The position numbers were made by a program, and so were the translations under genes. Below are positions 1 through 64,000 of a stretch of DNA of 64,000 bases, piece by piece. Every line of letters starts with the position of its first letter. Within the stretch, counting starts at the first letter, position 1. Source of the DNA: Methanospirillum hungatei (GTDB taxonomy: Archaea > Halobacteriota > Methanomicrobia > Methanomicrobiales > Methanospirillaceae); assembly GCF_019263745.1 (NCBI RefSeq), contig NZ_CP077107.1, positions 1,984,001-2,048,000 of the forward strand, given 5' to 3'. Under the pieces are notes generated by a model. The model had not been told where the DNA came from. It saw nothing but the letters and a program-made list of their open reading frames with translations, and did not search any database.

Positions 1-1730
1 CCGACACGCCTTCGCCTTCTCAGCGAGGGGCACCTGTGTCAGTTCTCGGTACGGACTACATCACCCTTTTCACGGGCTCCTGGAATCAGCATTGTTACCC
101 CATCACCGTTTAGAAAAATTCTCACCATTACGGTACTCCAATTTCATATCCAGCTTAGACGGAGCGACGGCTCCGCAATGCCTATCCGAAAGCGTCAGGA
201 TTGTTTGATGCAGGTACAGGAATATTAACCTGTTTCCCTTTCGGCGTACTCGAATTACGGTACGTCTTAGGACCGACTAACCCTCGACTGACGAACATTG
301 TCGAGGAAACCTAGCCCCTGCGGCGGATTGGATTCTCACCAATCTTAAGCTTCTACTACTGCCAGAATTTTCATTCCTACACGGTCCACAGGATCTTGCA
401 ACCCTGCTTCCGCCCATGCAGGACGCCTCTCTACGCCATCATACTATTATATGGTCCGTGGTATCTGTGGCAGGCTTAAGCCCCGTCCATTTTCAGCGCC
501 CTGAATCTTGACTGGTAAGCTGTTACGCACTTTTTAAAGGGTAGCTGCTTCTAAGCTCACCTCCCAGTTGTCTTTGACCCAGGACTACTTTCAGTGTTTA
601 CACTGAGCCTGCACTGAGGGACATTAACCACGGTCTGGGTTGTCTCCCTTACGCATTACAAGCTTACCCCGTAATGCGGACTTCCGGCCGTCTCAGATGA
701 CAGGGAATTTGGAGTTTGACAGGAGAGTGAGGACTTTCGCCCCCAGCTTCCCCAATCAGTGCTCTACCTCACTGTCTATCTCAGGCCAGGTCATGCTACG
801 GCATGTTTCGAGAGGAACCAGCTGATGCCCGGCTCGATTAATCTTTCACTCCTATACGCAGGTCACGCGAATGATTTGCATATCAAAACCGCTTGCGGTC
901 CTCCACGCACCTTTCGGCACGCTTCAACCTGCCCACGCATAGATCGCCGGGCTTCGGGTCTTATCCTGCTGACTTCACGCACTGGTAGTACGTCGTCCCT
1001 GACCTTGCGGCTGCGGACTTGTTGGTTTCCCTTTGGCTTCTTTCATAGAAATTAACCGTCGCCAACAGAATAAACTCTCTGGCCCGTTCTTCAAAACGTA
1101 CGATATGACACCGGCAACAAAACCCGTACTACCGTCTTGCAACGAGTTCCTTCGCTTTGAAGATCCTTTCGTGCCATATCACGCGATAACCTGTCAGTTT
1201 CAGGCACTTTTCAACACCTTTCCAGGGTTGCTTTTCAGCTTTCGCTCACGCTACTACTACGCTATCGGTTTCGGGGAGTATTTAGTTTTGGAGGTTGATG
1301 ACCCCCACATTCACGCGGGAATTCCGACCCACGTTACTCAGGATACCGCTCAAGCATACATTCATACACATACGGGACTGTCACCCTCTCTGGTACACCG
1401 TTCCAGGCAACTTCAGTTCTGAATGCATGTCTTTTGCTGCGGTCCATACACCACATCTCCCGAAGGATTCGGTTTGAACTCTGTCGTGTTCGATCGCCTC
1501 TACTAACGACATCCCGGTTGGTTTCTTCTCCTGCCCCTACTAAGATGTTTCAATTCGGGGCGTTCCCTTTCCGATGACGGAATGATGCAGAACGCATCTG
1601 GATGTCCTATTCGGGGATCTCCGGTTCAATGGCTCCTTGCGCCTACCCGGAGCTTATCGCAGCTTGGCACGCCCTTCGTCGGCACCCGAACCGAGCCATC
1701 CACTGACAGGCGTAAGAACGTCTTTGTAGT
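1..1730 (-). rRNA. 23S ribosomal RNA, 5' part (cut by the window edge)
   Basis: The reverse complement reads as the 5' half or more of an archaeal large-subunit rRNA. The conserved GTGGATGGCTCGG block, found about 20 nt inside the 5' end of 23S genes, is at about 1691-1703, which puts the mature 5' end near 1725-1735. The 3' part and any 5S gene lie beyond base 1. It is transcribed after 16S and tRNA-Ala from the promoter near 3640. Short open frames in this stretch have no coding value. Confidence 0.95.
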
Positions 1731-1878
1731 TTCTTCAAACCCATGTAACGTCCAGAAACGCCTAGTGATCTCTTTCTGCGTCTCCTTTACACAGCGTATC
1801 ATTGCCCCGGTTTCACGGGGTCTCAAGCCCTTCCCCGGATCTGTCGCCAGACCGGGTGCATCTAAAATCTAACACCAG

Positions 1879-1951
1879 TGGACCCGTGGGGATTTGAACC
1901 CCAGGCCTCGGCGTTGCAAACGCCGCGCTCTTCCAACTGAGCTACGAGCCC
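1879..1951 (-). tRNA. tRNA-Ala (TGC) in the 16S-23S spacer
   Basis: The cloverleaf reads from GGGCTCG (acceptor) at 1951 to A73 at 1879. The anticodon loop TTTGCAA gives anticodon TGC. The acceptor stem has the G3:U70 wobble pair that marks alanine tRNAs. The T arm has GGTTCAAATCC. CCA is not encoded. A tRNA-Ala in the rRNA spacer is usual for Euryarchaeota. Confidence 0.97.
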
Positions 1952-2019
1952 TCTGATTCCATTCCGGAACACTGGCAACTCTATGGTCTGTCTGCATCTG
2001 CTACTACTTTCATTTCGTT

Positions 2020-3485
<1,466 letters not shown>

Positions 3486-3514
3486 TTCCAAATTTCTCGC
3501 ACACTGTATCACTT

Positions 3515-3559
3515 AAAGTATTGGCAGATGTAGACAGATATCCACATTACCAGTATTCC
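3515..3559 (-). other. 5' arm of the 16S precursor processing stem
   Basis: The flank upstream of 16S (3524-3539 and 3549-3559) is complementary to the flank downstream of 16S (about 1985-2009 and 1965-1975), allowing G-U pairs. GCAGATGTAGACAGA here aligns with GCAGATGCAGACAGA, the reverse complement of the 3' flank. Archaeal pre-16S is released by the bulge-helix-bulge endonuclease from such a stem; the exact bulges were not modelled. Confidence 0.75.
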
Positions 3560-3635
3560 TATGTCAGAACCGATACTGCACTTCAATGCATTCGTCGGCT
3601 CTCCATTAAAACGGCCTCTTACGTTGCTCCCTGAA

Positions 3636-3649
3636 GGTTATATACTTTT
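3636..3649 (-). promoter_or_regulatory. Likely rRNA operon promoter (BRE/TATA)
   Basis: On the minus strand the sequence AAAAGTATATAACC looks like a purine-rich BRE followed by a TATA box. It predicts a start near 3612-3617, about 130 nt before mature 16S, which leaves room for the processing stem. It is the best TATA-like match in the gap; other upstream promoters are possible. Confidence 0.6.
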
Positions 3650-4030
3650 GTATTGCCCTTCTCGAACAAACATTCCCCGGCCGCCGGCTCCTGATGTTTC
3701 AGGAAGCGTGTGGGATAACAAAGTTGTATTGATCCAGATATATAGTCATCGATTTGATATCCTAAACCCCCAGACCATTCCCTTCGTCCGACATTCCGGA
3801 TTGTAGGTATGATATCACTCTAAACTCACATTCTTTCAGAATCACTCCGATTGTGAAAAAATCCTCGTATTGGCGAATTGCGCGGTTATGTTAATCTTAC
3901 AACCGAATTACCCCCATACAAAATTTGAGAGAAATGGACCGTTATTTGTCATAAGTCTCGAAAAATATCCTCATTGTTTTTTGATCAAATTTATTAACAA
4001 TAAAACAAAATTTCTTTAGGAGTTCTCATT
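3650..4030. promoter_or_regulatory. Divergent gap between the rRNA operon and the cbi operon, with the cbiM promoter
   Basis: No convincing gene is seen. An AT-rich TATA-like element (AAATTTATTA) at 3987-3996 precedes cbiM, and the Shine-Dalgarno TTTAGGAG is at about 4015-4022, 9 nt before the ATG. That leaves only a very short leader from this box; an AAAAATATCC at 3961-3970 would give a longer one. No cobalamin-riboswitch B12 box was recognised, nor a two-sided NikR-type operator. Confidence 0.5.
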
Positions 4031-4720
4031 ATGCATGTTATGGAAGGATTTCTTCCGCCCCTTTGGGCGGCAATTTGGTGGATTATTTCATTACCATTCA
4101 TTATTTACGGATTCGTTCAATTGAAAAAACTCATTACAGAGAATAAAGATGCACTTCCACTCCTGGGTATTTGTGGCGCACTTATCTTTATCCTCTCAGC
4201 ACTCAAACTTCCGTCAGTCACCGGAAGTTGTTCCCATCCTACCGGGACCGGCCTCTCAGCCATCGTGTTCGGCCCTTTCGTAACCACCATCATCGGATTT
4301 ATCGTCCTCCTCTTCCAGGCACTCTTCCTGGCACATGGTGGGCTTTCAACCCTTGGTGCAAACACATTTTCGATGGCAATATGCGGTCCGTTTTTGGGAT
4401 ACTATGTCTACCGCGCTCTTCGTGATACCAAACTAAACATGTATATCACGGTATTTATCGCCGTTGCTCTCGCTGATCTCTTCACCTACGTCATCACCGC
4501 TCTTGAGCTCACCCTGGCTGTACCGGCTGGAGACCTTGGATTCGGGGGCCTGTTTGCAACCTTCCTTGGTGTCTTTGCAATAACGCAGATTCCACTGGCA
4601 ATCCTGGAAGGAGCTGTGCTCGCACTGGTGTTCAAATACATTGTTGATATTAAACCAGACATTATTGTCAGAATGAAAATATTCTCTGAAGAGAAGATCA
4701 AAGCCGCACGGGGAGAGTGA
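4031..4720 (+). CDS. cbiM: CbiM, substrate-binding membrane subunit of the cobalt ECF transporter
   Basis: This is the integral-membrane S component that binds cobalt for the CbiMNQO importer. The 229-residue protein starts MHVMEGFLPP. In this family the N-terminal amine and His2 are metal ligands, which fixes the start at 4031. Several hydrophobic helices follow, with a His-containing segment (GSCSHPTGTG, about 66-75) typical of CbiM. It is the first gene of the operon, 3 nt before cbiN, and feeds cobalt to the corrin genes downstream. A nickel transporter is the usual alternative for this family, but the corrin genes argue for cobalt. Confidence 0.95.
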   Translation: MHVMEGFLPPLWAAIWWIISLPFIIYGFVQLKKLITENKDALPLLGICGALIFILSALKLPSVTGSCSHPTGTGLSAIVFGPFVTTIIGFIVLLFQALFLAHGGLSTLGANTFSMAICGPFLGYYVYRALRDTKLNMYITVFIAVALADLFTYVITALELTLAVPAGDLGFGGLFATFLGVFAITQIPLAILEGAVLALVFKYIVDIKPDIIVRMKIFSEEKIKAARGE

Positions 4721-4723
4721 AAA

Positions 4724-5026
4724 ATGAAATATCAATTTGAGATTATCGTCGGAATCATTGTGATCCTGTTCATCGGAGTGTTTCTCTACACCGCTTCCAT
4801 CAACCCGGATGCAGAGTTCGGAGGTTCAGACGGCGTTGGATCAGCAGTTGTTTCTGAACTGACCGGAGTTGCAGAAGATGATGTCGCCCCCCTGATTCCC
4901 CAGTGGGCACCCCCATCCGGTGAGATCGAATCTGGATTATTTGCACTTCAGGCAGCATTTGGCGGAATTATTCTCGGACTGGGGTTTGGATACTTACTAG
5001 GACAACGAAAAATAAATCAAAATTGA
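4724..5026 (+). CDS. cbiN: CbiN, small accessory subunit of the cobalt transporter
   Basis: A 100-residue protein with a membrane helix at about 5-24, an extracellular acidic stretch containing the CbiN hallmark NPDAEFGGSDG (about 27-37), and a second helix at about 73-92. CbiN assists CbiM in loading cobalt. It sits between cbiM (3-nt gap) and cbiQ (7-nt gap), the standard order. Length and two-helix topology match the family. Confidence 0.94.
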   Translation: MKYQFEIIVGIIVILFIGVFLYTASINPDAEFGGSDGVGSAVVSELTGVAEDDVAPLIPQWAPPSGEIESGLFALQAAFGGIILGLGFGYLLGQRKINQN

Positions 5027-5033
5027 ATCAATA

Positions 5034-5813
5034 ATGTTTGCCCATGATTTCCTGGAAGAAGCAGCACAACATAATGCCCTTCTACAGGTCCATCCATATA
5101 CCAAACTTCTTCTTGGTATTGGATCAATCATCCTTGTTTTATTAACGCCAAATTATATTGTCCCTTGTTTTCTTGCGATATCTTTGAGTATCGTAATCAT
5201 TGTTATCGCAAAGATAAATTTCAAGTTTTATCTGAAACTGCTTGAAATTCCGCTCAGCTTTGCACTCTTGAGCGCACTTGTCATCATTTTTCTTTCCGAG
5301 GGAGTGACAGAAATATGGTCATTCCAGGTATTTTCCTGGCTTACCCTCACCGTAACTGAGGAAAGCCTGAATCAGGGACTGCATATTTTCGCTAGAGTTT
5401 TCGGAGGCATGTGCGCTTTGTTTTTCATATCCCTGACAACACCCATGACCGATCTCTTCGGTATCATGAAAAAACTGAAAGTCCCTGACCTGTTTATTGA
5501 CCTTTCAATGATCATCTACCGGTACATCTTCATTTTTATGGAAAAAGCCCACCAGATATATCTCGCACAACAGATGCGTCTTGGATACACCAAACCCCGC
5601 GAAGCAATCAAATCCTACAGCATGCTCTTTGGGAGCATCTTCATCACATCATGGGATGCGGGCGAAGATCTTATTCATGCCATGGATTGCCGATGCTATA
5701 ATGGAAAATACGCAAAAATGATCACCTATAATCCAATGGAATGGAGATCTCTTTCTGTTGTTTCTATCTATCTTTTCATCATCATCGGCATGATCCTCTG
5801 GACATCAGGGTAA
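5034..5813 (+). CDS. cbiQ: CbiQ, transmembrane energy-coupling subunit (ECF-T)
   Basis: A 259-residue polytopic membrane protein of the ECF transporter T-component family that couples the CbiO ATPase to CbiM. Hydrophobic segments cover about 25-80, 108-125 and 235-257. The cytoplasmic part holds the conserved MRLGYTKPREAI (about 181-192) and ITSWDAGEDLIHAMDCRCY, the coupling-helix region with the family Arg/Gly pattern. The gene lies between cbiN and cbiO. Size is normal. Confidence 0.94.
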   Translation: MFAHDFLEEAAQHNALLQVHPYTKLLLGIGSIILVLLTPNYIVPCFLAISLSIVIIVIAKINFKFYLKLLEIPLSFALLSALVIIFLSEGVTEIWSFQVFSWLTLTVTEESLNQGLHIFARVFGGMCALFFISLTTPMTDLFGIMKKLKVPDLFIDLSMIIYRYIFIFMEKAHQIYLAQQMRLGYTKPREAIKSYSMLFGSIFITSWDAGEDLIHAMDCRCYNGKYAKMITYNPMEWRSLSVVSIYLFIIIGMILWTSG

Positions 5814-5826
5814 AGGAAAAGATCAC

Positions 5827-7023
5827 ATGGAACCACTCATCGAACTCAGAGATCTCGAATATGCATATCCATATGCCTCCCCTGCACTCTTAGCTATCAG
5901 CCTCCGTATTCAGAGAGGAGAAAAGATTGCTCTGGTCGGTTCTAATGGAGCAGGAAAATCCACCCTCCTCCTCACCCTCAATGGGATGATACGACCAGAC
6001 AAGGGATTGGTTACCTTCCATGGAAACCCGGTTTCATATGATCGTGCATCACTTCGGAAGATCAGGCAGAAGATCGGGTTTGTCTTTCAGGATCCGGATG
6101 TTCAGATAATTGCACCTACCGTATGGCAGGATGTCGCATTTGGACCGGTGAACCTGGATTATTCAGATGAACAGGTGAAGCAGGTAGTTACAGATGCGCT
6201 GCATAGCGTCGGACTCGAAGGTTTTGAGAAGCGTCCTCCTTATCACCTTTCAGGCGGGGAGAAGAAGAGGGTCGCCATCGCAGGGATCCTTGCCATGGAT
6301 CCTGATGTCCTCATCCTGGACGAACCTACGAGCATGCTTGATCCTGCCGGAAGCGAAGACATTATGGACCTCCTTGATGAACTCAACCACCAGGGGAAAA
6401 CTATCATCATCTCCACCCATGACGTTGAGCTTGCCTATCCCTGGGCCGACCGTATAGTTCTGATGGAAAAGGGTAGGATAATAGCATCTGGAACTCCGGG
6501 AGAGGCATTCTCAGATAAAGAACTGGTCAGGCGGGCACGGCTGAAAACGCCGATACTTCTTGAGCTCTCGCAGGAACTGAAGAGCAGGGGAATGAAAACA
6601 CCGGGAACCTTACCTAGAACCGTCCTTGACATCATCAGAATCATCGAGCAGGATCATCATGGATCAATCCGCCTCTCTGACAATGGATATGGGACAATAC
6701 ATGTCGGGGATGTTGACCAGATATCCGGACCACATATACAGGCGATTCTTGCCAGGACTTCATGTGACACCATCGGAGTGATGGGAAGCAGGGCAAAAAT
6801 TTGTGCCCGCCAATGGGGTCTGACTCCGGATATCTCCTATGCAGTCATCGACAAATGTATCCTCCAGGCAATGAACGGGCGAACCAGTCTTATTCTGACA
6901 ACCGGAGGGATGGTTACCAGGGTTTTTGAACGGGTGACCATGTTTAACCAGACAAACAACCGGTCAATTCCGGTTCGATCACTCATACACAATGAAAACC
7001 CGGATAAACTACCGGGTATCTGA
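5827..7023 (+). CDS. cbiO: CbiO, ATPase of the cobalt transporter, with an extra C-terminal domain
   Basis: ABC ATPase powering cobalt import. Walker A GSNGAGKST is at 38-46, followed by the Q-loop (VFQDPDVQ), signature LSGGEKKR, Walker B ILDEPTS and H-loop STHD. These fill the first 240 residues or so. The protein is 398 residues while the family is usually near 270. The extra roughly 120 residues (about 275-398) contain an alpha/beta-looking stretch with TIGVMGSRAKICARQWG and SLILTTGGMV. I do not recognise this domain; it may sense a ligand or regulate. The frame is clean through it, so it is not a read-through artefact. Confidence 0.93.
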   Translation: MEPLIELRDLEYAYPYASPALLAISLRIQRGEKIALVGSNGAGKSTLLLTLNGMIRPDKGLVTFHGNPVSYDRASLRKIRQKIGFVFQDPDVQIIAPTVWQDVAFGPVNLDYSDEQVKQVVTDALHSVGLEGFEKRPPYHLSGGEKKRVAIAGILAMDPDVLILDEPTSMLDPAGSEDIMDLLDELNHQGKTIIISTHDVELAYPWADRIVLMEKGRIIASGTPGEAFSDKELVRRARLKTPILLELSQELKSRGMKTPGTLPRTVLDIIRIIEQDHHGSIRLSDNGYGTIHVGDVDQISGPHIQAILARTSCDTIGVMGSRAKICARQWGLTPDISYAVIDKCILQAMNGRTSLILTTGGMVTRVFERVTMFNQTNNRSIPVRSLIHNENPDKLPGI

Positions 7024-7068
7024 CCTCTGAAATGTTCAAAACCAATCACTTTTGAAGGGCACCCGCTA

Positions 7069-7629
7069 ATGTATACGGAGCATATGATACATCGTCCACC
7101 GGATAAACCACCAACAGGCGGACCAACAAAGGATGAAGTGCTGGCAATAGCCATGCACAAACTGGATCTGAAACCAGCAGATATTTTTGCTGATATCGGG
7201 TGTGGGACCGGAAAAGTTACCCTGACCGCTGCACCACTGGTTTCTCATGTCCATGCCATGGATATCAGAGAGGAAGCATACCGATGGACCTGTGAAGAAC
7301 TGCGAAAGAGTGGTTTTGCAAATGTAACACCGCACTTTGGCAACGCTGTTTCTATTCTCTCCTCTCTGGAAAAAGTAGATAAAGCCTTCGTTGGGGGGTC
7401 GAAGAATCTTTCTGATATCATCACCCGGCTTGCTCACCTGAAGGTGAAAACCATTGTTATCACTGCAGTTCTTCTTGAAACGCTCAATATTGCACAATCA
7501 ACATTACAGGAATTTGATATGTTTCATGACGTCACCCTTGTTCAGGTTTCAAAAAGTATGCCCCTTGCCGGGGGATTTATGCTCAAACCCCTTGACCCGG
7601 TATTCATCATCACCGGAGGGGTTGCCTGA
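7069..7629 (+). CDS. cbiT: CbiT, cobalt-precorrin-6B C15-methyltransferase (decarboxylating)
   Basis: A 186-residue Rossmann-fold SAM methyltransferase that methylates C15 and removes the C12 acetate carboxyl. The SAM motif DIGCGTGK is near residues 43-50, preceded by PPTGGPTKDEVLA, a CbiT signature. The stand-alone form (without a fused CbiE) is typical of archaea, and cbiE is present at the end of this operon. It comes 45 nt after cbiO and its stop overlaps the cbiL start. A second ATG at 7084 is possible, but the GAAGGG at 7053-7058 supports 7069. Confidence 0.93.
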   Translation: MYTEHMIHRPPDKPPTGGPTKDEVLAIAMHKLDLKPADIFADIGCGTGKVTLTAAPLVSHVHAMDIREEAYRWTCEELRKSGFANVTPHFGNAVSILSSLEKVDKAFVGGSKNLSDIITRLAHLKVKTIVITAVLLETLNIAQSTLQEFDMFHDVTLVQVSKSMPLAGGFMLKPLDPVFIITGGVA

Positions 7630-8240
7630 TGCTCACCGGAGTGGGTCTTGGTCCTGGCGATCCTGAGCTTCTGACCCTCAAGGCGGTTCGCATGCTGCAG
7701 AAAGCAGATGTTGTGTATATTCCAGGCGGTCTGGCAAGGCGTCTGGTTGAGCCATACTGCACCCCCATTGAACTTCCCTTTCCCATGAGTCATGACGAAG
7801 AGATGATTCGGGCGCAGATCATCGAGAATTCTGAAAAGATTGCGACAGATGCCAGGGATAAGAATGTCGTCTTTGGAATCATTGGTGACCCGAATATCTT
7901 TTCAACCTTCTCCCGTCTCACGGTTATCCTGAAGGAGAGATATCCGGATATCACCGTAGGTACTGTTCCCGGCATCTCATCAATAACGGCACTCATGTCT
8001 GAGACCGGGCTTCCCATTACCGGGGGATTTTGTGTCACCGACGGGAGTGCGATAAAATCCCTGATTCGGATGAAAGTCAGAAAACCCCATGAGTTGGCAG
8101 AAAATCTCCGGAAAGAAGGGTACTCAAGGTTTTCACTGGTGGAGCGGATGTATATGGACGGTATGCAGGTCCTCACCGGGGATGACCTTCCGGAAGAGAG
8201 CAGTTACTTCTCACTCCTGTATGCAGAGCGTGACATATGA
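7629..8240 (+). CDS. cbiL: CbiL, cobalt-precorrin-2 C20-methyltransferase
   Basis: Class III (tetrapyrrole) SAM methyltransferase of 203 residues that adds the C20 methyl group, the first methylation after cobalt insertion. It begins with the family glycine motif GVGLGPGDPELLTLKA (about 4-19); a second SAM loop (GIIGDPNIFST) is near 77-87. YIPGG and PGISS also fit CbiL rather than CbiF or CbiH. The start overlaps the cbiT stop by one base, and its end overlaps cbiF by 4 nt, indicating coupled translation. Confidence 0.9.
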   Translation: MLTGVGLGPGDPELLTLKAVRMLQKADVVYIPGGLARRLVEPYCTPIELPFPMSHDEEMIRAQIIENSEKIATDARDKNVVFGIIGDPNIFSTFSRLTVILKERYPDITVGTVPGISSITALMSETGLPITGGFCVTDGSAIKSLIRMKVRKPHELAENLRKEGYSRFSLVERMYMDGMQVLTGDDLPEESSYFSLLYAERDI

Positions 8241-8953
8241 ATAAAATCTGGTTTATTGGTGCCGGACCTGGAGATCCTGATCTCATTACTGTGAAGGGAC
8301 GAAGACTCCTTGACTCCGCTGACATCCTGATATATGCCGGATCACTGGTCAATCCTGACCTTGTTGCAAGTTCTCCGGCGGGCGAGAAGTATGACAGTAA
8401 TGGCATGAGCCTTGAAGAGATGGTTCCCATCATGGTCAGGGGAATTCGGGAAGGAAAAACGGTAATCAGACTTCATTCAGGAGATCCTGCACTCTATGGG
8501 GCAATCGTTGAACAGATTGATCTTCTAAAGCAGGAAGGCATATCTGTCGAAGTCGTCCCGGGAGTCTCATCGCTCTTTGGCGCTGCAGCAGCATTACAGG
8601 CTCAGCTGACACTTCGGGGAGTATCAGAATCGGTCATCATCACCCGCCCCGCTGGAAAAACCCTTGAGAAAGACAAGATATTCGAACTCTCACAGACCGG
8701 CGAAACCATGGCAGTCTTCCTGGGAACTGACAAACTTGAGGAGATTACATCCCGCCTGGCCTGCCACCCGGAGACTACTGCTGTGGTAATATACCACGCA
8801 ACATGGCCAGATCAGAAGATCATCAGGGGAACGGTGCAGGACATTGCCAGGAAAGCGGCGGATGCAGGGATTACAAAATCTGCTCTTCTGCTTATTGGTG
8901 AAGTATTTGCAGAAGATCCACAAGGACATATCAGGTCATTCCTTTATTCATGA
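8237..8953 (+). CDS. cbiF: CbiF, cobalt-precorrin-4 C11-methyltransferase
   Basis: Tetrapyrrole methyltransferase of 238 residues. FIGAGPGDPDLITVKG at 6-21 and YAGSLVNP near 35-42 are CbiF/CobM signatures; LHSGDPALYGA is the second SAM loop. It methylates C11 of cobalt-precorrin-4. It overlaps both neighbours by 4 nt (ATGA junctions), within the strict operon order. Confidence 0.94.
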   Translation: MNKIWFIGAGPGDPDLITVKGRRLLDSADILIYAGSLVNPDLVASSPAGEKYDSNGMSLEEMVPIMVRGIREGKTVIRLHSGDPALYGAIVEQIDLLKQEGISVEVVPGVSSLFGAAAALQAQLTLRGVSESVIITRPAGKTLEKDKIFELSQTGETMAVFLGTDKLEEITSRLACHPETTAVVIYHATWPDQKIIRGTVQDIARKAADAGITKSALLLIGEVFAEDPQGHIRSFLYS

Positions 8954-9822
8954 GTACGGTTGTAACAGCGCTCCCGTACTTTCAGGAGCAGGGAGAGAGA
9001 ATCGCTAAAGCAATTAACGCAGAGTTTATCCCCTACCGTTCAGGATTATTCTCTGAACTCTTTCAGACCACACAGCGGATAGTTGCGATCATGGCAATCG
9101 GCATCGTAATCCGGAATATAGCGCCCCTGATCCATGACAAGTGGACAGATCCTGCAGTTGTCGTGATAAGTCCTGATATGCAGTATGCAATACCTGTTCT
9201 GGGAGGTCATCATGGAGCAAATGATCTTGCATACCTGCTACAGGAGAGATGCAACCTAACTCCGGTCATCACCACCGCAACCGAAGCAACCGGACGGGAA
9301 GCTGTCGAAGTCCTGGCAACCCGTGAAAACCTCCGGGTTATCAATACCCGGTCCACCAGGCAGGCGAACGCATCGGTCCTTATCGGGAATGCCGGAGTAT
9401 ACCGGGTGCCAGGTCCCGGGATGGTTATTGCGGGATCAGGAGTCTCATTCCTTGTTGCAGATGGACCGTATGTGGTCGGTATCGGATGCAGGCTGGGAAC
9501 ATCTGCAGATGAAATCATGCAGGCAATTCATTCCGCATGTGAAGCGGCCGGTATCAATTTAGAAGATATTGCCATCTATGCATCCGGCGCAATCAAATCT
9601 CATGAGTCGGGCCTTCTTGAAGCGATCAGAACACTGGGCAGAAATATCATCTTTCTTGATCCATCCGACCTGAATGAGGAGGCCCCCCCTTCAAAGTCTG
9701 CTGCATCACGGTTCGGACTTCCCGGTGTTGCAGAACCAGCAGCACTTGCTGTATCAGTCCATCACCACCTCATCCTGGAGAAACAGATCTATGGAAACGT
9801 CACCATCGCAATCGCAGAATAA
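8950..9822 (+). CDS. cbiG: CbiG, cobalt-precorrin-5A hydrolase
   Basis: A 290-residue CbiG that opens the delta-lactone of cobalt-precorrin-5A and releases acetaldehyde, the step that marks the anaerobic pathway. The N-terminal region has IGIVIRNIAPLIHDKWTDPAVVV and the middle VLGGHHGANDLA (about 76-87), both CbiG hallmarks. The C-terminal domain has GIGCRLGTSADEI. Start overlaps cbiF by 4 nt. Its last 32 nt overlap the chosen start of cbiH. Confidence 0.94.
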   Translation: MSTVVTALPYFQEQGERIAKAINAEFIPYRSGLFSELFQTTQRIVAIMAIGIVIRNIAPLIHDKWTDPAVVVISPDMQYAIPVLGGHHGANDLAYLLQERCNLTPVITTATEATGREAVEVLATRENLRVINTRSTRQANASVLIGNAGVYRVPGPGMVIAGSGVSFLVADGPYVVGIGCRLGTSADEIMQAIHSACEAAGINLEDIAIYASGAIKSHESGLLEAIRTLGRNIIFLDPSDLNEEAPPSKSAASRFGLPGVAEPAALAVSVHHHLILEKQIYGNVTIAIAE

Positions 9823-10597
9823 AACTCAAACTCCCACCGGCTCACTCGCAGTCGTCGGAATAGGCCCTGGCAGTCCGGAGATGCTGACTATCGCAGCTGA
9901 AAAAGCAATAAAGAACGCGGACATTGTCATCGGGAATGACTTTTACATCAACCAGATACCCCATTTATTTACTCATCAGGAAGTCATCAAAAGTCAGATG
10001 GGAAAAGAGGTAAACCGCGCAAAGCAGGCTATTGCTCTTGCACAGGACAAACATGTCGTCATGGTATCCGGTGGAGATCCTGGCGTATATGGAATGGCCG
10101 GACTTATCCTTGAGATGGCCGAACGAATTGCTCCGGACCTGAAGATTGACATCATTCCTGGAGTGACGGCTGCAAGTGCCGGTGCTGCTCTGCTTGGGGC
10201 TCCTCTCACCAATGATTTTGCTGTCATCAGCCTTTCAGACCTGCTTACACCCCGTGATGTTATAAAGAAACGCATCAGGGCATTATGTACGGCCGGGATC
10301 CCTATTGTACTCTATAATCCCAAAAGCCGCACACGAACCAGCCTGTTTGAAGATGTCGTCGATATCGCACGCGAACACCTCGCCGGTGAAACCCCGGTGG
10401 GGATTGTAAAGGATGCCTACCGTCCGGATGAGACGATTATCGTCACCACTCTTGCGAATGTCATGGACGTTTTTGATAGTGTAGACATGCACACCGTTGT
10501 TTTTATTGGCGGTGAAGAGACACGAATGCTCAGGAGATATGCAGATGCCAGAGGAATGTTCACCCCCCGCGGGTACCACCGGAAATATGTCTACTAA
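9791..10597 (+). CDS. cbiH: CbiH, cobalt-precorrin-3 C17-methyltransferase (ring contraction)
   Basis: SAM methyltransferase (268 residues) that methylates C17 and contracts the ring. Motifs are VVGIGPGSPEMLTIAA, SGGDPGVYGMAG and a central PGVTAASAGAALLGAPL; ISLSDLLTPRDVI and YNPKSRTRT are CbiH/CobJ signatures. The frame is open further upstream to 9674, but the ATG at 9791 gives the family-length N terminus; the upstream part lies inside cbiG and has no homology look. It overlaps cbiG by 32 nt and cbiC by 11 nt. Confidence 0.92.
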   Translation: METSPSQSQNKTQTPTGSLAVVGIGPGSPEMLTIAAEKAIKNADIVIGNDFYINQIPHLFTHQEVIKSQMGKEVNRAKQAIALAQDKHVVMVSGGDPGVYGMAGLILEMAERIAPDLKIDIIPGVTAASAGAALLGAPLTNDFAVISLSDLLTPRDVIKKRIRALCTAGIPIVLYNPKSRTRTSLFEDVVDIAREHLAGETPVGIVKDAYRPDETIIVTTLANVMDVFDSVDMHTVVFIGGEETRMLRRYADARGMFTPRGYHRKYVY

Positions 10598-11225
10598 TAC
10601 CTATACCGATATCGGAGCTGATACACCGGAAGGATATGCCATATCACGTACATCACGGGAACTGGCCAGGAAGACCATCGGAGATGCTGGACCCCTTGAC
10701 CGGATTCGCCAGCGTTGCTCAATCGCTGTCGGTGATTTTGCAATGGCAGACCTGATGCGGTTTCAAGGAGATCCGGTGAGTGCCGGTTTTGCAGCTCTGC
10801 GAGCGGGAGCACCAATATTTACTGATATCAGGATGGTGCAGACCGGGATCCAAAAGAAGGGACACAAAAGTAAGGTGACCTGTATCCTTGATACCCTTTC
10901 ATCACCTGATACCGGGGGGAAGACACGCACATCTGCAGCAATTATGGCTCTTGGGGATCACCTTACCGGATCCATTATTGTTATCGGAAATGCTCCGTCA
11001 GCACTTCTGGTTCTGTGCGATATGATTCAAAAAGGGATCAGACCTGCCCTTATTATCGGGACACCGGTTGGTTTTGTGAACGCAGCAGAGTCAAAAGAAC
11101 TCCTTCGGACCTTTGATATCTCCTCGATCTCCAACGAAGGAACACGTGGGGGCACTCCGGTCGCCGTTGCTGCCATGAATGAGATCATCACCATGTTCGT
11201 GGAAGCGGCCGGAACCATTGAGTAA
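10587..11225 (+). CDS. cbiC: CbiC, cobalt-precorrin-8 methylmutase
   Basis: A 212-residue CbiC/CobH-like protein that would move the C11 methyl to C12, giving cobyrinate. Family blocks GDPVSAGFAALRAGAPIFTDIRMVQ, GNAPSALLVL and GTPVGFVNAAESKE are clear in the sequence. The expected catalytic His of the IHATGD-type motif is not seen: the aligned stretch reads CSIAVGD, placing Ile at residue 46. No other methylmutase is in the operon, so either the residue is dispensable or my remembered alignment is off. The ATG at 10587 was chosen over upstream starts that lie inside cbiH. Confidence 0.88.
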   Translation: MSTNTYTDIGADTPEGYAISRTSRELARKTIGDAGPLDRIRQRCSIAVGDFAMADLMRFQGDPVSAGFAALRAGAPIFTDIRMVQTGIQKKGHKSKVTCILDTLSSPDTGGKTRTSAAIMALGDHLTGSIIVIGNAPSALLVLCDMIQKGIRPALIIGTPVGFVNAAESKELLRTFDISSISNEGTRGGTPVAVAAMNEIITMFVEAAGTIE

Positions 11226-11226
11226 C

Positions 11227-12234
11227 ATGCAGGATCCGGTTAGCGGATTTACATATCCGGAGGAATGGGTCACTCTCTGTACAGACAAGACCTCACGCCT
11301 CCTTGTCAGTCAGGGTCTTGCGGTCCTTACTTCAGATGGAACGATACGAAGGCGTGGATTTACTACCGGGAGTTCCGCAGCTGCTGCAGCCAAGGCTTCA
11401 GTCCTCTCCCTCAAAAAAACCGGTATTACTGAAGTATCAATTCTTACCCCTACGGGTCTTCGTGTTCAGATACCGGTGTCAATAGACAGAGGAACCGGGG
11501 AATGTAGTAAATATTCCGGGGACTATCCGGGAGATGTGACGTCAGGACTGGTCTTTACAGCAGAAGCAACTGTCACCGATTCAGGAATTTCCCTTATCTT
11601 TGGCGAAGGGATCGGCAGATGGAGCCGTGACACTCCCCGGTACAAATCCGGAGATCCAGCAGTCTCTTACATGGCCAGAGATGAGATACAAACCGCAATA
11701 GAGGAGGCTGTGCAGGAAGCCGGGATATCTGGAGTGGCGGTCAGGATTTTTGCACGTCAGGGAAGAGAAGTTGCTGAAAAAACCCTGAATAAGATGGTCG
11801 GAGTTACAGAAGGAATATCCATACTTGGTACAACAGGGTTTGTTGAACCCTGGGATGATCACCTGGAGCAGGCCGCATGTGATCGGGCGGTTCATGCAGA
11901 ACGGGTCGTGCTTACCACTGGCAGGATCGGTATGCGATATGCCCGGATGTTATTCCCAGACCATAAAGTCATCCTTGCTGGCTCCCGACTGGGCACTATT
12001 ATTCCACATCTCACCGGTGAGGTTACCATCTGCGGTCTCCCTGCTCTTGTCTTAAAATATGTAAATCCCGCAATTCTTGAAGGAACCGGGTTTTCAACCG
12101 TTGAAGAATTCATGACAACCGAGCGCTTTCTGCCGGCCATGCAGGCATCTTTTCAGATCTATAAGAGCGCACACTCAAATGTCAGGATTGTCATTGTGAA
12201 CCGGGAAGGAACGATCATCGGAGACTCCGGATGA
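11227..12234 (+). CDS. cbiD: CbiD, cobalt-precorrin-5B C1-methyltransferase
   Basis: A 335-residue CbiD, the C1-methyltransferase unrelated to the other cbi methylases. The signature RRGFTTGSSAAAAAKA sits near residues 40-55, and IPVSIDRGTGECSKYSGDYPGDVTSG style segments follow; GTTGFVEPWDDHLEQA is also typical. The N terminus is about 30 residues longer than in many CbiD proteins. The ATG at 11227 directly follows the cbiC stop; the frame upstream lies inside cbiC. The end overlaps cbiE by 4 nt. Confidence 0.92.
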   Translation: MQDPVSGFTYPEEWVTLCTDKTSRLLVSQGLAVLTSDGTIRRRGFTTGSSAAAAAKASVLSLKKTGITEVSILTPTGLRVQIPVSIDRGTGECSKYSGDYPGDVTSGLVFTAEATVTDSGISLIFGEGIGRWSRDTPRYKSGDPAVSYMARDEIQTAIEEAVQEAGISGVAVRIFARQGREVAEKTLNKMVGVTEGISILGTTGFVEPWDDHLEQAACDRAVHAERVVLTTGRIGMRYARMLFPDHKVILAGSRLGTIIPHLTGEVTICGLPALVLKYVNPAILEGTGFSTVEEFMTTERFLPAMQASFQIYKSAHSNVRIVIVNREGTIIGDSG

Positions 12235-12812
12235 AGATTGTTGGTGTAGGGTGCGGGCCGGGAATGCTGACTGAAGCGGCTATTGTAGCAATTCAAACAG
12301 GTAATCTTATCGTCGGTTCAGAACGCGCTCTAGAAATTGTCAAAAACTACATCTCCAAACATGCAGAAGTCCGGATCATTGAGGATTACAAAGCACTTCG
12401 GATACTTCCTTCCCATGCAATCGTACTTTCAACCGGGGATCCGATGATATCAGGACTTGGTTATCTTGGAGGAGAGATAATTCCCGGAATATCTTCCGTA
12501 CAACTAGGTGCAGCAAAGACAGGTATCTCTTTAACAAACCTGTATCTTGTCACTGCTCATGGAAGAAATCATGACCAGGCAATTGCTGAATGCTGTGAAA
12601 TGACAAGATCTCATAGAAAAACCTGTATTATTGGAGATCCTGCATTTCCAATCGAAAAATTAGCCAAACGACTAATATCTATTGATCCAAATTGTCGGAT
12701 TGTTGTATGTGAAAATCTGGGTTACTCAGATGAGAAGATTTACGAAGGAACAGCTCAAGATCCTCCAGTGATTGAAGGAAAAATGTTTATTCTATTTGTT
12801 ACCGGAACATAG
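12231..12812 (+). CDS. cbiE: CbiE, cobalt-precorrin-7 C5-methyltransferase
   Basis: Tetrapyrrole methyltransferase of 193 residues that methylates C5, the partner activity of CbiT. It starts MKIVGVGCGPGMLTEAA and has LSTGDPMISGLGYLGGEIIPGISS, the CbiE core. It is the last gene of the operon; a long gene-free gap follows. Codon use becomes more AT-rich towards its end. Not present nearby are cbiJ (precorrin-6A reductase), a cobalt chelatase and cbiA. Confidence 0.92.
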   Translation: MKIVGVGCGPGMLTEAAIVAIQTGNLIVGSERALEIVKNYISKHAEVRIIEDYKALRILPSHAIVLSTGDPMISGLGYLGGEIIPGISSVQLGAAKTGISLTNLYLVTAHGRNHDQAIAECCEMTRSHRKTCIIGDPAFPIEKLAKRLISIDPNCRIVVCENLGYSDEKIYEGTAQDPPVIEGKMFILFVTGT

Positions 12813-12846
12813 AATAGAAACATAAACAAATTTTTAAGGAAAGGGG

Positions 12847-13042
12847 ATTGGTCTCTGCTCCCTTGGGGCAGTCAACCAGTGATAATGGGTATCACAGAGA
12901 CCAATGGGGTCTTCATCGAACATTCTCCTCCTACAAGAACCTCATGAATTGATACACACATTTGATGGGGGGTGTGAAATGAGGCATTTCACATGTATGC
13001 GTCAGGTGTTATTCGGATGGGGGGTGTCTCCATGCAGGTTCT
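12847..13042 (+). ncRNA. Candidate structured RNA with two folded domains (undescribed)
   Basis: Domain 1: a perfect 11-bp stem (12847-12857 with 12895-12905, ATTGGTCTCTG / CAGAGACCAAT) encloses two hairpins, 12858-12868 and 12880-12894 (TGATA/TATCA), forming a three-way junction. Domain 2: AGAACCT-CATG (12936-12946) pairs with CATG-C-AGGTTCT (13031-13042) around a perfect 9-bp hairpin, TGTGAAATG AGG CATTTCACA at 12973-12993. The block is much richer in G+C than the AT-rich DNA after it. A TATA-like AAATTTTTAAGG at 12828-12839 could start it at about 12845-12860. I recognise no known RNA family. Either strand could be transcribed; plus is assumed from the TATA-like site. It could also be the leader of the next gene or a repeat element. 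Confidence 0.5.
12964..13027 (+). repeat. Two copies of a 12-nt G-rich direct repeat
   Basis: GATGGGGGGTGT occurs exactly at 12964-12975 and 13016-13027, 52 nt apart start to start. Each carries a run of six G. Both lie in the terminal parts of domain 2 of the folded RNA candidate, on either side of its central hairpin. Confidence 0.85.
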
Positions 13043-13227
13043 AATGCAGAGAGGTAATTATAGATTATCACTGAGATATATTAAATTTAGCCTTTGGGAT
13101 CCTATAAATTGCTGTTTAGAATAATATTTCAGGATATAAATTTAGGCAACCAGATTTAATGCAAATTTAGAATTCATTATGCTGAAAACAAAAAATTATA
13201 AAATATATTGCATGCCTATTAGGATAT
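13043..13227 (+). promoter_or_regulatory. AT-rich promoter region of the transposase-like gene
   Basis: About 185 nt of very AT-rich DNA without a coding frame. ATTATAAAATATAT at 13193-13206 is a good TATA candidate and lies about 25-30 nt before the GTG start at 13228, so the mRNA would have almost no leader, although TAGGAT at 13219-13224 could act as a weak ribosome site. No terminal inverted repeat was seen. Confidence 0.45.
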
Positions 13228-14757
13228 GTGAAAACTACAACCCGTGTCAAAAAGATCAACGGGCATGAATACCTGTATGAGATCACCTATTATTACGATA
13301 AAGAAACCAGGAGAACCAGACAAAAGAGCAGATACCTGGGAAAAAATATCGATGGGCAACCGGTCAGAGTAAGGGAAAAAGCAAAAACCCCTGAACGGGT
13401 CTATGCTTTTGGAGAATTCATTCCCTATCTTCAGGCAGTAAAAACCTTGCATATTCAGGAGATCTTAGCAGCACATCTGACAGACCATGAAGTCAGGCTC
13501 TTTTTAACCCTCCTTTTTGCAGGTATTCATCATCCAGATGCATTACATTCACCCGCTTCATGGTATGACGGGACTGTTCTTCCACGGTTTTTTTCTGGGC
13601 TAAAAATAACTGCACAAAACATTACCCGACTTTTGAAAAAACTGGGAGAAGGATCAATACACCTCAGTATCTGCCGTTCCTTATCACAGATACCAGAAAG
13701 CGGAAATATGAGAATAAGCACGGTTAACATTCCGATGATCCAGGAAACATCATGGTTTAAAGGAATCTCTCACCATGGAATTGAACCTATTGCTCTGTTT
13801 TACGATAATATAGAAAATATTCCCGTCGGATATCTTTCAACGGCCCAATACCTCATCACATCAGATCTCATCAAAGCGGTTAACGCCGGAATGCGCCTAT
13901 TTTCTGGAAAAAAAGGCGTAATCATATCAGGAAAAAACTATTCATCATCAATGAACCTGTATGGAGCGATATATAGTGAATTGCCTGTTATCTTCCCACT
14001 TGATCCTGACCATGACATAATAAAAGAGGAGATAAAGCATTACAGGACCGATTTGATGCATCCAAAAAACCTCAAAATTTTCCGCGGTGAAACATTGTTT
14101 GTTATTCCGGTAAACCTCACTCTAGAAACAGTGAATTTAAAGGGATATATCATCTACAGCCCACGAAAAGAGGAGGAGATCAGAGAGAGATTCAGCGAAG
14201 ATGTGAATCTCATTCTTGAAAATTTAAATGATAAACCAATTTATAAGTGGGTGAATCCGGCCGAAGCAGTTGCGGATGTTGCTGGTAAGTATGAACCATT
14301 CCTTCAATGGCGAGTCCAGAATAATAGAATATTAGTTGATGTGAAAAAGAAAGCATTGGGTAAATATTTAAAAAATAGTGGAATATCGGTCATCATTTCC
14401 GGAGACCCTGAGTACCAGTGGGATACCTGCCTTGAATGGCTCGAGGAACGAGCAAAATCTGAAAATTTCCTCACTACATTTATTAAAAATTTTCAAGTAT
14501 TCCCACTTTCTGTTGATAGTGAAATTATGCGAAACGGAGCGTTCCTTATTGCATTTATCGCCCATGTGATAACCAACTGGGTTCATGTACAGTATGAAAA
14601 ATCGGGACTGTTATCTATTTACACTGCCGAAAAAATTGCTCTTGAACTGACAAAAATCCGTCTCATCGGCCTTGGAAATGACAGAGTTCTGATAACCGGG
14701 CTCTCATCCAGACAAAAAGAGATTCTTGATACACTTAAATGGACTGCCGAAGTATAA
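13228..14757 (+). CDS. IS1634-type transposase relative, catalytic aspartates apparently lost
   Basis: A 509-residue protein with the plan of IS1634/IS1549-like DDE transposases: the N-terminal beta-rich stretch ending RRTRQKSRYLGKNIDG (about 28-43), the GEFIPYLQAVKTLHIQEIL region, a DDE core, and a tail with the family pattern LTKIRLIGL..RVLITGLSSRQKEIL. From memory of methanogen members, the first Asp (in an IYDITSL-type motif) aligns with Asn167 (STVNIPM) and the second (MDRGFFS type) with Ser234 (IISGKNYS); the Glu position keeps Glu412. The frame has no stops or shifts at full length. No terminal repeats or target duplication were seen. It is probably a domesticated or decaying transposase whose function is unknown. 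Start is GTG. Confidence 0.75.
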   Translation: MKTTTRVKKINGHEYLYEITYYYDKETRRTRQKSRYLGKNIDGQPVRVREKAKTPERVYAFGEFIPYLQAVKTLHIQEILAAHLTDHEVRLFLTLLFAGIHHPDALHSPASWYDGTVLPRFFSGLKITAQNITRLLKKLGEGSIHLSICRSLSQIPESGNMRISTVNIPMIQETSWFKGISHHGIEPIALFYDNIENIPVGYLSTAQYLITSDLIKAVNAGMRLFSGKKGVIISGKNYSSSMNLYGAIYSELPVIFPLDPDHDIIKEEIKHYRTDLMHPKNLKIFRGETLFVIPVNLTLETVNLKGYIIYSPRKEEEIRERFSEDVNLILENLNDKPIYKWVNPAEAVADVAGKYEPFLQWRVQNNRILVDVKKKALGKYLKNSGISVIISGDPEYQWDTCLEWLEERAKSENFLTTFIKNFQVFPLSVDSEIMRNGAFLIAFIAHVITNWVHVQYEKSGLLSIYTAEKIALELTKIRLIGLGNDRVLITGLSSRQKEILDTLKWTAEV

Positions 14758-14809
14758 TAGGAAGTAGGATTGCTATATTCTAATTAGGCAGCTTTTCTAA
14801 AGTTGAAGA

Positions 14810-14827
14810 CCTAATTGAAAAATTAGG
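14810..14827 (+). terminator. Hairpin after the transposase-like gene
   Basis: CCTAATT and AATTAGG form a perfect 7-bp stem with a GAAA loop, 52 nt after the stop at 14757. There is no clear T run after it. The sequence AATTAGGCAG occurs twice nearby (14781-14790 and 14821-14830). It lies between this gene and the end of the convergent MutY-like gene and could serve as a terminator or RNA-stabilising stem. Confidence 0.4.
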
Positions 14828-14855
14828 CAGGCCATCAAAAACGCATTTAAGTGAC

Positions 14856-15710
14856 TCACAGAAAGAAGTCTTTACTATCAAGAAACCGGATAAGAGACCC
14901 ATCCCTCATCAGAAGGCCCTCATGTATCATCTGCCCGAGAATCCGATCCGTCCGCTCCTTCTCACTCTGGATTTTCTGATGGATGATGTCAACCGCTGTA
15001 GGACCCTCATCTAATAGGATTTTCAGGATTCTCCCCCGAATCTCCCTATCACTCCCGGAGAATTTCGATTGCACCGCATAATGCCTGCTCCGGCGGTTCG
15101 GATTCTCTATTGCCCCCGCAAGATATGTTCCGTAATCCATGATACTGTAATACCAATCCCGGGGGTGCGTGTGGTCAAGAGTCCGGTTGAGCACCGGATA
15201 GATCTCTTTATCTGATACGCTCCCCCGGTCCTGAAAAAAATGGTGAATAAAAACGCGGCGGACATTTGTCTCAATGAATACTACCGGGCGATCATAGGCG
15301 AACACAACTATCGATCCTGCAGTTGCGGCGCCAATTCCAGGAAGCGTCTGTAGTACTGCTGGGTCATCAGGAACAACTCCGTCCCACCGGTTCATTATCT
15401 CCTGTGAAATCTGAAGGAGGTATTTTGCCCGTCGGTTATAGCCAAGTCCCTGCCATACCCGCAGGACATCCTCAAGTGATGCCTGCGCAAGAGCCGCAAA
15501 ATCAGGGAAAATCTGCATAAACTCCTCAAACTTTTTCAGGACCCGGGGGACCTGGGTCTGCTGCAGCATTATCTCAGATACAACAACCCGGTAAGGAGTA
15601 ATCTCGTCCCTCCATGGCATGGGGCGCCGGTTCTTCAGATAAAACTCTGAAAGCATTGCATTGAACCGGTGTATTGATACAGAATCATCAGAGTCAAAAA
15701 ATTCGTCCAT
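14856..15710 (-). CDS. MutY-like adenine DNA glycosylase without an iron-sulphur cluster
   Basis: HhH-GPD superfamily base-excision glycosylase, related to MutY (removes A opposite 8-oxoG). PWRDEITPYRVVVSEIMLQQTQ near 32-53 holds the catalytic Glu46; the helix-hairpin-helix is LPGIGAATAGS (about 123-133). The usual catalytic Asp (LDGNV/DTNV) is replaced by Glu147 in FIETNVRRV. The four-Cys cluster loop is absent: the region reads NPNRRSRHYAVQSKFSGSD, and a short helical domain follows. This fits a recognised cluster-less MutY-like clade whose substrate I cannot state. The ATG at 15710 was chosen; the frame also allows a TTG at 15734. Confidence 0.8.
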   Translation of the reverse strand: MDEFFDSDDSVSIHRFNAMLSEFYLKNRRPMPWRDEITPYRVVVSEIMLQQTQVPRVLKKFEEFMQIFPDFAALAQASLEDVLRVWQGLGYNRRAKYLLQISQEIMNRWDGVVPDDPAVLQTLPGIGAATAGSIVVFAYDRPVVFIETNVRRVFIHHFFQDRGSVSDKEIYPVLNRTLDHTHPRDWYYSIMDYGTYLAGAIENPNRRSRHYAVQSKFSGSDREIRGRILKILLDEGPTAVDIIHQKIQSEKERTDRILGQMIHEGLLMRDGSLIRFLDSKDFFL

Positions 15711-15910
15711 GTAACCAGTCAACCAGAATCCCAAATATTAGTTATATTCTCCCCGTCTTCAGGATGTAGCATTCAAATATATCTCCTCACCTATAGAACA
15801 ATCAGACAATAATAGTGCAAGAAAATGGATTATGTACGGAAATCAGTCTGTATCTCGCGGTATCCGAATCTACTTATTCACAGAAACCATTTGTATACAC
15901 GAATATCTTT

Positions 15911-16120
15911 ATGAAATCTGAAATTTCTGAATATCTAAAAGAAATCACCCCTGATATTATCAGTTCGAATTCTGACCCTGCCTTGGTAAACCGTTTACTC
16001 GGTATTATCGAAGAACTGCAGGATGAAGTGAAGCGTCTGAAAAGAACCCAGGGTTTTGATGTCGTCAGGGGCAAGAGACAAAAGCCACTGAACTACATAG
16101 CCGGAAAAGATAAGATCTAA
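15911..16120 (+). CDS. Small hypothetical protein with a coiled-coil segment
   Basis: A 69-residue frame starting MKSEISEYLKEITPD. The middle (about 27-43, LLGIIEELQDEVKRLKR) has a heptad-like pattern and the end is basic. I recognise no family. The start has no Shine-Dalgarno; a TATA-like TTTGTATACA lies about 20 nt upstream, so the transcript could be leaderless. The frame is open upstream to a GTG at 15815, but that part looks less protein-like. It is divergent from the MutY-like gene. Confidence 0.45.
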   Translation: MKSEISEYLKEITPDIISSNSDPALVNRLLGIIEELQDEVKRLKRTQGFDVVRGKRQKPLNYIAGKDKI

Positions 16121-16194
16121 ATTTTAATCTTAAACCCCTACAGGGAACTGATCTCAATTTTTTTCTCCTGCCATGATGACTATTCCCCTGACAG

Positions 16195-17109
16195 ATGACC
16201 AGTCCAGGGTACCTCACCATCTCCCGTGAACTTCTCATTTCCCGGATACACGCAATAGAGGAACGTTCTTCACCATGTATCCTCTGTCCCCGTCACTGCA
16301 GAGCCCTACGCTCCGATGGGGAGTATGGATTTTGCAGAATCGGTATCCATCCCCATGTTGCCTCATTCGGCCAGCATTTTGGCGAAGAACAGCCAATATC
16401 GGGGACCAAGGGATCAGGGACCATCTTTTTTACCGGATGCACCATGGGATGCATGTTTTGCCAGAACTATGAAATTAGCCATGAGCGGATGGGGAGGGAA
16501 ATAACCGAACAGGATCTCGCAAACATCTATCTCCATCTTCAGGCGCAGGGATGCCATAATATCAATCTGGTCACCCCAACCCACCAACTCCCGGCAATCC
16601 TGAAAGCGCTCCTGATTGCATCAGATACCGGTCTTCATATCCCGATTGTGTATAATACAGGAGGATATGAAGACCCGGACACACTCCAGCTTTTGGAAGG
16701 AATCATCGATATCTATATGCCGGATTTCAAATTTGCAGACGAGCGGACAGGCAGCATACTGGCACATACACCTGATTACCCACAGATTTGTAAGGCAGCA
16801 CTGAGTGAGATGCATCGTCAGGTGGGTGACCTTGCCCTTGAGAACGGTATTGCAACACACGGACTCCTCATCCGGCACCTTCTCCTCCCCGGAAGGAGTG
16901 AAGAGTCAGAAAAGATTATCCGTTTCATCGCTGATCAGATCTCCCCGAATACCTGGCTCAATATCATGGACCAGTACCGTCCGGCTGGTGATATCAGGAG
17001 AACCTGTCCAGACGACTTTTCTGATCTTCTTCGCCGGGTATCACCTGAAGAAGTGGCGAGGGCAATCAGGATTGCAAAAGAGAGGGGCCTTATCAGGGGC
17101 CTTGAGTAA
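16195..17109 (+). CDS. Radical SAM protein of the PflA-like COG1313 family
   Basis: A 304-residue radical SAM enzyme. The cluster motif is FTGCTMGCMFCQN (Cys at CxxxCxxC, about 79-91). An N-terminal CxxC..C cluster (CILCPRHCRALRSDGEYGFC) is typical of this branch, which is related to pyruvate formate-lyase activases and the AmmeMemoRadiSam system proteins. NTGGYEDPDTLQLL and PDFKF are conserved segments. The substrate is not known for this family. It ends 17 nt before the convergent photolyase gene. Confidence 0.85.
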   Translation: MTSPGYLTISRELLISRIHAIEERSSPCILCPRHCRALRSDGEYGFCRIGIHPHVASFGQHFGEEQPISGTKGSGTIFFTGCTMGCMFCQNYEISHERMGREITEQDLANIYLHLQAQGCHNINLVTPTHQLPAILKALLIASDTGLHIPIVYNTGGYEDPDTLQLLEGIIDIYMPDFKFADERTGSILAHTPDYPQICKAALSEMHRQVGDLALENGIATHGLLIRHLLLPGRSEESEKIIRFIADQISPNTWLNIMDQYRPAGDIRRTCPDDFSDLLRRVSPEEVARAIRIAKERGLIRGLE

Positions 17110-17126
17110 ATTAGCCAACATCAGGT

Positions 17127-18473
17127 TCAGGAATAGAGTTCAAGTGTCCGATCTACCCATCCATCCAGCCTGAACTTCCGCCTGAGTCCTGCCTCATTCA
17201 TGAACCGGATGGTTCCAAAAATAGGTCTCTCCTTCCATGGCCGGTCATGTTTTCCAAAACACCAGGCAACCCCGCAGAATCCGTTCGGGTCCCGTCCATC
17301 GAGTTCATACCGGTTATTGAGAGAAAGCGCAACAGCATATGCCTCTTCAGGTGTTTCGGTCCATTCAAGGATCTTTTTCCCCCAGTACATTCGCAGGTAT
17401 CCATGCAGATAGCCGGTCCGAATCATCGAGAGTTGCATCGCATTCCAAGCCGTATCATGAGTCCTGCACTGCTCAAAATCTGCCAGTGTGTATGAATACT
17501 CCCGTGAATCCATCCGGTGTTTCCCAAGGGTCTTCCTCGTCCATTCCGGAAGGCCATCATAATGATCATAGCGGGGATTATACCAGACAAAATTATGTGA
17601 TAACTCCCTCCGAACGATGAGTTGTTCCAGGAACGCATTTGTTCCTGGTCCGGGATGGTCCATCACTCGGAGGGCGATATCAAGCGGTGATATTTGGCCG
17701 AAATGAAGGTATGCGCTTAAATATGATGTTGCCCGGGCTGTCGGATCATTATGGGTGGCCTCATACCGGTCGATAGTCCCGGAAAGAAATGCAGAGAGAT
17801 AATGGTCTGCAGCGGTCTCTCCTCCGGGAAGGAACTGAGGAGAAGTATCATCAGTAACAGGTTCCTGGTTAAACTCGCGTTTTGTTGCGGACGAAATTTC
17901 CATGAATGGCTGATAGTCCGTCGATTCTACCTGCACATGCCGGGTGGTGAGGGGGTGCAGAAAGGCAGGCAGTTGTCGGGTAATTTTTGGCCTGAATGTT
18001 CCTGCCGACCATTCCTCTTTTGGTGAAGCAACCTGAACCGGTACGATCAGATTGGTCTCAACAACTACTACCTTACAGGGAACGGCATCAATGACCTTCT
18101 GCCTCCATTCCCGCTGAAGCCGGATCCAGCCCTGATCAGTAACTACCATGCAGGCATCGTCTGCTATCCGGGGAATGATATCAACCGGACTCCCGGACAG
18201 GATCTGAAATCCGATTCCCCGCTCGGAGAGAGAACGGTTCACATCCTGAAGACCTTCCCATAAAAACCGGTAATGAACAGGTGTTGCCTCAGAATAGGAG
18301 CGGACAAGGCAGAAGACGACGATAAGTGGTTTTTTCAGATCGTTCGATCTTTCGATGGCATATTCAAGGGCATGGTTAAACCTGGTCCTGACCGCTGATT
18401 GCATCCAGTAGAGGATGTACGAACCCTTCGGTTCCTGGTTATTGAAAGAAGTAATTCGTTCAGGCTGGATCAT
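17127..18473 (-). CDS. phr: Class II CPD photolyase
   Basis: A 448-residue deoxyribodipyrimidine photolyase that repairs UV cyclobutane dimers with light and FAD. The N-terminal alpha/beta antenna domain contains GSYILYWMQSAVRTRFNHAL; the C-terminal FAD domain has YLHFGQISPLDIA, ELSHNFVWYN, WNAMQLSMIRTGYLHGYLRMYWGKK and a class II ending with LNNRYELDGRDPNGFCGVAWCFGKHDRPW. Length is standard. A TATA box lies only about 25 nt before the ATG, so the mRNA is probably leaderless. Confidence 0.95.
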   Translation of the reverse strand: MIQPERITSFNNQEPKGSYILYWMQSAVRTRFNHALEYAIERSNDLKKPLIVVFCLVRSYSEATPVHYRFLWEGLQDVNRSLSERGIGFQILSGSPVDIIPRIADDACMVVTDQGWIRLQREWRQKVIDAVPCKVVVVETNLIVPVQVASPKEEWSAGTFRPKITRQLPAFLHPLTTRHVQVESTDYQPFMEISSATKREFNQEPVTDDTSPQFLPGGETAADHYLSAFLSGTIDRYEATHNDPTARATSYLSAYLHFGQISPLDIALRVMDHPGPGTNAFLEQLIVRRELSHNFVWYNPRYDHYDGLPEWTRKTLGKHRMDSREYSYTLADFEQCRTHDTAWNAMQLSMIRTGYLHGYLRMYWGKKILEWTETPEEAYAVALSLNNRYELDGRDPNGFCGVAWCFGKHDRPWKERPIFGTIRFMNEAGLRRKFRLDGWVDRTLELYS

Positions 18474-18493
18474 GAGTAATACCAGATGGCACA

Positions 18494-18506
18494 GGTTTTT
18501 TATATG
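18494..18506 (-). promoter_or_regulatory. TATA box of the photolyase gene
   Basis: On the minus strand CCATATAAAAAAC is a strong TATA element. Its centre is about 27 nt from the photolyase ATG at 18473, which predicts transcription starting at or just before the start codon. The rest of the gap (18507-18719) holds no gene that I can see. Confidence 0.65.
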
Positions 18507-18719
18507 GAAATATTACATGATTGTAGTAATCACAGATATGTAGTTCATCATGAGATGAGGACTTATGACTTGTGCATACTCGGTAATCTCATTATATTCT
18601 GATCGTTCTTCGACAACTGGGATTCACCGATCATAAAATTGATAATTTGAACCTTAAATAGGAAATAAAATGAGGATATTACCATAATATTTTCCCACAA
18701 CGCTTATTATTATGTGACA

Positions 18720-18920
18720 TCACTTTGTCTCTATTGAGAAATTTTTCATAATATTGCTTATTATCTGCTGACTCATGTTTAGAAGCTCAATACCAACAAT
18801 TCGGTTATCTTCATCATAATCGAGAATAACTCCAGGTTGTATCTCCTCAGAATCCATAATCGGTGAGTCATGAAACCTCAGATAAAGAGCCTCATTTGCA
18901 GAATCTATTGTAATTTTCAT
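18720..18920 (-). CDS. DUF2283 family protein (partner of the DUF4258 protein)
   Basis: A 66-residue protein with the DUF2283 pattern: MKITIDSANEALYLRF, then an acidic turn, GVILDYDEDNRIVGIELLNMS. Its start overlaps the stop of the DUF4258 gene by 4 nt. DUF4258/DUF2283 pairs resemble toxin-antitoxin modules and this would be the antitoxin-like half, but the function is inferred from pairing only. Confidence 0.8.
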   Translation of the reverse strand: MKITIDSANEALYLRFHDSPIMDSEEIQPGVILDYDEDNRIVGIELLNMSQQIISNIMKNFSIETK

Positions 18921-19171
18921 TTTCGAACCCTCCGATCAAAGAACACTGTGATAATTCTTTGTGGATGAACAGATGGATTGACAATTACCCGTAAAAACTT
19001 CCCCTTCCTCTCTGGTATTGCAGAAACATAATGCATCGTCCCATCTTCTCTCAATTCTGTGTAATCAGGATCTTCAATTGTTTTTCTAATCCACTCATGA
19101 GAAATATCACGTTCTTGGGCCATTGACAAAGCATGGATAGAAAAACAATAATTTGACATGAATGATTCCAT
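18917..19171 (-). CDS. DUF4258 family protein (RelE-like toxin candidate)
   Basis: A small basic protein of about 84 residues. CFSIHALSMAQERDISHEWIRKTIEDPDY is the DUF4258 N-terminal pattern (a His-containing helix, then ER-I), followed by beta strands with GKFLRVIVNP and RIITVFFDRRVRK. The family is thought to have a RelE/ParE-like or BrnT-like fold. Start codons are possible at 19171 or 19159; the second gives the more usual N terminus. It overlaps the DUF2283 gene by 4 nt, so the two are translated together. Confidence 0.75.
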   Translation of the reverse strand: MESFMSNYCFSIHALSMAQERDISHEWIRKTIEDPDYTELREDGTMHYVSAIPERKGKFLRVIVNPSVHPQRIITVFFDRRVRK

Positions 19172-19226
19172 CAATATTTGTTATCTATCATTTATTGAGA
19201 TCGCATTTCATGAATGATTCTGCGAA

Positions 19227-21026
19227 CTATACCCTCTTAAACATTTTACTTAATTCCTGACACGAAAACGAGATTATCGTCGGCCGGCCATGTGGACAGG
19301 TCCAGGGATCAGCGGTCTGTGACAACTGGGTGATAATATCCATCCCCTGTTCCGGAGTAAGCACTGCTCCGGCCTTGACCGCACTCCTGCAGGCAACCAG
19401 CCGGAGAACCTGCTCTTTTAACCTGACTGGTCCATCATCCTCTGAAAGGATGGTTCCTATTATCTCCCTGACCGTTTCAGGATCTTCATATCTTCCGAGG
19501 ACCACCGGAACACCCCGTACACACCAGGTATCCTGACCAAAGGGCTCAATAATAAACCCTTCATCGGAGAGGACCGGAAGAACAGACGGGATAAGCCCGG
19601 CCTCGGAAGGGCTGAGGGTGAGCACTACCGGGGCAATCAGTTCCTGGGTTTTCAGGTGTAAAGACTCCTGCTCTTTTAGTTTATCATACCTGACCCGTTC
19701 ATGGGCTGCATGCTGATCAATGAGAAATAATGCCCCGGTCTTGTCACTTGCGATAATATATGTCCCACCAACCTGCCCAATCCAGAAGAGTTCAGGAAAC
19801 CGTTCATCCCTGACCAGACCCTCATCGACACTCTCCTGTAACCTCGTCTGCAGGAGCTGGCGTGACGTGGTCCGGTACCCGGCAAGAGTTGCTTCACATA
19901 CCTGGCGTGCAACCGGTGCTGCTGCCATCGTCCCATACCGGATCGGAGTTGGTGCCGGAGAAGGAATATCAGAGAGAGAGATCTGGGAATCTTCATCCGG
20001 TTCAGTCGGGAGGTCAAGGAGATCTGCATCTTCAAGTGCTCTCCTGACGGTCCGGACAAGCAGGTCAAGGATCTTTCGTTCTGCAGAGAACCTGACTTCA
20101 CGCTTGGTCGGATGGATGTTCGCATCGACCTCTGCAGGAGGGATTTCAAGCATCAGGACCGCAACCGGCCATACATTGCCAGGTATCAGCGATCCATACG
20201 CCCGTTTTACTGCAGATATCATCGCAGGAGACTGAACAAGACGACCATTTACTGCAATGAGAAACCGTTGCCTATTCTGCTTCACCAGTTTCGGGAGTGA
20301 GATCAGACCGGTCACGAGGGTATTTCCTTCCTCGCCTCTGATGGGGATCATCATCCCCGCCTCAGACGGGTACAATGCCCGGAAGATATCAGAAAGGTCA
20401 GATCCTCCATGGGTGGAATACTTCTCTATCCCGTTTACGAGATATCTGAAGGTGATGCCCGGATACAGGCAGGCAAATGACTCAAGAAGGGATGTGATGT
20501 GAGTAACCTCTGTCTGCAGGCTTTTCAGGAACTTTCGCCTGGCTGGTGTGTTGAAAAACACCTCCTCAACCATTATCGAAGTCCCGTTTGGAGCACCGGT
20601 CTCGGCACATTCGACGACCTCTCCCCCCGTGATCCGAAACCTGATTGCCGTCTCCGATTCCTTTGGCTTTGTAACCATCGTCACGTAGGAGACTGCTGCA
20701 ATGCTTGCCAGTGCTTCACCCCGAAACCCAAGAGTTCGGCATGAAAGCAGATCATCACCGGTCCTGATTTTACTTGTGGCATGGGCAAGAAAGGCAATAC
20801 TGACCTGATCAGAAGGGATCCCAACCCCGTCATCGGTGATTCGGATGCGGGATATCGCACCATGGGCGGTTGAGACTTCCACCGTAATCCGTGATGATGC
20901 TGCATCGATCGCATTCTCAACCAGTTCTTTGACGATTGAAACCGGACGATCCACCACCTCACCGGCAGCGATCAGATGGACGGTGGATTCATCAAGGACC
21001 TGGATGACCGGGGCAGATTCAATCAT
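19227..21026 (-). CDS. mutL: MutL, mismatch repair ATPase/endonuclease
   Basis: A 599-residue MutL that links MutS mismatch recognition to strand nicking. The GHKL ATPase motifs are KELVENAIDA, DDGVGIP and LGFRGEALASIA; NTPARRKFLKS closes the lid region. The C-terminal domain has the endonuclease box DQHAAHERVRYD, where the last position of DQHA(x)2E(x)4E is Asp instead of Glu, and ACRSAVKAG plus CPHGRP, the zinc-site motifs. The start overlaps the mutS stop by 4 nt. MutSL in archaea is thought to derive from bacteria. Confidence 0.95.
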   Translation of the reverse strand: MIESAPVIQVLDESTVHLIAAGEVVDRPVSIVKELVENAIDAASSRITVEVSTAHGAISRIRITDDGVGIPSDQVSIAFLAHATSKIRTGDDLLSCRTLGFRGEALASIAAVSYVTMVTKPKESETAIRFRITGGEVVECAETGAPNGTSIMVEEVFFNTPARRKFLKSLQTEVTHITSLLESFACLYPGITFRYLVNGIEKYSTHGGSDLSDIFRALYPSEAGMMIPIRGEEGNTLVTGLISLPKLVKQNRQRFLIAVNGRLVQSPAMISAVKRAYGSLIPGNVWPVAVLMLEIPPAEVDANIHPTKREVRFSAERKILDLLVRTVRRALEDADLLDLPTEPDEDSQISLSDIPSPAPTPIRYGTMAAAPVARQVCEATLAGYRTTSRQLLQTRLQESVDEGLVRDERFPELFWIGQVGGTYIIASDKTGALFLIDQHAAHERVRYDKLKEQESLHLKTQELIAPVVLTLSPSEAGLIPSVLPVLSDEGFIIEPFGQDTWCVRGVPVVLGRYEDPETVREIIGTILSEDDGPVRLKEQVLRLVACRSAVKAGAVLTPEQGMDIITQLSQTADPWTCPHGRPTIISFSCQELSKMFKRV

Positions 21027-23701
21027 GGATGTTGTGCTTTCTCCTGCAGACCGGCGAGGATGCCAAGTGCCTGCATCGGTGTGATCTCATTCACCTGAAG
21101 CGAGCGGAGTTCTTCCCGGAGGGGATCCGGCCCTGACTCTCTCACCGGCTCTGTTCCTGCATCAAGAAGGATCATCTGGGTGTACCGCTTGACACCTCCG
21201 CCCATCGGATCCTCCCCGCTCATGATACGTTTCATCAGTTCTTCAGACCGGGTGACAACCGAAGCCGGGACTCCGGCCAGCTGAGCTACATGAATACCAT
21301 AACTCCGGTCAGTTGCACCGGGCACCAGTTTGCGGAGAAAAATGATATCCCTGTCAGTCTCCTTTACCGCGAAATGACAATTCCTGACTCGCTTTAGGTC
21401 TGCTTCTATCCCGACTATCTCATGGAAATGGGTCGCAAAAAGACATCGCGGCCCTTTTGACCTCTTTCCATGAAGATGTTCAAGGACCGCTTTTGCAATA
21501 CAGTACCCGTCAAGGGTGCTGGTCCCTCTGCCGATCTCATCCAATATGACCAGGCTCCTCTCCGTTGCATGGTTGAGGATAGTTGCAAGCTCCATCATCT
21601 CGACCATAAAGGTACTCTGCCCGGAGGCAAGGTCATCAAATGCTCCGACTCTCGTAAATATCCGGTCAACAACCCCGACTCTGGCGTAGGTTGCTGGAAC
21701 ATAACTCCCCATCTGGGCAAGAATGATGATCAGGGCCACGCTCCGCATGTATGTGGACTTTCCGGCCATATTTGCCCCGGTGATGATGAGAATCTGGTCC
21801 TCCCCTGCCGAGAGCTCTGCATCGTTGGGGACAAATCCTCCTCCGATGCTGCTTTCCACCACTGGATGACGCCCCTCCCGGATCAGAAGGGTTGGTTCAT
21901 CAATCAGTTCAGGCCTGACATACTGGTGTTTGAGTGCTGCTTCAGCAAGTCCGGCATAGAGATCAATCATTCCAACCGCCTGGGCGATCTCCTGAATGGC
22001 CGGGACCTCCAGGCTGGCCTTTTCGAGAATATCCCTGAATATCTCCTCTTCAAGACTCAGCAGCCGCTCATCTGCCGTTGCAATCTGTGACTCCATCTCG
22101 CGGAGTGCAGGAACGGTGTATCGCTCTCCGTTCGCTGTTGTCTGGCGGCGTTCATAATCATCAGGAACGCTCGCGAGATTTGCTTTTGTTATCTCGATAT
22201 AGTATCCAAAAACCGCGTTGTATTTTATTTTCAGGGATTTTATCCCGGTCCGTTCCTTCTCCTGCTGCTCAAGATCCGCAATCCACTGCTTCCCGTTCCG
22301 TGAGATAGACCGGAGATGATCAAGCTCCTCATGATACCCGTCCTGTATCACACCACCTTTTCTGACCAGGGCGGGTGGATCCAGGGCAATTGCCTTGGTA
22401 ATAAGATCAGCGAGAGGAGTAATATCCCTGATTCCGGCGATTGCATCAGACAGTTCTTCAGGAATGTTACTCTCGTTAGAAAGGATAGACTTGAGATTTT
22501 TCACCGATTCATGTGCTCCTGCAAGGGTTACCAGGTCACGTGGACTTGCATTCCCATAGCTGATCCGGCCGGCAATCCGCTCAAGATCAGGGAACCGGTG
22601 GATACAGGTCCGAACCTCATGCCTGATTGCTGACCGGTCAATACAATATGAAACGGCATCAAGCCTGCGGTTAATCGCATCTGGATCCAGAAGGGGTGCT
22701 GCAATCCGTCGCCTCAGCAGACGGCGCCCCATCGGGGTCAGGGTCATATCAATGGTTACAACAAGGGTCCCTTCTTCGGTCCGGTCCCGGATATTCGAAA
22801 GCACTTCCAGATTTCGCAGGGTGACGGCATCAAGGACAAGGTGTGATCGGAGATCTGATCGATGAACTGACCTGATATGGGATAATGCATCAAACTGAGT
22901 CTTCTGGGCATAGGCAAGGGCAGCCCCTGCTGCAATGGTTCCTGCAGGATAACCGGCACAGGGCAGATCTTCCAGGGATGTGACACCAAACTGCCGGCAG
23001 AGAACCTCCTCTGCGGATGCCATCGTGAACAATGAGGGATCCTGGGATGATACAAGCGGTAGGGCAAGATGCAAAAACCGTACCAGATCCTCACCGGCAC
23101 CTGCAGGGATGATACATTCCGACGGATGATATCGTGCTGCTTCAGACCGGATGCCATCGTTCATATCCTGTAAGGGGATATCGGTAAACTGAAAATCACC
23201 GGTTGAAATGTCGATGAAAGAAAGCCCGACCCGTTTCTTTTTCAGGTCAGGCCAGACTGCCATCAGGTATCGTGCCTGTTCGGTTGAGAGGAGAGCGGCA
23301 TCAATGACGGTTCCCGGTGTGACGACCCTGACAACCGCCCTCTTCACAATCCCTTTCGCTTTTTTCGGATCCTCGACCTGCTCGCAGATGGCGACCTTGT
23401 ATCCTTTGCTGATCATGCGGGACAGGTAGGTATCGACAGCATGGTACGGAACCCCGGCAAGCGGAATCTCCTGACCGTCCGGCATCCGGCCCCGTGAGGT
23501 CAGGGTGATATCAAGTTCTCTGGCACAAATCCGGGCATCCTCACAGAACGTCTCATAAAAATCACCCATCCGAAAGAAGATGACACAGTCCGGGTACTGC
23601 TGCTTTGCATCGTAAAATTGTTGCATTGCCGGCGTAATTTTCCCCGGTTTCTCTGCATTTACTTTTTGCCCGGTTTCTTTCGGGGCTGCCGGATCACTCA
23701 T
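21023..23701 (-). CDS. mutS: MutS, mismatch recognition ATPase
   Basis: A MutS of 892 residues from the ATG at 23701. The mismatch-probing Phe-x-Glu is in RMGDFYETF near residues 45-53. The ATPase has Walker A TGANMAGKST, GQSTFMVEMMELATIL and Walker B VILDEIGRGTSTLDG, then the composite-site ATHFHEI. Near the C terminus is NEITPMQALGILAGL, as in bacterial MutS. A GTG at 23743 is in frame, but its ribosome site is only one base away. It forms an operon with mutL. Confidence 0.95.
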   Translation of the reverse strand: MSDPAAPKETGQKVNAEKPGKITPAMQQFYDAKQQYPDCVIFFRMGDFYETFCEDARICARELDITLTSRGRMPDGQEIPLAGVPYHAVDTYLSRMISKGYKVAICEQVEDPKKAKGIVKRAVVRVVTPGTVIDAALLSTEQARYLMAVWPDLKKKRVGLSFIDISTGDFQFTDIPLQDMNDGIRSEAARYHPSECIIPAGAGEDLVRFLHLALPLVSSQDPSLFTMASAEEVLCRQFGVTSLEDLPCAGYPAGTIAAGAALAYAQKTQFDALSHIRSVHRSDLRSHLVLDAVTLRNLEVLSNIRDRTEEGTLVVTIDMTLTPMGRRLLRRRIAAPLLDPDAINRRLDAVSYCIDRSAIRHEVRTCIHRFPDLERIAGRISYGNASPRDLVTLAGAHESVKNLKSILSNESNIPEELSDAIAGIRDITPLADLITKAIALDPPALVRKGGVIQDGYHEELDHLRSISRNGKQWIADLEQQEKERTGIKSLKIKYNAVFGYYIEITKANLASVPDDYERRQTTANGERYTVPALREMESQIATADERLLSLEEEIFRDILEKASLEVPAIQEIAQAVGMIDLYAGLAEAALKHQYVRPELIDEPTLLIREGRHPVVESSIGGGFVPNDAELSAGEDQILIITGANMAGKSTYMRSVALIIILAQMGSYVPATYARVGVVDRIFTRVGAFDDLASGQSTFMVEMMELATILNHATERSLVILDEIGRGTSTLDGYCIAKAVLEHLHGKRSKGPRCLFATHFHEIVGIEADLKRVRNCHFAVKETDRDIIFLRKLVPGATDRSYGIHVAQLAGVPASVVTRSEELMKRIMSGEDPMGGGVKRYTQMILLDAGTEPVRESGPDPLREELRSLQVNEITPMQALGILAGLQEKAQHP

Positions 23702-23845
23702 AACTAGTACACATTTAGGAAGAAAGGCCAAAATGGTAACCACATCCTTCTGAAACCATACATGTTTCAGGATGATTTACAATTCAAACGCGATTCAGCC
23801 GTAATAATGATAGTATTAAACCTCTAAAAAATGAGAAACTCTTCT

Positions 23846-24832
23846 ATGAAAGCTGCAATCATCGGCGCTTCCGGATACACCGGTGGCGAACTGATCCGAC
23901 TGATGCAATCACACCCTCATGTGACCATTGATGTCGCAACATCCCGACAGCTGGCAGGAAGGCCGGTGACGTCACAACATCCCCATCTCAAAGGTTTTTG
24001 TGATCTTACCTTTGAAAACCCGGAGATATCTGCACTTGATACAGATATCGCATTCCTCGCAGTCCCACACACGGCCGCCATGGCATATGTTCCGGACCTG
24101 ATGGAACAGGGAATAAAAATAATTGATCTCTCTGCTGATTACCGGCTCCCGAAAGCAGTCTTTGAAGAAGTCTACGGGACGCCACATACCGCATGGAAAG
24201 ATATCCCCTATGGATTATGTGAATTACATCGTGATGCCTGTAAAAATGCACCCTTCGTCTCCAATCCTGGCTGTTTTCCAACTGGTGCTACCCTGGCATC
24301 AGCTCCCCTGGCAAAAAAAGCTCATACAGTCATTTATGACTCAAAGACTGGGGTATCAGGTGCCGGTGACAGCCCGTCAGCAACGACCCACTTTCCAAAT
24401 GTCGGGGACAACCTGACGGCATATAAACTGACCAGTCACCGTCACCTGGCCGAGATGAGACAGGAACTAGCCCACCTTGGATCAAAGGCCCGGTGTTACT
24501 TCACCCCCCATCTGCTTCCGGTGAACCGTGGTATTCTGACCACCGCACATATCCTGCTTGATGAACCACTCGAGCAGAAAGAGGTTGAGAAATTATACCA
24601 GGATTATTACCGGAACGAACCATTTGTCCGGTATCAGCGACCCTCCCTCAATGCAGTCAGGGGATCCAACTTCTGCGACCTGATCGTTGAAGCTTCAGAG
24701 GACCGGATCGTCGCCGTATCAGTCATTGATAACCTGGTAAAGGGAGCAAGTGGTCAGGCAATACAGAATATGAACCTGATGTGCGGATGGGACGAAACAC
24801 TCGGGCTGATGAATCCGGGGATGCTTCCCTGA
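23846..24832 (+). CDS. argC: ArgC, N-acetyl-gamma-glutamyl-phosphate reductase
   Basis: Reduces N-acetylglutamyl phosphate to the semialdehyde in arginine synthesis. The protein starts [19 protein letters not shown] with the NADPH loop; the catalytic Cys is in [13 protein letters not shown] (about residue 143), and HRHLAEM and [12 protein letters not shown] are conserved. An ATG five codons earlier (23831) is possible, but a TATA-like AGTATTAAA at 23812-23820 puts the RNA start close to 23841, favouring 23846 and a leaderless mRNA. First gene of argC-CBS-argJ-argB. Confidence 0.95.
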
Positions 24833-24842
24833 TGGAGAGAAT

Positions 24843-25319
24843 ATGATTGTTCGAGATGCAATGACCAAGGACCCGGTGACCTGTCAGGCAGGCGATTCAA
24901 TTGCTGATGTTGCCGGAGTAATGCGCAGCAGAAAGATTGGTGGAATTCCCATTCTTGAGGGGAATACACTTGTTGGTATCGTTACCGAGACTGATATCAT
25001 ACAGCTCCTCATGACAAAAGGACCCTCTGATGATCTCTGGCTTCCATCCCCCCTTGAGATCATCGAACTTCCAGTCAGGGAATTTATCAACTGGGAACAT
25101 ACCAAAAAGGCCCTGACCGATATCAGACAAAAGAAGATAGCAGACATCATGAGTAAACCGGTGATCACCATCTCCCCGGATGATGATATCGAATCTGCAG
25201 CACAGCAGATGCTCGAGAAGAAGATTGATCGGCTCTGTGTTACAGAAAATAACAGGCTTGTTGGAATAATCACCCGAGAGGACATTGTCTGGTCCCTGGC
25301 TGGCGATAAGGATGCGTAA
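24843..25319 (+). CDS. Protein with two CBS domains, inside the arginine operon
   Basis: A 158-residue protein made of two CBS motifs (about 1-60 and 97-155): IVRDAMTKDPVTCQAGDSIADVA with GIPILEGNTLVGIVTETDI, and IADIMSKPVITISPDDDI with LCVTENNRLVGIITREDI. CBS pairs bind adenosyl compounds such as AMP, ATP or SAM and often regulate partners. There is no attached catalytic domain. The gene lies 10 nt after argC and 1 nt before argJ, so it is co-expressed with arginine synthesis. Confidence 0.9.
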   Translation: MIVRDAMTKDPVTCQAGDSIADVAGVMRSRKIGGIPILEGNTLVGIVTETDIIQLLMTKGPSDDLWLPSPLEIIELPVREFINWEHTKKALTDIRQKKIADIMSKPVITISPDDDIESAAQQMLEKKIDRLCVTENNRLVGIITREDIVWSLAGDKDA

Positions 25320-25320
25320 A

Positions 25321-26472
25321 ATGCAGTCAATTTGTGCGATAGAGGGAGTAAAAGCAGCAGGAATCAAAGAGGGCAAATATGGTCTTGCACTTATTGAGGC
25401 GGAAGGAACTGCAGCAGCTGCATTTACCATGAATAAGGCGAGCGCAGCCCCCATCATCCTCATGCGTGAACGGATGAAGAAGGGATACCTGACCGCCACC
25501 ATAACAAACAGTGGATGTGCAAATGCCCTGACTGGAAAACAGGGAATATCAGATGCCATGGAGATGGCAGTAATTGCCGGTGAGTACCTTGGTGTAGAAC
25601 CGGAGACGGTTGGTGTTGCCAGTACCGGAGTCATCAGCCGGTACCTGAACCTGCCCCTGATCCGGGACCAGTGCTCACGCATCTCCCCAACCCTCACCCA
25701 TAGTGCGGATGCAGAGATCACCGCAGCACGGGCCATCATGACAACCGACCTGACCGAAAAACACGCTCTTGTGGAGCGTGACGGTTTTGTTATCGGTGGT
25801 ATATGTAAAGGATCAGGGATGATTGCACCAAACATGGGCACCATGCTCGGATATGTGTACACCGATGCAGAAATAAGCCAGCAGGATCTGCAGGGTGCAC
25901 TTAAATCAGCAGTCAGACGGAGCTTTAACCGGGTTGTGGTTGACGGAGATACCAGTACCAATGATGTGGTGTTTCTCACCGCAACCGGAGCAGCAGGAAA
26001 AGTCCCGAAGGATGAGTTTGCCAGAGCTCTAGAGGAGTGCTGCACCATCCTTGGAAAACAGATCGCAAAGGATGGGGAGGGAGCCACAAAGATGATCGAG
26101 GTTGTTGTCAGAAACGCTCTGACCGAAGATGACGCAGACCTCATCGCACGGACCATTGTCGGATCTCCCCTGGTTAAGACCGCCGTGTACGGAGAGGATC
26201 CGAACTGGGGACGTATCGTTGCTGCTGCCGGCCGGTCTGGTGCAGAGATAGATCCTGAGATCGTCTCATGCTGGATTGCGAACCGGAACATCCGGGCACA
26301 GGTATGCGACCGGGGAACTATCGCTGCAGATCTCTCACAGGCGAAGGCTGCCCTCTCCGGCGGTGAGGTCAGGATTGAACTTGACCTTGCCCTTGGAAAA
26401 GAGCATGCGACGGCCTGGGGCTGTGACCTGACTGAAAAATATGTTGAGATTAACGGGAAGTACACCACATGA
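25321..26472 (+). CDS. argJ: ArgJ, glutamate N-acetyltransferase (ornithine acetyltransferase)
   Basis: A 383-residue ArgJ that transfers acetyl from N-acetylornithine to glutamate. The precursor is cut before a Thr nucleophile; the motif reads [17 protein letters not shown], with Thr kept but Gly in place of the usual Ala before it. [11 protein letters not shown] and ATGVISRYL-like segments ([12 protein letters not shown]) are conserved, as is [14 protein letters not shown]. The ATG at 25321 follows the CBS gene directly. The end overlaps argB by 4 nt. Confidence 0.95.
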
Positions 26473-27353
26473 AGCGTGAAGACGTTCTGATGGAGGCACT
26501 GCCCTACATCCAGAAGTTTCATGGCAGGAGCATGGTCATCAAGCTGGGCGGTCATGCCATGGTCGACACCTGCATCATGGACACGGTCATCCGTGATGTT
26601 GTTCTCCTCCAGCTGGTCGGAATCAAGTGTGTAATTGTTCACGGAGGAGGGCCTGAGATCACCGAGAAGATGAAGGCCATGGGGAAACAGCCCCGTTTCG
26701 TTTCCGGGCTTCGGATAACTGATGATGACACCCTGGAAGTTGCCCAGATGGTCCTTGTCGGCAAGATAAATTCAAAGATAGTGTCCCTCGTTTCCCGTGC
26801 CGGGGGGCGGGCTGTTGGAATCTCTGGAAATGACGCCAACCTCATCATCGCCAGAAAGATGGACCGGCAGAAGGTCAGAGTTGACAACCGGGAGGAAGAG
26901 GTTGATCTCGGGCATGTCGGGGAGATAGAAGAGATTCGGCCTGCTCTCCTCCATACTCTGCTTGATAACCAGTTCATCCCCGTCATCTCTCCGCTTGCCA
27001 TTGACCGGAGCGGCAATGATCTGAACATCAATGCAGATACCGCAGCCGGTGAACTTGCAATCGCTCTTGGTGCACACAAACTGATCAGCATGACTGATGT
27101 GGATGGCATCATGAACCGTGAGCGGACTGAGGTATACCGGCGGATGACACCACAGGATGCCGAGGATCTGATTGCATCAGGCGTAGTATCCGAAGGAATG
27201 ATCCCAAAAGTGCTGGCAGTTCTTCGTGCCCTTCATGGCGGGGTTCCCTATGCCCACATCATCAACGGCAACCTTGCCCACAACCTGATCATGGAACTCT
27301 TCACTGCTGAGGGAGTAGGGACCATGATCACCGACCGAAGCGACGAGGTGTAA
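26469..27353 (+). CDS. argB: ArgB, acetylglutamate kinase
   Basis: A 294-residue amino-acid kinase that phosphorylates N-acetylglutamate. The phosphate loop is [11 protein letters not shown] (about 22-32); [18 protein letters not shown] and the C-terminal [31 protein letters not shown] are typical. Its start overlaps argJ by 4 nt. It has the N-terminal extension [16 protein letters not shown] associated with arginine-sensitive forms, so feedback control is likely but inferred. Confidence 0.95.
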
Positions 27354-27367
27354 CGGCTACGACAATA

Positions 27368-28543
27368 CTGCAGAAATATCTCCTCGCTGGCATTATAACT
27401 GTCATTCTCCTGACATGTCTGACGGGACCAGCCAGTGGTTCAGTGTATCTGAAGAACGGAACTGAGATAAGCGAAGATACTGCGTATATCACCATTCTCC
27501 AGGATCCGAATACAACAGCAGAAATCCTCTCCATCCAGTTTTTTTACAATATCCATTGTGGTGCCTGTCACAGTGCCATAGCGTACTTGGATGAATACCG
27601 GTCTGCCAACCCGGGCATCGTTATCTCGTACCATGACCTGTTTAATAGTACCGAGAATAGAGAATTGTTTGAAAATAGCAAAGCGGAGTATAACCGGCAG
27701 TATGCATCAGTTCCGATCATCTTTATGGGAAATGCAGTACTTGAGGGGGACTATGCCATCAGGACAAATTTTGAACCCCTGGTGAGTGGATATGAAAAGC
27801 TGAATCAGAAAGGATTCTCATTCCCTTCACTTCCACAATTTACAACCTCGTCTCAATCAAATACAGACGGGACGGATATCAGTATTCCTCTGATAGTCGG
27901 AGCAGGACTTCTTGATGGTATTAATCCCTGTGCTTTTGCAGTCCTTGTGATTCTGCTGATATATCTGATGTCACTTGGTAGCAGACAGAAGATGATTCTG
28001 GCAGGGATCGTCTATTCAGCGGCGGTCTTTTTCTTCTACTTCCTGTCCGGAGTGGGGATCTTCACCATTATCCAGACAACCGGGCTGGTCAAAGGATTCT
28101 CCTTTGTGGCGGCAGTGATTGCGATCATTGCTGGTATTCTGATGATAAAGGATGCATTTTATCCGGGAAAGGGTCCATCATTAGCAATTCCGGAGGGGAG
28201 AAAAGGAACAATAAACCGGTATATTGAAAAGTCAACCATCCCATCGGCTTTCGTGCTTGGAATTCTGGTCGGGATGTTTGAACTTCCCTGCACTGGTGGA
28301 ATTTATCTCGCCATCCTGTCGATGATATCGCTCCGGACTGATGTTAGCGGAGGTCTTGGATACCTTCTCATCTATAACTTTGCATTCATCATTCCGCTTC
28401 TGGTCATTATTGCCCTGCTTGCCTGGGGCCTGCCACCGGAGCGGGTGAACGAGTTCAGGATTGAACAAAGAAGAGTGATCCGGATAATCATAGGATGTAT
28501 TATGTTTTTCTTTGCAGCCATCATCCTGATGGAGTTATTCTAA
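27368..28543 (+). CDS. Thioredoxin-like plus CcdA/DsbD-like membrane protein
   Basis: An exported thiol protein. After a signal-like hydrophobic stretch comes a thioredoxin-like domain with the pair CGAC (in NIHCGACHSAIAYL) and SVPIIFMGN, then a six-helix CcdA/DsbD-type domain with GLLDGINPCAFAVLVILL and ELPCTGGIYLAI, whose Cys pair passes electrons across the membrane. The first ordinary start codon is the GTG at 27443, but that would remove the signal peptide encoded at about 27368-27442. GAGGTG at 27345-27350 is a good ribosome site; CTG at 27368 or ATA at 27365 may be the real start. It follows argB closely. Confidence 0.8.
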   Translation: MQKYLLAGIITVILLTCLTGPASGSVYLKNGTEISEDTAYITILQDPNTTAEILSIQFFYNIHCGACHSAIAYLDEYRSANPGIVISYHDLFNSTENRELFENSKAEYNRQYASVPIIFMGNAVLEGDYAIRTNFEPLVSGYEKLNQKGFSFPSLPQFTTSSQSNTDGTDISIPLIVGAGLLDGINPCAFAVLVILLIYLMSLGSRQKMILAGIVYSAAVFFFYFLSGVGIFTIIQTTGLVKGFSFVAAVIAIIAGILMIKDAFYPGKGPSLAIPEGRKGTINRYIEKSTIPSAFVLGILVGMFELPCTGGIYLAILSMISLRTDVSGGLGYLLIYNFAFIIPLLVIIALLAWGLPPERVNEFRIEQRRVIRIIIGCIMFFFAAIILMELF

Positions 28544-28546
28544 CTA

Positions 28547-28825
28547 TTACTCCTTTTTTTCCCGCCACTGCTCCTGAAACTCTTCGCTCATCCTGACCAG
28601 TATCTGAAATATCTCCCGGATGGGTGCAGGGTCCAGGCCGAGATTATTGGATTCTGTTGTGGCCCGATCAAGGACAGCATTGGCCTGATCAGGGATCCGA
28701 ACGGGAAGTCCCTGCCGTTCTTTTTCCCGGGCTATGTCCTCTACAATACTCATTCTTTCTGCTATAAGGGTGATAATTGCATGATCTTTATCTTCGATAG
28801 ATGATCTGAGCGTATCAAGTGACAT
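28547..28825 (-). CDS. Stand-alone chorismate-mutase-like protein (AroQ fold)
   Basis: A 92-residue all-helical protein matching AroQ in length and pattern: LRSSIEDKDHAIITLIAERMSIVEDIAREK, then GLDPAPIREIFQILVRMSEEFQ. AroQ enzymes convert chorismate to prephenate. The turn that normally carries Asp, Arg and Glu (as in DPEREEEVL) here reads IPDQANAVL, so Ile44, Gln47 and Ala48 stand at those places; Arg7 and Arg24 remain. It may be inactive or have changed substrate. It ends 3 nt from the convergent CcdA-like gene. Confidence 0.75.
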   Translation of the reverse strand: MSLDTLRSSIEDKDHAIITLIAERMSIVEDIAREKERQGLPVRIPDQANAVLDRATTESNNLGLDPAPIREIFQILVRMSEEFQEQWREKKE

Positions 28826-28965
28826 GTCGATACATCATTGGTTTTGATACCTAATAGGAGAAACAGATGGCTACCATGAAAGAACGGATTGGAATTTTTT
28901 TCTGACAAGTCTCCCTTTCCGGAGACTCTCACCCTTTATTTGATCACAAGGTCACATATCTGAAG

Positions 28966-29358
28966 ATGAATTTCACGTTGAAAACAATCCTATATGGTAT
29001 TCTCGTCTGGCTGGTTCCATTTATCATCGCAATTCCATTCTATTCACCCGAAGGAGCACTCCTGGTTGATGTGCATTTTTTTAAGACAATCATGATCCTG
29101 GCCGGTGGAGTTATCGGTGCAGTACTTCTGACCAGACTTTTTTCGGAGATATCTGACCGGTATGTCAGAAAGGGCTGGATGATCGGGGGAATATGGCTTG
29201 TCATCAACTGGTTTCTGGACATCGGGATACTTCTCCCTCTGAATGGTATGGATATCCCAACCTACTTCGGAGAGATCGGACTCCGGTATCTTATGATTCT
29301 GATCATGAGTGTAATGGCAGGATATATCACAGAAAATGTAATCAATAAAGCCAAATAA
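28966..29358 (+). CDS. Small four-helix membrane protein, unknown function
   Basis: A 130-residue protein with four likely membrane helices (about 5-25, 39-60, 72-92, 103-124) and a short basic tail (NVINKAK). I recognise no family with certainty; loops include SEISDRYVRKGW. It is divergent from the chorismate-mutase-like gene with 140 nt between. Codon use is like its neighbours. Confidence 0.75.
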   Translation: MNFTLKTILYGILVWLVPFIIAIPFYSPEGALLVDVHFFKTIMILAGGVIGAVLLTRLFSEISDRYVRKGWMIGGIWLVINWFLDIGILLPLNGMDIPTYFGEIGLRYLMILIMSVMAGYITENVINKAK

Positions 29359-29814
29359 GGGCTAAAAATCCGTAAAAATCGAAAAATGCATAATATTGAG
29401 TAGTGAATATATGAAACAGAACTCCAGCGGTTCTTATCTTTGGCCTTGAGTAACAAAAATACTCATGAATTGAGCCGGAATTCTTATTATTTATATGGGA
29501 CAAATATTCGGGAACAAAATCCCCCATATTATAACTTATTCTTGAAAATGATGGCGCAATGCAGACATATAGAAGCCCACTATTCCAGATCAATTTAAAG
29601 GGGTGTTAGACATAGGCTCAGGGAATGATCAGAGAATAGCGTCCCGTTATAAGTATCACATTTTAAGTCATTTATTATCTTAAATATTGAATTAAATTGC
29701 AATATGAACACGAATATTAAAAATAAATTTAACCCCGTGTTTTAAGGAAAGGAACTCAAAAAAATAATTCTGGATAAATACACAGGGATTATTGAAGAAG
29801 AAAAACAAAGTAAA
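29359..29814. other. AT-rich gap of about 450 nt
   Basis: No convincing gene, tRNA or strong repeat was seen. It contains AT-rich stretches, for example at 29680-29745, that could serve as promoter DNA for the truncated gene at 29815. The frame of that gene is open back to 29746 without a usual start codon, which fits decay of an older, larger gene. Confidence 0.5.
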
Positions 29815-30111
29815 ATGAAGAGTCACATGCTCACAAAAGATCTGCTTGAGATAATCTCTCATGGTGAGAACTCAGGTGTCGAATTCAAGAGAGACGGGAT
29901 AAAACCTGAGCTACTCGCGAAAGAGATCGTGGCTCTGGCAAATCATCGTGGTGGAATGATCCTCATTGGGGTAGAAGATGACGGAACCATCTGCAGAATT
30001 CAGCCTGATGATCTGGAGACCTGCGTATTTGACACCGTTTTTGCCAGATATGTCCATCCTATTATTCTTCCTTTTTATGAAACGATCCAGGTTGAACCGG
30101 GAAAGAAATAG
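29815..30111 (+). pseudogene. AlbA_2 (Schlafen AAA_4-like) gene, truncated
   Basis: Ninety-eight residues hold only the N-terminal AlbA_2 domain: NSGVEFKRDGIKPELLAKEIVALANHRGGMILIGVEDDG is its core. Proteins with this domain are commonly 200-500 residues with a winged-helix or helicase-like C-terminal part. Here the frame stops after VEPGKK, at the strand where the domain should continue, and the convergent fdhB gene ends 20 nt later. A working short form is possible but a remnant is more likely. Confidence 0.6.
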
Positions 30112-30131
30112 TTCTAATCAGCCCAAAAAAA

Positions 30132-31310
30132 TTAATTGGAATAATCTGGTTTTCCAAGTTTTGGCTCAAAAGCGAGATCAGCCTCACTCCTGATCGCATG
30201 AGAGAACAATGCCAGCGGAATATCCATAGCACATAGCTCCTCACACTGACCACAGTTGACGCATGAATCTGAAATATGGGCAAACCGTCTCATATGGAAC
30301 ATGGGTGACGGGGGCAGTGCACCCTGCTCGACCATGAGCGATTTCGTCTCAACTCCGTTATTCGAAACAGGCATACAGACCGGGCAGTTCTCAATACAGG
30401 AGTAACACTTGATACACCGGGACGTCTCCTCTGCAATTTTATTCCAGAGATCAGCCTTGAGTGAGGTAAAGTCCTTTTTCCGCCACTTCTGACCAAGTTT
30501 CACCATCGCACCCTCAACCTTCTTTCTGATCTCAATTCCCTTGGGATCAGCCGGAGCAGTTGCAATAGCACCACCCTTTACGGCTTTTTGCAGGAGATCT
30601 GCACCCTTGTCACTGCAAACTTCAACAAAAGTTGCTTTCCCGGCCTTATCGCCGATGACTCCCCAGTTACCACATGCAAGATCAGCCTGACGGGGCACTT
30701 TGTACAGGCATCGGCGACAGTTGGACCGTCGCCCATAGCCGCCATCTTCCAGTTCATCTATCGAGATCCCCTTATGCCCCCCTTCATATTCGATGATGAA
30801 CTGACCCTTGTCTATCTCCTCTTTGTGGACAAGGTTCGGATCCACATCATAGACCTCCTTTATCATTGATCTGGCCTTGACCGGGGAGACGGTACCACCA
30901 CAGTTCACCCCGATGAGAAGCAGGTTAGAGAGGTTCACCCCTTTGCGTTTTGCGAGTTCATGGAGCGCCATGAGATCACAGCCTTTAACGGTAACGGCAA
31001 GTTTTTTGTCTGGTGAACCCTTCTGGAACTTTTGAACCACTTTTGCAAGCAGGAGCGTTCCACAATGCAGGGAACCGGCAGTTCCGGCAAGCTTGTCTGG
31101 ATCAGTGACGATGGTCGGAACCGCATCATAAATATCCTGTCCTCTCTGCACAGCAAGAACGGCATCCACCATTTTGTTGGCAAGGGCATATTTTAAGAGA
31201 CCTGTGACCGCACCACCACATTCTGCCTTTTGTGCAATCTTGTCCTCAGTCGTCCATGCATAAACCATTTCACCAGCCTTGACGGCAGGTTTTGATTCAA
31301 AAAGTCCCAT
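30132..31310 (-). CDS. fdhB: FdhB, F420-linked formate dehydrogenase beta subunit
   Basis: The subunit that passes electrons from formate to coenzyme F420 (FrhB/FdhB family, with FAD). The 392-residue protein has an FrhB-type domain ([49 protein letters not shown], and [21 protein letters not shown]) and a C-terminal pair of 4Fe-4S motifs, [14 protein letters not shown] and [11 protein letters not shown]. Start ATG at 31310, one base after the fdhA stop. In hydrogenotrophic methanogens this enzyme lets cells grow on formate. Confidence 0.95.
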
Positions 31311-31311
31311 C

Positions 31312-33375
31312 TTACTTCGCCTCCGCAATCTTCTCAATCTTCACCGCACAGGCTTTGGACTCGGGAATTTTTGCAATCGGGTCCAGAGCATTGATGGTCA
31401 GGACATTTGCGGCGCATTCTACATAGTGGAACGGTATGAACACAACACCTGGCATAATATCCGGTGTCACCCGTGCAGTGATGGTTATCTCTCCTCGTCT
31501 TGTTTTCGCTTTTACTTTCTCCTTATCTACGACACCAAGTTTCTTCGCATCATCAGTGTTTATCTCAACCCATCCGGTTGGTTCTTCACGCTCAAGACTT
31601 GCAGACCGGCGGGTCATAGTGCCGGTATGCCACTGCCAGATGGAACGTCCGGTGGTCAGCACAAACGGGTATTCATTGTCTGGAACTTCCTGGGGCCATT
31701 TGAACGGAATACCAGTCATGAGACCCTTTCCATCAGGCATACCGAACTTCTCTCCATGGAGAATCGGTGTTCCCGGATGATCCTGGGCCGGGCACGGCCA
31801 GTGAAGTGCTTCAGGCCGGTTCAGACGCTCATAGGTCATCCCGCCATAGGACGGAGTAAGCGTTGCCATCTCCTTGAACACATCTTCTGAAGTTTTCCAG
31901 GGGAACTGGGCACCATACCCCATCTTAGCAGCAATGGATGCGATGATCTCCCAGTCACCTTTTGCTTCTCCTGGTGGATCCTGAGCTTTTCTCCACATCT
32001 GAACCCTGCGTTCGGTGGAAGTCTGGGTTCCATCCTTCTCTGCATAACAGGCTGCCGGCAAAACAACATCTGCAAACTCTGTCGTCTCATTCAGGAAGAT
32101 ATCCTGGACAACCAGGAAGTCAAGAGTTTTGAGTGCATGCTCCACATGAGTCAGGTCAGGATCTGAGATCATCGGATTTTCGCCCATGATATAGAGACAC
32201 TTTATCTCTCCCGGCTTTTCTGTCAGGACATTCATCAACGTCGTGACTTCGTATCCGTTCTCACCTTTTGCAATCCCATCAGGAAACTTCCATGCATCTG
32301 CAAACTTCTTCTGGGCTGCTTCATCGATAACCTTCTGGTACGCCGTGTAGACCACCGGAAGACATCCCATGTCACAGGCACCCTGTACATTGTTCTGTCC
32401 ACGAAGTGCATTCACACCGGTTCCTGGTCGTCCGAGATTTCCGGTCAGCATCTGCAGGTTTCCACAGGACTTGACATTGTCAACTCCGGTGGTGTGCTGG
32501 GTGATACCCATAGAGTAAAGAATTGCACTCGCCCCGGATTTTGCAAACCATTCTGCAGCAGTCTTGATCTTTTCAGCTGGAACACCAGTTATCTTTGACA
32601 CATTCTCAAGGCTGTAGTCATCCTTCATGACCTCTTTTTTCAGATCATCAAACCCGTTACATCGGTTTTGGATAAACTCCTTGTTTTCCCAGCCATTCCT
32701 GATGATCTCCTGCATCATCCCATTCATCAGGGCAACATCGGTACCTGACCTGAACTGAAGGTACAGGTCAGCCTGTTTTCCGGTCGGAGTATACCTGGGG
32801 TCGGCATAGATGAACTTTGCACCCTTTGCCTTTGCCTGCATAACCCGGCGACCAATAAGCGGGTGGCATTCAAAGGTGTTTGAACCGATAATGAACACAC
32901 ATTTGGATTCTGCGATATCACCGATCGAGTTTGTCATTGCACCGGACCCGAAGATATTTGCAAGGCCTGCTACCGTGGATGCATGGCACAGACGGGCACA
33001 GTGATCGATGTGTTTTGTTTTGAGCACTCCACGGGCAAACTTCATCATTGCATAATTATCTTCATTTGATACCCTGGCGGAGGCAAGACAGGCACACTCG
33101 TCTGGTTTATAGGACCTAAACTTTTCAGCAACAAGTTTGAGTGCTTCATCCCAGGAAGCCTCGACAAATTTCCCATCTTTTTTGATGAGTGGTTTTTTCA
33201 ATCGGTCAGGGCTGTTGATAAACTGGTGGGCATAGGTCCCTTTCGGACATAATTTTCCTTCATTCACCGGAGAACGCTGATAGGGTGCAACCCCGGTTAC
33301 AATCCCTTTGTCTACGACCAGATTAAATGAACATCCGGTTCCGCAGTACGGGCAGGTCGTCTGAACATACTTCAT
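31312..33375 (-). CDS. fdhA: FdhA, molybdopterin formate dehydrogenase alpha subunit (Cys form)
   Basis: A 687-residue Mo/W-bis-MGD enzyme oxidising formate to CO2. The N-terminal 4Fe-4S motif is CPYCGTGC with a fourth Cys at 43 (KLCPKG). The active-site residue is Cys130 in CARLCHAST, where selenocysteine stands in the E. coli enzyme, followed by His131; the codon is an ordinary Cys codon. MGENPMISDPDL, GRPGTGVNALRGQNNVQGACDMG and the C-terminal domain (TGRSIWQWHTGTMTRR) are typical. The ATG at 33375 has AGAGGG about 9 nt upstream. Confidence 0.97.
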   Translation of the reverse strand: MKYVQTTCPYCGTGCSFNLVVDKGIVTGVAPYQRSPVNEGKLCPKGTYAHQFINSPDRLKKPLIKKDGKFVEASWDEALKLVAEKFRSYKPDECACLASARVSNEDNYAMMKFARGVLKTKHIDHCARLCHASTVAGLANIFGSGAMTNSIGDIAESKCVFIIGSNTFECHPLIGRRVMQAKAKGAKFIYADPRYTPTGKQADLYLQFRSGTDVALMNGMMQEIIRNGWENKEFIQNRCNGFDDLKKEVMKDDYSLENVSKITGVPAEKIKTAAEWFAKSGASAILYSMGITQHTTGVDNVKSCGNLQMLTGNLGRPGTGVNALRGQNNVQGACDMGCLPVVYTAYQKVIDEAAQKKFADAWKFPDGIAKGENGYEVTTLMNVLTEKPGEIKCLYIMGENPMISDPDLTHVEHALKTLDFLVVQDIFLNETTEFADVVLPAACYAEKDGTQTSTERRVQMWRKAQDPPGEAKGDWEIIASIAAKMGYGAQFPWKTSEDVFKEMATLTPSYGGMTYERLNRPEALHWPCPAQDHPGTPILHGEKFGMPDGKGLMTGIPFKWPQEVPDNEYPFVLTTGRSIWQWHTGTMTRRSASLEREEPTGWVEINTDDAKKLGVVDKEKVKAKTRRGEITITARVTPDIMPGVVFIPFHYVECAANVLTINALDPIAKIPESKACAVKIEKIAEAK

Positions 33376-33401
33376 AAATTCCCTCTTATGGATGCTGTGG
33401 G

Positions 33402-33428
33402 CTATCACGGGTGCACATACCGTGATAG
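33402..33428 (-). promoter_or_regulatory. Palindrome at the fdhAB transcription start (operator candidate)
   Basis: CTATCACGG (33402-33410) and CCGTGATAG (33420-33428) are perfect 9-nt inverted repeats with a 9-nt spacer. A TATA box (minus strand ATATATAG, 33444-33451) would start RNA near 33422, inside the palindrome. The position suits a repressor site or an RNA hairpin in the leader, which would be about 45 nt long. The regulator is unknown. Confidence 0.65.
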
Positions 33429-33443
33429 GAAAGCCCTATCGAC

Positions 33444-33451
33444 CTATATAT
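33444..33451 (-). promoter_or_regulatory. TATA box of fdhAB
   Basis: GATATATAGG on the minus strand, about 70 nt before the fdhA ATG, is the best TATA match upstream. It is spaced about 20 nt from the near arm of the palindrome at 33402-33428. Confidence 0.6.
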
Positions 33452-33926
33452 CCCGAGTTTCCAAAGACTGATGCTCGATTATCAATGATCCAAAAGAAAA
33501 TTTCTGCTCATGTATCATTTTTTGAACAGTCAGGATTGGATACCTTTTAGGAAGACGTGCGTGGTTAGAACAAAATAAGAATTCAGATATCCTTCGTAAT
33601 TTTCTTTCAATGACCATTCCATTATCCTGCTATCTTTGGCACATATTGCGATGAAGCTCGTATTATCATAAATCCTGATCGGAACGAAACGGGTCAGTTT
33701 CCCATTTCATTTCGTAAATTCCATCGCCAATTGCCCCCTGATGGAATAAATACATCTGGTTCCTGTCAGGCATGAAACTGGAGGCAAATAAATTATTGCA
33801 ACCTTTGAAGTATAATGATTTGCATTTCAAATTTGCAATGATGCATCTCGGAATTAACCATTTTAATTTGTTTCTTTAGAGGAGTTATGGAGTGAAAATT
33901 AAAACAGAAAAAGGATAAGATCAAAA
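33452..33926. other. Gene-free gap of about 475 nt upstream of fdhA
   Basis: No supported gene. A 35-codon frame at 33771-33878 lacks a ribosome site and family resemblance. A run resembling a strong ribosome site (AGAGGAGT at 33878-33885) leads only to very short frames. The DNA lies between the fdh promoter and the end of the TPR gene, so distal regulatory sites are possible. Confidence 0.45.
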
Positions 33927-34316
33927 TTATTCTACTCTGAACCGGGGAGAAGGAGCATTCATCGCAAGAGATATTCCTTTTCTGATGCAGGAAAGTCCCT
34001 CTTCCTGACAACCTGTCTTTCGAAGAGTCATACCTTTGTTATACCAGGTTTCGGCATTGTTCGGATCATACTCGAGTGCCCGGTCATACCACACAAGAGC
34101 TTCATCATGGTTACCCATATGATCCAGAACGTCAGCAATACTCTGAAATGCACGGACATTATTCGGTTCTTTCCCGACAATTTCTTTGTATAACAAAAGA
34201 GCGTCAGCAAAATCACCTTTCATCTGGCATTCAGTGGCTTTACAAAAAATCGCTTCAATCATTGGATTAAGCGTGGTATACATCCGGTCCTGATTCATTT
34301 CTCCCTTTGTTGACAT
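33927..34316 (-). CDS. Small TPR-repeat protein
   Basis: A 129-residue soluble protein with about three tetratricopeptide repeats: AIFCKATECQMKGDFADALLLYKEIVGKEPNN, AFQSIADVLDHMGNHDEALVWYDRALEYDPNN and WYNKGMTLRKTGCQEEGLSCIRKG. TPRs mediate protein contacts; the partner is unknown. ATG at 34316 has AGGATAGGG 6 nt upstream, and a TATA-like TATTTATAG near 34380 fits as promoter. Confidence 0.85.
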   Translation of the reverse strand: MSTKGEMNQDRMYTTLNPMIEAIFCKATECQMKGDFADALLLYKEIVGKEPNNVRAFQSIADVLDHMGNHDEALVWYDRALEYDPNNAETWYNKGMTLRKTGCQEEGLSCIRKGISLAMNAPSPRFRVE

Positions 34317-34597
34317 GTGTACCCTATCCTGAGAGAGCCAAGATCGGGAATATTAAACCCCAAGACGCCAATCACACACTATAAATACCCTGTCAGTTCC
34401 CGATCATGTAGCTGTAACAATTACTATTGTAAGATAAAATGAACCGCTCATGTTCATGATTCTCTTGTCCAAAAGAAACAAACGATGATGTATGGTTCAT
34501 CCATATCATAGTGGATCCTGAGGCAATTGAGCGTTACATTGCAGATACTTTAAGAATATGCCATTCAGGAATGCAAACCAATAATGCCGTGCAAAAC

Positions 34598-34611
34598 CCC
34601 GGAAAACCGGG
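34598..34611 (-). terminator. Likely terminator of the first cheW gene
   Basis: On the minus strand CCCGG-TTTT-CCGGG is a perfect 5-bp GC stem followed by GTTTT, about 105 nt after the cheW stop at 34717. The surrounding gap (34317-34716) has no other supported feature apart from the TPR gene promoter region. Confidence 0.45.
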
Positions 34612-34716
34612 ATGTGAGAAATTATTTTCACCGAATATTGTATTTAATTCCTCTATTCATATGATTATTAAAAGCGAGAGTAATCCCTTATTATCAAACA
34701 CTTCAAACCCATCCCA

Positions 34717-35286
34717 TTATAGATCTGCGGCAATCTTTTCAATCATGGTTCGGATATCAAGCCAGACAACCAATCCGTTCTTATCTTTTTCACCAACAGA
34801 TTTTGTCTTTTTCCGGATAACACCAATAATGTCACGATGAGTCTTTTGTGATGAGGTATTTTCTTTGTCTATATCTTCCTGACCATACGTTGTAACCGAA
34901 AAGACATCATCAACAAGAATCCCTATTGGTTTCTCTGTAATTGATCGATCAAGAACAATTATTCGCGACTTCTTCTTTCCTGAAGCTTCTGTTGTAATAT
35001 GCATCAGGTCTTTCAAATCAATTATTGTGGTGATCATACCACGAAGATCAATTATTCCCCTCAGGTATGGAGGGGTATTCGGGAGGGGTGTCACTTCTGT
35101 CTGGGTTATTACTTCCCTGGTGTCAAAAAGATCAATTGCAAAGAGTTCATTTCCAAGGATGAACTCAACAACCTGTACTGTTCCTGCCCCTTTTGTTCTG
35201 ATCCGTGATAATGTCTGTACGGGGGCCTGAATTGCAGGTCCTTCTTGTTCTACGGCTGCCTGAGCATCTACACTATAGGTCGCCAT
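34717..35286 (-). CDS. cheW: CheW-type chemotaxis coupling protein (1)
   Basis: A 189-residue CheW-fold protein that would dock receptors to the CheA kinase. The core has VVEFILGNELFAIDLFDTREVI, PLPNTPPYLRGIIDLRGMITTIIDLKDLM and GILVDDVFSVTTY, the usual CheW blocks. The N-terminal 35 residues are an Ala/Gln-rich extension. The ATG at 35286 has AGAGGA 6 nt upstream, better than in-frame upstream starts. No cheA or receptor gene is in the window. Confidence 0.92.
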   Translation of the reverse strand: MATYSVDAQAAVEQEGPAIQAPVQTLSRIRTKGAGTVQVVEFILGNELFAIDLFDTREVITQTEVTPLPNTPPYLRGIIDLRGMITTIIDLKDLMHITTEASGKKKSRIIVLDRSITEKPIGILVDDVFSVTTYGQEDIDKENTSSQKTHRDIIGVIRKKTKSVGEKDKNGLVVWLDIRTMIEKIAADL

Positions 35287-35527
35287 GATTATCCTCTGCT
35301 GATAGTTGATGTATGCATTCATAAACTTACCCATCAGAAAATCAATCAGAACCACATATATTCTGGAGTGGAAATAAAGGGGTCATCCAATTTTTTTATT
35401 ACAATGGGATGCAAAAATGTCTAAAAAGTAACCAATTTATAATGATATTGTGTTACCAACAAAATCATTTTTTTGATGAACCAGCTTTCCGTCAAACCAT
35501 TGTATGATAGAGATCTATATCTAAGCC

Positions 35528-36145
35528 ATGCATATATGGGAAAAAATACCCCTTCATGAAAGACGAGACCTTCTCGTCGCATGGCTTGCCCTTTCTGCTG
35601 CATTTACCCTTGCAATGGTCTGGGGGCAGCGATTAGATCCGGTTATCATTGGTCAGTTTTTTATAATCTCACTTGTAACGGCAGGTATTGCATTTATTGT
35701 CCATGAAATGGCACACAAATTTACTGCGATGAAGTATGGATACTGGGCTGAATTCCAGATGAACAGTATGATGCTTGTCGTAGCTGTCGCGATGGCAGCT
35801 CTTGCGGGTATTGTTTTTGCAGCACCAGGAGCTACCGTGATTTATGGGAACTATATTTCTCGGGAAGAAAATGGTAAAATATCACTCGCAGGGCCGGTTA
35901 GCAATCTTATTCTGATAATTCCCTTTGCAGCGATGATTTTTCTTGGCCAGACTACCGGATCAGCAATTATCGCAATCATCGGGCTTGTGGGTGTGAAAGT
36001 CAACGCTATGATCGCTGCATTTAACCTACTCCCAATCGGACCGCTCGATGGTGCCAAAATACTCAGTTGGAACCCGGTGATTTTTGCTGGTGTGGCACTC
36101 ATTGCCTTCGGTATACTGTTTGGATCACTAAGCGGATTTATCTGA
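35528..36145 (+). CDS. Membrane metalloprotease of the M50 (site-2 protease) family
   Basis: A 205-residue polytopic membrane protein. The zinc motif HEMAH is at 59-63 within a membrane helix; NLLPIGPLDGAKIL near 165-178 supplies the third ligand (Asp) in the NxxPxxxxDG pattern. This fits short archaeal M50 proteases that cut membrane proteins. The substrate is unknown. It lies between the first cheW gene and an acidic unknown protein. Confidence 0.9.
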   Translation: MHIWEKIPLHERRDLLVAWLALSAAFTLAMVWGQRLDPVIIGQFFIISLVTAGIAFIVHEMAHKFTAMKYGYWAEFQMNSMMLVVAVAMAALAGIVFAAPGATVIYGNYISREENGKISLAGPVSNLILIIPFAAMIFLGQTTGSAIIAIIGLVGVKVNAMIAAFNLLPIGPLDGAKILSWNPVIFAGVALIAFGILFGSLSGFI

Positions 36146-36279
36146 AAAAAACATCCCTATTACTTCTTTTTTCCGCTACCATAATCCAACGGAGGTTCTT
36201 CTTCGTTGATTCGGAAATTTTGCTTTAATTTGTGATACCAGCTAGAATATCTATTATTACGTAGAGGTATGTGCTAGTC

Positions 36280-37209
36280 ATGGTACTTGAAGAAGAGATA
36301 TGGTTTTCATCCGAAGAAGAAGCACAGGAATGTGCACGAATTTTTAAAGGATTGAATGTTTCGGTTCATATCAGGACGAAAGTTGACCTGGACAACCGGG
36401 TCATCTACAAAGCACCATATACAGCATTAAAAGGTGTTCTGGAAGAAGAGATATCCTGGATACAGGAAGAAAACCAGGAAGATGGTGATGAAATTACTCA
36501 GGTTTTCCAGGATCTCATAACAGATCTTTCTGAAGATCGTGAATTACTGGAAAAAACATTTTCAGAGCATAATCCTGGTGATCACATTGGCATAAAAGTA
36601 TTTGATGTTCTCATCAATGATGGTGTCATTCCGGATACAGAAGAGAGCATGAACGCATTCTTAAAGGAGGCTACACTTACCAGGATCCTGGAACTCAATA
36701 ACCTCCTGGATCTGGATGAACAAGGGATGATCCTGTCTAACACTATCTCACCTGACGATGCGGTTATGTCATTTTTTGGAGATGATATCCCGCCGTTGAG
36801 GGAGGAATCACTGAAAAAATGGAATATTATCCGAAGTCTTGAAGCAAAAGATACATTTTCATTTATTGTTACGACCGGTCCGGATGTTGTATTCCTTGAA
36901 GAACTAACAGATCTTGAGGACTTTTTTGAGAGGATAGAATATGATGAAAATACCAACCTCTTTTTCATCAACCTTCAGGTAAAACAAGTGCTTGTGGCTG
37001 AAATCTTAAGTATAATCCAAAATGAGGGACACCGTTCTAAAGATGAACTGATTACAGATTTCATGCACCGGACCCTGCCAATCGAAGATGAAAAACTTCA
37101 CATCGGTCTTCATCTGTCTCCCGGATATATAGAGGGAGTCTTAAGTGACCTTAAAAAAATTGGAATCCTGAAAGGAAAGGACTCAAAACTAAAGATTGTT
37201 ATCTCATAG
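36280..37209 (+). CDS. Acidic protein of unknown function with a helix-turn-helix-like tail
   Basis: A protein of about 309 residues, very rich in Glu and Asp, that I do not recognise. The N-terminal 45 residues look alpha/beta (EEIWFSSEEEAQECARIFKG). The middle is helical. The last 70 residues (VLVAEILSIIQNEGHRSKDELI ... YIEGVLSDLKKIGILKG) have the spacing of a winged helix, so it may bind DNA or a protein. GTG at 36271 and ATG at 36280 are both possible starts; AGAGGT lies at 36262-36267. It faces the second cheW gene. Confidence 0.75.
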   Translation: MVLEEEIWFSSEEEAQECARIFKGLNVSVHIRTKVDLDNRVIYKAPYTALKGVLEEEISWIQEENQEDGDEITQVFQDLITDLSEDRELLEKTFSEHNPGDHIGIKVFDVLINDGVIPDTEESMNAFLKEATLTRILELNNLLDLDEQGMILSNTISPDDAVMSFFGDDIPPLREESLKKWNIIRSLEAKDTFSFIVTTGPDVVFLEELTDLEDFFERIEYDENTNLFFINLQVKQVLVAEILSIIQNEGHRSKDELITDFMHRTLPIEDEKLHIGLHLSPGYIEGVLSDLKKIGILKGKDSKLKIVIS

Positions 37210-37220
37210 CGATTTTTATA

Positions 37221-37814
37221 TTACTTTTTTTTCCCAGTATGTTTCTTCCATTCCCCTGATAACAAATATTCAGGGTTGAATAGTGCCGTGAGCCGAAACA
37301 CAAGTGTTTCGGCTTGATTTCCATCAATAATAGTTCGTATTAGGTCTTCGAAATCAATCCAGACAACGTCATCACCACCAGCTGCATATTGTCTCCCATT
37401 CTGATGCAGAAAAGTGTCGAGAGATATTTTCAGAAATCCGAGCATGAAATTGTTCTGGATTTTACTGTCAGACCGATCTAGATGAGATACCACGTTATCT
37501 GGAACTTCCATAATTCCAAACACATCGTCTACAAGGATACCAAACCTGGTTGCGTTGGTATCCTCAGGGACAAAAACAATGATCTTTTTTTTCAGACGAT
37601 CTTTCCCCAGGGGTATGATTCTTCTGATATCAATGACTTTTACCACTTCAGAACGGATATGAATTATTCCTGGAATGAAGTCCGGTGCACCAGGGAGTGG
37701 AATTTTCTCCTGATCCGGCACAATCTCCCGGATATAGGAGACCTGTGCCCCATATAGTCCGTCACCAAGTGCAAATAGTAATAACCGGTGAAGAATTCCC
37801 TTATCAGTTGTCAT
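37221..37814 (-). CDS. CheW-like protein (2)
   Basis: A 197-residue CheW-domain protein: RLLLFALGDGLYGAQVSYIREIVPDQEKIPLPGAPDFIPGIIHIRSEVVKVIDIRRII and FGILVDDVFGIMEVPD. It has a C-terminal extension of about 45 residues (from GNQAETLVFRLTALF). It is convergent with the acidic protein and divergent from CheW-like 3. A TATA-like stretch at about 37860-37872 fits as its promoter. Confidence 0.85.
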   Translation of the reverse strand: MTTDKGILHRLLLFALGDGLYGAQVSYIREIVPDQEKIPLPGAPDFIPGIIHIRSEVVKVIDIRRIIPLGKDRLKKKIIVFVPEDTNATRFGILVDDVFGIMEVPDNVVSHLDRSDSKIQNNFMLGFLKISLDTFLHQNGRQYAAGGDDVVWIDFEDLIRTIIDGNQAETLVFRLTALFNPEYLLSGEWKKHTGKKK

Positions 37815-37972
37815 CCAAATAAAACCCCAACCAGAACCTGTTATAACGACCGGCCTGCCTCTATATGTATCTATGAACAGGATAGGGGATAGGATTTTGC
37901 ATCATAGCCAGCCTTTTGATCGAAGAATTTGAATACAGGGAACAGATAAGATAACCATAGCTGACCGGAACC

Positions 37973-38503
37973 ATGCAGGACCATCTGACACTTGTAGAGA
38001 TTTTGCTCGGAAAAGATCATTACCTCATTGACGGAGATATGGTCGATAGGTTTGTCCGACCATTGACAACTATTTCAGTCTATGATGCTCCCCCTTATAT
38101 CGAAGGTATGGCTAAATGGGGAGAAGGTATGATTCCGGTCATTAATATCGCTCCTCTTTTGGGGATGGACCGTGCAGACACAAAAAAACACAGGACACTC
38201 ATCATTCACAAAGGAGCAGTAAGTGAGACTGAGATGGCAGTATCAGTTGATGATGTGTTTAATGTAAGGACAGTTCTCCCATCAGATATTATGCCGGCCG
38301 ATATATCTGCCTGTGAAGGGATGGAAGAGTATGTAAAAGGACTCATCCGTCTGAAGATCAAAACTGATGAGACAGAGGAAGACCTTCTTTTGCTATACCT
38401 GAACCTCTATAAGATGCTCACTGATCTCCTACGAGGAAAAATTGCGCGTCCTGCACCTGATTTCTACATCTGGAGATGGGACACCGGGATTGTTACATCA
38501 TAA
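37973..38503 (+). CDS. CheW-like protein (3), diverged
   Basis: A 176-residue protein with a recognisable but weak CheW pattern: LVEILLGKDHYLIDGDMVDRFV, PPYIEGMAKWGEGMIPVINIAPLLG and MAVSVDDVFNVRTV. The normal RGxI/L turn is replaced by KWGEGM. A C-terminal tail has PDFYIWRWDTG. It lies just before hisD, with 71 nt between. Its partner is not evident. Confidence 0.75.
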   Translation: MQDHLTLVEILLGKDHYLIDGDMVDRFVRPLTTISVYDAPPYIEGMAKWGEGMIPVINIAPLLGMDRADTKKHRTLIIHKGAVSETEMAVSVDDVFNVRTVLPSDIMPADISACEGMEEYVKGLIRLKIKTDETEEDLLLLYLNLYKMLTDLLRGKIARPAPDFYIWRWDTGIVTS

Positions 38504-38574
38504 TGGAACGTTGAACTGCGGTATTCCTGATCAGGCCATACCACTTTTTTGAAACAGACGTCTATGTATTATCC

Positions 38575-39825
38575 ATGAACTGGAGTCCGGTAACGCTAGA
38601 TGACTGGCTTGTCAGACAAAAAAATACCCTTGATGAGGTAAAAGGTGCTGTCGAGTCAATAATTAACGAGGTCAGATCCCGGGGAGATGCGGCGCTGCTG
38701 GATTATGCTGAAAAATTTGACAAAATACGGCCTGATGCAGTCAGACTCAGCGAGCGAGACTGGGATGCAGCATATGAATCTGTATCCCCTGACATTGCTG
38801 AAGCATTATCAGAAGCATATGCACGAATAAGCAGGTTTCACGAGCTGCAAAAACGTGATGATTTCTGGATGGTGGAAACTGAACCAGGAGTCACACTTGG
38901 AGTGAAAACAACCCCGCTCTCACGGATTGGGATTTATGTCCCGGGGGGGAGAGCCAGTTATCCCTCAACTGCTTTGATGTGTGCCATTCCTGCAAAAGTA
39001 GCCGGAGTCGAAACGGTCGTCTGCTGCACACCACCTCCAGTCAATCCACTTACCATCGTTGCCTGTGATATTGCCGGAGTTGATGAAATTTACCAGACCG
39101 GAGGAGCACAAGCAGTAGCTGCGATGGCATATGGTACTGAGAGTATTGCTCCTGTTGAAAAAATTGTAGGCCCAGGTAACCAGTTCGTGACCGCTGCAAA
39201 GATGATGGTCCGTGATACTGCAGAGATAGACTTTCCTGCAGGACCATCTGAAATTGCAATTATTGCCGACGACCATGCACGATCAGATTTTATCGCCGCA
39301 GATATCCTTGCCCAGTCAGAACACGATCCCCTTGCTGCATCAATACTTATCACAACAAGTGAACAGGTTGCCAGGGATGTTGGTAAATATATTGAACAAT
39401 TGACTGCAGATGCTGAAAGAAAAGAGATTATCACCCAATCACTCAGGCGGTCCGGATACCTTCTCGTGAAAGATATAGATGAAGCAGCAGATGCCGTAAA
39501 CAGAATCGCTCCAGAACATCTCGCCATTCAGGTCCAGGACTCACTCTCCATCCTTGGAAAAATTAAAAACGCTGGTTCCATCTTCATTGGCCCATATGCA
39601 GCGGTCGCATGCGGTGATTATGCATCAGGAACAAACCACGTCCTCCCCACCGCAGGAAACGCCAGATATTACTCAGGTCTTAATGTCGCTCACTTTACCA
39701 AAACATCTACCATCCAGATGATCGACAGAGAAGGTCTTGAGATGATTGGTGATATCGTCGAAACAATTGCAGATGCAGAGGGTTTACGATCCCATGCGGA
39801 CTCAGTCCGGATCAGGCGGACATAA
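38575..39825 (+). CDS. hisD: HisD, histidinol dehydrogenase
   Basis: A 416-residue zinc enzyme that oxidises histidinol to histidine in two NAD-dependent steps. GIYVPGGRASYPSTALM, PGNQFVTAAKMMV, DFPAGPSEIAIIAD, and DILAQSEHDPLAASILIT are conserved; the catalytic Glu-His pair is in RIAPEHLAIQ. The end, GPYAAVACGDYASGTNHVLPTAG, is typical. It is a lone his gene here; hisC is at 47780. The convergent ATPase gene ends 2 nt after it. Confidence 0.96.
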   Translation: MNWSPVTLDDWLVRQKNTLDEVKGAVESIINEVRSRGDAALLDYAEKFDKIRPDAVRLSERDWDAAYESVSPDIAEALSEAYARISRFHELQKRDDFWMVETEPGVTLGVKTTPLSRIGIYVPGGRASYPSTALMCAIPAKVAGVETVVCCTPPPVNPLTIVACDIAGVDEIYQTGGAQAVAAMAYGTESIAPVEKIVGPGNQFVTAAKMMVRDTAEIDFPAGPSEIAIIADDHARSDFIAADILAQSEHDPLAASILITTSEQVARDVGKYIEQLTADAERKEIITQSLRRSGYLLVKDIDEAADAVNRIAPEHLAIQVQDSLSILGKIKNAGSIFIGPYAAVACGDYASGTNHVLPTAGNARYYSGLNVAHFTKTSTIQMIDREGLEMIGDIVETIADAEGLRSHADSVRIRRT

Positions 39826-39826
39826 C

Positions 39827-41128
39827 CTACCAACTGATCCTCAATACCGCTTTTTCTTCTTCAGTCAAAACTGGTTCAAGTGACTCAGGTTGAATATCAT
39901 ACCCACTCATCGGATCAAAGTCAGGGTATAGATCACATTTGTCCAGGATATCCACGAATTCGCGAAGAAAGATCCGTGGCATCACATCTATTCTTCCCCC
40001 AAAATGACTACAGACTCTATCCACCATGGTCCTGATAAACCGGTGTGAAATACGAGTTCTATCTACCTCTCCATATGCAGCCACATATACACTGATAACC
40101 CTGAGTGCGACTTCTTCAAGTTTCCTTGCATCAAACGGTTGTAGCACAATCTGGGTCTGTCTGGGATTTGGAAATCCCCCATGCTCCGGAACCTGACCAA
40201 TACGCTCATAGAGAGGGGCTACTGACTTCATACCTCTGGTACCATCATACAACAAGGGAGTCCCTGCAATAATGATGAACCAGTGAGGAAGCTGACCTCC
40301 GTCAAGTGCATCAATTATCTGAACAAGATTGCGATACCCTCTCTCACGAAGATTCCGGGGAAGACTTTGCGTGATCTCAAGTTCATCGAGGGCCAGGGCA
40401 CATCCCTGATATCCGGCACCACGTGCAATTCTGGCAAGTGCCTGCATAAACGAAATGACCGAGGACTCATCCACTTCACCTTTGATCCCTGCCTGTTGTT
40501 TTATTGCTCTTCCGATCTGTGGTTCACCAGCTAGCCACCCTACTGCTGCCTGGGCCGTTTTAAAATCACCCTGTTCCACTGCAAGATAATATGTCCTGAT
40601 GACCGCTGCAAGTGCAACATGGAGTTCACTTATGTCAGATAGGGCTTTTTCTATCTCTGAATAAATGAGATTTTTCTGAATTTCTGGATCATCTCCGGGA
40701 GTACCTGCCCGATTTGTAACCCGTTCCTCAATTCCATAGAGCCACCCATCAATCAGAGAGCGAAGTGCGTTTTCTTCCCCTCCAGCGACAAGTGATCCGG
40801 CCGTTCTGCTATAAATAGTGCTTAATTTATACAGAGGAGTGGTCGGAGATATCGTGGTCCGGGCAGTAACAAATCCTTCTTCTCTTGCTATCTCAAGAGC
40901 ACGGGAGATAAGGAAGGTTTTTCCAGAACCATATTCACCCCGTACTGCTTTCATATCAGCGCCCGAACGTGCAACAAGTCTGAGTTGATCCCGTATTGCC
41001 TGCTCCTCAGATTCAAGACCGACAGAAAACCGTGAGAGACCTGTTGCTGGGACAGTGCCCCGACGAAGAGCATTCATAATCCCAATACTCTCCAGAACAA
41101 CAGGCTCAATAGGTTCAGGGGCCAGCAT
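39827..41128 (-). CDS. BrxD-like P-loop ATPase (DUF2791 family)
   Basis: A P-loop ATPase of about 433 residues resembling BrxD of BREX phage-defence systems. IMNALRRGTVPATGLSRFSVG, Walker A RGEYGSGKTFL (64-71 core) and Walker B ALALDELEIT (Asp248-Glu249) follow the DUF2791 layout; IIDALDGGQLPHWFIIIAGTP is also typical. No other BREX gene (methylase, PglZ phosphatase, BrxC, helicase) is in the window. The ATG at 41128 overlaps the end of the TPR gene by 14 nt; an upstream GTG/ATG at 41143 is also in frame. It is the last gene of a three-gene operon. Role is inferred: ATP-driven work on DNA. Confidence 0.8.
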   Translation of the reverse strand: MLAPEPIEPVVLESIGIMNALRRGTVPATGLSRFSVGLESEEQAIRDQLRLVARSGADMKAVRGEYGSGKTFLISRALEIAREEGFVTARTTISPTTPLYKLSTIYSRTAGSLVAGGEENALRSLIDGWLYGIEERVTNRAGTPGDDPEIQKNLIYSEIEKALSDISELHVALAAVIRTYYLAVEQGDFKTAQAAVGWLAGEPQIGRAIKQQAGIKGEVDESSVISFMQALARIARGAGYQGCALALDELEITQSLPRNLRERGYRNLVQIIDALDGGQLPHWFIIIAGTPLLYDGTRGMKSVAPLYERIGQVPEHGGFPNPRQTQIVLQPFDARKLEEVALRVISVYVAAYGEVDRTRISHRFIRTMVDRVCSHFGGRIDVMPRIFLREFVDILDKCDLYPDFDPMSGYDIQPESLEPVLTEEEKAVLRISW

Positions 41129-42875
41129 ACCGATACACCTCACCAGATTCGCTCATTCCATCCTTCATGATTATCTGCCATCCCTCTGCAGAAATTTTTC
41201 GAATCAGCCGATTCATCAGACCGGCAATCCGTCGAGTCCCACATATCGGACGAAGATCGAGTTCAGAACAAACCCGATGCCTGCGGATATAATGATAAGC
41301 AGCTTCTTCAACAGGAGTAAGATCACTTATAAGTGGGCCTTTATCTGTCGTTTTACTCTTCTCAGTATTATCTCTTCTGGAATAATCCATGGGAAGTCCG
41401 GGTTTTTTACAGGCCATTAGAATGGAAAACAAGTATTCAGCCGTTCGAATGTCATGAGTAGGAACCTCTGCCAGGGCATTCAGACAAAGATTCATGCCTT
41501 GACTGTACCGGCCGGCAGACAGTTCTTCAGAGGCAAGAATCCCTGCAATATTACAATAATTACTTTTCCCTTTACTTGTTAACAGGACCAGAAGATTTTC
41601 CAGTTTTCCATGGAAAAACCTGAGAAGAGAGAGATTACGAGTTATCTTTGGAAACAAGGTATCAGTAACTAACTCGATATCCCTGATTTTACTGGTATTT
41701 TTCAGGATATAGGTTATTGTCTTCTCCCATTCACGCGAGTCAGAATTTCGTTCAAGGTGAGATGCATACCATAACCCTCCACGAACAATATCTGAACGAA
41801 ATGCTTTTTGAAAATACATCCGGGCAGATTCATAATTTCCTTCATCTTCGGACCATAATCCGGCACAGGCAAGATATGCCGGATGAAGAACTGATCCTGC
41901 CTTATGAATCAGAGCCTGTGTGTCTCTGCCTTCTTCCAGAATTATATCCCGATACAGGTTAAGCCATGAAAGGATTTTATCGGTATCTGCAGGAGGAGGA
42001 TCAGGGTATAAGACATTTTCAAGCAATTCTCCAGCTTTTGTCATATCTCCAAGTCCTGCAAGAGCTGGAACAATGAGAACCTGATAGTCTGGATCAGGAT
42101 TGTTCTGGAGATAGGTTGACCATACACCCACAGCTTCTTTCAACCGGTTTTGTACAATAAGAAGCCGGATGTATGCAGAAATCGCTGCTTTACTGCACCC
42201 AGATATAATATGGGGAAGTATACATGCGTCTGATTTTTCAGGTGATTCCTGCTCAAGAGATGTGATGAGAATAGTAAACTCTTCATCCGGACAGTCAGCA
42301 GGATTTTTTATCTCTGATAAAATTTCAGAGTTCCTACCAGCTTCTACTAAGGCAGAAAGGTATTCTATCCTACAGCAGGATGGACTTCCATTTCCAAGAT
42401 AGGCCTGCACTGCATATTCAGGTTTTTTATTTTTTCGAAAAGCATGCATAAGCCGTGACAAATCCTGTATTTCATCTGATATGGTGTAAAGCCTCGTCAG
42501 AACAGGGACTGCTGCAGGATAGTCATTCTGATCCATTACATACTTTGCATACCAACGAAGACCTTCCGGATTGTCCGGATCTAAACGTACAGCTTCTGAA
42601 TATGCATAACGAGCCTCATCATCACCCCTGACCTGAAGAATTCTGCCCAGATACAAACAGACTTCAGATAAATCCGGAACACAAATACGCAGGTCACGAA
42701 GACACCGTTCAGCCTCTTCATAAAGACCGGTTTCAAAAAGGCACACTGCCTCAAGAATGCGAAGAGGTCCGTCCCGCTGAAATGTGCCTATTGCATGAAT
42801 GATATTCAGACACTCAGCGTAACGTCCTTTTTCAAATAAGCCAAATGCATCCTTTTGAGCGTTCTCATTTATCAT
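41115..42875 (-). CDS. TPR-like protein with a winged-helix-like C-terminal domain
   Basis: A 586-residue soluble protein. The first 450 residues or so are helical repeats of TPR type, clearest near the N terminus (FGLFEKGRYAECLNIIHAIG, ICVPDLSEVCLYLGRILQVRGDDEARYAYSEAVRLDPDN). A linker with charged residues follows, then a domain at about 518-586 (DLTPVEEAAYHYIRRHRVCSELDLRPI ... LMNRLIRKISAEGWQIIM) that reads like a winged helix. Overlaps with both neighbours (11 nt with the GT2 gene, 14 nt with the ATPase) suggest coupled translation and a shared task with the ATPase. Confidence 0.75.
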   Translation of the reverse strand: MINENAQKDAFGLFEKGRYAECLNIIHAIGTFQRDGPLRILEAVCLFETGLYEEAERCLRDLRICVPDLSEVCLYLGRILQVRGDDEARYAYSEAVRLDPDNPEGLRWYAKYVMDQNDYPAAVPVLTRLYTISDEIQDLSRLMHAFRKNKKPEYAVQAYLGNGSPSCCRIEYLSALVEAGRNSEILSEIKNPADCPDEEFTILITSLEQESPEKSDACILPHIISGCSKAAISAYIRLLIVQNRLKEAVGVWSTYLQNNPDPDYQVLIVPALAGLGDMTKAGELLENVLYPDPPPADTDKILSWLNLYRDIILEEGRDTQALIHKAGSVLHPAYLACAGLWSEDEGNYESARMYFQKAFRSDIVRGGLWYASHLERNSDSREWEKTITYILKNTSKIRDIELVTDTLFPKITRNLSLLRFFHGKLENLLVLLTSKGKSNYCNIAGILASEELSAGRYSQGMNLCLNALAEVPTHDIRTAEYLFSILMACKKPGLPMDYSRRDNTEKSKTTDKGPLISDLTPVEEAAYHYIRRHRVCSELDLRPICGTRRIAGLMNRLIRKISAEGWQIIMKDGMSESGEVYRYAGP

Positions 42876-43569
42876 ACGACAGAGTATTTGTCCGGATCCG
42901 GAACAGGGTTATGAGCATGGATATCGTATCAGCCATACGAAGCCGTGAATCCTCTGTATCGTTCCAGATTACAGGAACTTCAATAATTGAATATCCCCTT
43001 TTTTTCAATTGCCAGAGCAGTTCTACATCAAATTCAAATCCTTTTGAATGAAGATAGGGGAGGACTCCATCTATTACATCTTTCTTAAAGATTTTCGCTC
43101 CACACTGGGTATCATAGTAAGGCAGACCAAACATCAGTCGGATGATTCCATTGAATAATCGACTCTGGATTCGTCTGGTAAGTGGCTGTTTTCTTTGTAA
43201 AACCTGACCCGGAAGATGCCTTGAGCCGATTATTCCATCATAATCAACAATGAGAACATGTAACCGGATGAGCTCAGAGACCGGAGTTGAGTTATCTGCA
43301 TCCATAAAACCGACAAGAGGGGCTGAGGCTCTTCGAAAACCGGCATATACCCCTCCTCCTTTCCCAAGCCGATGAGGAAAAGACAAGCATACAATATTGA
43401 GCTCCGGATGGTTCTGGCTATAATCACGGATAATATCTGCAGTATTATCTGTTCCATCGCACACAAAAATGAATTCAATACCTGGATCAGTTATTCCAAG
43501 AAGGAGTGGTGCAAGACGGGTCGATTCGTTATAAGCGGGTATTACAATACTGACAGATGGTTGTATCAT
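42865..43569 (-). CDS. GT2 family glycosyltransferase (dolichyl-phosphate sugar synthase-like)
   Basis: A 234-residue cytoplasmic GT-A enzyme. VSIVIPAYNESTRL starts the fold; FVCDGTDNTADI and MDADNSTPVSELI carry the metal-binding Asp residues; GLPYYDTQCGAKIFKKDV and GFEFDVELLWQLKKRGYSIIEVPVIW are shared with dolichyl-phosphate glucose/mannose synthases. There is no membrane anchor. A TATA-like ATTATTTTATTG at 43584-43595 lies about 22-25 nt before the ATG, so the operon mRNA is probably leaderless. Its link with the two downstream genes is unclear. Confidence 0.88.
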   Translation of the reverse strand: MIQPSVSIVIPAYNESTRLAPLLLGITDPGIEFIFVCDGTDNTADIIRDYSQNHPELNIVCLSFPHRLGKGGGVYAGFRRASAPLVGFMDADNSTPVSELIRLHVLIVDYDGIIGSRHLPGQVLQRKQPLTRRIQSRLFNGIIRLMFGLPYYDTQCGAKIFKKDVIDGVLPYLHSKGFEFDVELLWQLKKRGYSIIEVPVIWNDTEDSRLRMADTISMLITLFRIRTNTLSYDK

Positions 43570-43680
43570 GCTTCGGAAAACGGATTATTTTATTGCCATA
43601 TGTGGTTTATCTGAAATACTCATATGCATTCCCCATTTCAATCGGCAAACTCTTCCTCATACAATATGAAACAATTATGA

Positions 43681-44103
43681 ATGAACTACCTTGATGAAAT
43701 CACCGCAAAAGGCCAGGATGCAAATCCATTCTTCTGCCTGATGGGTATCAGACCGGTTTATTTCAGTGAGGGAAAGGCCCGGCTTGTCATGGATGTCAGG
43801 GAAGATATGAAAAATGGAGAGGGATGGCTTCAGGGTGGTATGTATACTGCTCTGGGTGATGAGGCGATTGCTCTTGCCATATACACGCTTCTTACAGAAG
43901 GTGATACCATCGCTACCGTTTCATGTACCACCAATTTCATCAGAGGGATTCAGAAGGGATCAATCCATGCTGATGGTGAAGTCATCAGAAAAGGAAGACA
44001 GATGATCTATGCTGAAGCAACCATATCAGATGCGAAGGATGGTAATTTGCTCGCCAGGTGCACGGCTTCCTTTCTGGTACGATCAAAAGCCGGCACAGGA
44101 TAA
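43681..44103 (+). CDS. Hotdog-fold thioesterase of the PaaI type
   Basis: A 140-residue hotdog protein: GWLQGGMYTALGDEAIALAIYTLL is the central helix with the catalytic region (Gly-rich QGG, Asp/Glu pair), followed by SCTTNFIRGIQKGSIHADGEVIRKGRQMIYAEATI, the strand pattern of PaaI proteins. It would hydrolyse an acyl-CoA; the acyl group is not known. It precedes pyrG by 45 nt. Confidence 0.85.
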   Translation: MNYLDEITAKGQDANPFFCLMGIRPVYFSEGKARLVMDVREDMKNGEGWLQGGMYTALGDEAIALAIYTLLTEGDTIATVSCTTNFIRGIQKGSIHADGEVIRKGRQMIYAEATISDAKDGNLLARCTASFLVRSKAGTG

Positions 44104-44148
44104 AGAGGGAAGAGGGTTAACCTTTCTGTAGGTTTTTGGAGGAGTCAC

Positions 44149-45732
44149 GTGAAGTATATATTTATCACCGGGGGTGTCATGAGCGGGCTTGGAAAAGGGA
44201 TTACCGCAGCATCCATCGGACGACTTTTGAAAAACCGGGGATACCAGGTTACCGCAGTAAAGATTGATCCATATCTCAACATAGATGCGGGAACAATGAA
44301 CCCGGCCCAACATGGAGAAGTATTTGTTCTTCATGACGGCGGGGAAGTTGACCTGGACCTCGGGAACTATGAACGGTTCCTTGATATCGAACTCAACTCC
44401 TCCCACAATATCACAACAGGTAAGGTATACCGGCTTGTCATCGACAAAGAGCGGAGGGGAGACTACCTTGGTCAGACGGTTCAGATAATTCCGCATATAA
44501 CCGACCAGATTAAGGATTGCATCAGATCAGCAGCAGAAGAGCCGGTTTTTGACGGAAAACCTGCAGATATCTGTATCGTTGAGGTTGGCGGGACAGTCGG
44601 TGACATAGAGAGCATGCCATTCCTTGAGGCAGTCAGGCAGATGAGAAGTGAACTTGCCATTTCGGATCGTGCACTGGTTCATGTAACCCTGATGCCATCT
44701 GACTCCATGGGGGATCTCAAAACAAAACCAACCCAGCATTCAGTAAAAGCACTTCGTGAATTGGGAATATTCACAGACATAATTGTCGGTAGAAGTGAAA
44801 GACCATTAAACTCACATACAAGGAAAAAACTTTCATCACTCTGTGATATACCCCAGAACGGTGTCATCAGTGCCGCAACAGTTCCTGATATTTACCAGGT
44901 TCCCATGGAACTGGAGAAAGAGGGCATGGCAGATGTTCTCTGCCAGCTTCTTCAGCTGGGAAAAGACGGAGCTGATCGTGAATGGTATCATGTGGTTACC
45001 AGGGAGTATACGAACCGGATTACTATTGGCATTGTGAGTAAATATGGAAAAGAAGATGTCTATCTCTCCATTAAGGAAGCGCTCAAACATGCAGGGAGAA
45101 AACTCTCAACCGAAGTAACCATCCGGTGGCTTGATGCAGAACGGGTTGAGCCATCTGATCTCCGGGAATGTGATGGTGTCCTTATTCCAGGTGGATTTGG
45201 CATACGGGGAATAGAAGGAAAAATAAGTGCCATCAGGCTTTGTCGTGAAGAAAAGAAACCTCTACTAGGGCTTTGTCTAGGTTTTCAGCTATCAGTCGTT
45301 GAATATACAAGAAATGTCCTGGGGATTGCTGATGCATGCAGCAGTGAATGTGGTGATGGAACTGCTGTAATTACCATCCTGCCTGAACAGGAGGGAGTAG
45401 AGAATCTTGGAGGAACCATGCGGCTCGGGGACTGTCCGGTGAATATTAAATCAGGAACACTCGCACACAAGCTGTACAAGCAGTCTGAGATAATTGAGCG
45501 ACACAGACACCGATACGAAGTCGATCCGGTTTATATCAGTCAGCTTGAGGATGCAGGCCTTGTATTTTCCGGAACAAATAAGAACAGAATGGAGATTGCA
45601 GAGATAGAAGACCACCCGTTCTTCTTTGCAACACAATTCCATCCGGAATTCAGATCCCGGCCGACCCGGCCATCACCACCATTTCTGGGTTTTGTTGAGG
45701 CATGTCTGAAAAACAGGGGGAAGGGAGAATAA
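44149..45732 (+). CDS. pyrG: CTP synthase
   Basis: A 527-residue enzyme making CTP from UTP, ATP and glutamine. The N-terminal synthetase domain begins [26 protein letters not shown] and has [23 protein letters not shown]. The glutaminase domain has [12 protein letters not shown], the nucleophile in [15 protein letters not shown], and the catalytic His-Glu in [12 protein letters not shown]. Start is GTG after TTTTGGAGG, a strong ribosome site. Its stop overlaps the next start by one base. Confidence 0.97.
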
Positions 45733-46649
45733 TGGTAAACACAAAGAAATTTATCGCAGAAGCAATTAAGAAAATTCAAACTGAATCAAACGGGGAAAAG
45801 GTAGTTATCGCATTATCCGGGGGTGTTGACAGTTCAGTATGTGCAGAACTAGCCTCCCGTGCGATCGGTGACCGGCTTATACCCATTTATGTCGATACCG
45901 GCTTGATGAGAAAAGGAGAGACCAAACGTATATCGGAGATATTCGGACATCTGGGACTAAAGGTCGTTGATGCTTCAGAAGAATTTCTTGATGCCCTTGA
46001 AGGAGAGAGCGATCCAGAAAAGAAACGAAAAATTGTCGGAGAACGATTTATTCGTGTGTTTGAACGGGAGGCACTGGCAACCAAAGCAAAATTCCTCCTT
46101 CAGGGAACAATATATCCGGACTGTATTGAAAGTGAGGGCGGCATTAAGAGCCATCACAATGTCGGTGGTCTTCCACTGACAATGGAATTTACCGGAGTTA
46201 TCGAACCACTCCGGGAACTTTACAAAGACGAGGTCAGAGAGGTTGCAGAGGCTCTTGGACTTCCAAAGGAGATCGCCCACCGGATGCCATTCCCTGGTCC
46301 AGGGCTTTCAGTCCGGGTTGTCGGCAAGGTAACCCGTGAAGCTATTGAGGTCGTCAGAGAGGCAAACGCAATCATAGAAGATGTGCTGGTTGAAAGATAC
46401 CGCCCATGGCAGTGTCTTGGTGCTCTTGTGGGTCTTGGAACCGGAGTCAAGGGAGACAACCGGCTTCATGGGTGGATAGTGGCTGTCCGGGCAGTAAATT
46501 CCCGTGACGGGATGACTGCTGACCCGATTGAGGTTGCATTTAAAGATCTTCAGGAGATTGAGTCACGGATAACCTCCACCATTCCAAGTGTTGCACGGGT
46601 TGTGTATGACGTCACCCCCAAGCCCCCTGCAACTATCGAATACGAATAA
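45732..46649 (+). CDS. guaA: GMP synthase, ATP-pyrophosphatase subunit
   Basis: The XMP-aminating subunit of the two-part archaeal GMP synthase (GuaAb), 305 residues. The PP-loop is [44 protein letters not shown], and the C-terminal dimer domain (RHPFPGPGL-like [29 protein letters not shown]) are standard. The glutaminase subunit is separate and not in this window. The ATG at 45732 shares one base with the pyrG stop and has AGGGAG upstream. Confidence 0.96.
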
Positions 46650-46665
46650 AAAATGAGTTGATATT

Positions 46666-47805
46666 GTGAAATTCGAAGATAATTATCGTGAACTGGAATC
46701 ATCATACTATATGCCTGCATTCAGTCGGGATATGATGCTGGTCAAGGGATCAGGCTCAACAGTAACTGATGCAGATGGAAAAAGTTACCTGGATTTCGTT
46801 GCTGGAATTGCTGTCTGCAGTACCGGACATTGTCATCCGAAAGTTGTAAAAGCTATTCAGGATCAAGCTGCCGAACTCATCCACTGTTCAAATCTATACT
46901 ATGTTCCCCACCAGGGATCCCTTGCAAAGCGGCTGGTCGAATACTCCGGACTTTCGAAAGCATTCTTTTCAAACTCCGGAGCAGAGGCAAATGAAGCAGC
47001 AATTAAACTAGCACGGGTTCGGACTGGTAAAACGGAATTTATCGCCTGTGAGGACGGATTCCATGGACGTACCATGGCATCTCTGGCCTGTACACATAAA
47101 CCAGCCATTAGAGAGCCATTCCTTCCCTTAAACCCTCGCTGTACCTTTGTACCATATGGGGATGCAGAGGTCATCCGTACAACTATCACCAAGGATACTG
47201 CCGGAGTTATCGTTGAACCGGTTCAGGGAGAAGCAGGAGTAATCATACCTCCTGAGGGATATCTTCGGGAAGTTCGGGAGATCTGTGATGAAAAAGACGT
47301 CCTCCTTATTCTTGACGAAGTTCAGACCGGAGTCGGACGGACAGGAAAATGGTTCGCATACCAACATGAACGGATCATGCCTGACATCGTCACCCTTGCA
47401 AAAGGAATCGCAAGTGGATTTCCGATGGGAGCAATTGTTGCCCGTGACGGACTTGAATTTTCTAAGTCAGAACACGGAAGCACCTTCGCCGGTGGCCCAA
47501 TAGCCTGTGCTGCCGCACTCGCAACCCTTGATGTGATTGAAGAGGTGCTTCCTTCAGTCATGCAAAAAAGTGAGCACATGAAAAAGGCCCTTTCTGCACA
47601 TGAAACCCGTATAATTGGTCTTATGGCTGGTGTAACTATTGGAGATTCGTGTCCGAAGGTCCAGCAGGAATGCAGGGATAAGGGGGTCCTCGTGAACTGT
47701 GCCGCTCATGGTAATCTCCGGCTTGTGCCACCTCTCGTAATCAGTAATGAGGAGATTGACAGGGGATGCGGAGTCATTGATGCAGCCATCAAATCGATCT
47801 GTTGA
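46666..47805 (+). CDS. argD: ArgD, acetylornithine aminotransferase
   Basis: A 379-residue class III PLP aminotransferase making N-acetylornithine. YLDFVAGIAVCSTGHCHPKV, FFSNSGAEANEAAIKLAR, FHGRTMASLACTHKP, and LILDEVQTGVGRTGKWFA are conserved; the PLP lysine is in TLAKGIASGFPMGA. It completes, with argC, argJ and argB elsewhere in the window, the acetylated arginine route. Start is GTG at 46666. The end overlaps hisC by 26 nt. Confidence 0.93.
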   Translation: MKFEDNYRELESSYYMPAFSRDMMLVKGSGSTVTDADGKSYLDFVAGIAVCSTGHCHPKVVKAIQDQAAELIHCSNLYYVPHQGSLAKRLVEYSGLSKAFFSNSGAEANEAAIKLARVRTGKTEFIACEDGFHGRTMASLACTHKPAIREPFLPLNPRCTFVPYGDAEVIRTTITKDTAGVIVEPVQGEAGVIIPPEGYLREVREICDEKDVLLILDEVQTGVGRTGKWFAYQHERIMPDIVTLAKGIASGFPMGAIVARDGLEFSKSEHGSTFAGGPIACAAALATLDVIEEVLPSVMQKSEHMKKALSAHETRIIGLMAGVTIGDSCPKVQQECRDKGVLVNCAAHGNLRLVPPLVISNEEIDRGCGVIDAAIKSIC

Positions 47806-48856
47806 TCTGGTCCGTGAACTCTACCGGCAGGGCACCTCCTATGTATTTGCAAAAAGGCCTGAGGCGATAGCAGAGGAATTTGGATTTACCGAAGTAGCCA
47901 GGCTAGCAAGTAATGAAAATCCCTTTGGGCCTTCTCCTCAAGCATTACAAGAGGCCCAGAAAGCACTAGTGTCCATGCACCGGTACCCTGATACCACCTA
48001 TACAGCCCTTATCAGTGCATTACAGGAGTATCATGGGGATTACTCATTTGTGACTGGTGTGGGAATGGATGGTGTGATTGAGACCTGTATTCGGGTTCTT
48101 ATTAATCCTGGTGATCAAGTTACTATCTCAACTCCAACCTTTTCATTTTATGGTCTAGCAGCAGCTGCCCAGGGAGGAGTAATCAGTAACGTTTTGAGGA
48201 ATGCTGATTTTTCAATAGACATCCCTTCGTTCATCTCATCTGCCAGAAATGCAAAAATTTCTTTCCTCTGTACCCCAAACAATCCGTCTGGAACAGTAAC
48301 ACCTCTTTCAGACATCGAGGAGATCCTTCAGAACATTCAGGGGATATTATTTCTGGATAATGCATATGTGGAATTTTCATCAGAAGATTACCGTCAGCTC
48401 ATGAACCGGTACAAGAACCTGATCATCGGAAGAACCATGTCCAAGGTCTTCGGGCTTGCCGGGTGCAGGGTTGGTTATGCATTTGTACCTGACTGGTTCA
48501 AACTAATGTATGAGAAGGCTGCAACACCCTTTACTCTGAATACCATATCAGCAGCTGCAGCTGTGGGTGCACTTCAGGACCATGAATACATTGAACGGAC
48601 CATTTCCTATGTGAAAAAGTGGCGGGATGCATTTACTCATGAGAAAAGAAAACCTGTTTTCACGAGTGGAGCAAATTTTGTGATGATTGATGTTGCTCCG
48701 CTCACTGGGGACCAGGCTACAAATTTCTTTGCGCAGAATGGTGTTCTGGTCAGATCATGCCGGAGTTTTCCTGGACTTGCAGATCATTATATCAGGGTAT
48801 GTGTCGGAGAAGAATGGGAAAATATCCGATTCCTTGAGGTATTTAGAAAAATATGA
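47780..48856 (+). CDS. hisC: HisC, histidinol-phosphate aminotransferase
   Basis: A 358-residue class I/II PLP aminotransferase of histidine synthesis. RLASNENPFGPSP and LCTPNNPSGTVTPL are hallmark segments; the PLP Lys is in GRTMSKVFGLAGCRVGYAF. The N terminus RELYRQGTSYVFAKRPEAIAEEFGF resembles other archaeal HisC proteins. The ATG at 47780 has GGAG 7 nt upstream and lies inside argD. Stop overlaps the next start by 4 nt. Confidence 0.93.
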   Translation: MQPSNRSVDLVRELYRQGTSYVFAKRPEAIAEEFGFTEVARLASNENPFGPSPQALQEAQKALVSMHRYPDTTYTALISALQEYHGDYSFVTGVGMDGVIETCIRVLINPGDQVTISTPTFSFYGLAAAAQGGVISNVLRNADFSIDIPSFISSARNAKISFLCTPNNPSGTVTPLSDIEEILQNIQGILFLDNAYVEFSSEDYRQLMNRYKNLIIGRTMSKVFGLAGCRVGYAFVPDWFKLMYEKAATPFTLNTISAAAAVGALQDHEYIERTISYVKKWRDAFTHEKRKPVFTSGANFVMIDVAPLTGDQATNFFAQNGVLVRSCRSFPGLADHYIRVCVGEEWENIRFLEVFRKI

Positions 48857-49365
48857 TGATCGCTCTTACCGGAACACCCGGATCAGGAAAGACATCAATT
48901 GCACAGGAACTTTTAAAGAGAGGGATTCCGGTCACCTATGCGTCAGATACCGTCGGACCATATCGTCTGGGCACTGACCCGGAACGAGATACTGATATTA
49001 TTGATGATGAACGCTGGGTTTCAGAGTTCATACCAATTGAAGGAGTTGTTGAGGGCCATCTGACTCATCTTCTTCCAGCTGACCGGATAGTTATCCTGAG
49101 ATGCAGACCCGATATCTTAAAGGACAGACTTTCCGCACGAGGATATACAGAAGAAAAAATTCAGGAGAATATGGAAGCAGAACTATTGGATGTGATTCTG
49201 GTAGAAGCAGTTGAGATTCATGGGGAAGAGAATATCTACGAGATTGATACAACAAAGCACAGTATCTCTGAGTGTGCCGATTATGTTAATGAAGTCATCA
49301 AAGGAACAGCTGTGCCCACCCTTAGCACTGTTGACTGGCTGTATGAATGCGGAGATATGATATGA
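48853..49365 (+). CDS. Adenylate kinase-like NMP kinase (AK6/Fap7 type)
   Basis: A 170-residue P-loop kinase, starting MIALTGTPGSGKTSIAQELLKRG (Walker A). VVEGHLTHLLPADRIVILRCRPDILKDRLSARGYTEEKIQENMEAELLDVILVEAVE is typical of the archaeal/eukaryotic AK6 (Fap7) family, which acts as an adenylate kinase and, in some organisms, in small-subunit maturation. It overlaps both neighbours by 4 nt. Confidence 0.88.
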   Translation: MMIALTGTPGSGKTSIAQELLKRGIPVTYASDTVGPYRLGTDPERDTDIIDDERWVSEFIPIEGVVEGHLTHLLPADRIVILRCRPDILKDRLSARGYTEEKIQENMEAELLDVILVEAVEIHGEENIYEIDTTKHSISECADYVNEVIKGTAVPTLSTVDWLYECGDMI

Positions 49366-49955
49366 CGCTTGATTCATATCGGGACCACGTTAAACCAATC
49401 ATTGATCCGGTTGTTGCTGCCTGTGTCAGGCTGGGTATCACCCCGGACAGTTGCACAATTCTTTCTTTAGTTGCTGCAGCAGGAGCAGGAATTGGATTTT
49501 ATTTTTATGAAATCTGGATTGGAACGGTTTGTATTCTCCTGAACGCAATATTTGATGCACTTGACGGCTCCATTGCTCGAGCCATGAATCTTCAAAGTCT
49601 GAGGGGAGACTTTCTTGATCATACTGTTGACAGGTACGCCGACATATTCATGATATGTGGAATATTTGCAGGCCCTCTCTGTCCCTGGCAAATAGGCGTT
49701 TTTGGTCTGACCGGCGTTCTGATGGCATCATATCTTGGGACACAGGCACAGGCAGTTGGAATAGGAAGATTTTATGGAGGTTTTCTGGGTCGTGCTGATC
49801 GGCTCATCCTGCTCATCGGTGCAGGGGTAGCTTCGCTCATTTCATCCATCCTTATAATCGGGCTCTCTCTCTTTGCCTGGGTTTTACTCATATTCGGAAT
49901 ATTCGGGCATATTACTGCAGCCCAGCGGTTTATGCACGTGTGGAAACAATTATAA
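49362..49955 (+). CDS. CDP-alcohol phosphotransferase (archaeal phospholipid synthesis)
   Basis: A 197-residue membrane enzyme with the CDP-alcohol motif D-(x)2-DG-(x)2-AR-(x)8-G-(x)3-D-(x)3-D, here DALDGSIARAMNLQSLRGDFLDHTVD. Four to six hydrophobic helices surround it. By family resemblance it is likely archaetidylinositol-phosphate synthase or a close relative, but the acceptor alcohol cannot be fixed from sequence alone. The ATG at 49362 has GGAG 6 nt upstream and overlaps the kinase stop. Confidence 0.88.
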   Translation: MTLDSYRDHVKPIIDPVVAACVRLGITPDSCTILSLVAAAGAGIGFYFYEIWIGTVCILLNAIFDALDGSIARAMNLQSLRGDFLDHTVDRYADIFMICGIFAGPLCPWQIGVFGLTGVLMASYLGTQAQAVGIGRFYGGFLGRADRLILLIGAGVASLISSILIIGLSLFAWVLLIFGIFGHITAAQRFMHVWKQL

Positions 49956-52529
49956 TTGTTTCCCAACCATCTGTGCAGTCTCATTCATATAAATCCAGTA
50001 CCCCTGTCGCGGATCCAATGATATCACTGCACTATCTATTCCATTTGTAACCGGTGCAGAATATCTCTGTTTTTCAGAATCAAATCCGATAATATAACTC
50101 CAGAATTCTTCTACTGAACGAAATGCTTCATCGGCGGATACCATCATTATATCAGCAAAACTGACCAGGTTCCATCCGGTTGTAAGGATCTGAGTCAGAT
50201 TATACTGAGGACCTTCACTGGACATCATGATAGGAATCTGATGAGTGTCCGGAGAATAAATAAAGAAAGCAGACAACGGAGATATCTGATCTGAAGAAGA
50301 TACTCGTTTCCATGAGCCTGATGAACTATTCCAGGAAAATATTGAATGGCCTGCAGTATCCACACTGGAAAGTATCTCCATGGTGTCTGAACCTGGTTCA
50401 AGAGATACCGGAACTGACACCAGGTTCCATCCCCGCATAAGGCTGAGATTCAAATATAAAGGCGGTACTGCAACAACATATGCAGGTTTTTTTATCTCTT
50501 CGCACCCTGATAGTGAGTCACAGGCATGTAGTACAGGAGAATATATGCCAGGTGTATCATAACAATGGAATGGATTTCGTTCAGTTGTCTTCTGTCCGTC
50601 ACCAAATTCAAGTTCTGACTGCTGAATAAGACCGGTCACTTTATAAGAGGTACAGATTGGAGCCAGACCTCGTCTTGGAAGACCGGAGAAATCATAGAGA
50701 GAATCCTCTTTTTTAAGAACGTGAACAGTCTGTGATTTTGTCCCAAAGCAGTCACCTGCTCCCCAGACAGTGAGGGTAACATTATACTCTCCTGGTTCAT
50801 CAAAGCGGTGTTCGACTGATTTTCCGGTGCCTGATGAACCATCTCCAAAATTCCAGTACCTTTTTTCGGTATAATCGATTGTGGTATCAGAAAATTTGAC
50901 CGTAAGGGGAGCGTCTCCTTGAGGAGGAAACATTGTAAAAGAAGGTTTTGGGACTGCATGAACAGTTATGAAATCCTGCTTAACCTCTTCTTGTGTTTCA
51001 TTTGGGAAAGTATCAGTAAGACGTACGGTATATGGGCCTGGAAACTGGAAACAATGGAATGGATTCTTATCCGCACTGGTATCTCCATCGCCAAAAACCC
51101 ACAGCCTCGAGAGAGGGATCTCTGGGGATATCTCATTAAACTGGACACAGTGCGGAGCACATCCAGAGACCGGCGTAGCAGTAAAATCTAATTTCTCTTT
51201 TGGTTTTATCTTCAGTTCCTTCGTATTTATTGCATTACAACCACAGATACCATTCACAACCAATGATATTTTATAAGTACCTGCAATCTCAAACCGGTGG
51301 GTTGCAACTGCTCCTTCTGCTCCCGTCCCATCACCAAAATTCCAGATATATTTCAGTCCTTCCGTGGCGTCTGTACTAAATTTATACTCATTCGGAGTGT
51401 TGCCCTGTGATAAAATGATTCGTGGCTGATGAACGATGACAGGTTCCTTACTTTCAACTTTATCACAGAGGTTATTTGAACAATATGTCAAATATGGAAA
51501 AAATGTGCCACTTGTGCCATAACAATGAGTAGCCTGTGCACCTGTTGCTGTGCTGTTGTCTCCAAAATGAAATTCCCAGGACTGAGTTGGATTTTCTATA
51601 GAATATCTGACACAAAGTGGCGCGATTCCCTCAACTGGTGACATTGTGAAATCAGGTGCAAGTTGTGAGACATATCGAAGGTACCCTTTTTTTGTTATGG
51701 TATACGGAGCACCATCTATTGTGTAAGTTAAAGAGACTGTATAGAGACCGGGGTCCGGGTAACAATGAACAGGACTTTTGTCATATGAAATCGCGCCATC
51801 TCCAAAATCCCACTTACAGGTTTCAACATCTCCCTGGACAACAAATCGTGTACAGACCGGCGCTGTCCCATTTTGTCGTTCAGCAAGAAAATCAACCGCA
51901 CTGCCCGGACCTACCTCGATATAATGAAATTTTGAGATTTTTTCACATGACCCTGCCAGACAGTAGGTGAGTGACGGACTATAATTGCCAGGTTCCTGAA
52001 ACTGGTGTCTTGGATTTAATTCAGTGGTGTCTTCACTTCCATCCCCGAAATGCCAGATTATATTTGTTGGATTCCCAAAAACGGTGAACTTTGTGGTAAG
52101 TGGAGCAGGACCACTCGTTGGATCAGCTGAATAATCAACATATAGATCAGGATCATTGACTTTCACACAATCTGGTTTTGATACTTCTCCAGTAATAGTG
52201 CCATAGTAATACCTGAGTTTTACCCAGTATGATCCTTTCTGTTTATAACAATGAACTGGATTCATAACATTGGATGTTGTCCCGTCACCAAAATCCCAGA
52301 CATATTCACCATTCGGACCAGATACAGAAAATTTCACACAAAGAGGAGGGTACCCTTCAAATGGGGATGCAGTGAAATCAACTACCCATTCAGCAGACAC
52401 ATTGCTGGTATTATTTGTGATATTTTCTTCCAGTTCATCCGCTCCTGTAAGGGAGGGTATGAATATCCCAAGCATTAGCACTACCAAAAAGAGAGAAATG
52501 ACATATTGAAAAGATGAAATATACTGCAT
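49950..52529 (-). CDS. Exported protein with eight PKD repeats
   Basis: A cell-surface protein of about 859 residues. A signal peptide (hydrophobic core FQYVISLFLVVLMLGIF) precedes eight PKD domains, each with a WxFGDG-type motif (WDFGDGTTS, WHFGDGSED, WDFGDGAIS, FHFGDNSTA, WNFGDGTGA, WVFGDGDTS, WNFGDGSSG, LEFGDGQKT). Five of them carry a Cys pair (before VKF/TRF-like strands and in HCY/HCF). The last 170 residues or so hold two GWNLVS motifs found in other exported archaeal proteins. There is no membrane anchor at the end. ATG at 52529 has GGAG about 11 nt upstream; 52547 is an alternative. Confidence 0.88.
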   Translation of the reverse strand: MQYISSFQYVISLFLVVLMLGIFIPSLTGADELEENITNNTSNVSAEWVVDFTASPFEGYPPLCVKFSVSGPNGEYVWDFGDGTTSNVMNPVHCYKQKGSYWVKLRYYYGTITGEVSKPDCVKVNDPDLYVDYSADPTSGPAPLTTKFTVFGNPTNIIWHFGDGSEDTTELNPRHQFQEPGNYSPSLTYCLAGSCEKISKFHYIEVGPGSAVDFLAERQNGTAPVCTRFVVQGDVETCKWDFGDGAISYDKSPVHCYPDPGLYTVSLTYTIDGAPYTITKKGYLRYVSQLAPDFTMSPVEGIAPLCVRYSIENPTQSWEFHFGDNSTATGAQATHCYGTSGTFFPYLTYCSNNLCDKVESKEPVIVHQPRIILSQGNTPNEYKFSTDATEGLKYIWNFGDGTGAEGAVATHRFEIAGTYKISLVVNGICGCNAINTKELKIKPKEKLDFTATPVSGCAPHCVQFNEISPEIPLSRLWVFGDGDTSADKNPFHCFQFPGPYTVRLTDTFPNETQEEVKQDFITVHAVPKPSFTMFPPQGDAPLTVKFSDTTIDYTEKRYWNFGDGSSGTGKSVEHRFDEPGEYNVTLTVWGAGDCFGTKSQTVHVLKKEDSLYDFSGLPRRGLAPICTSYKVTGLIQQSELEFGDGQKTTERNPFHCYDTPGIYSPVLHACDSLSGCEEIKKPAYVVAVPPLYLNLSLMRGWNLVSVPVSLEPGSDTMEILSSVDTAGHSIFSWNSSSGSWKRVSSSDQISPLSAFFIYSPDTHQIPIMMSSEGPQYNLTQILTTGWNLVSFADIMMVSADEAFRSVEEFWSYIIGFDSEKQRYSAPVTNGIDSAVISLDPRQGYWIYMNETAQMVGKQL

Positions 52530-52611
52530 ATTACCAGAAACTCCCATCCGTTATAGGTAATTACGTACCGTTTGGTAATGATAGTATAAAAATAAGGCCC
52601 GAAAAATAGGA

Positions 52612-53613
52612 TTAAAACCAGCTCTCAAGAGTTTTTTGCTTTTCCTTTTTCGCAATTTTATCAAGGACGGGGATTACCCGATCAGGAGAAAAACCATACT
52701 CCTCACAGAGAAATGATAATAGCCCATCTCTATCAACCAGCGATGACTGGGTATTATATGAATCAGTGACCGGGGGATTCTTAAAGAAATCTCTGATCGG
52801 ATCAGGATCAAAATCAGGAAGCTTGTCTCGAATAATTGCATCAAAGTCTCCGGACTTTACCTTTTTAAGTCCGGTTTTCGCCCCTATTCCACGAATACCC
52901 GGATTAAAGTCAGTTCCGGTGAGAATTGCAATATCTATCAACTGTTCCCTGGTGATATCAAGATTTTGGAGCACCTCTACAAGATTTACCCGCTCTGGTT
53001 GAATCGTAACCTGCCTTCCATGAATACGACGCTTACCAGAAATTGTCAGATTTCTGATGAGAACCGGTGTTCCAAAGAGCAATGTATCATAATCCTGGGA
53101 AACCACGTAATCAACATCGCCTTTCAGAGCCATGTATGCCGCTTGGGCTTCACCTTCTGAAGGTGCTTCAACAACCGGCAGCCCCATCAGTCCGATGAGT
53201 GTTCGGGCAGAGGAGATAACATGACTGTCAAGAGCAGAGGAAGACATGGCATATCTGAAGGCACCAGAGAGATCTCCTTCGCGTTTTGCTTTTTCCCATT
53301 TTTCCTTGGACTCCTCCCGGATGTTTCTTCTCTCCTGGATGGTACTGGTTTTCATTTCAGGTGGGGCACCATCAAAAACAAAAACAGGACGAATGCCTTG
53401 TTGGAGGAGATTTGCTGTCCGGAAAAAAATACCGGAGAGATGTGAAGTAACCCGGCCTTCATCATCCATCAACGGGGTTCCATCTGGTTGTCTGATAATT
53501 GAGAGGAATTGATAGAGCGCGTTAAACGCATCAACCGCAGCCACCCCTGTAAGTTCTTCTGCAGTCACTGGAATTTTGTAATCAGCAAGAATGTCCCTGA
53601 GAGCTACACCCAT
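52612..53613 (-). CDS. fen: FEN1, flap endonuclease
   Basis: A 333-residue archaeal FEN1 that removes 5' flaps in replication and repair. The N-terminal nuclease block has [16 protein letters not shown] and [16 protein letters not shown]; the I block has [14 protein letters not shown] and [12 protein letters not shown]; the H3TH part is [20 protein letters not shown]. The C terminus QKTLESWF is a PCNA-binding PIP box. The next gene on the strand, a small membrane protein, ends 6 nt upstream of it. Confidence 0.97.
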
Positions 53614-53619
53614 AGTATC

Positions 53620-53934
53620 CTATCGGTATATCCTTCTGGAAAGTTCAGTGTTTAGATCCAGCATCTTTCGCATGGTATCATCATATCTTCTTTTTGAATC
53701 AGCGGACTGGTCATCAATAGCCCGTTGTAATAATCTGCCTTGAAATTTTACTCCTGACGTCAGATGTTCAATTCTAATAAGAATATACCACATCAGAAAG
53801 ATCAAGGGAAGAGTCAGAAGAAGTAGTCCAAGAATTGCCTCTAATGGAAACGAATATGAATATCCGATAAGTATACACCCGCTCGCAACCATCAGGAGCG
53901 GGATTATACCAGCCAGAAGGATCCGATCATCCAT
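53620..53934 (-). CDS. Small membrane protein with a coiled-coil tail, unknown
   Basis: A 104-residue protein with two membrane helices (about 6-25 and 31-53) and a cytoplasmic helical tail rich in Arg and Asp (RLLQRAIDDQSADSKRRYDDTMRKML). No family recognised. Its stop is 6 nt before the fen start, so the two are likely transcribed together; whether that has meaning is unknown. Confidence 0.7.
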   Translation of the reverse strand: MDDRILLAGIIPLLMVASGCILIGYSYSFPLEAILGLLLLTLPLIFLMWYILIRIEHLTSGVKFQGRLLQRAIDDQSADSKRRYDDTMRKMLDLNTELSRRIYR

Positions 53935-53978
53935 ATATTCAGATAGGTGATTCTCCCATGATGTAAGTACTGGTTACC

Positions 53979-54902
53979 ATGATTTCTAAGGAACTAATCC
54001 GGGAATTTTTTGCCCTGTTAGCTATGCCGGTAATGCTCCTTGCAGTTGGAGTTGGATCTGTGCTCCTCGCTGTTCCGATGACTGCATCAGGATATGCTGT
54101 TTTTGAAGACCCCCAGTCATTATCTAATCCGATATGGTTTATCGGAATGTTACTTGTGTTCACAGCGTTTCTCCTTATTCTAATCAAATACAAATTTAAG
54201 CGGATTATTGACTGGGTAATTCGGTTATCGCTCTTCATCGCATATATCTACGTCTTCTCTGGACTCCTTGGGCTCATTACCAACCTGGATTATGCCCTCA
54301 TATTTGGGATAATAGGAGCAGCTCTTGCAACTCTCCTTTTATGGAAGTTTCCAGAATGGTATGTCGTCGATATTTTAGGTGTACTTCTCGCAGCAGGAAT
54401 TGCATCCATGTTTGGTATATCTTTAGAGCCAGTGCCTGTCATTCTTTTACTGATTTTACTTGCTTTGTATGATGCGATATCAGTGTATAAGACAAAACAC
54501 ATGCTCACCCTTGCAAATGGAGTGATTGAAGGCAGGATGCCCATTATGGTGGTTGTTCCAAAAAAGGAGGGGTATTCCTTTATCAGAGACGGGGTAGGGG
54601 GATCGATCGATCCGGATAATTCTTCAGATCCACAGTCAAAACATGAGCGGGCTGCATATCTTATGGGGCTTGGTGATCTTATCATGCCGTCCATTCTGGT
54701 TACTTCTGCAGCAGTTTTTGTTCCTGGAGGAGGAATTGGTATTTTAAGCAACTCGGCAATCGGTGCACTTCTGGGATCTCTTGCCGGCCTATGTGTCCTT
54801 CTCTTTGCCGTAAAAACAGGAAAACCACAGGCTGGTCTTCCTCCATTAAATGGTGGAGCTATCCTGGGATTTCTGATTGGATGGTTTGTAATGACCTTGT
54901 AA
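53979..54902 (+). CDS. Presenilin/signal-peptide-peptidase-type intramembrane aspartyl protease
   Basis: A 307-residue membrane protein with about nine helices. The two catalytic aspartates are in LALYDAISVY (Asp165) and YLMGLGDLIMPS (Asp233, GxGD motif). A PPL segment (GLPPLNGGA, near 290) stands where the PAL motif is expected. This matches archaeal presenilin homologues (PSH). Substrates are unknown. It leads an operon with an ABC-2 exporter. Confidence 0.9.
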   Translation: MISKELIREFFALLAMPVMLLAVGVGSVLLAVPMTASGYAVFEDPQSLSNPIWFIGMLLVFTAFLLILIKYKFKRIIDWVIRLSLFIAYIYVFSGLLGLITNLDYALIFGIIGAALATLLLWKFPEWYVVDILGVLLAAGIASMFGISLEPVPVILLLILLALYDAISVYKTKHMLTLANGVIEGRMPIMVVVPKKEGYSFIRDGVGGSIDPDNSSDPQSKHERAAYLMGLGDLIMPSILVTSAAVFVPGGGIGILSNSAIGALLGSLAGLCVLLFAVKTGKPQAGLPPLNGGAILGFLIGWFVMTL

Positions 54903-54917
54903 AACAATTTACATCAC

Positions 54918-55829
54918 ATGACATCTACTGTAATTTTTGCTGATGGTCTCATAAAGCGCTATAAAGAACTCACTGCAGTTGATTCAATCTCCTTTTCAGT
55001 TTCAGAAGGGGAACTCTTTGGTTTTCTTGGACCTAACGGGGCAGGAAAAACTACCACGATGAAGATGGTTCAGTGTGTGTCACCTCGTACAGGAGGCAAT
55101 TTACAGATATTTGGGATGGACCCGGACCTTTCTGGCAGGAATATTCGGAGGCGGATCGGAGTAGTCCCACAGGAGACAAATCTTGATCCTGATTTGAGTG
55201 TATGTGATAATCTTGTTGTCTATGCCCGATTTTTTGATATTCCACCAGGAGAAGCAGAGACCAGGGCAATGGAACTTCTGAGGTTTTTTGAACTTGAGAC
55301 GAAAAAAGATACCATCATTGAAAAATTATCAGGTGGAATGAAAAGAAGGCTTCTGCTTGCCCGGGCTCTCATGAATCAGCCGGATCTTCTCATCCTTGAT
55401 GAGCCAACAATAGGTCTTGATCCCCAGGCAAGACATCACATGTGGGAAATTCTCTATAAACTACGTGCTGATGGACATACCATTGTTCTTACTACTCATT
55501 ATCTCGAGGAAGCAGCAAGGCTCTGTGACCGCCTTGTTATCATGGATCAAGGGAAAATTCTGACAGAGGGATCTCCGGAAGAACTAGTAAAACAGTACAT
55601 TGGCATGGACATTGTTGAAACAGATAACATTCCGGAAGTAGTTTCATACCTCACCAGCCTCGGTATCTCGTATGAGACAGGAGGCGAGACAATTCAGATT
55701 AAAACTCAAAATCCGAGAAGAATTTCTGACGCATTATTAGACTCAGTTCAAGGAATACGGGTGATCACCAGACCAGGAACCCTTGAAGACGTTTTCCTCC
55801 TTCTTACCGGACGGAGGCTCCGCGAATGA
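54918..55829 (+). CDS. ABC-2 exporter ATPase (DrrA/NodI type)
   Basis: A 303-residue ABC ATPase: Walker A GPNGAGKTTT, Q-loop VPQETNLDPDLSV, signature LSGGMKRRLLLARAL, Walker B LLILDEPTIGLDP, H-loop LTTHYLEEAARLCD. The extended C terminus (after GSPEELVKQYIG) is as in DrrA. With the permease that overlaps it by 4 nt it should export a lipid, polysaccharide or drug-like compound; which one is not evident. Confidence 0.93.
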   Translation: MTSTVIFADGLIKRYKELTAVDSISFSVSEGELFGFLGPNGAGKTTTMKMVQCVSPRTGGNLQIFGMDPDLSGRNIRRRIGVVPQETNLDPDLSVCDNLVVYARFFDIPPGEAETRAMELLRFFELETKKDTIIEKLSGGMKRRLLLARALMNQPDLLILDEPTIGLDPQARHHMWEILYKLRADGHTIVLTTHYLEEAARLCDRLVIMDQGKILTEGSPEELVKQYIGMDIVETDNIPEVVSYLTSLGISYETGGETIQIKTQNPRRISDALLDSVQGIRVITRPGTLEDVFLLLTGRRLRE

Positions 55830-56614
55830 AAAACTGCATGAAGTCCCCTTGGATCACCATTATCGGAGCATACCGGGTATGGATGCGAAATGCACTCGTG
55901 TTTCGAAAAAATATTCGAGTGAACCTTGTCCCTCCGTTTATTGAGCCACTTTTGTATCTAGGCGCAATAGGATTTGGAATCGGAGCATATATTACAGACA
56001 TTGACGGTATGCCATATGTCAGGTTTATAGCACCGGCAATCCTTGCTGCTTCGGTAATGAATGCCTCTTTCTTTGAATGTGCGTATGGAACCTATGTCCG
56101 GATGTACTACCAAAAAACATTTGATGCAATTCTTGCAACACCAGTAACACTCAAAGAAGTAATTCTTGGGGAAATTTTATGGGGAGCGACAAGAGGGCTC
56201 ATCTCTGCATTATCTATTAGCATAATTTTACTCATTCTCGGTCTTGCATCTCCGATTGGTATTATCCTTGCTCTCCCCCTGTCATTTCTAGCAGGGATTT
56301 TATTTTCTGGTATCGCAGCGTGTTTTTCATCAATATCCCCCTCAATTGATACAATATCCTACCCGGCAACCCTGTTTATTGCTCCTATGTTTCTTTTTTC
56401 AGGAACATTCTTTCCATTACACCTGCTTCCAGAAGCGGTCCAGATTTTTGCCCTCCTGTTCCTTCCGCTTACTCATGTGGTCAGCCTGATTCGGGGTCTT
56501 TTAACCGAAACTGCTAATCCACTCTGGCTTATTAACCTTTTATGGATAGGTGTTGGAATAATTGTCTTTTCATTTCTAGCAATCAGGTTATTTGAACGGA
56601 GGCTTATCGTATGA
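55826..56614 (+). CDS. ABC-2 type permease (DrrB/NodJ type)
   Basis: A 262-residue membrane protein with six likely helices, including FIEPLLYLGAIGFGIGAYI near the first helix, and YQKTFDAILATPVTLKEVILGEILWGATRG, the ABC-2 signature region. PLTHVVSLIRGLLTE closes the domain. It overlaps the ATPase gene and the next gene by 4 nt each. Confidence 0.92.
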   Translation: MKNCMKSPWITIIGAYRVWMRNALVFRKNIRVNLVPPFIEPLLYLGAIGFGIGAYITDIDGMPYVRFIAPAILAASVMNASFFECAYGTYVRMYYQKTFDAILATPVTLKEVILGEILWGATRGLISALSISIILLILGLASPIGIILALPLSFLAGILFSGIAACFSSISPSIDTISYPATLFIAPMFLFSGTFFPLHLLPEAVQIFALLFLPLTHVVSLIRGLLTETANPLWLINLLWIGVGIIVFSFLAIRLFERRLIV

Positions 56615-57105
56615 ATCAAAATGTTGACAAAGGGCAGGAGTTGATAGATGCAGCAAAAAACTGGCTTGCAATTGACGGCCTATGGTTTTTAGCTATTGAA
56701 GAACGATATGGGCTTGAGACTGCTATTGCTTGTGACGCTGCTGTGTGGAAGGAATTTTCAAGGATAGAAGCAGATCGAATTATGAAACGTCTGAACCTGC
56801 CTGAAAATGGCGGACTTGAGGCACTGGAAATCGCTCTTCATAACCGGCTTTTCTCCCTTCTGAATTCATATGAAATACAAAAGCCGCGTGAGGGAATATT
56901 AGAATACTATACCATAACATGCCGGACACAGGCAGCACGAGACAGAAAAGAACTTCCTCTTTTTCCTTGCAAGGAGATCGGGATTATTGATTATGTCACA
57001 TTTGCAAAAAGAATTGACAACCGGATACAAACCGAATGTATCTCATGCCCCCCTGATCCATCTTCCGGATCATATCATTGTGGATGGAGATTTACGCTTC
57101 CATAA
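56611..57105 (+). CDS. DUF6125-like soluble protein, unknown
   Basis: A 164-residue protein resembling DUF6125: NWLAIDGLWFLAIEERYGLETAIACDAAVWKEFSRIEADRIMKRL at the N-terminal half, and Cys residues in TITCRTQAARDRK, PLFPCKEIG and TECISCPPDP. The late Cys cluster could bind metal. It overlaps the permease by 4 nt, so it belongs to the exporter operon. Function unknown. Confidence 0.75.
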   Translation: MNQNVDKGQELIDAAKNWLAIDGLWFLAIEERYGLETAIACDAAVWKEFSRIEADRIMKRLNLPENGGLEALEIALHNRLFSLLNSYEIQKPREGILEYYTITCRTQAARDRKELPLFPCKEIGIIDYVTFAKRIDNRIQTECISCPPDPSSGSYHCGWRFTLP

Positions 57106-57118
57106 AAAATGTGGGGGT

Positions 57119-58288
57119 TTATGATAATACCCGTGATAACCTCCGGACCCCTTCTTCTATCTGATCGCATGAAGAATTGGTAAAATTAAGCCGCAGGGTG
57201 TTGATACCTCCTCCATCAGTGTAGAAAGGAATACCAGGGAGTACTGCAACTTTTTCTTCGAGAGCTTTGTTAAAGATGTCAAGAGAATTGTAGCCTTCAG
57301 GGAGTGTAATCCATAAAAACATCCCCCCGTCAGGCACAGTGTAGGATATAGAATCAGGAAATTCCTGACGGATTGCCTTGACCATACAATCACACTGTGA
57401 CCGGTATGTGTCAGTAATTTTTTTAATATATGAATCAATCGGGTACTCTGAAAGGTACCGATAGATTATCCGCTGCGCAAGAATGCTTGAATGTAGGTCA
57501 GTCGCCTGCTTTGCAGTAACCAATTGGGTCATCACTTTCTCTGGAGCACATATCCATCCCATCCTCATTCCAGGTGTTATGATTTTGGAAAATGAACCAT
57601 TCATAACTACATGATCTGGAATACTTTTTTTCACCGGTTGATAATACTCGTCCCTGAAACGAATTTCTCCATATGCATCATCTTCAATAAAAACCCGATC
57701 GTGTTCGGAGATGATTTTCGCAATTTCTTTCCTTTTTTTATCAGACCAGGTAATTCCGGAAGGATTTTGAGAATTTGGTACGCCATATACAATCTTACAG
57801 GAATCCACTTCCATGCATCTTCGGATATCATTCAATACAGGCCCATCAGACTCGAGTTTAATAGGATGAAATTGAGGTTCGAACATTGAAAAAGCCTGTA
57901 TAGCTCCAAGATAACCGGGTTCCTCTATTCCTACCGGGGTACCTTTATCAATGAAAACCTTCCCGCAAAGATCCAGGGATTGTTGGGATCCATGAGTAAT
58001 AAGAATCTCTTCCGGGGTTACAGACAGACCATACCGACTATTGTAACGATTCGCAACCCATTCACGAAGTGGGTAATAACCTTCAGTGGTTGCATACTGA
58101 AGAGCGGCGGCACCTTCATCTGTGATAACATCTTTTGAAACCTGTGCCAACTCCTCTACTGGAAAAACTGATGGATTTGGAAGTCCTCCGGCAAAAGAGA
58201 TAATATCCGGATGTTCAGTGACTTTCAGGATTTCACGTATAAAGGAACGGGGTGTTTTGCTCATCCGTTCAGCAAACAGGTAATCCAT
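57119..58288 (-). CDS. PLP-dependent aminotransferase (class I, aminoadipate/aromatic type)
   Basis: A 389-residue fold-type I aminotransferase. ISFAGGLPNPSVFPVEEL, ALQYATTEGYYPLREWVANRY, ITHGSQQSLDLCGKVF, and VPNSQNPSGITW resemble LysN/ARO8-type enzymes. The PLP lysine is in MNGSFSKIITPGMRMGWI. The exact amino donor is not clear from sequence; aromatic or 2-aminoadipate are the usual choices. It is monocistronic between the exporter operon and the S-layer gene. Confidence 0.9.
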   Translation of the reverse strand: MDYLFAERMSKTPRSFIREILKVTEHPDIISFAGGLPNPSVFPVEELAQVSKDVITDEGAAALQYATTEGYYPLREWVANRYNSRYGLSVTPEEILITHGSQQSLDLCGKVFIDKGTPVGIEEPGYLGAIQAFSMFEPQFHPIKLESDGPVLNDIRRCMEVDSCKIVYGVPNSQNPSGITWSDKKRKEIAKIISEHDRVFIEDDAYGEIRFRDEYYQPVKKSIPDHVVMNGSFSKIITPGMRMGWICAPEKVMTQLVTAKQATDLHSSILAQRIIYRYLSEYPIDSYIKKITDTYRSQCDCMVKAIRQEFPDSISYTVPDGGMFLWITLPEGYNSLDIFNKALEEKVAVLPGIPFYTDGGGINTLRLNFTNSSCDQIEEGVRRLSRVLS

Positions 58289-58428
58289 GATGCGTACATG
58301 TTTGTCTGAATCCTATATGACCTTCCTGCACAAGGGATAAGATCAAAACAAGGAACTGAATCAGATTATAATCAAATAAAAAAGAAACCCTGGAATTCCA
58401 GGGAAATCAGATGTTAAACCTGATTTAT

Positions 58429-60954
58429 TTACGCAGTCTTGTTGACTGGTTCTTCAACAACAGGTGCTTCTACAGATGCGTTAACATCTGCAGTTGCGTT
58501 TGCTTCTGCTGCTTCAGTTGTGACTTCTACAACGGGTGCTTCTGTAACGACCGGTTCTGCTACTGCGACCGGTGCTGCTCCAGCTTCAACAACGTTGAAG
58601 AGTGAGGTCTCAACTACATCGGTGGTGACACCTGCGACACGGACAATGTACTCATCCGGCTTGAAGGTGCTTGCATCGACGGTAAAGCTCCACTTGTTCA
58701 GACCGTCAGTGCCCTGCTGGACCTTGACAGTTCCGGTTGCACCGTTGAACTCTCCACTCTGTGACTTGTCGGTCGGCTTGAATGAGGAAGAAGTTACCTC
58801 AACAAGGAGATCGTTGTCATCATACATGAGGTTGGTAGTACCGGAGATCTCAAACTTGGAACCTACAGCCTGCTCACCGATTGGGTTGATGGTAACCTTT
58901 GGCTCCTCTACGAGGAACTGCATCTTGGTGTAGATATCGTCAACCATTGCAGAGTCGATTGCTTTGACAAGTGCTTCTGCTGCATCGGTTCCCTGGAGTG
59001 CTCCTGCACCGCCGATTCTGAAAACTTCAGAGTCACGGGTTGGGTATGCACCAAGGATCTTCTGTGGCTCAAGCGCGTTGTCTGGGTAGACATCGAACTC
59101 ATTGTTGTACATTGGGTGCTGGATAACTACGAAGTACTGTCCTGCATAGAGAGATGCGGTTTCTGCACCCTTGATTTCGTGCTCGAATGACATGTCATCG
59201 TTCACGGACTCAGTTGCGTAGAGAACCTTGTTCTTTCCGAGGATCCAGATTGCAATACCCTTGGACGGGTCGCCTTCTGCGGTACCACGGAGGTACATCT
59301 TGTCACCCTTTGCAACAACACTTGCGGAAGCGGTTGCCTGGATGTACGGTTTCTTGATCACGAGTGAGACAGTGTCGTACTGTGCGTCACTGAGGTGATC
59401 CTTGTCGCGCGGAGCGCTAACTGCGTAAACGGTGTAGGTACCTGCATCCATCTCAAGGTTGGCAGTCTGCCACTTGAACTCGTAGGTATCGTCATCCTGA
59501 ACGTCAGCCTGGTCAAAGGATGCCGGCTGGTCGTTGTTGACTTCCTTACGTGGGGATTTCAGCATACCACCTACGTTCGGGAGGTTTGGACCGGTTATGA
59601 ACAGATAGGTAACGTCAGTCTCGGAGTTAGTACCGGAGATCTTGACTTCCTCACCAAGGTAGTAGCTCTGGTCACCAGATGCGACGATGGTTACATCGCC
59701 CTTCTCTACCTTGACATCGACTTCATCAGACTTGTACTGGCTTCCGGATTTGCGTTCTACACGGATAGTGTACTTCTTGTCCTTGGTGTCTTTGGAGGTC
59801 TTCCACTCAACGGTTCTGGTTCCACTGGAATTGAGTTTTACAAGTGCGTAGAACTTGGTTCCGTGGAATTCGGGATCATCGGGGACATCCTGCTTGATGC
59901 TCTTCCCTGCTCCTCCCTCATACTGGTACTTACCGATTTCGTACGGTCCTGCGGCTGCGTCCTGCTTGACATCAGCCTGGGTGGACAGAATCATCGGTGG
60001 CTGGTCATCAGGCTGGCCGGTCATTGAGCCGGTTCCCTTTGCCCAGACGTAGTACTCAGCGTTCGGGACACCAGTGATGGTGACAGAGAATGGGTTGCCA
60101 CGGACAACTGTGTCCTTGTTGGCTTCGATCTTCACCTGGTCGGTGGCGATCTGAACACTCTTTACTGCAGAGATAGTCTTACCGGTGTAATCTGAACCGT
60201 CAGGTGCAGTGTACTGGTCCTTCATACCGTTGGCGTTACACTCTGCCCAGACCGTGTAGGTACCTGCCTTGTACATGCGGTTACCATACTGATCCTCGGC
60301 TGCAGTGTTCCATCCATCGTTCGGTGCCGGCTCAGTGTGCTTGTTGTCTGGGGATACCCAGTACCAGAGCTGCTGGTTGACAGCAAGCTGGGTCAGCGAA
60401 ATTTCCTTGCCGTTGTTGCCAACGAGGTTGGTGTAGACACCACCATCTGCACTCTTTACTTTGATCTTGAAAGGTGCATCTGCAGGCTGGAACCCTGGAC
60501 GGGTGATGATGCTCTGCATGTTGGTCTCAACCACAAAGTTTCCGTAGTTGCCTACAGGAATAGCCTTGCCAGTTACATCTTCATCAACAGATCCATCCCA
60601 GACCTTCAGGTTGAGTGATGGTTCTTTGATGTTAAATGCGAGCGGGCCTTTTACGCTGCCGTTCCACTGATACCAGTTGCCGGTCTTTCCGACGAAGATA
60701 TCAGGAGAAACATAAAATGACTGTGCGTTGGTAACCTGCTGGATATCTGCAGGCTGCTCAGTCTCAGTGTTGGTACCTGGCTGCCACCATGCAATCTGGC
60801 TGGCGCCTCCGGTTGCTGCAGAGACATCAAGCCCCTTCTCACCAAGGAAAACTTCTCCTCCGGCGGGGATCTTGTTGATTGCTGCAGTAGCGGGGAATGC
60901 CATGATTGCAAGTGCAACAAGCACCATCATGACAACTGCAAATCGTGCGTTCAT
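58429..60954 (-). CDS. S-layer-type surface protein (DUF3821 family)
   Basis: An abundant-type surface protein of 841 residues. The signal peptide (FAVVMMVLVALAIMAFPATAA) is followed by the DUF3821 N terminus KIPAGGEVFLGEKGLDV (28-44), then several beta-rich Ig-like blocks, with recurring phrases such as GTYTVWA, GTYTVYA and KADVTI-like strands. The last 45 residues or so are a Val/Glu/Ala/Thr-rich tail ending VEEPVNKTA, without a membrane helix or a visible sorting signal. Codon use is biased, as for highly expressed genes. The ATG at 60954 has GGAGG 8 nt upstream. Confidence 0.88.
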   Translation of the reverse strand: MNARFAVVMMVLVALAIMAFPATAAINKIPAGGEVFLGEKGLDVSAATGGASQIAWWQPGTNTETEQPADIQQVTNAQSFYVSPDIFVGKTGNWYQWNGSVKGPLAFNIKEPSLNLKVWDGSVDEDVTGKAIPVGNYGNFVVETNMQSIITRPGFQPADAPFKIKVKSADGGVYTNLVGNNGKEISLTQLAVNQQLWYWVSPDNKHTEPAPNDGWNTAAEDQYGNRMYKAGTYTVWAECNANGMKDQYTAPDGSDYTGKTISAVKSVQIATDQVKIEANKDTVVRGNPFSVTITGVPNAEYYVWAKGTGSMTGQPDDQPPMILSTQADVKQDAAAGPYEIGKYQYEGGAGKSIKQDVPDDPEFHGTKFYALVKLNSSGTRTVEWKTSKDTKDKKYTIRVERKSGSQYKSDEVDVKVEKGDVTIVASGDQSYYLGEEVKISGTNSETDVTYLFITGPNLPNVGGMLKSPRKEVNNDQPASFDQADVQDDDTYEFKWQTANLEMDAGTYTVYAVSAPRDKDHLSDAQYDTVSLVIKKPYIQATASASVVAKGDKMYLRGTAEGDPSKGIAIWILGKNKVLYATESVNDDMSFEHEIKGAETASLYAGQYFVVIQHPMYNNEFDVYPDNALEPQKILGAYPTRDSEVFRIGGAGALQGTDAAEALVKAIDSAMVDDIYTKMQFLVEEPKVTINPIGEQAVGSKFEISGTTNLMYDDNDLLVEVTSSSFKPTDKSQSGEFNGATGTVKVQQGTDGLNKWSFTVDASTFKPDEYIVRVAGVTTDVVETSLFNVVEAGAAPVAVAEPVVTEAPVVEVTTEAAEANATADVNASVEAPVVEEPVNKTA

Positions 60955-60991
60955 TACATGTCCTCCGAATGAATTCAACCCATACCTGAGG

Positions 60992-61086
60992 CATCAGGCT
61001 ATCTATCCTGATGAATACAGATATGGAATACTCCGAGAGTAACTCCGAAGTATCATTACTTAGTTGTCTGGTATATTTTATATTCT
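60992..61086 (-). promoter_or_regulatory. Promoter and hairpin leader of the S-layer gene
   Basis: TATA candidate AATATAAAATATAC lies at about 61073-61086 (minus). The predicted leader of about 100 nt contains a perfect 7-bp hairpin, CATCAGG (60992-60998) with CCTGATG (61007-61013), just upstream of the ribosome site, and smaller hairpins around ACTCCGAGAGT (61029-61040). Confidence 0.55.
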
Positions 61087-61490
61087 TGTGATCTGTTTTG
61101 GGATTGAAAATTAAAGAGACACTATAATTGAGACAGGAATTCGTTAATAATGCCTATTTTTTAAGAAATATGACCTATTTTACCCCTAATCCTTTGATCA
61201 GAGAAAGTATTTAATATATTGTGTAAAGACCTAAAACTCATATCTTTTTTTAATCAATTCTTTCAGCGCCATGAAAAAGTATCTCTGGAAGATTCCAATA
61301 TTCCTTCATCACCTGCCCGCCTCACTCTGAAAATTAATTATTAACATTGAAAAAAGTTGTGAAAACTTATAGGTATATGTTTTTAAAAAAAATGTGAGAA
61401 GAAATAATATTCGGAAACTGACCGTTTCAAGATAAAAAAAAGCCTTTTTTTATGATAATTAAAAAAGTCAGATCTATAAAAAGAATGAAA
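61087..61490. other. AT-rich gap of about 400 nt between the S-layer gene and tRNA-Thr
   Basis: No gene is supported. It is rich in A/T runs, for example around 61380-61400 and 61435-61455. T-rich stretches after the tRNA-Thr gene (minus direction) could end its transcription. Confidence 0.5.
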
Positions 61491-61563
61491 AGCCTCAGCC
61501 GAGATTTGAACTCGGGACCTGTTGATTACAAGTCAACCGCTCTGCCAGCTAAGCCACTGAGGC
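61491..61563 (-). tRNA. tRNA-Thr (TGT)
   Basis: On the minus strand the acceptor GCCTCAG pairs with CTGAGGC, followed by discriminator T73. The anticodon loop CTTGTAA gives TGT, reading ACA/ACG-type threonine codons. D arm GGCTTAGCTGGCAGAGC and T arm with GTTCAAATC are normal. No intron, no encoded CCA. Confidence 0.95.
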
Positions 61564-61646
61564 GCGGAAACATGTAGTATTTTTCAACACATAAAGATAC
61601 TGTTTGATCGGTTTCTTTTTCCACTTTTGGTACAGACCAATCTGGG

Positions 61647-62873
61647 ATGGTACAGCTGACTGTGGATATCGGGGGCAGACCTGGCGTAGATTGCCGTGGA
61701 TTTTGTTCATATTGTTATTTTAAGCATGCAAAGGAAGTTCCTGCCTTTGGATGCAAATACTGTCTTCCATTCACAAAAGGCTGTGATTACTGTACACGGA
61801 GTGTGCAGGAAAAATATTCGGGTTTTATTCCTCTCCGGGATGTCACAGAAAAAGTTTTGGCTGATCTTCAGGTGTTAAGTGGTGATCTTACCAGGATCAC
61901 AATTTCCGGAGGTGGAGATCCAAGTTGTTATCCGGAATTTTCTGATCTCATCGAGCTTTTAGGAACACTAGAAGCGCCTCTCCATATTGGTTATACCAGT
62001 GGGAAAGGTTTTGATAATCCTGATATCGCAGATTTTCTCATAGAGAACGGACTGCAGGAGATTTCATTTACTGTATTCTCCCATAAACCGGAACTCCGCC
62101 GTTCATTTATGAACGATCCTACACCTGATGCTTCATTGGAAGTCCTTCTCCGGCTTGCCAAAGAGATCGATGTATACGCCGCGCTTGTGATACTTCCCGG
62201 CGTAAACGATGGAGATGCTCTCTATGATACAATCCGTTGGCTTGAACAGGCAGGAGTCAAAGGAACGATTTTAATGAGGTTTGCAAATGCTCCAGAGCAG
62301 GGTCTTATCCTCAATAATGCTCCTATCATATCAGATCAACCGGTTCATTCAATAGAGGAGTTCTCAAGGCTTGTCAGGAGTGTTAAAAAGATAACACACA
62401 TGAGAATCTCCGGAACACCCTTATGTGATCCCGACCTTGAATCCCCATTTATTCTATTGAAAGAGAATAAGCTTCTGCAGACACTCCCAAAAGTCGCCAA
62501 ACATGCAACAATCATCACTGGAAGCATCGCAGCCCCATATATCTCTCAAATAATTGAAAGCAGAGGGGGAAAAAAACTCGTAACACCAGTGAAGAAAGAA
62601 ATTGCAGATCTCATAACTATTGATGATTTGAAGGAACTCAACCTTCACGAATTACCTGAAACAATAATCATACCAGGAAGATCCTTTGTCCATAACTCTG
62701 AAGCTGAAAGAATATTATCCGCTGACGGAGTCCAACGGACAATTATCCGCGGTCCTGACATGCTGACAGCTGATGGGGAAACGTCTATGGGCATGACTCG
62801 GGATGAAGTTCTCTCCCTGGAACTGGAAGGATTTCGAACACTCATAAACCTCATCAACCAATGGGGTTCCTGA
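61647..62873 (+). CDS. mmp10: Mmp10, radical SAM methyltransferase for McrA arginine
   Basis: Methanogenesis marker protein 10, which adds a methyl group to a conserved arginine in methyl-coenzyme M reductase (5-methylarginine). The 408-residue protein has the radical SAM motif DCRGFCSYCYF (Cys in CxxxCxxC), and a second Cys-rich loop FGCKYCLPFTKGCDYC that binds a further metal in this family. ITISGGGDPSCYPEFSDLI follows. The C-terminal 150 residues form the expected cobalamin-associated domain. Its presence confirms a methanogen. Confidence 0.93.
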   Translation: MVQLTVDIGGRPGVDCRGFCSYCYFKHAKEVPAFGCKYCLPFTKGCDYCTRSVQEKYSGFIPLRDVTEKVLADLQVLSGDLTRITISGGGDPSCYPEFSDLIELLGTLEAPLHIGYTSGKGFDNPDIADFLIENGLQEISFTVFSHKPELRRSFMNDPTPDASLEVLLRLAKEIDVYAALVILPGVNDGDALYDTIRWLEQAGVKGTILMRFANAPEQGLILNNAPIISDQPVHSIEEFSRLVRSVKKITHMRISGTPLCDPDLESPFILLKENKLLQTLPKVAKHATIITGSIAAPYISQIIESRGGKKLVTPVKKEIADLITIDDLKELNLHELPETIIIPGRSFVHNSEAERILSADGVQRTIIRGPDMLTADGETSMGMTRDEVLSLELEGFRTLINLINQWGS

Positions 62874-62901
62874 CAGTACCCTTATCATCTGTAAAGATTT
62901 A

Positions 62902-63061
62902 CTATATACCGCACTTTTCATAGTGCTGGCAGACGCAAATCCGACGTGATTACAATCACTGCCCTCAATCCGGGGCTTTGGGATTGCAGAGAGTTAGCAG
63001 GTTATATTATCTGGCTCTTTTCTCTCTCAGGATTTTGCTCTGTTTACAGGAGGATATAGAA
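62902..63061 (+). promoter_or_regulatory. Promoter and folded leader of rps15
   Basis: TATA-like CTATATAC at 62902-62909 predicts a start near 62930. The leader, about 130 nt, holds two perfect hairpins: GTGAT[TACA]ATCAC (62946-62959) and CAATCC/GGATTG (62966-62971 with 62981-62986). The ribosome site AGGAGG at 63048-63053 is 8 nt before the ATG. Confidence 0.5.
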
Positions 63062-63520
63062 ATGGCACGAATGCATGCCCGTAGAAGAGGTATTTCACGT
63101 TCAGTCAGACCCTACCGGACACAGGCACCGGAATGGTCCAATACTGACAAGGAAAGCATCATCAAGCAGATTGTCGACCTGCGAAGACAAGGAAGTTCAA
63201 CCGCTGAAATTGGGCTTGTTATGCGTGACAAGTACGGAGTCCCCAGCGTAAAACTTGCCACAGGCAAGAAAATTACACAGATACTCCGTGAGAATGACCT
63301 TGGAACAGAAATTCCTGAGGATCTTCGCAACTTGATTCAGAGAGCACTCGGTATGAGAAAACACCTCTCTGAGAACAAACGTGATGTTCATAACAAACGC
63401 CAGCTCATGCTGACCGAGTCAAAAGTTCGCAGACTTGTAAAATATTACGTGAAAAGCAAAAAACTTCCAAAAGGCTGGGTTTACAAGCCAGATACAGCAG
63501 AAATTCTCCTGTCCAGATAA
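63062..63520 (+). CDS. rps15: Ribosomal protein S15 (archaeal uS15)
   Basis: A 152-residue archaeal/eukaryotic-type uS15 with the N-terminal extension MARMHARRRGISRSVRPYR and core IVDLRRQGSSTAEIGLVMRDKYGVPSV. The rRNA-binding part is HLSENKRDVHNKRQLMLTESKVRRLVKYY. The ATG at 63062, after a strong ribosome site, matches the family start; upstream in-frame codons are leader. It is followed closely by a DHH phosphoesterase gene, a common archaeal pairing. Confidence 0.97.
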   Translation: MARMHARRRGISRSVRPYRTQAPEWSNTDKESIIKQIVDLRRQGSSTAEIGLVMRDKYGVPSVKLATGKKITQILRENDLGTEIPEDLRNLIQRALGMRKHLSENKRDVHNKRQLMLTESKVRRLVKYYVKSKKLPKGWVYKPDTAEILLSR

Positions 63521-63533
63521 TCCTGCGATTGAT

Positions 63534-64000
63534 ATGTCCATTGATACTGCTGCAAAAGATCTTGCAAATGAGTTATTAAGACAGAGATACGTTGAAGTGC
63601 TCTGTCACCATGATGCAGATGGTATTGCAGCAGGATCGATCATGGCAATGGCACTATACCGTGCCAGCATCCCATTCAGACTCCGGATAACCCATCGGTT
63701 ATCTGAAAACGACCTCCCGAAAACAAAGCCTCTTTTATTATGTGATCTTGGATCAGGTCTTGCAGAACTGCCTGAGGATACTATGGTCATTGATCATCAT
63801 CTGTCATTTTTTGAGGGGCCATACCATGTCAATCCAAGACTTGACGGAATCGATGGTGATAAGGATTTAAGTGCAGCAGGTGCTGCCTATCTTGTTGCAA
63901 ATGCCCTGGGAGATAACAGAGATCTTGCAGGTCTCATCCTTCTTGGGATTATCGGGGACAATCAGACTCTTACCGGAAAAAACCAGGAAATTTACCGTGA
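63534..64000 (+). CDS. DHH-family phosphoesterase (RecJ-like), 5' part
   Basis: The first 155 codons of a gene that leaves the window. MSIDTAAKDLANELLRQRYVEVLCHHDADGIAAGS gives the DHH motif I region (HHDADG); LLLCDLGSG and VIDHHL are motifs II and III (the DHH box). RecJ-like archaeal proteins of this type act as exonucleases on single-stranded DNA or RNA and work with the replication machinery. It begins 13 nt after the rps15 stop and has no stop codon before base 64000. Confidence 0.88.
   Translation, partial: MSIDTAAKDLANELLRQRYVEVLCHHDADGIAAGSIMAMALYRASIPFRLRITHRLSENDLPKTKPLLLCDLGSGLAELPEDTMVIDHHLSFFEGPYHVNPRLDGIDGDKDLSAAGAAYLVANALGDNRDLAGLILLGIIGDNQTLTGKNQEIYR

Follow-up and report, generated by a model that had tools for sequence, protein, structure and literature searches.

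What lies between the cobalamin operon and a transposase-derived gene in Methanospirillum, and if it is an RNA, which strand encodes it and how might it act? The locus is part of the window, by which we mean the whole 64,000-nucleotide stretch of DNA analysed here, taken from a Methanospirillum genome of 3.39 Mb. The initial annotation had placed at this point a structured RNA of roughly 200 nt, and such an RNA is borne out and is conserved, with homologues in three genera. Its comparison across these genera indicates that the locus is very probably a minus-strand gene for a structured non-coding RNA, separate from the neighbouring genes: cbiE runs towards it, and the transposase-derived gene, which encodes a protein of 509 aa, runs away from it (Table 1). 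On the homologues compared, the element is an archaeal C-loop RNA that is absent from earlier RNA listings, encodes no protein, and is kept in three genera. To our knowledge, folds backed by sequence comparison are available for few small RNAs of archaea.

Table 1. Features of the locus, in window coordinates
Feature	Position	Strand	Remarks
cbiE-type tetrapyrrole methylase (PF00590)	12231-12812	+	convergent neighbour; final gene of the cobalamin operon
Non-coding RNA gene	12840-13055	-	~215 nt; from near 13055 (5') to near 12840 (3')
P4, 3' terminal hairpin/three-way junction	12847-12905	-	stem of 11-12 bp, then CCCC and U's
P1 3' arm, closing stem	12927-12946	-	14/14 homologues
C-rich motif 2, CACCCCCCAUC	12964-12974	-	unpaired
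P3 hairpin, UGUGAAAUG-CCU-CAUUUCACA	12973-12993	-	between both C-rich motifs
C-rich motif 1, CACCCCCCAUC, then CGAAUAACACCUGA	13016-13026	-	unpaired
P1 5' arm, closing stem	13031-13054	-	14/14 homologues
Promoter, GGCTAAATTTAATATATCTC	13073-13092	-	conserved (alignment)
TATA core, TTTAATAT	13078-13085	-	begins 30 nt upstream of 13055
AATTTAGGCAACC (minus strand GGTTGCCTAAATT)	13139-13151		conserved; intergenic, on the way to the 509-aa gene, outside the RNA
IS1634-transposase-derived gene, 509 aa	13228-14757	+	lost catalytic residues; divergent neighbour, not part of the RNA

Strand, promoter and transcript ends

Both strands allow the stems to be drawn, and a test was needed to tell which one encodes the RNA. 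For the window copy, the minus-strand fold has a z-score of -4.2, with none of 200 shuffles as good, and the plus-strand fold has a z-score of -2.0, with 10 of 200 shuffles as good. Among six homologues from the three genera, minus-strand folds range from z = -3.6 to -5.7 (0/200 shuffles each), against -1.3 to -2.1 for plus-strand folds in Methanospirillum and the third genus. In the second genus, referred to here as g2, both strands fold well (plus-strand z of -3.1 to -3.6) and the minus strand folds better. The contrast in favour of the minus strand is also found in Methanospirillum genomes G010 and G008 and in the third genus. A plus-strand RNA read from the TATA-like box at 12828-12839, either independent or serving the 509-aa gene as its leader, could use the same stems. 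In Methanospirillum and the third genus, however, the plus-strand fold is close to chance level, and that side is without a conserved promoter. The box itself is unsupported as a promoter because it lies only 8 nt from the stem, a distance too short for an archaeal TATA box, and the sequence past that edge is not conserved. The proposed leader fails as well, since the next gene diverges from the RNA and has a TATA-like sequence of its own, some 28-30 nt ahead of the GTG start. Plus-strand encoding is thus barely credible, and the minus strand is favoured.

Archaeal TATA boxes are normally found at about -30 to -23. The alignment shows strong conservation of the minus-strand sequence GGCTAAATTTAATATATCTC (13092-13073) across Methanospirillum, and the 5' end of the RNA corresponds to the conserved ACCTCTCTGCA, at 13055, which is 30 nt downstream from the start of the TATA core. 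Counted from the printed sequences, all four homologues measured (the window copy, L035, L036, and L059, from three genera) have a TATA-like box that starts 29-34 nt ahead of their conserved 5' end, and in g2 the DNA around this box has otherwise diverged. At the other end, the strong hairpin P4 is followed by CCCCUUU(U) at 12840-12846, and conservation stops beyond it. Both ends (13055 and 12840) are placed from sequence. A small minus-strand protein beginning MFDEDPIG... after GGAGGAGA was considered and rejected: its frame is broken at different points between species, and its start is missing in the third genus and g2.

Fold and conservation

The stems of the initial annotation are all present. 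ATTGGTCTCTG (12847-12857) pairs with CAGAGACCAAT (12895-12905) over 11 bp, a long-range stem with a single bulge joins AGAACCT-CATG (12936-12946) to CATGCAGGTTCT (13031-13042), and TGTGAAATG and CATTTCACA form the 9-bp hairpin at 12973-12993. The long-range stem extends further outward, with CCTCCTACA (12927-12935) pairing with TGCAGAGAGG (13045-13054). The two domains described there correspond to two parts of one RNA, a 5' domain (the closing stem P1 and its core) and a 3' terminal hairpin or junction (P4).

The energy of P1 runs from -17 to -31.5 kcal/mol across 14 homologues, and its distal part is lineage-specific in sequence but remains paired: AGAACC/GGUUCU in the window, ACAAC/GUUGU in G010, CUACAACAUUG/CAAUGUUGUAG in L035, CUACGAUAUUG/CAAUGUCGUAG in L036, and CUGCAACAG/CUGUUGUAG in L059. 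P3 is shorter outside Methanospirillum, with GUGAA/UUCAC in g2 and UGUGA/UCACA in the third genus. For the stems, 98.6-100% of alignment cells are paired (100% in P4), compared to about 30-56% in slid controls. Counted by column, P1/P2 and P4 each have two pairs that are changed on both sides. Column-wise covariation is modest, and RNAalifold by itself credits little of it, since most positions do not vary and the changeable distal P1 cannot be aligned column by column. Covariation of the stems had been named beforehand as one of the tests on which the element could fall, and it is present in P1 and P4, as comparative pair counts over a few divergent homologues rather than as a formal R-scape test. 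We hold the P1/P3/P4 fold with good confidence.

The most conserved letters of the RNA are unpaired and include two ACCCCCCAUC segments. The core around the short hairpin reads ACCCCCCAUCC-RAAUAACACCUGACGCAUACA and ACCCCCCAUCAAA. Motif 1 is near-invariant in Methanospirillum and g2, and has C5 in the third genus. When six homologues are folded, the mean unpaired probability of its C-run is 0.58-1.00, and that of motif 2 is 0.83-1.00. Identity between RNA copies is 92-98% among closer species and 82-85% to more distant ones, and the neighbouring cbiE protein is less conserved, at 64-69% and 52-56%, respectively.

Distribution and genomic context

A DNA search finds the RNA in 11 of the 12 Methanospirillum genomes, with one copy in each; the twelfth genome is 67% complete. 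It is also found in two genomes of g2, apparently a genus of the Ca. Methanofilum type, and the exact core pattern retrieves from the genome collection only Methanospirillum, Methanomicrobiales, and Euryarchaeota records, including Ca. Methanofilum arcanum. Covariance model R1, run over 232 genomes of the order, adds one genome from a third genus (g7, genome G017; E 1.3e-5), and a single-gene tree of a CbiO-type protein groups this genus with Methanospirillum (96/95), the placement of g2 and G004 in that tree being confounded by paralogues. The refined model R2, which includes the G017 sequence, was run on 38 genomes of 17 genera and is convincing in three genera only; it also gives a 22-bit match in G043. 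The mobile repeat that had also been considered is rejected, given one copy per genome and no match in phage or plasmid collections.

The absence of a known family, also claimed at the outset, holds: the covariance models of Rfam 15, among them those for 6C, RNase P, SRP, snoRNAs, and riboswitches, return nothing at the gathering threshold in the region, and a search of 4227 families on both strands, with E up to 10, gives only chance-level matches far below thresholds. Searches of open-licence papers turned up no account of an RNA of this kind, either for Methanospirillum or for Methanomicrobiales. Elsewhere in the window, positions 62910-62987 of the plus strand hold an ordinary member of Rfam RF03137, the S15-Methanomicrobia ribosomal protein leader.

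In G017, the arrangement recurs, with cbiE convergent and the 509-aa orthologue divergent, whereas in g2 the RNA lies behind a TPR-protein gene, with the 509-aa orthologue on another contig. As the neighbours differ, the RNA is without a fixed co-directional partner gene. Its position in Methanospirillum and G017, 28 nt past the cbiE stop codon and convergent, would suit a cis element that regulates or terminates the cbiE transcript, or a by-product of that transcript. However, the g2 copy is not beside cbiE, and with filters off no copy was found in 18 cbiE flanks from other genera; moreover, the RNA has its own conserved promoter, and its most conserved letters are far from cbiE. A cis role is thus very improbable, and the RNA probably acts in trans.

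The divergent transposase-derived gene

The 509-aa gene is orthologous across Methanospirillum and is found in G017 and g2. In the Methanospirillum proteins, the second Asp motif, DRG, has become GKN or GRE, and in the window copy the first Asp is missing; the protein is a candidate domesticated transposase. The TTTAGGCAACC motif in the intergenic region resembles the TTAGGCA that precedes related transposase genes by about 100 nt. Motifs of the TTAGGCA type are seen on both sides of the 509-aa gene, at 13139-13151 and at about 14780-14835, and they are possibly remnants of transposon ends reused as an operator.

The RNA and the 509-aa protein could form a local regulatory pair, in which the protein would bind either the intergenic TTAGGCAACC motif or the RNA itself. 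The two genes are adjacent and divergent in Methanospirillum and G017, they co-occur in the same three genera, and a conserved motif lies between them. Nevertheless, they are on different contigs in g2, the motif travels with the 509-aa gene and not with the RNA, and co-occurrence may reflect mere shared descent. Beside other IS1634-like genes, no copy of the RNA was found except the known one in G017. Such a partnership is improbable.

A second RNA with the same loop

A search with the complement of the C-rich motif uncovered a second, previously undescribed structured RNA in Methanospirillum (G000:C1:1826504-1826686, minus strand; L153, L289), intergenic and downstream from a gene for an XRE-type regulator. 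It has orthologues (L184, L200, L273, L276, L279, and L290-L297) and is found in 9 of the 12 Methanospirillum genomes; it was not convincingly found in other genera, and it has no match in Rfam. Besides the loop ACCCCCCAUCCAGCACUCCCCGCA, the RNA contains other C-rich segments and a hairpin resembling a terminator, and the stem closing its loop has a very different yet complementary sequence in G010 and G004. It resembles the first RNA in having the same CCCCCCAUCC in a loop, its own conserved TATA-like promoter block, and a terminator-like hairpin, but is otherwise unrelated to it in sequence and fold. The loop common to both RNAs suggests a common partner.

Possible mode of action

Two bacterial RNAs invite comparison. 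The 115-nt sX13 of Xanthomonas is strongly structured, its functional part consists of three apical C-rich loops, and it represses mRNAs with G-rich motifs near their translation starts (PMC3771888). The 6C RNA of Actinomycetales is about 100 nt long and has two stem-loops, each with a six-C loop (PMC4046766). Like sX13, the Methanospirillum RNA keeps C-rich segments unpaired within a strongly structured molecule; targets are established for sX13 but hypothetical here, and the tests made detect no sequence relation between the two. It shares with 6C RNA its small size, its stand-alone state, and two C-runs of about six nucleotides that stay unpaired. It was nevertheless rejected as a 6C family member: its C6 runs are unpaired but are not in two separate stem-loops as in 6C RNA, both lying in the core of a single closing stem and being followed by AUC.

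The best explanation of the whole, which we put forward tentatively, is a stand-alone minus-strand RNA gene whose product regulates in trans via its C-rich loops. The archaeal promoter, with its TATA-like box starting at about -30, would drive synthesis of a ~215-nt transcript. This RNA would fold so that the long P1 closes the core and keeps the two ACCCCCCAUC segments and the AAUAACACCUGA strand unpaired, and it would end in a strong hairpin and U's. The C-rich loops may then pair in trans with G-rich stretches in mRNAs, possibly G-rich ribosome-binding sites, and this pairing would lower translation of the target mRNAs, as with the bacterial sRNAs that have C-rich loops. The conservation of the gene, its strand, its fold, and the unpaired state of its C-rich segments come from sequence comparison, while transcription and action in trans are what we infer.

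In the searches for targets, GATGGGGGG is commoner than its reversed control, a poor control as it contains a stop codon, and the sites are mostly in coding sequence. At gene starts, perfect complements of the motif were not found, and GGGGGGTG...ATG hardly ever marks a genuine start. In a 464-kb sample, GGGGTG occurs in 8 of 346 upstream regions versus 0 internal ones when starts are picked by Shine-Dalgarno match, and 4 times versus 0.9 expected when starts are picked without it. Antisense action therefore leads only tentatively, with protein binding or sequestration close behind. Taken by itself, antisense pairing through the C-rich loops is plausible but falls somewhat short of being probable.

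The ACCCCCCAUC repeats could instead be binding sites for an RNA-binding protein, for which both C-loop RNAs would serve as a scaffold or sponge. CsrB and RsmZ sequester protein through repeated GGA motifs, and the likeness to them is that of a short motif repeated in unpaired regions and common to more than one RNA; the difference is that GGA is present there in many copies, and ACCCCCCAUC here in two to three. This reading gains from the repetition of the motif within the RNA and its presence in an unrelated second one, from a motif sequence that is fixed while the surrounding stems vary, and from the lack of perfect complementary targets at gene starts. On the other hand, the C-rich loops of known bacterial RNAs base-pair (PMC3771888), and the target tests leave room for short seeds of 4-6 nt. 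Protein binding is accordingly possible but doubtful, and antisense pairing is retained as the leading reading.

At a larger scale, Methanospirillum might possess an RNA network that is new to archaea, in which at least two unrelated RNAs with the same ACCCCCCAUCC loop would hit common G-rich mRNAs or titrate one RNA-binding protein, as an independent archaeal counterpart of CsrB or of 6C/sX13. We consider this rather unlikely. If archaea do use C-rich loops as bacteria do, the same regulatory solution would have arisen independently. With its defined strand, promoter, approximate ends, working covariance model, and shared loop motif, the RNA allows experiments on expression, targets, and protein partners to be designed directly.

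Complements of the motif also occur in other non-coding elements. In G006, all four genomic CCCCCCATCC sites fall in such elements. Pairs of related non-coding repeats, L145 and L146 in G000 (G000:C1:625601 and 629725) and L274 and L275 in G006 (G006:C33), contain CCGGATGGGGGGGC, which matches motif 1 as a perfect complement over 11 nt, and lie near genes of the nucleotidyltransferase/HEPN type. The L145/L146 repeats carry CCCCCCATCC but were set aside as candidates: they were seen in just two of the inspected genomes, G000 and G006, and are likely transcribed from the opposite strand. The two pairs could be unrelated repeats, or else targets or antagonists of the C-loop RNA.
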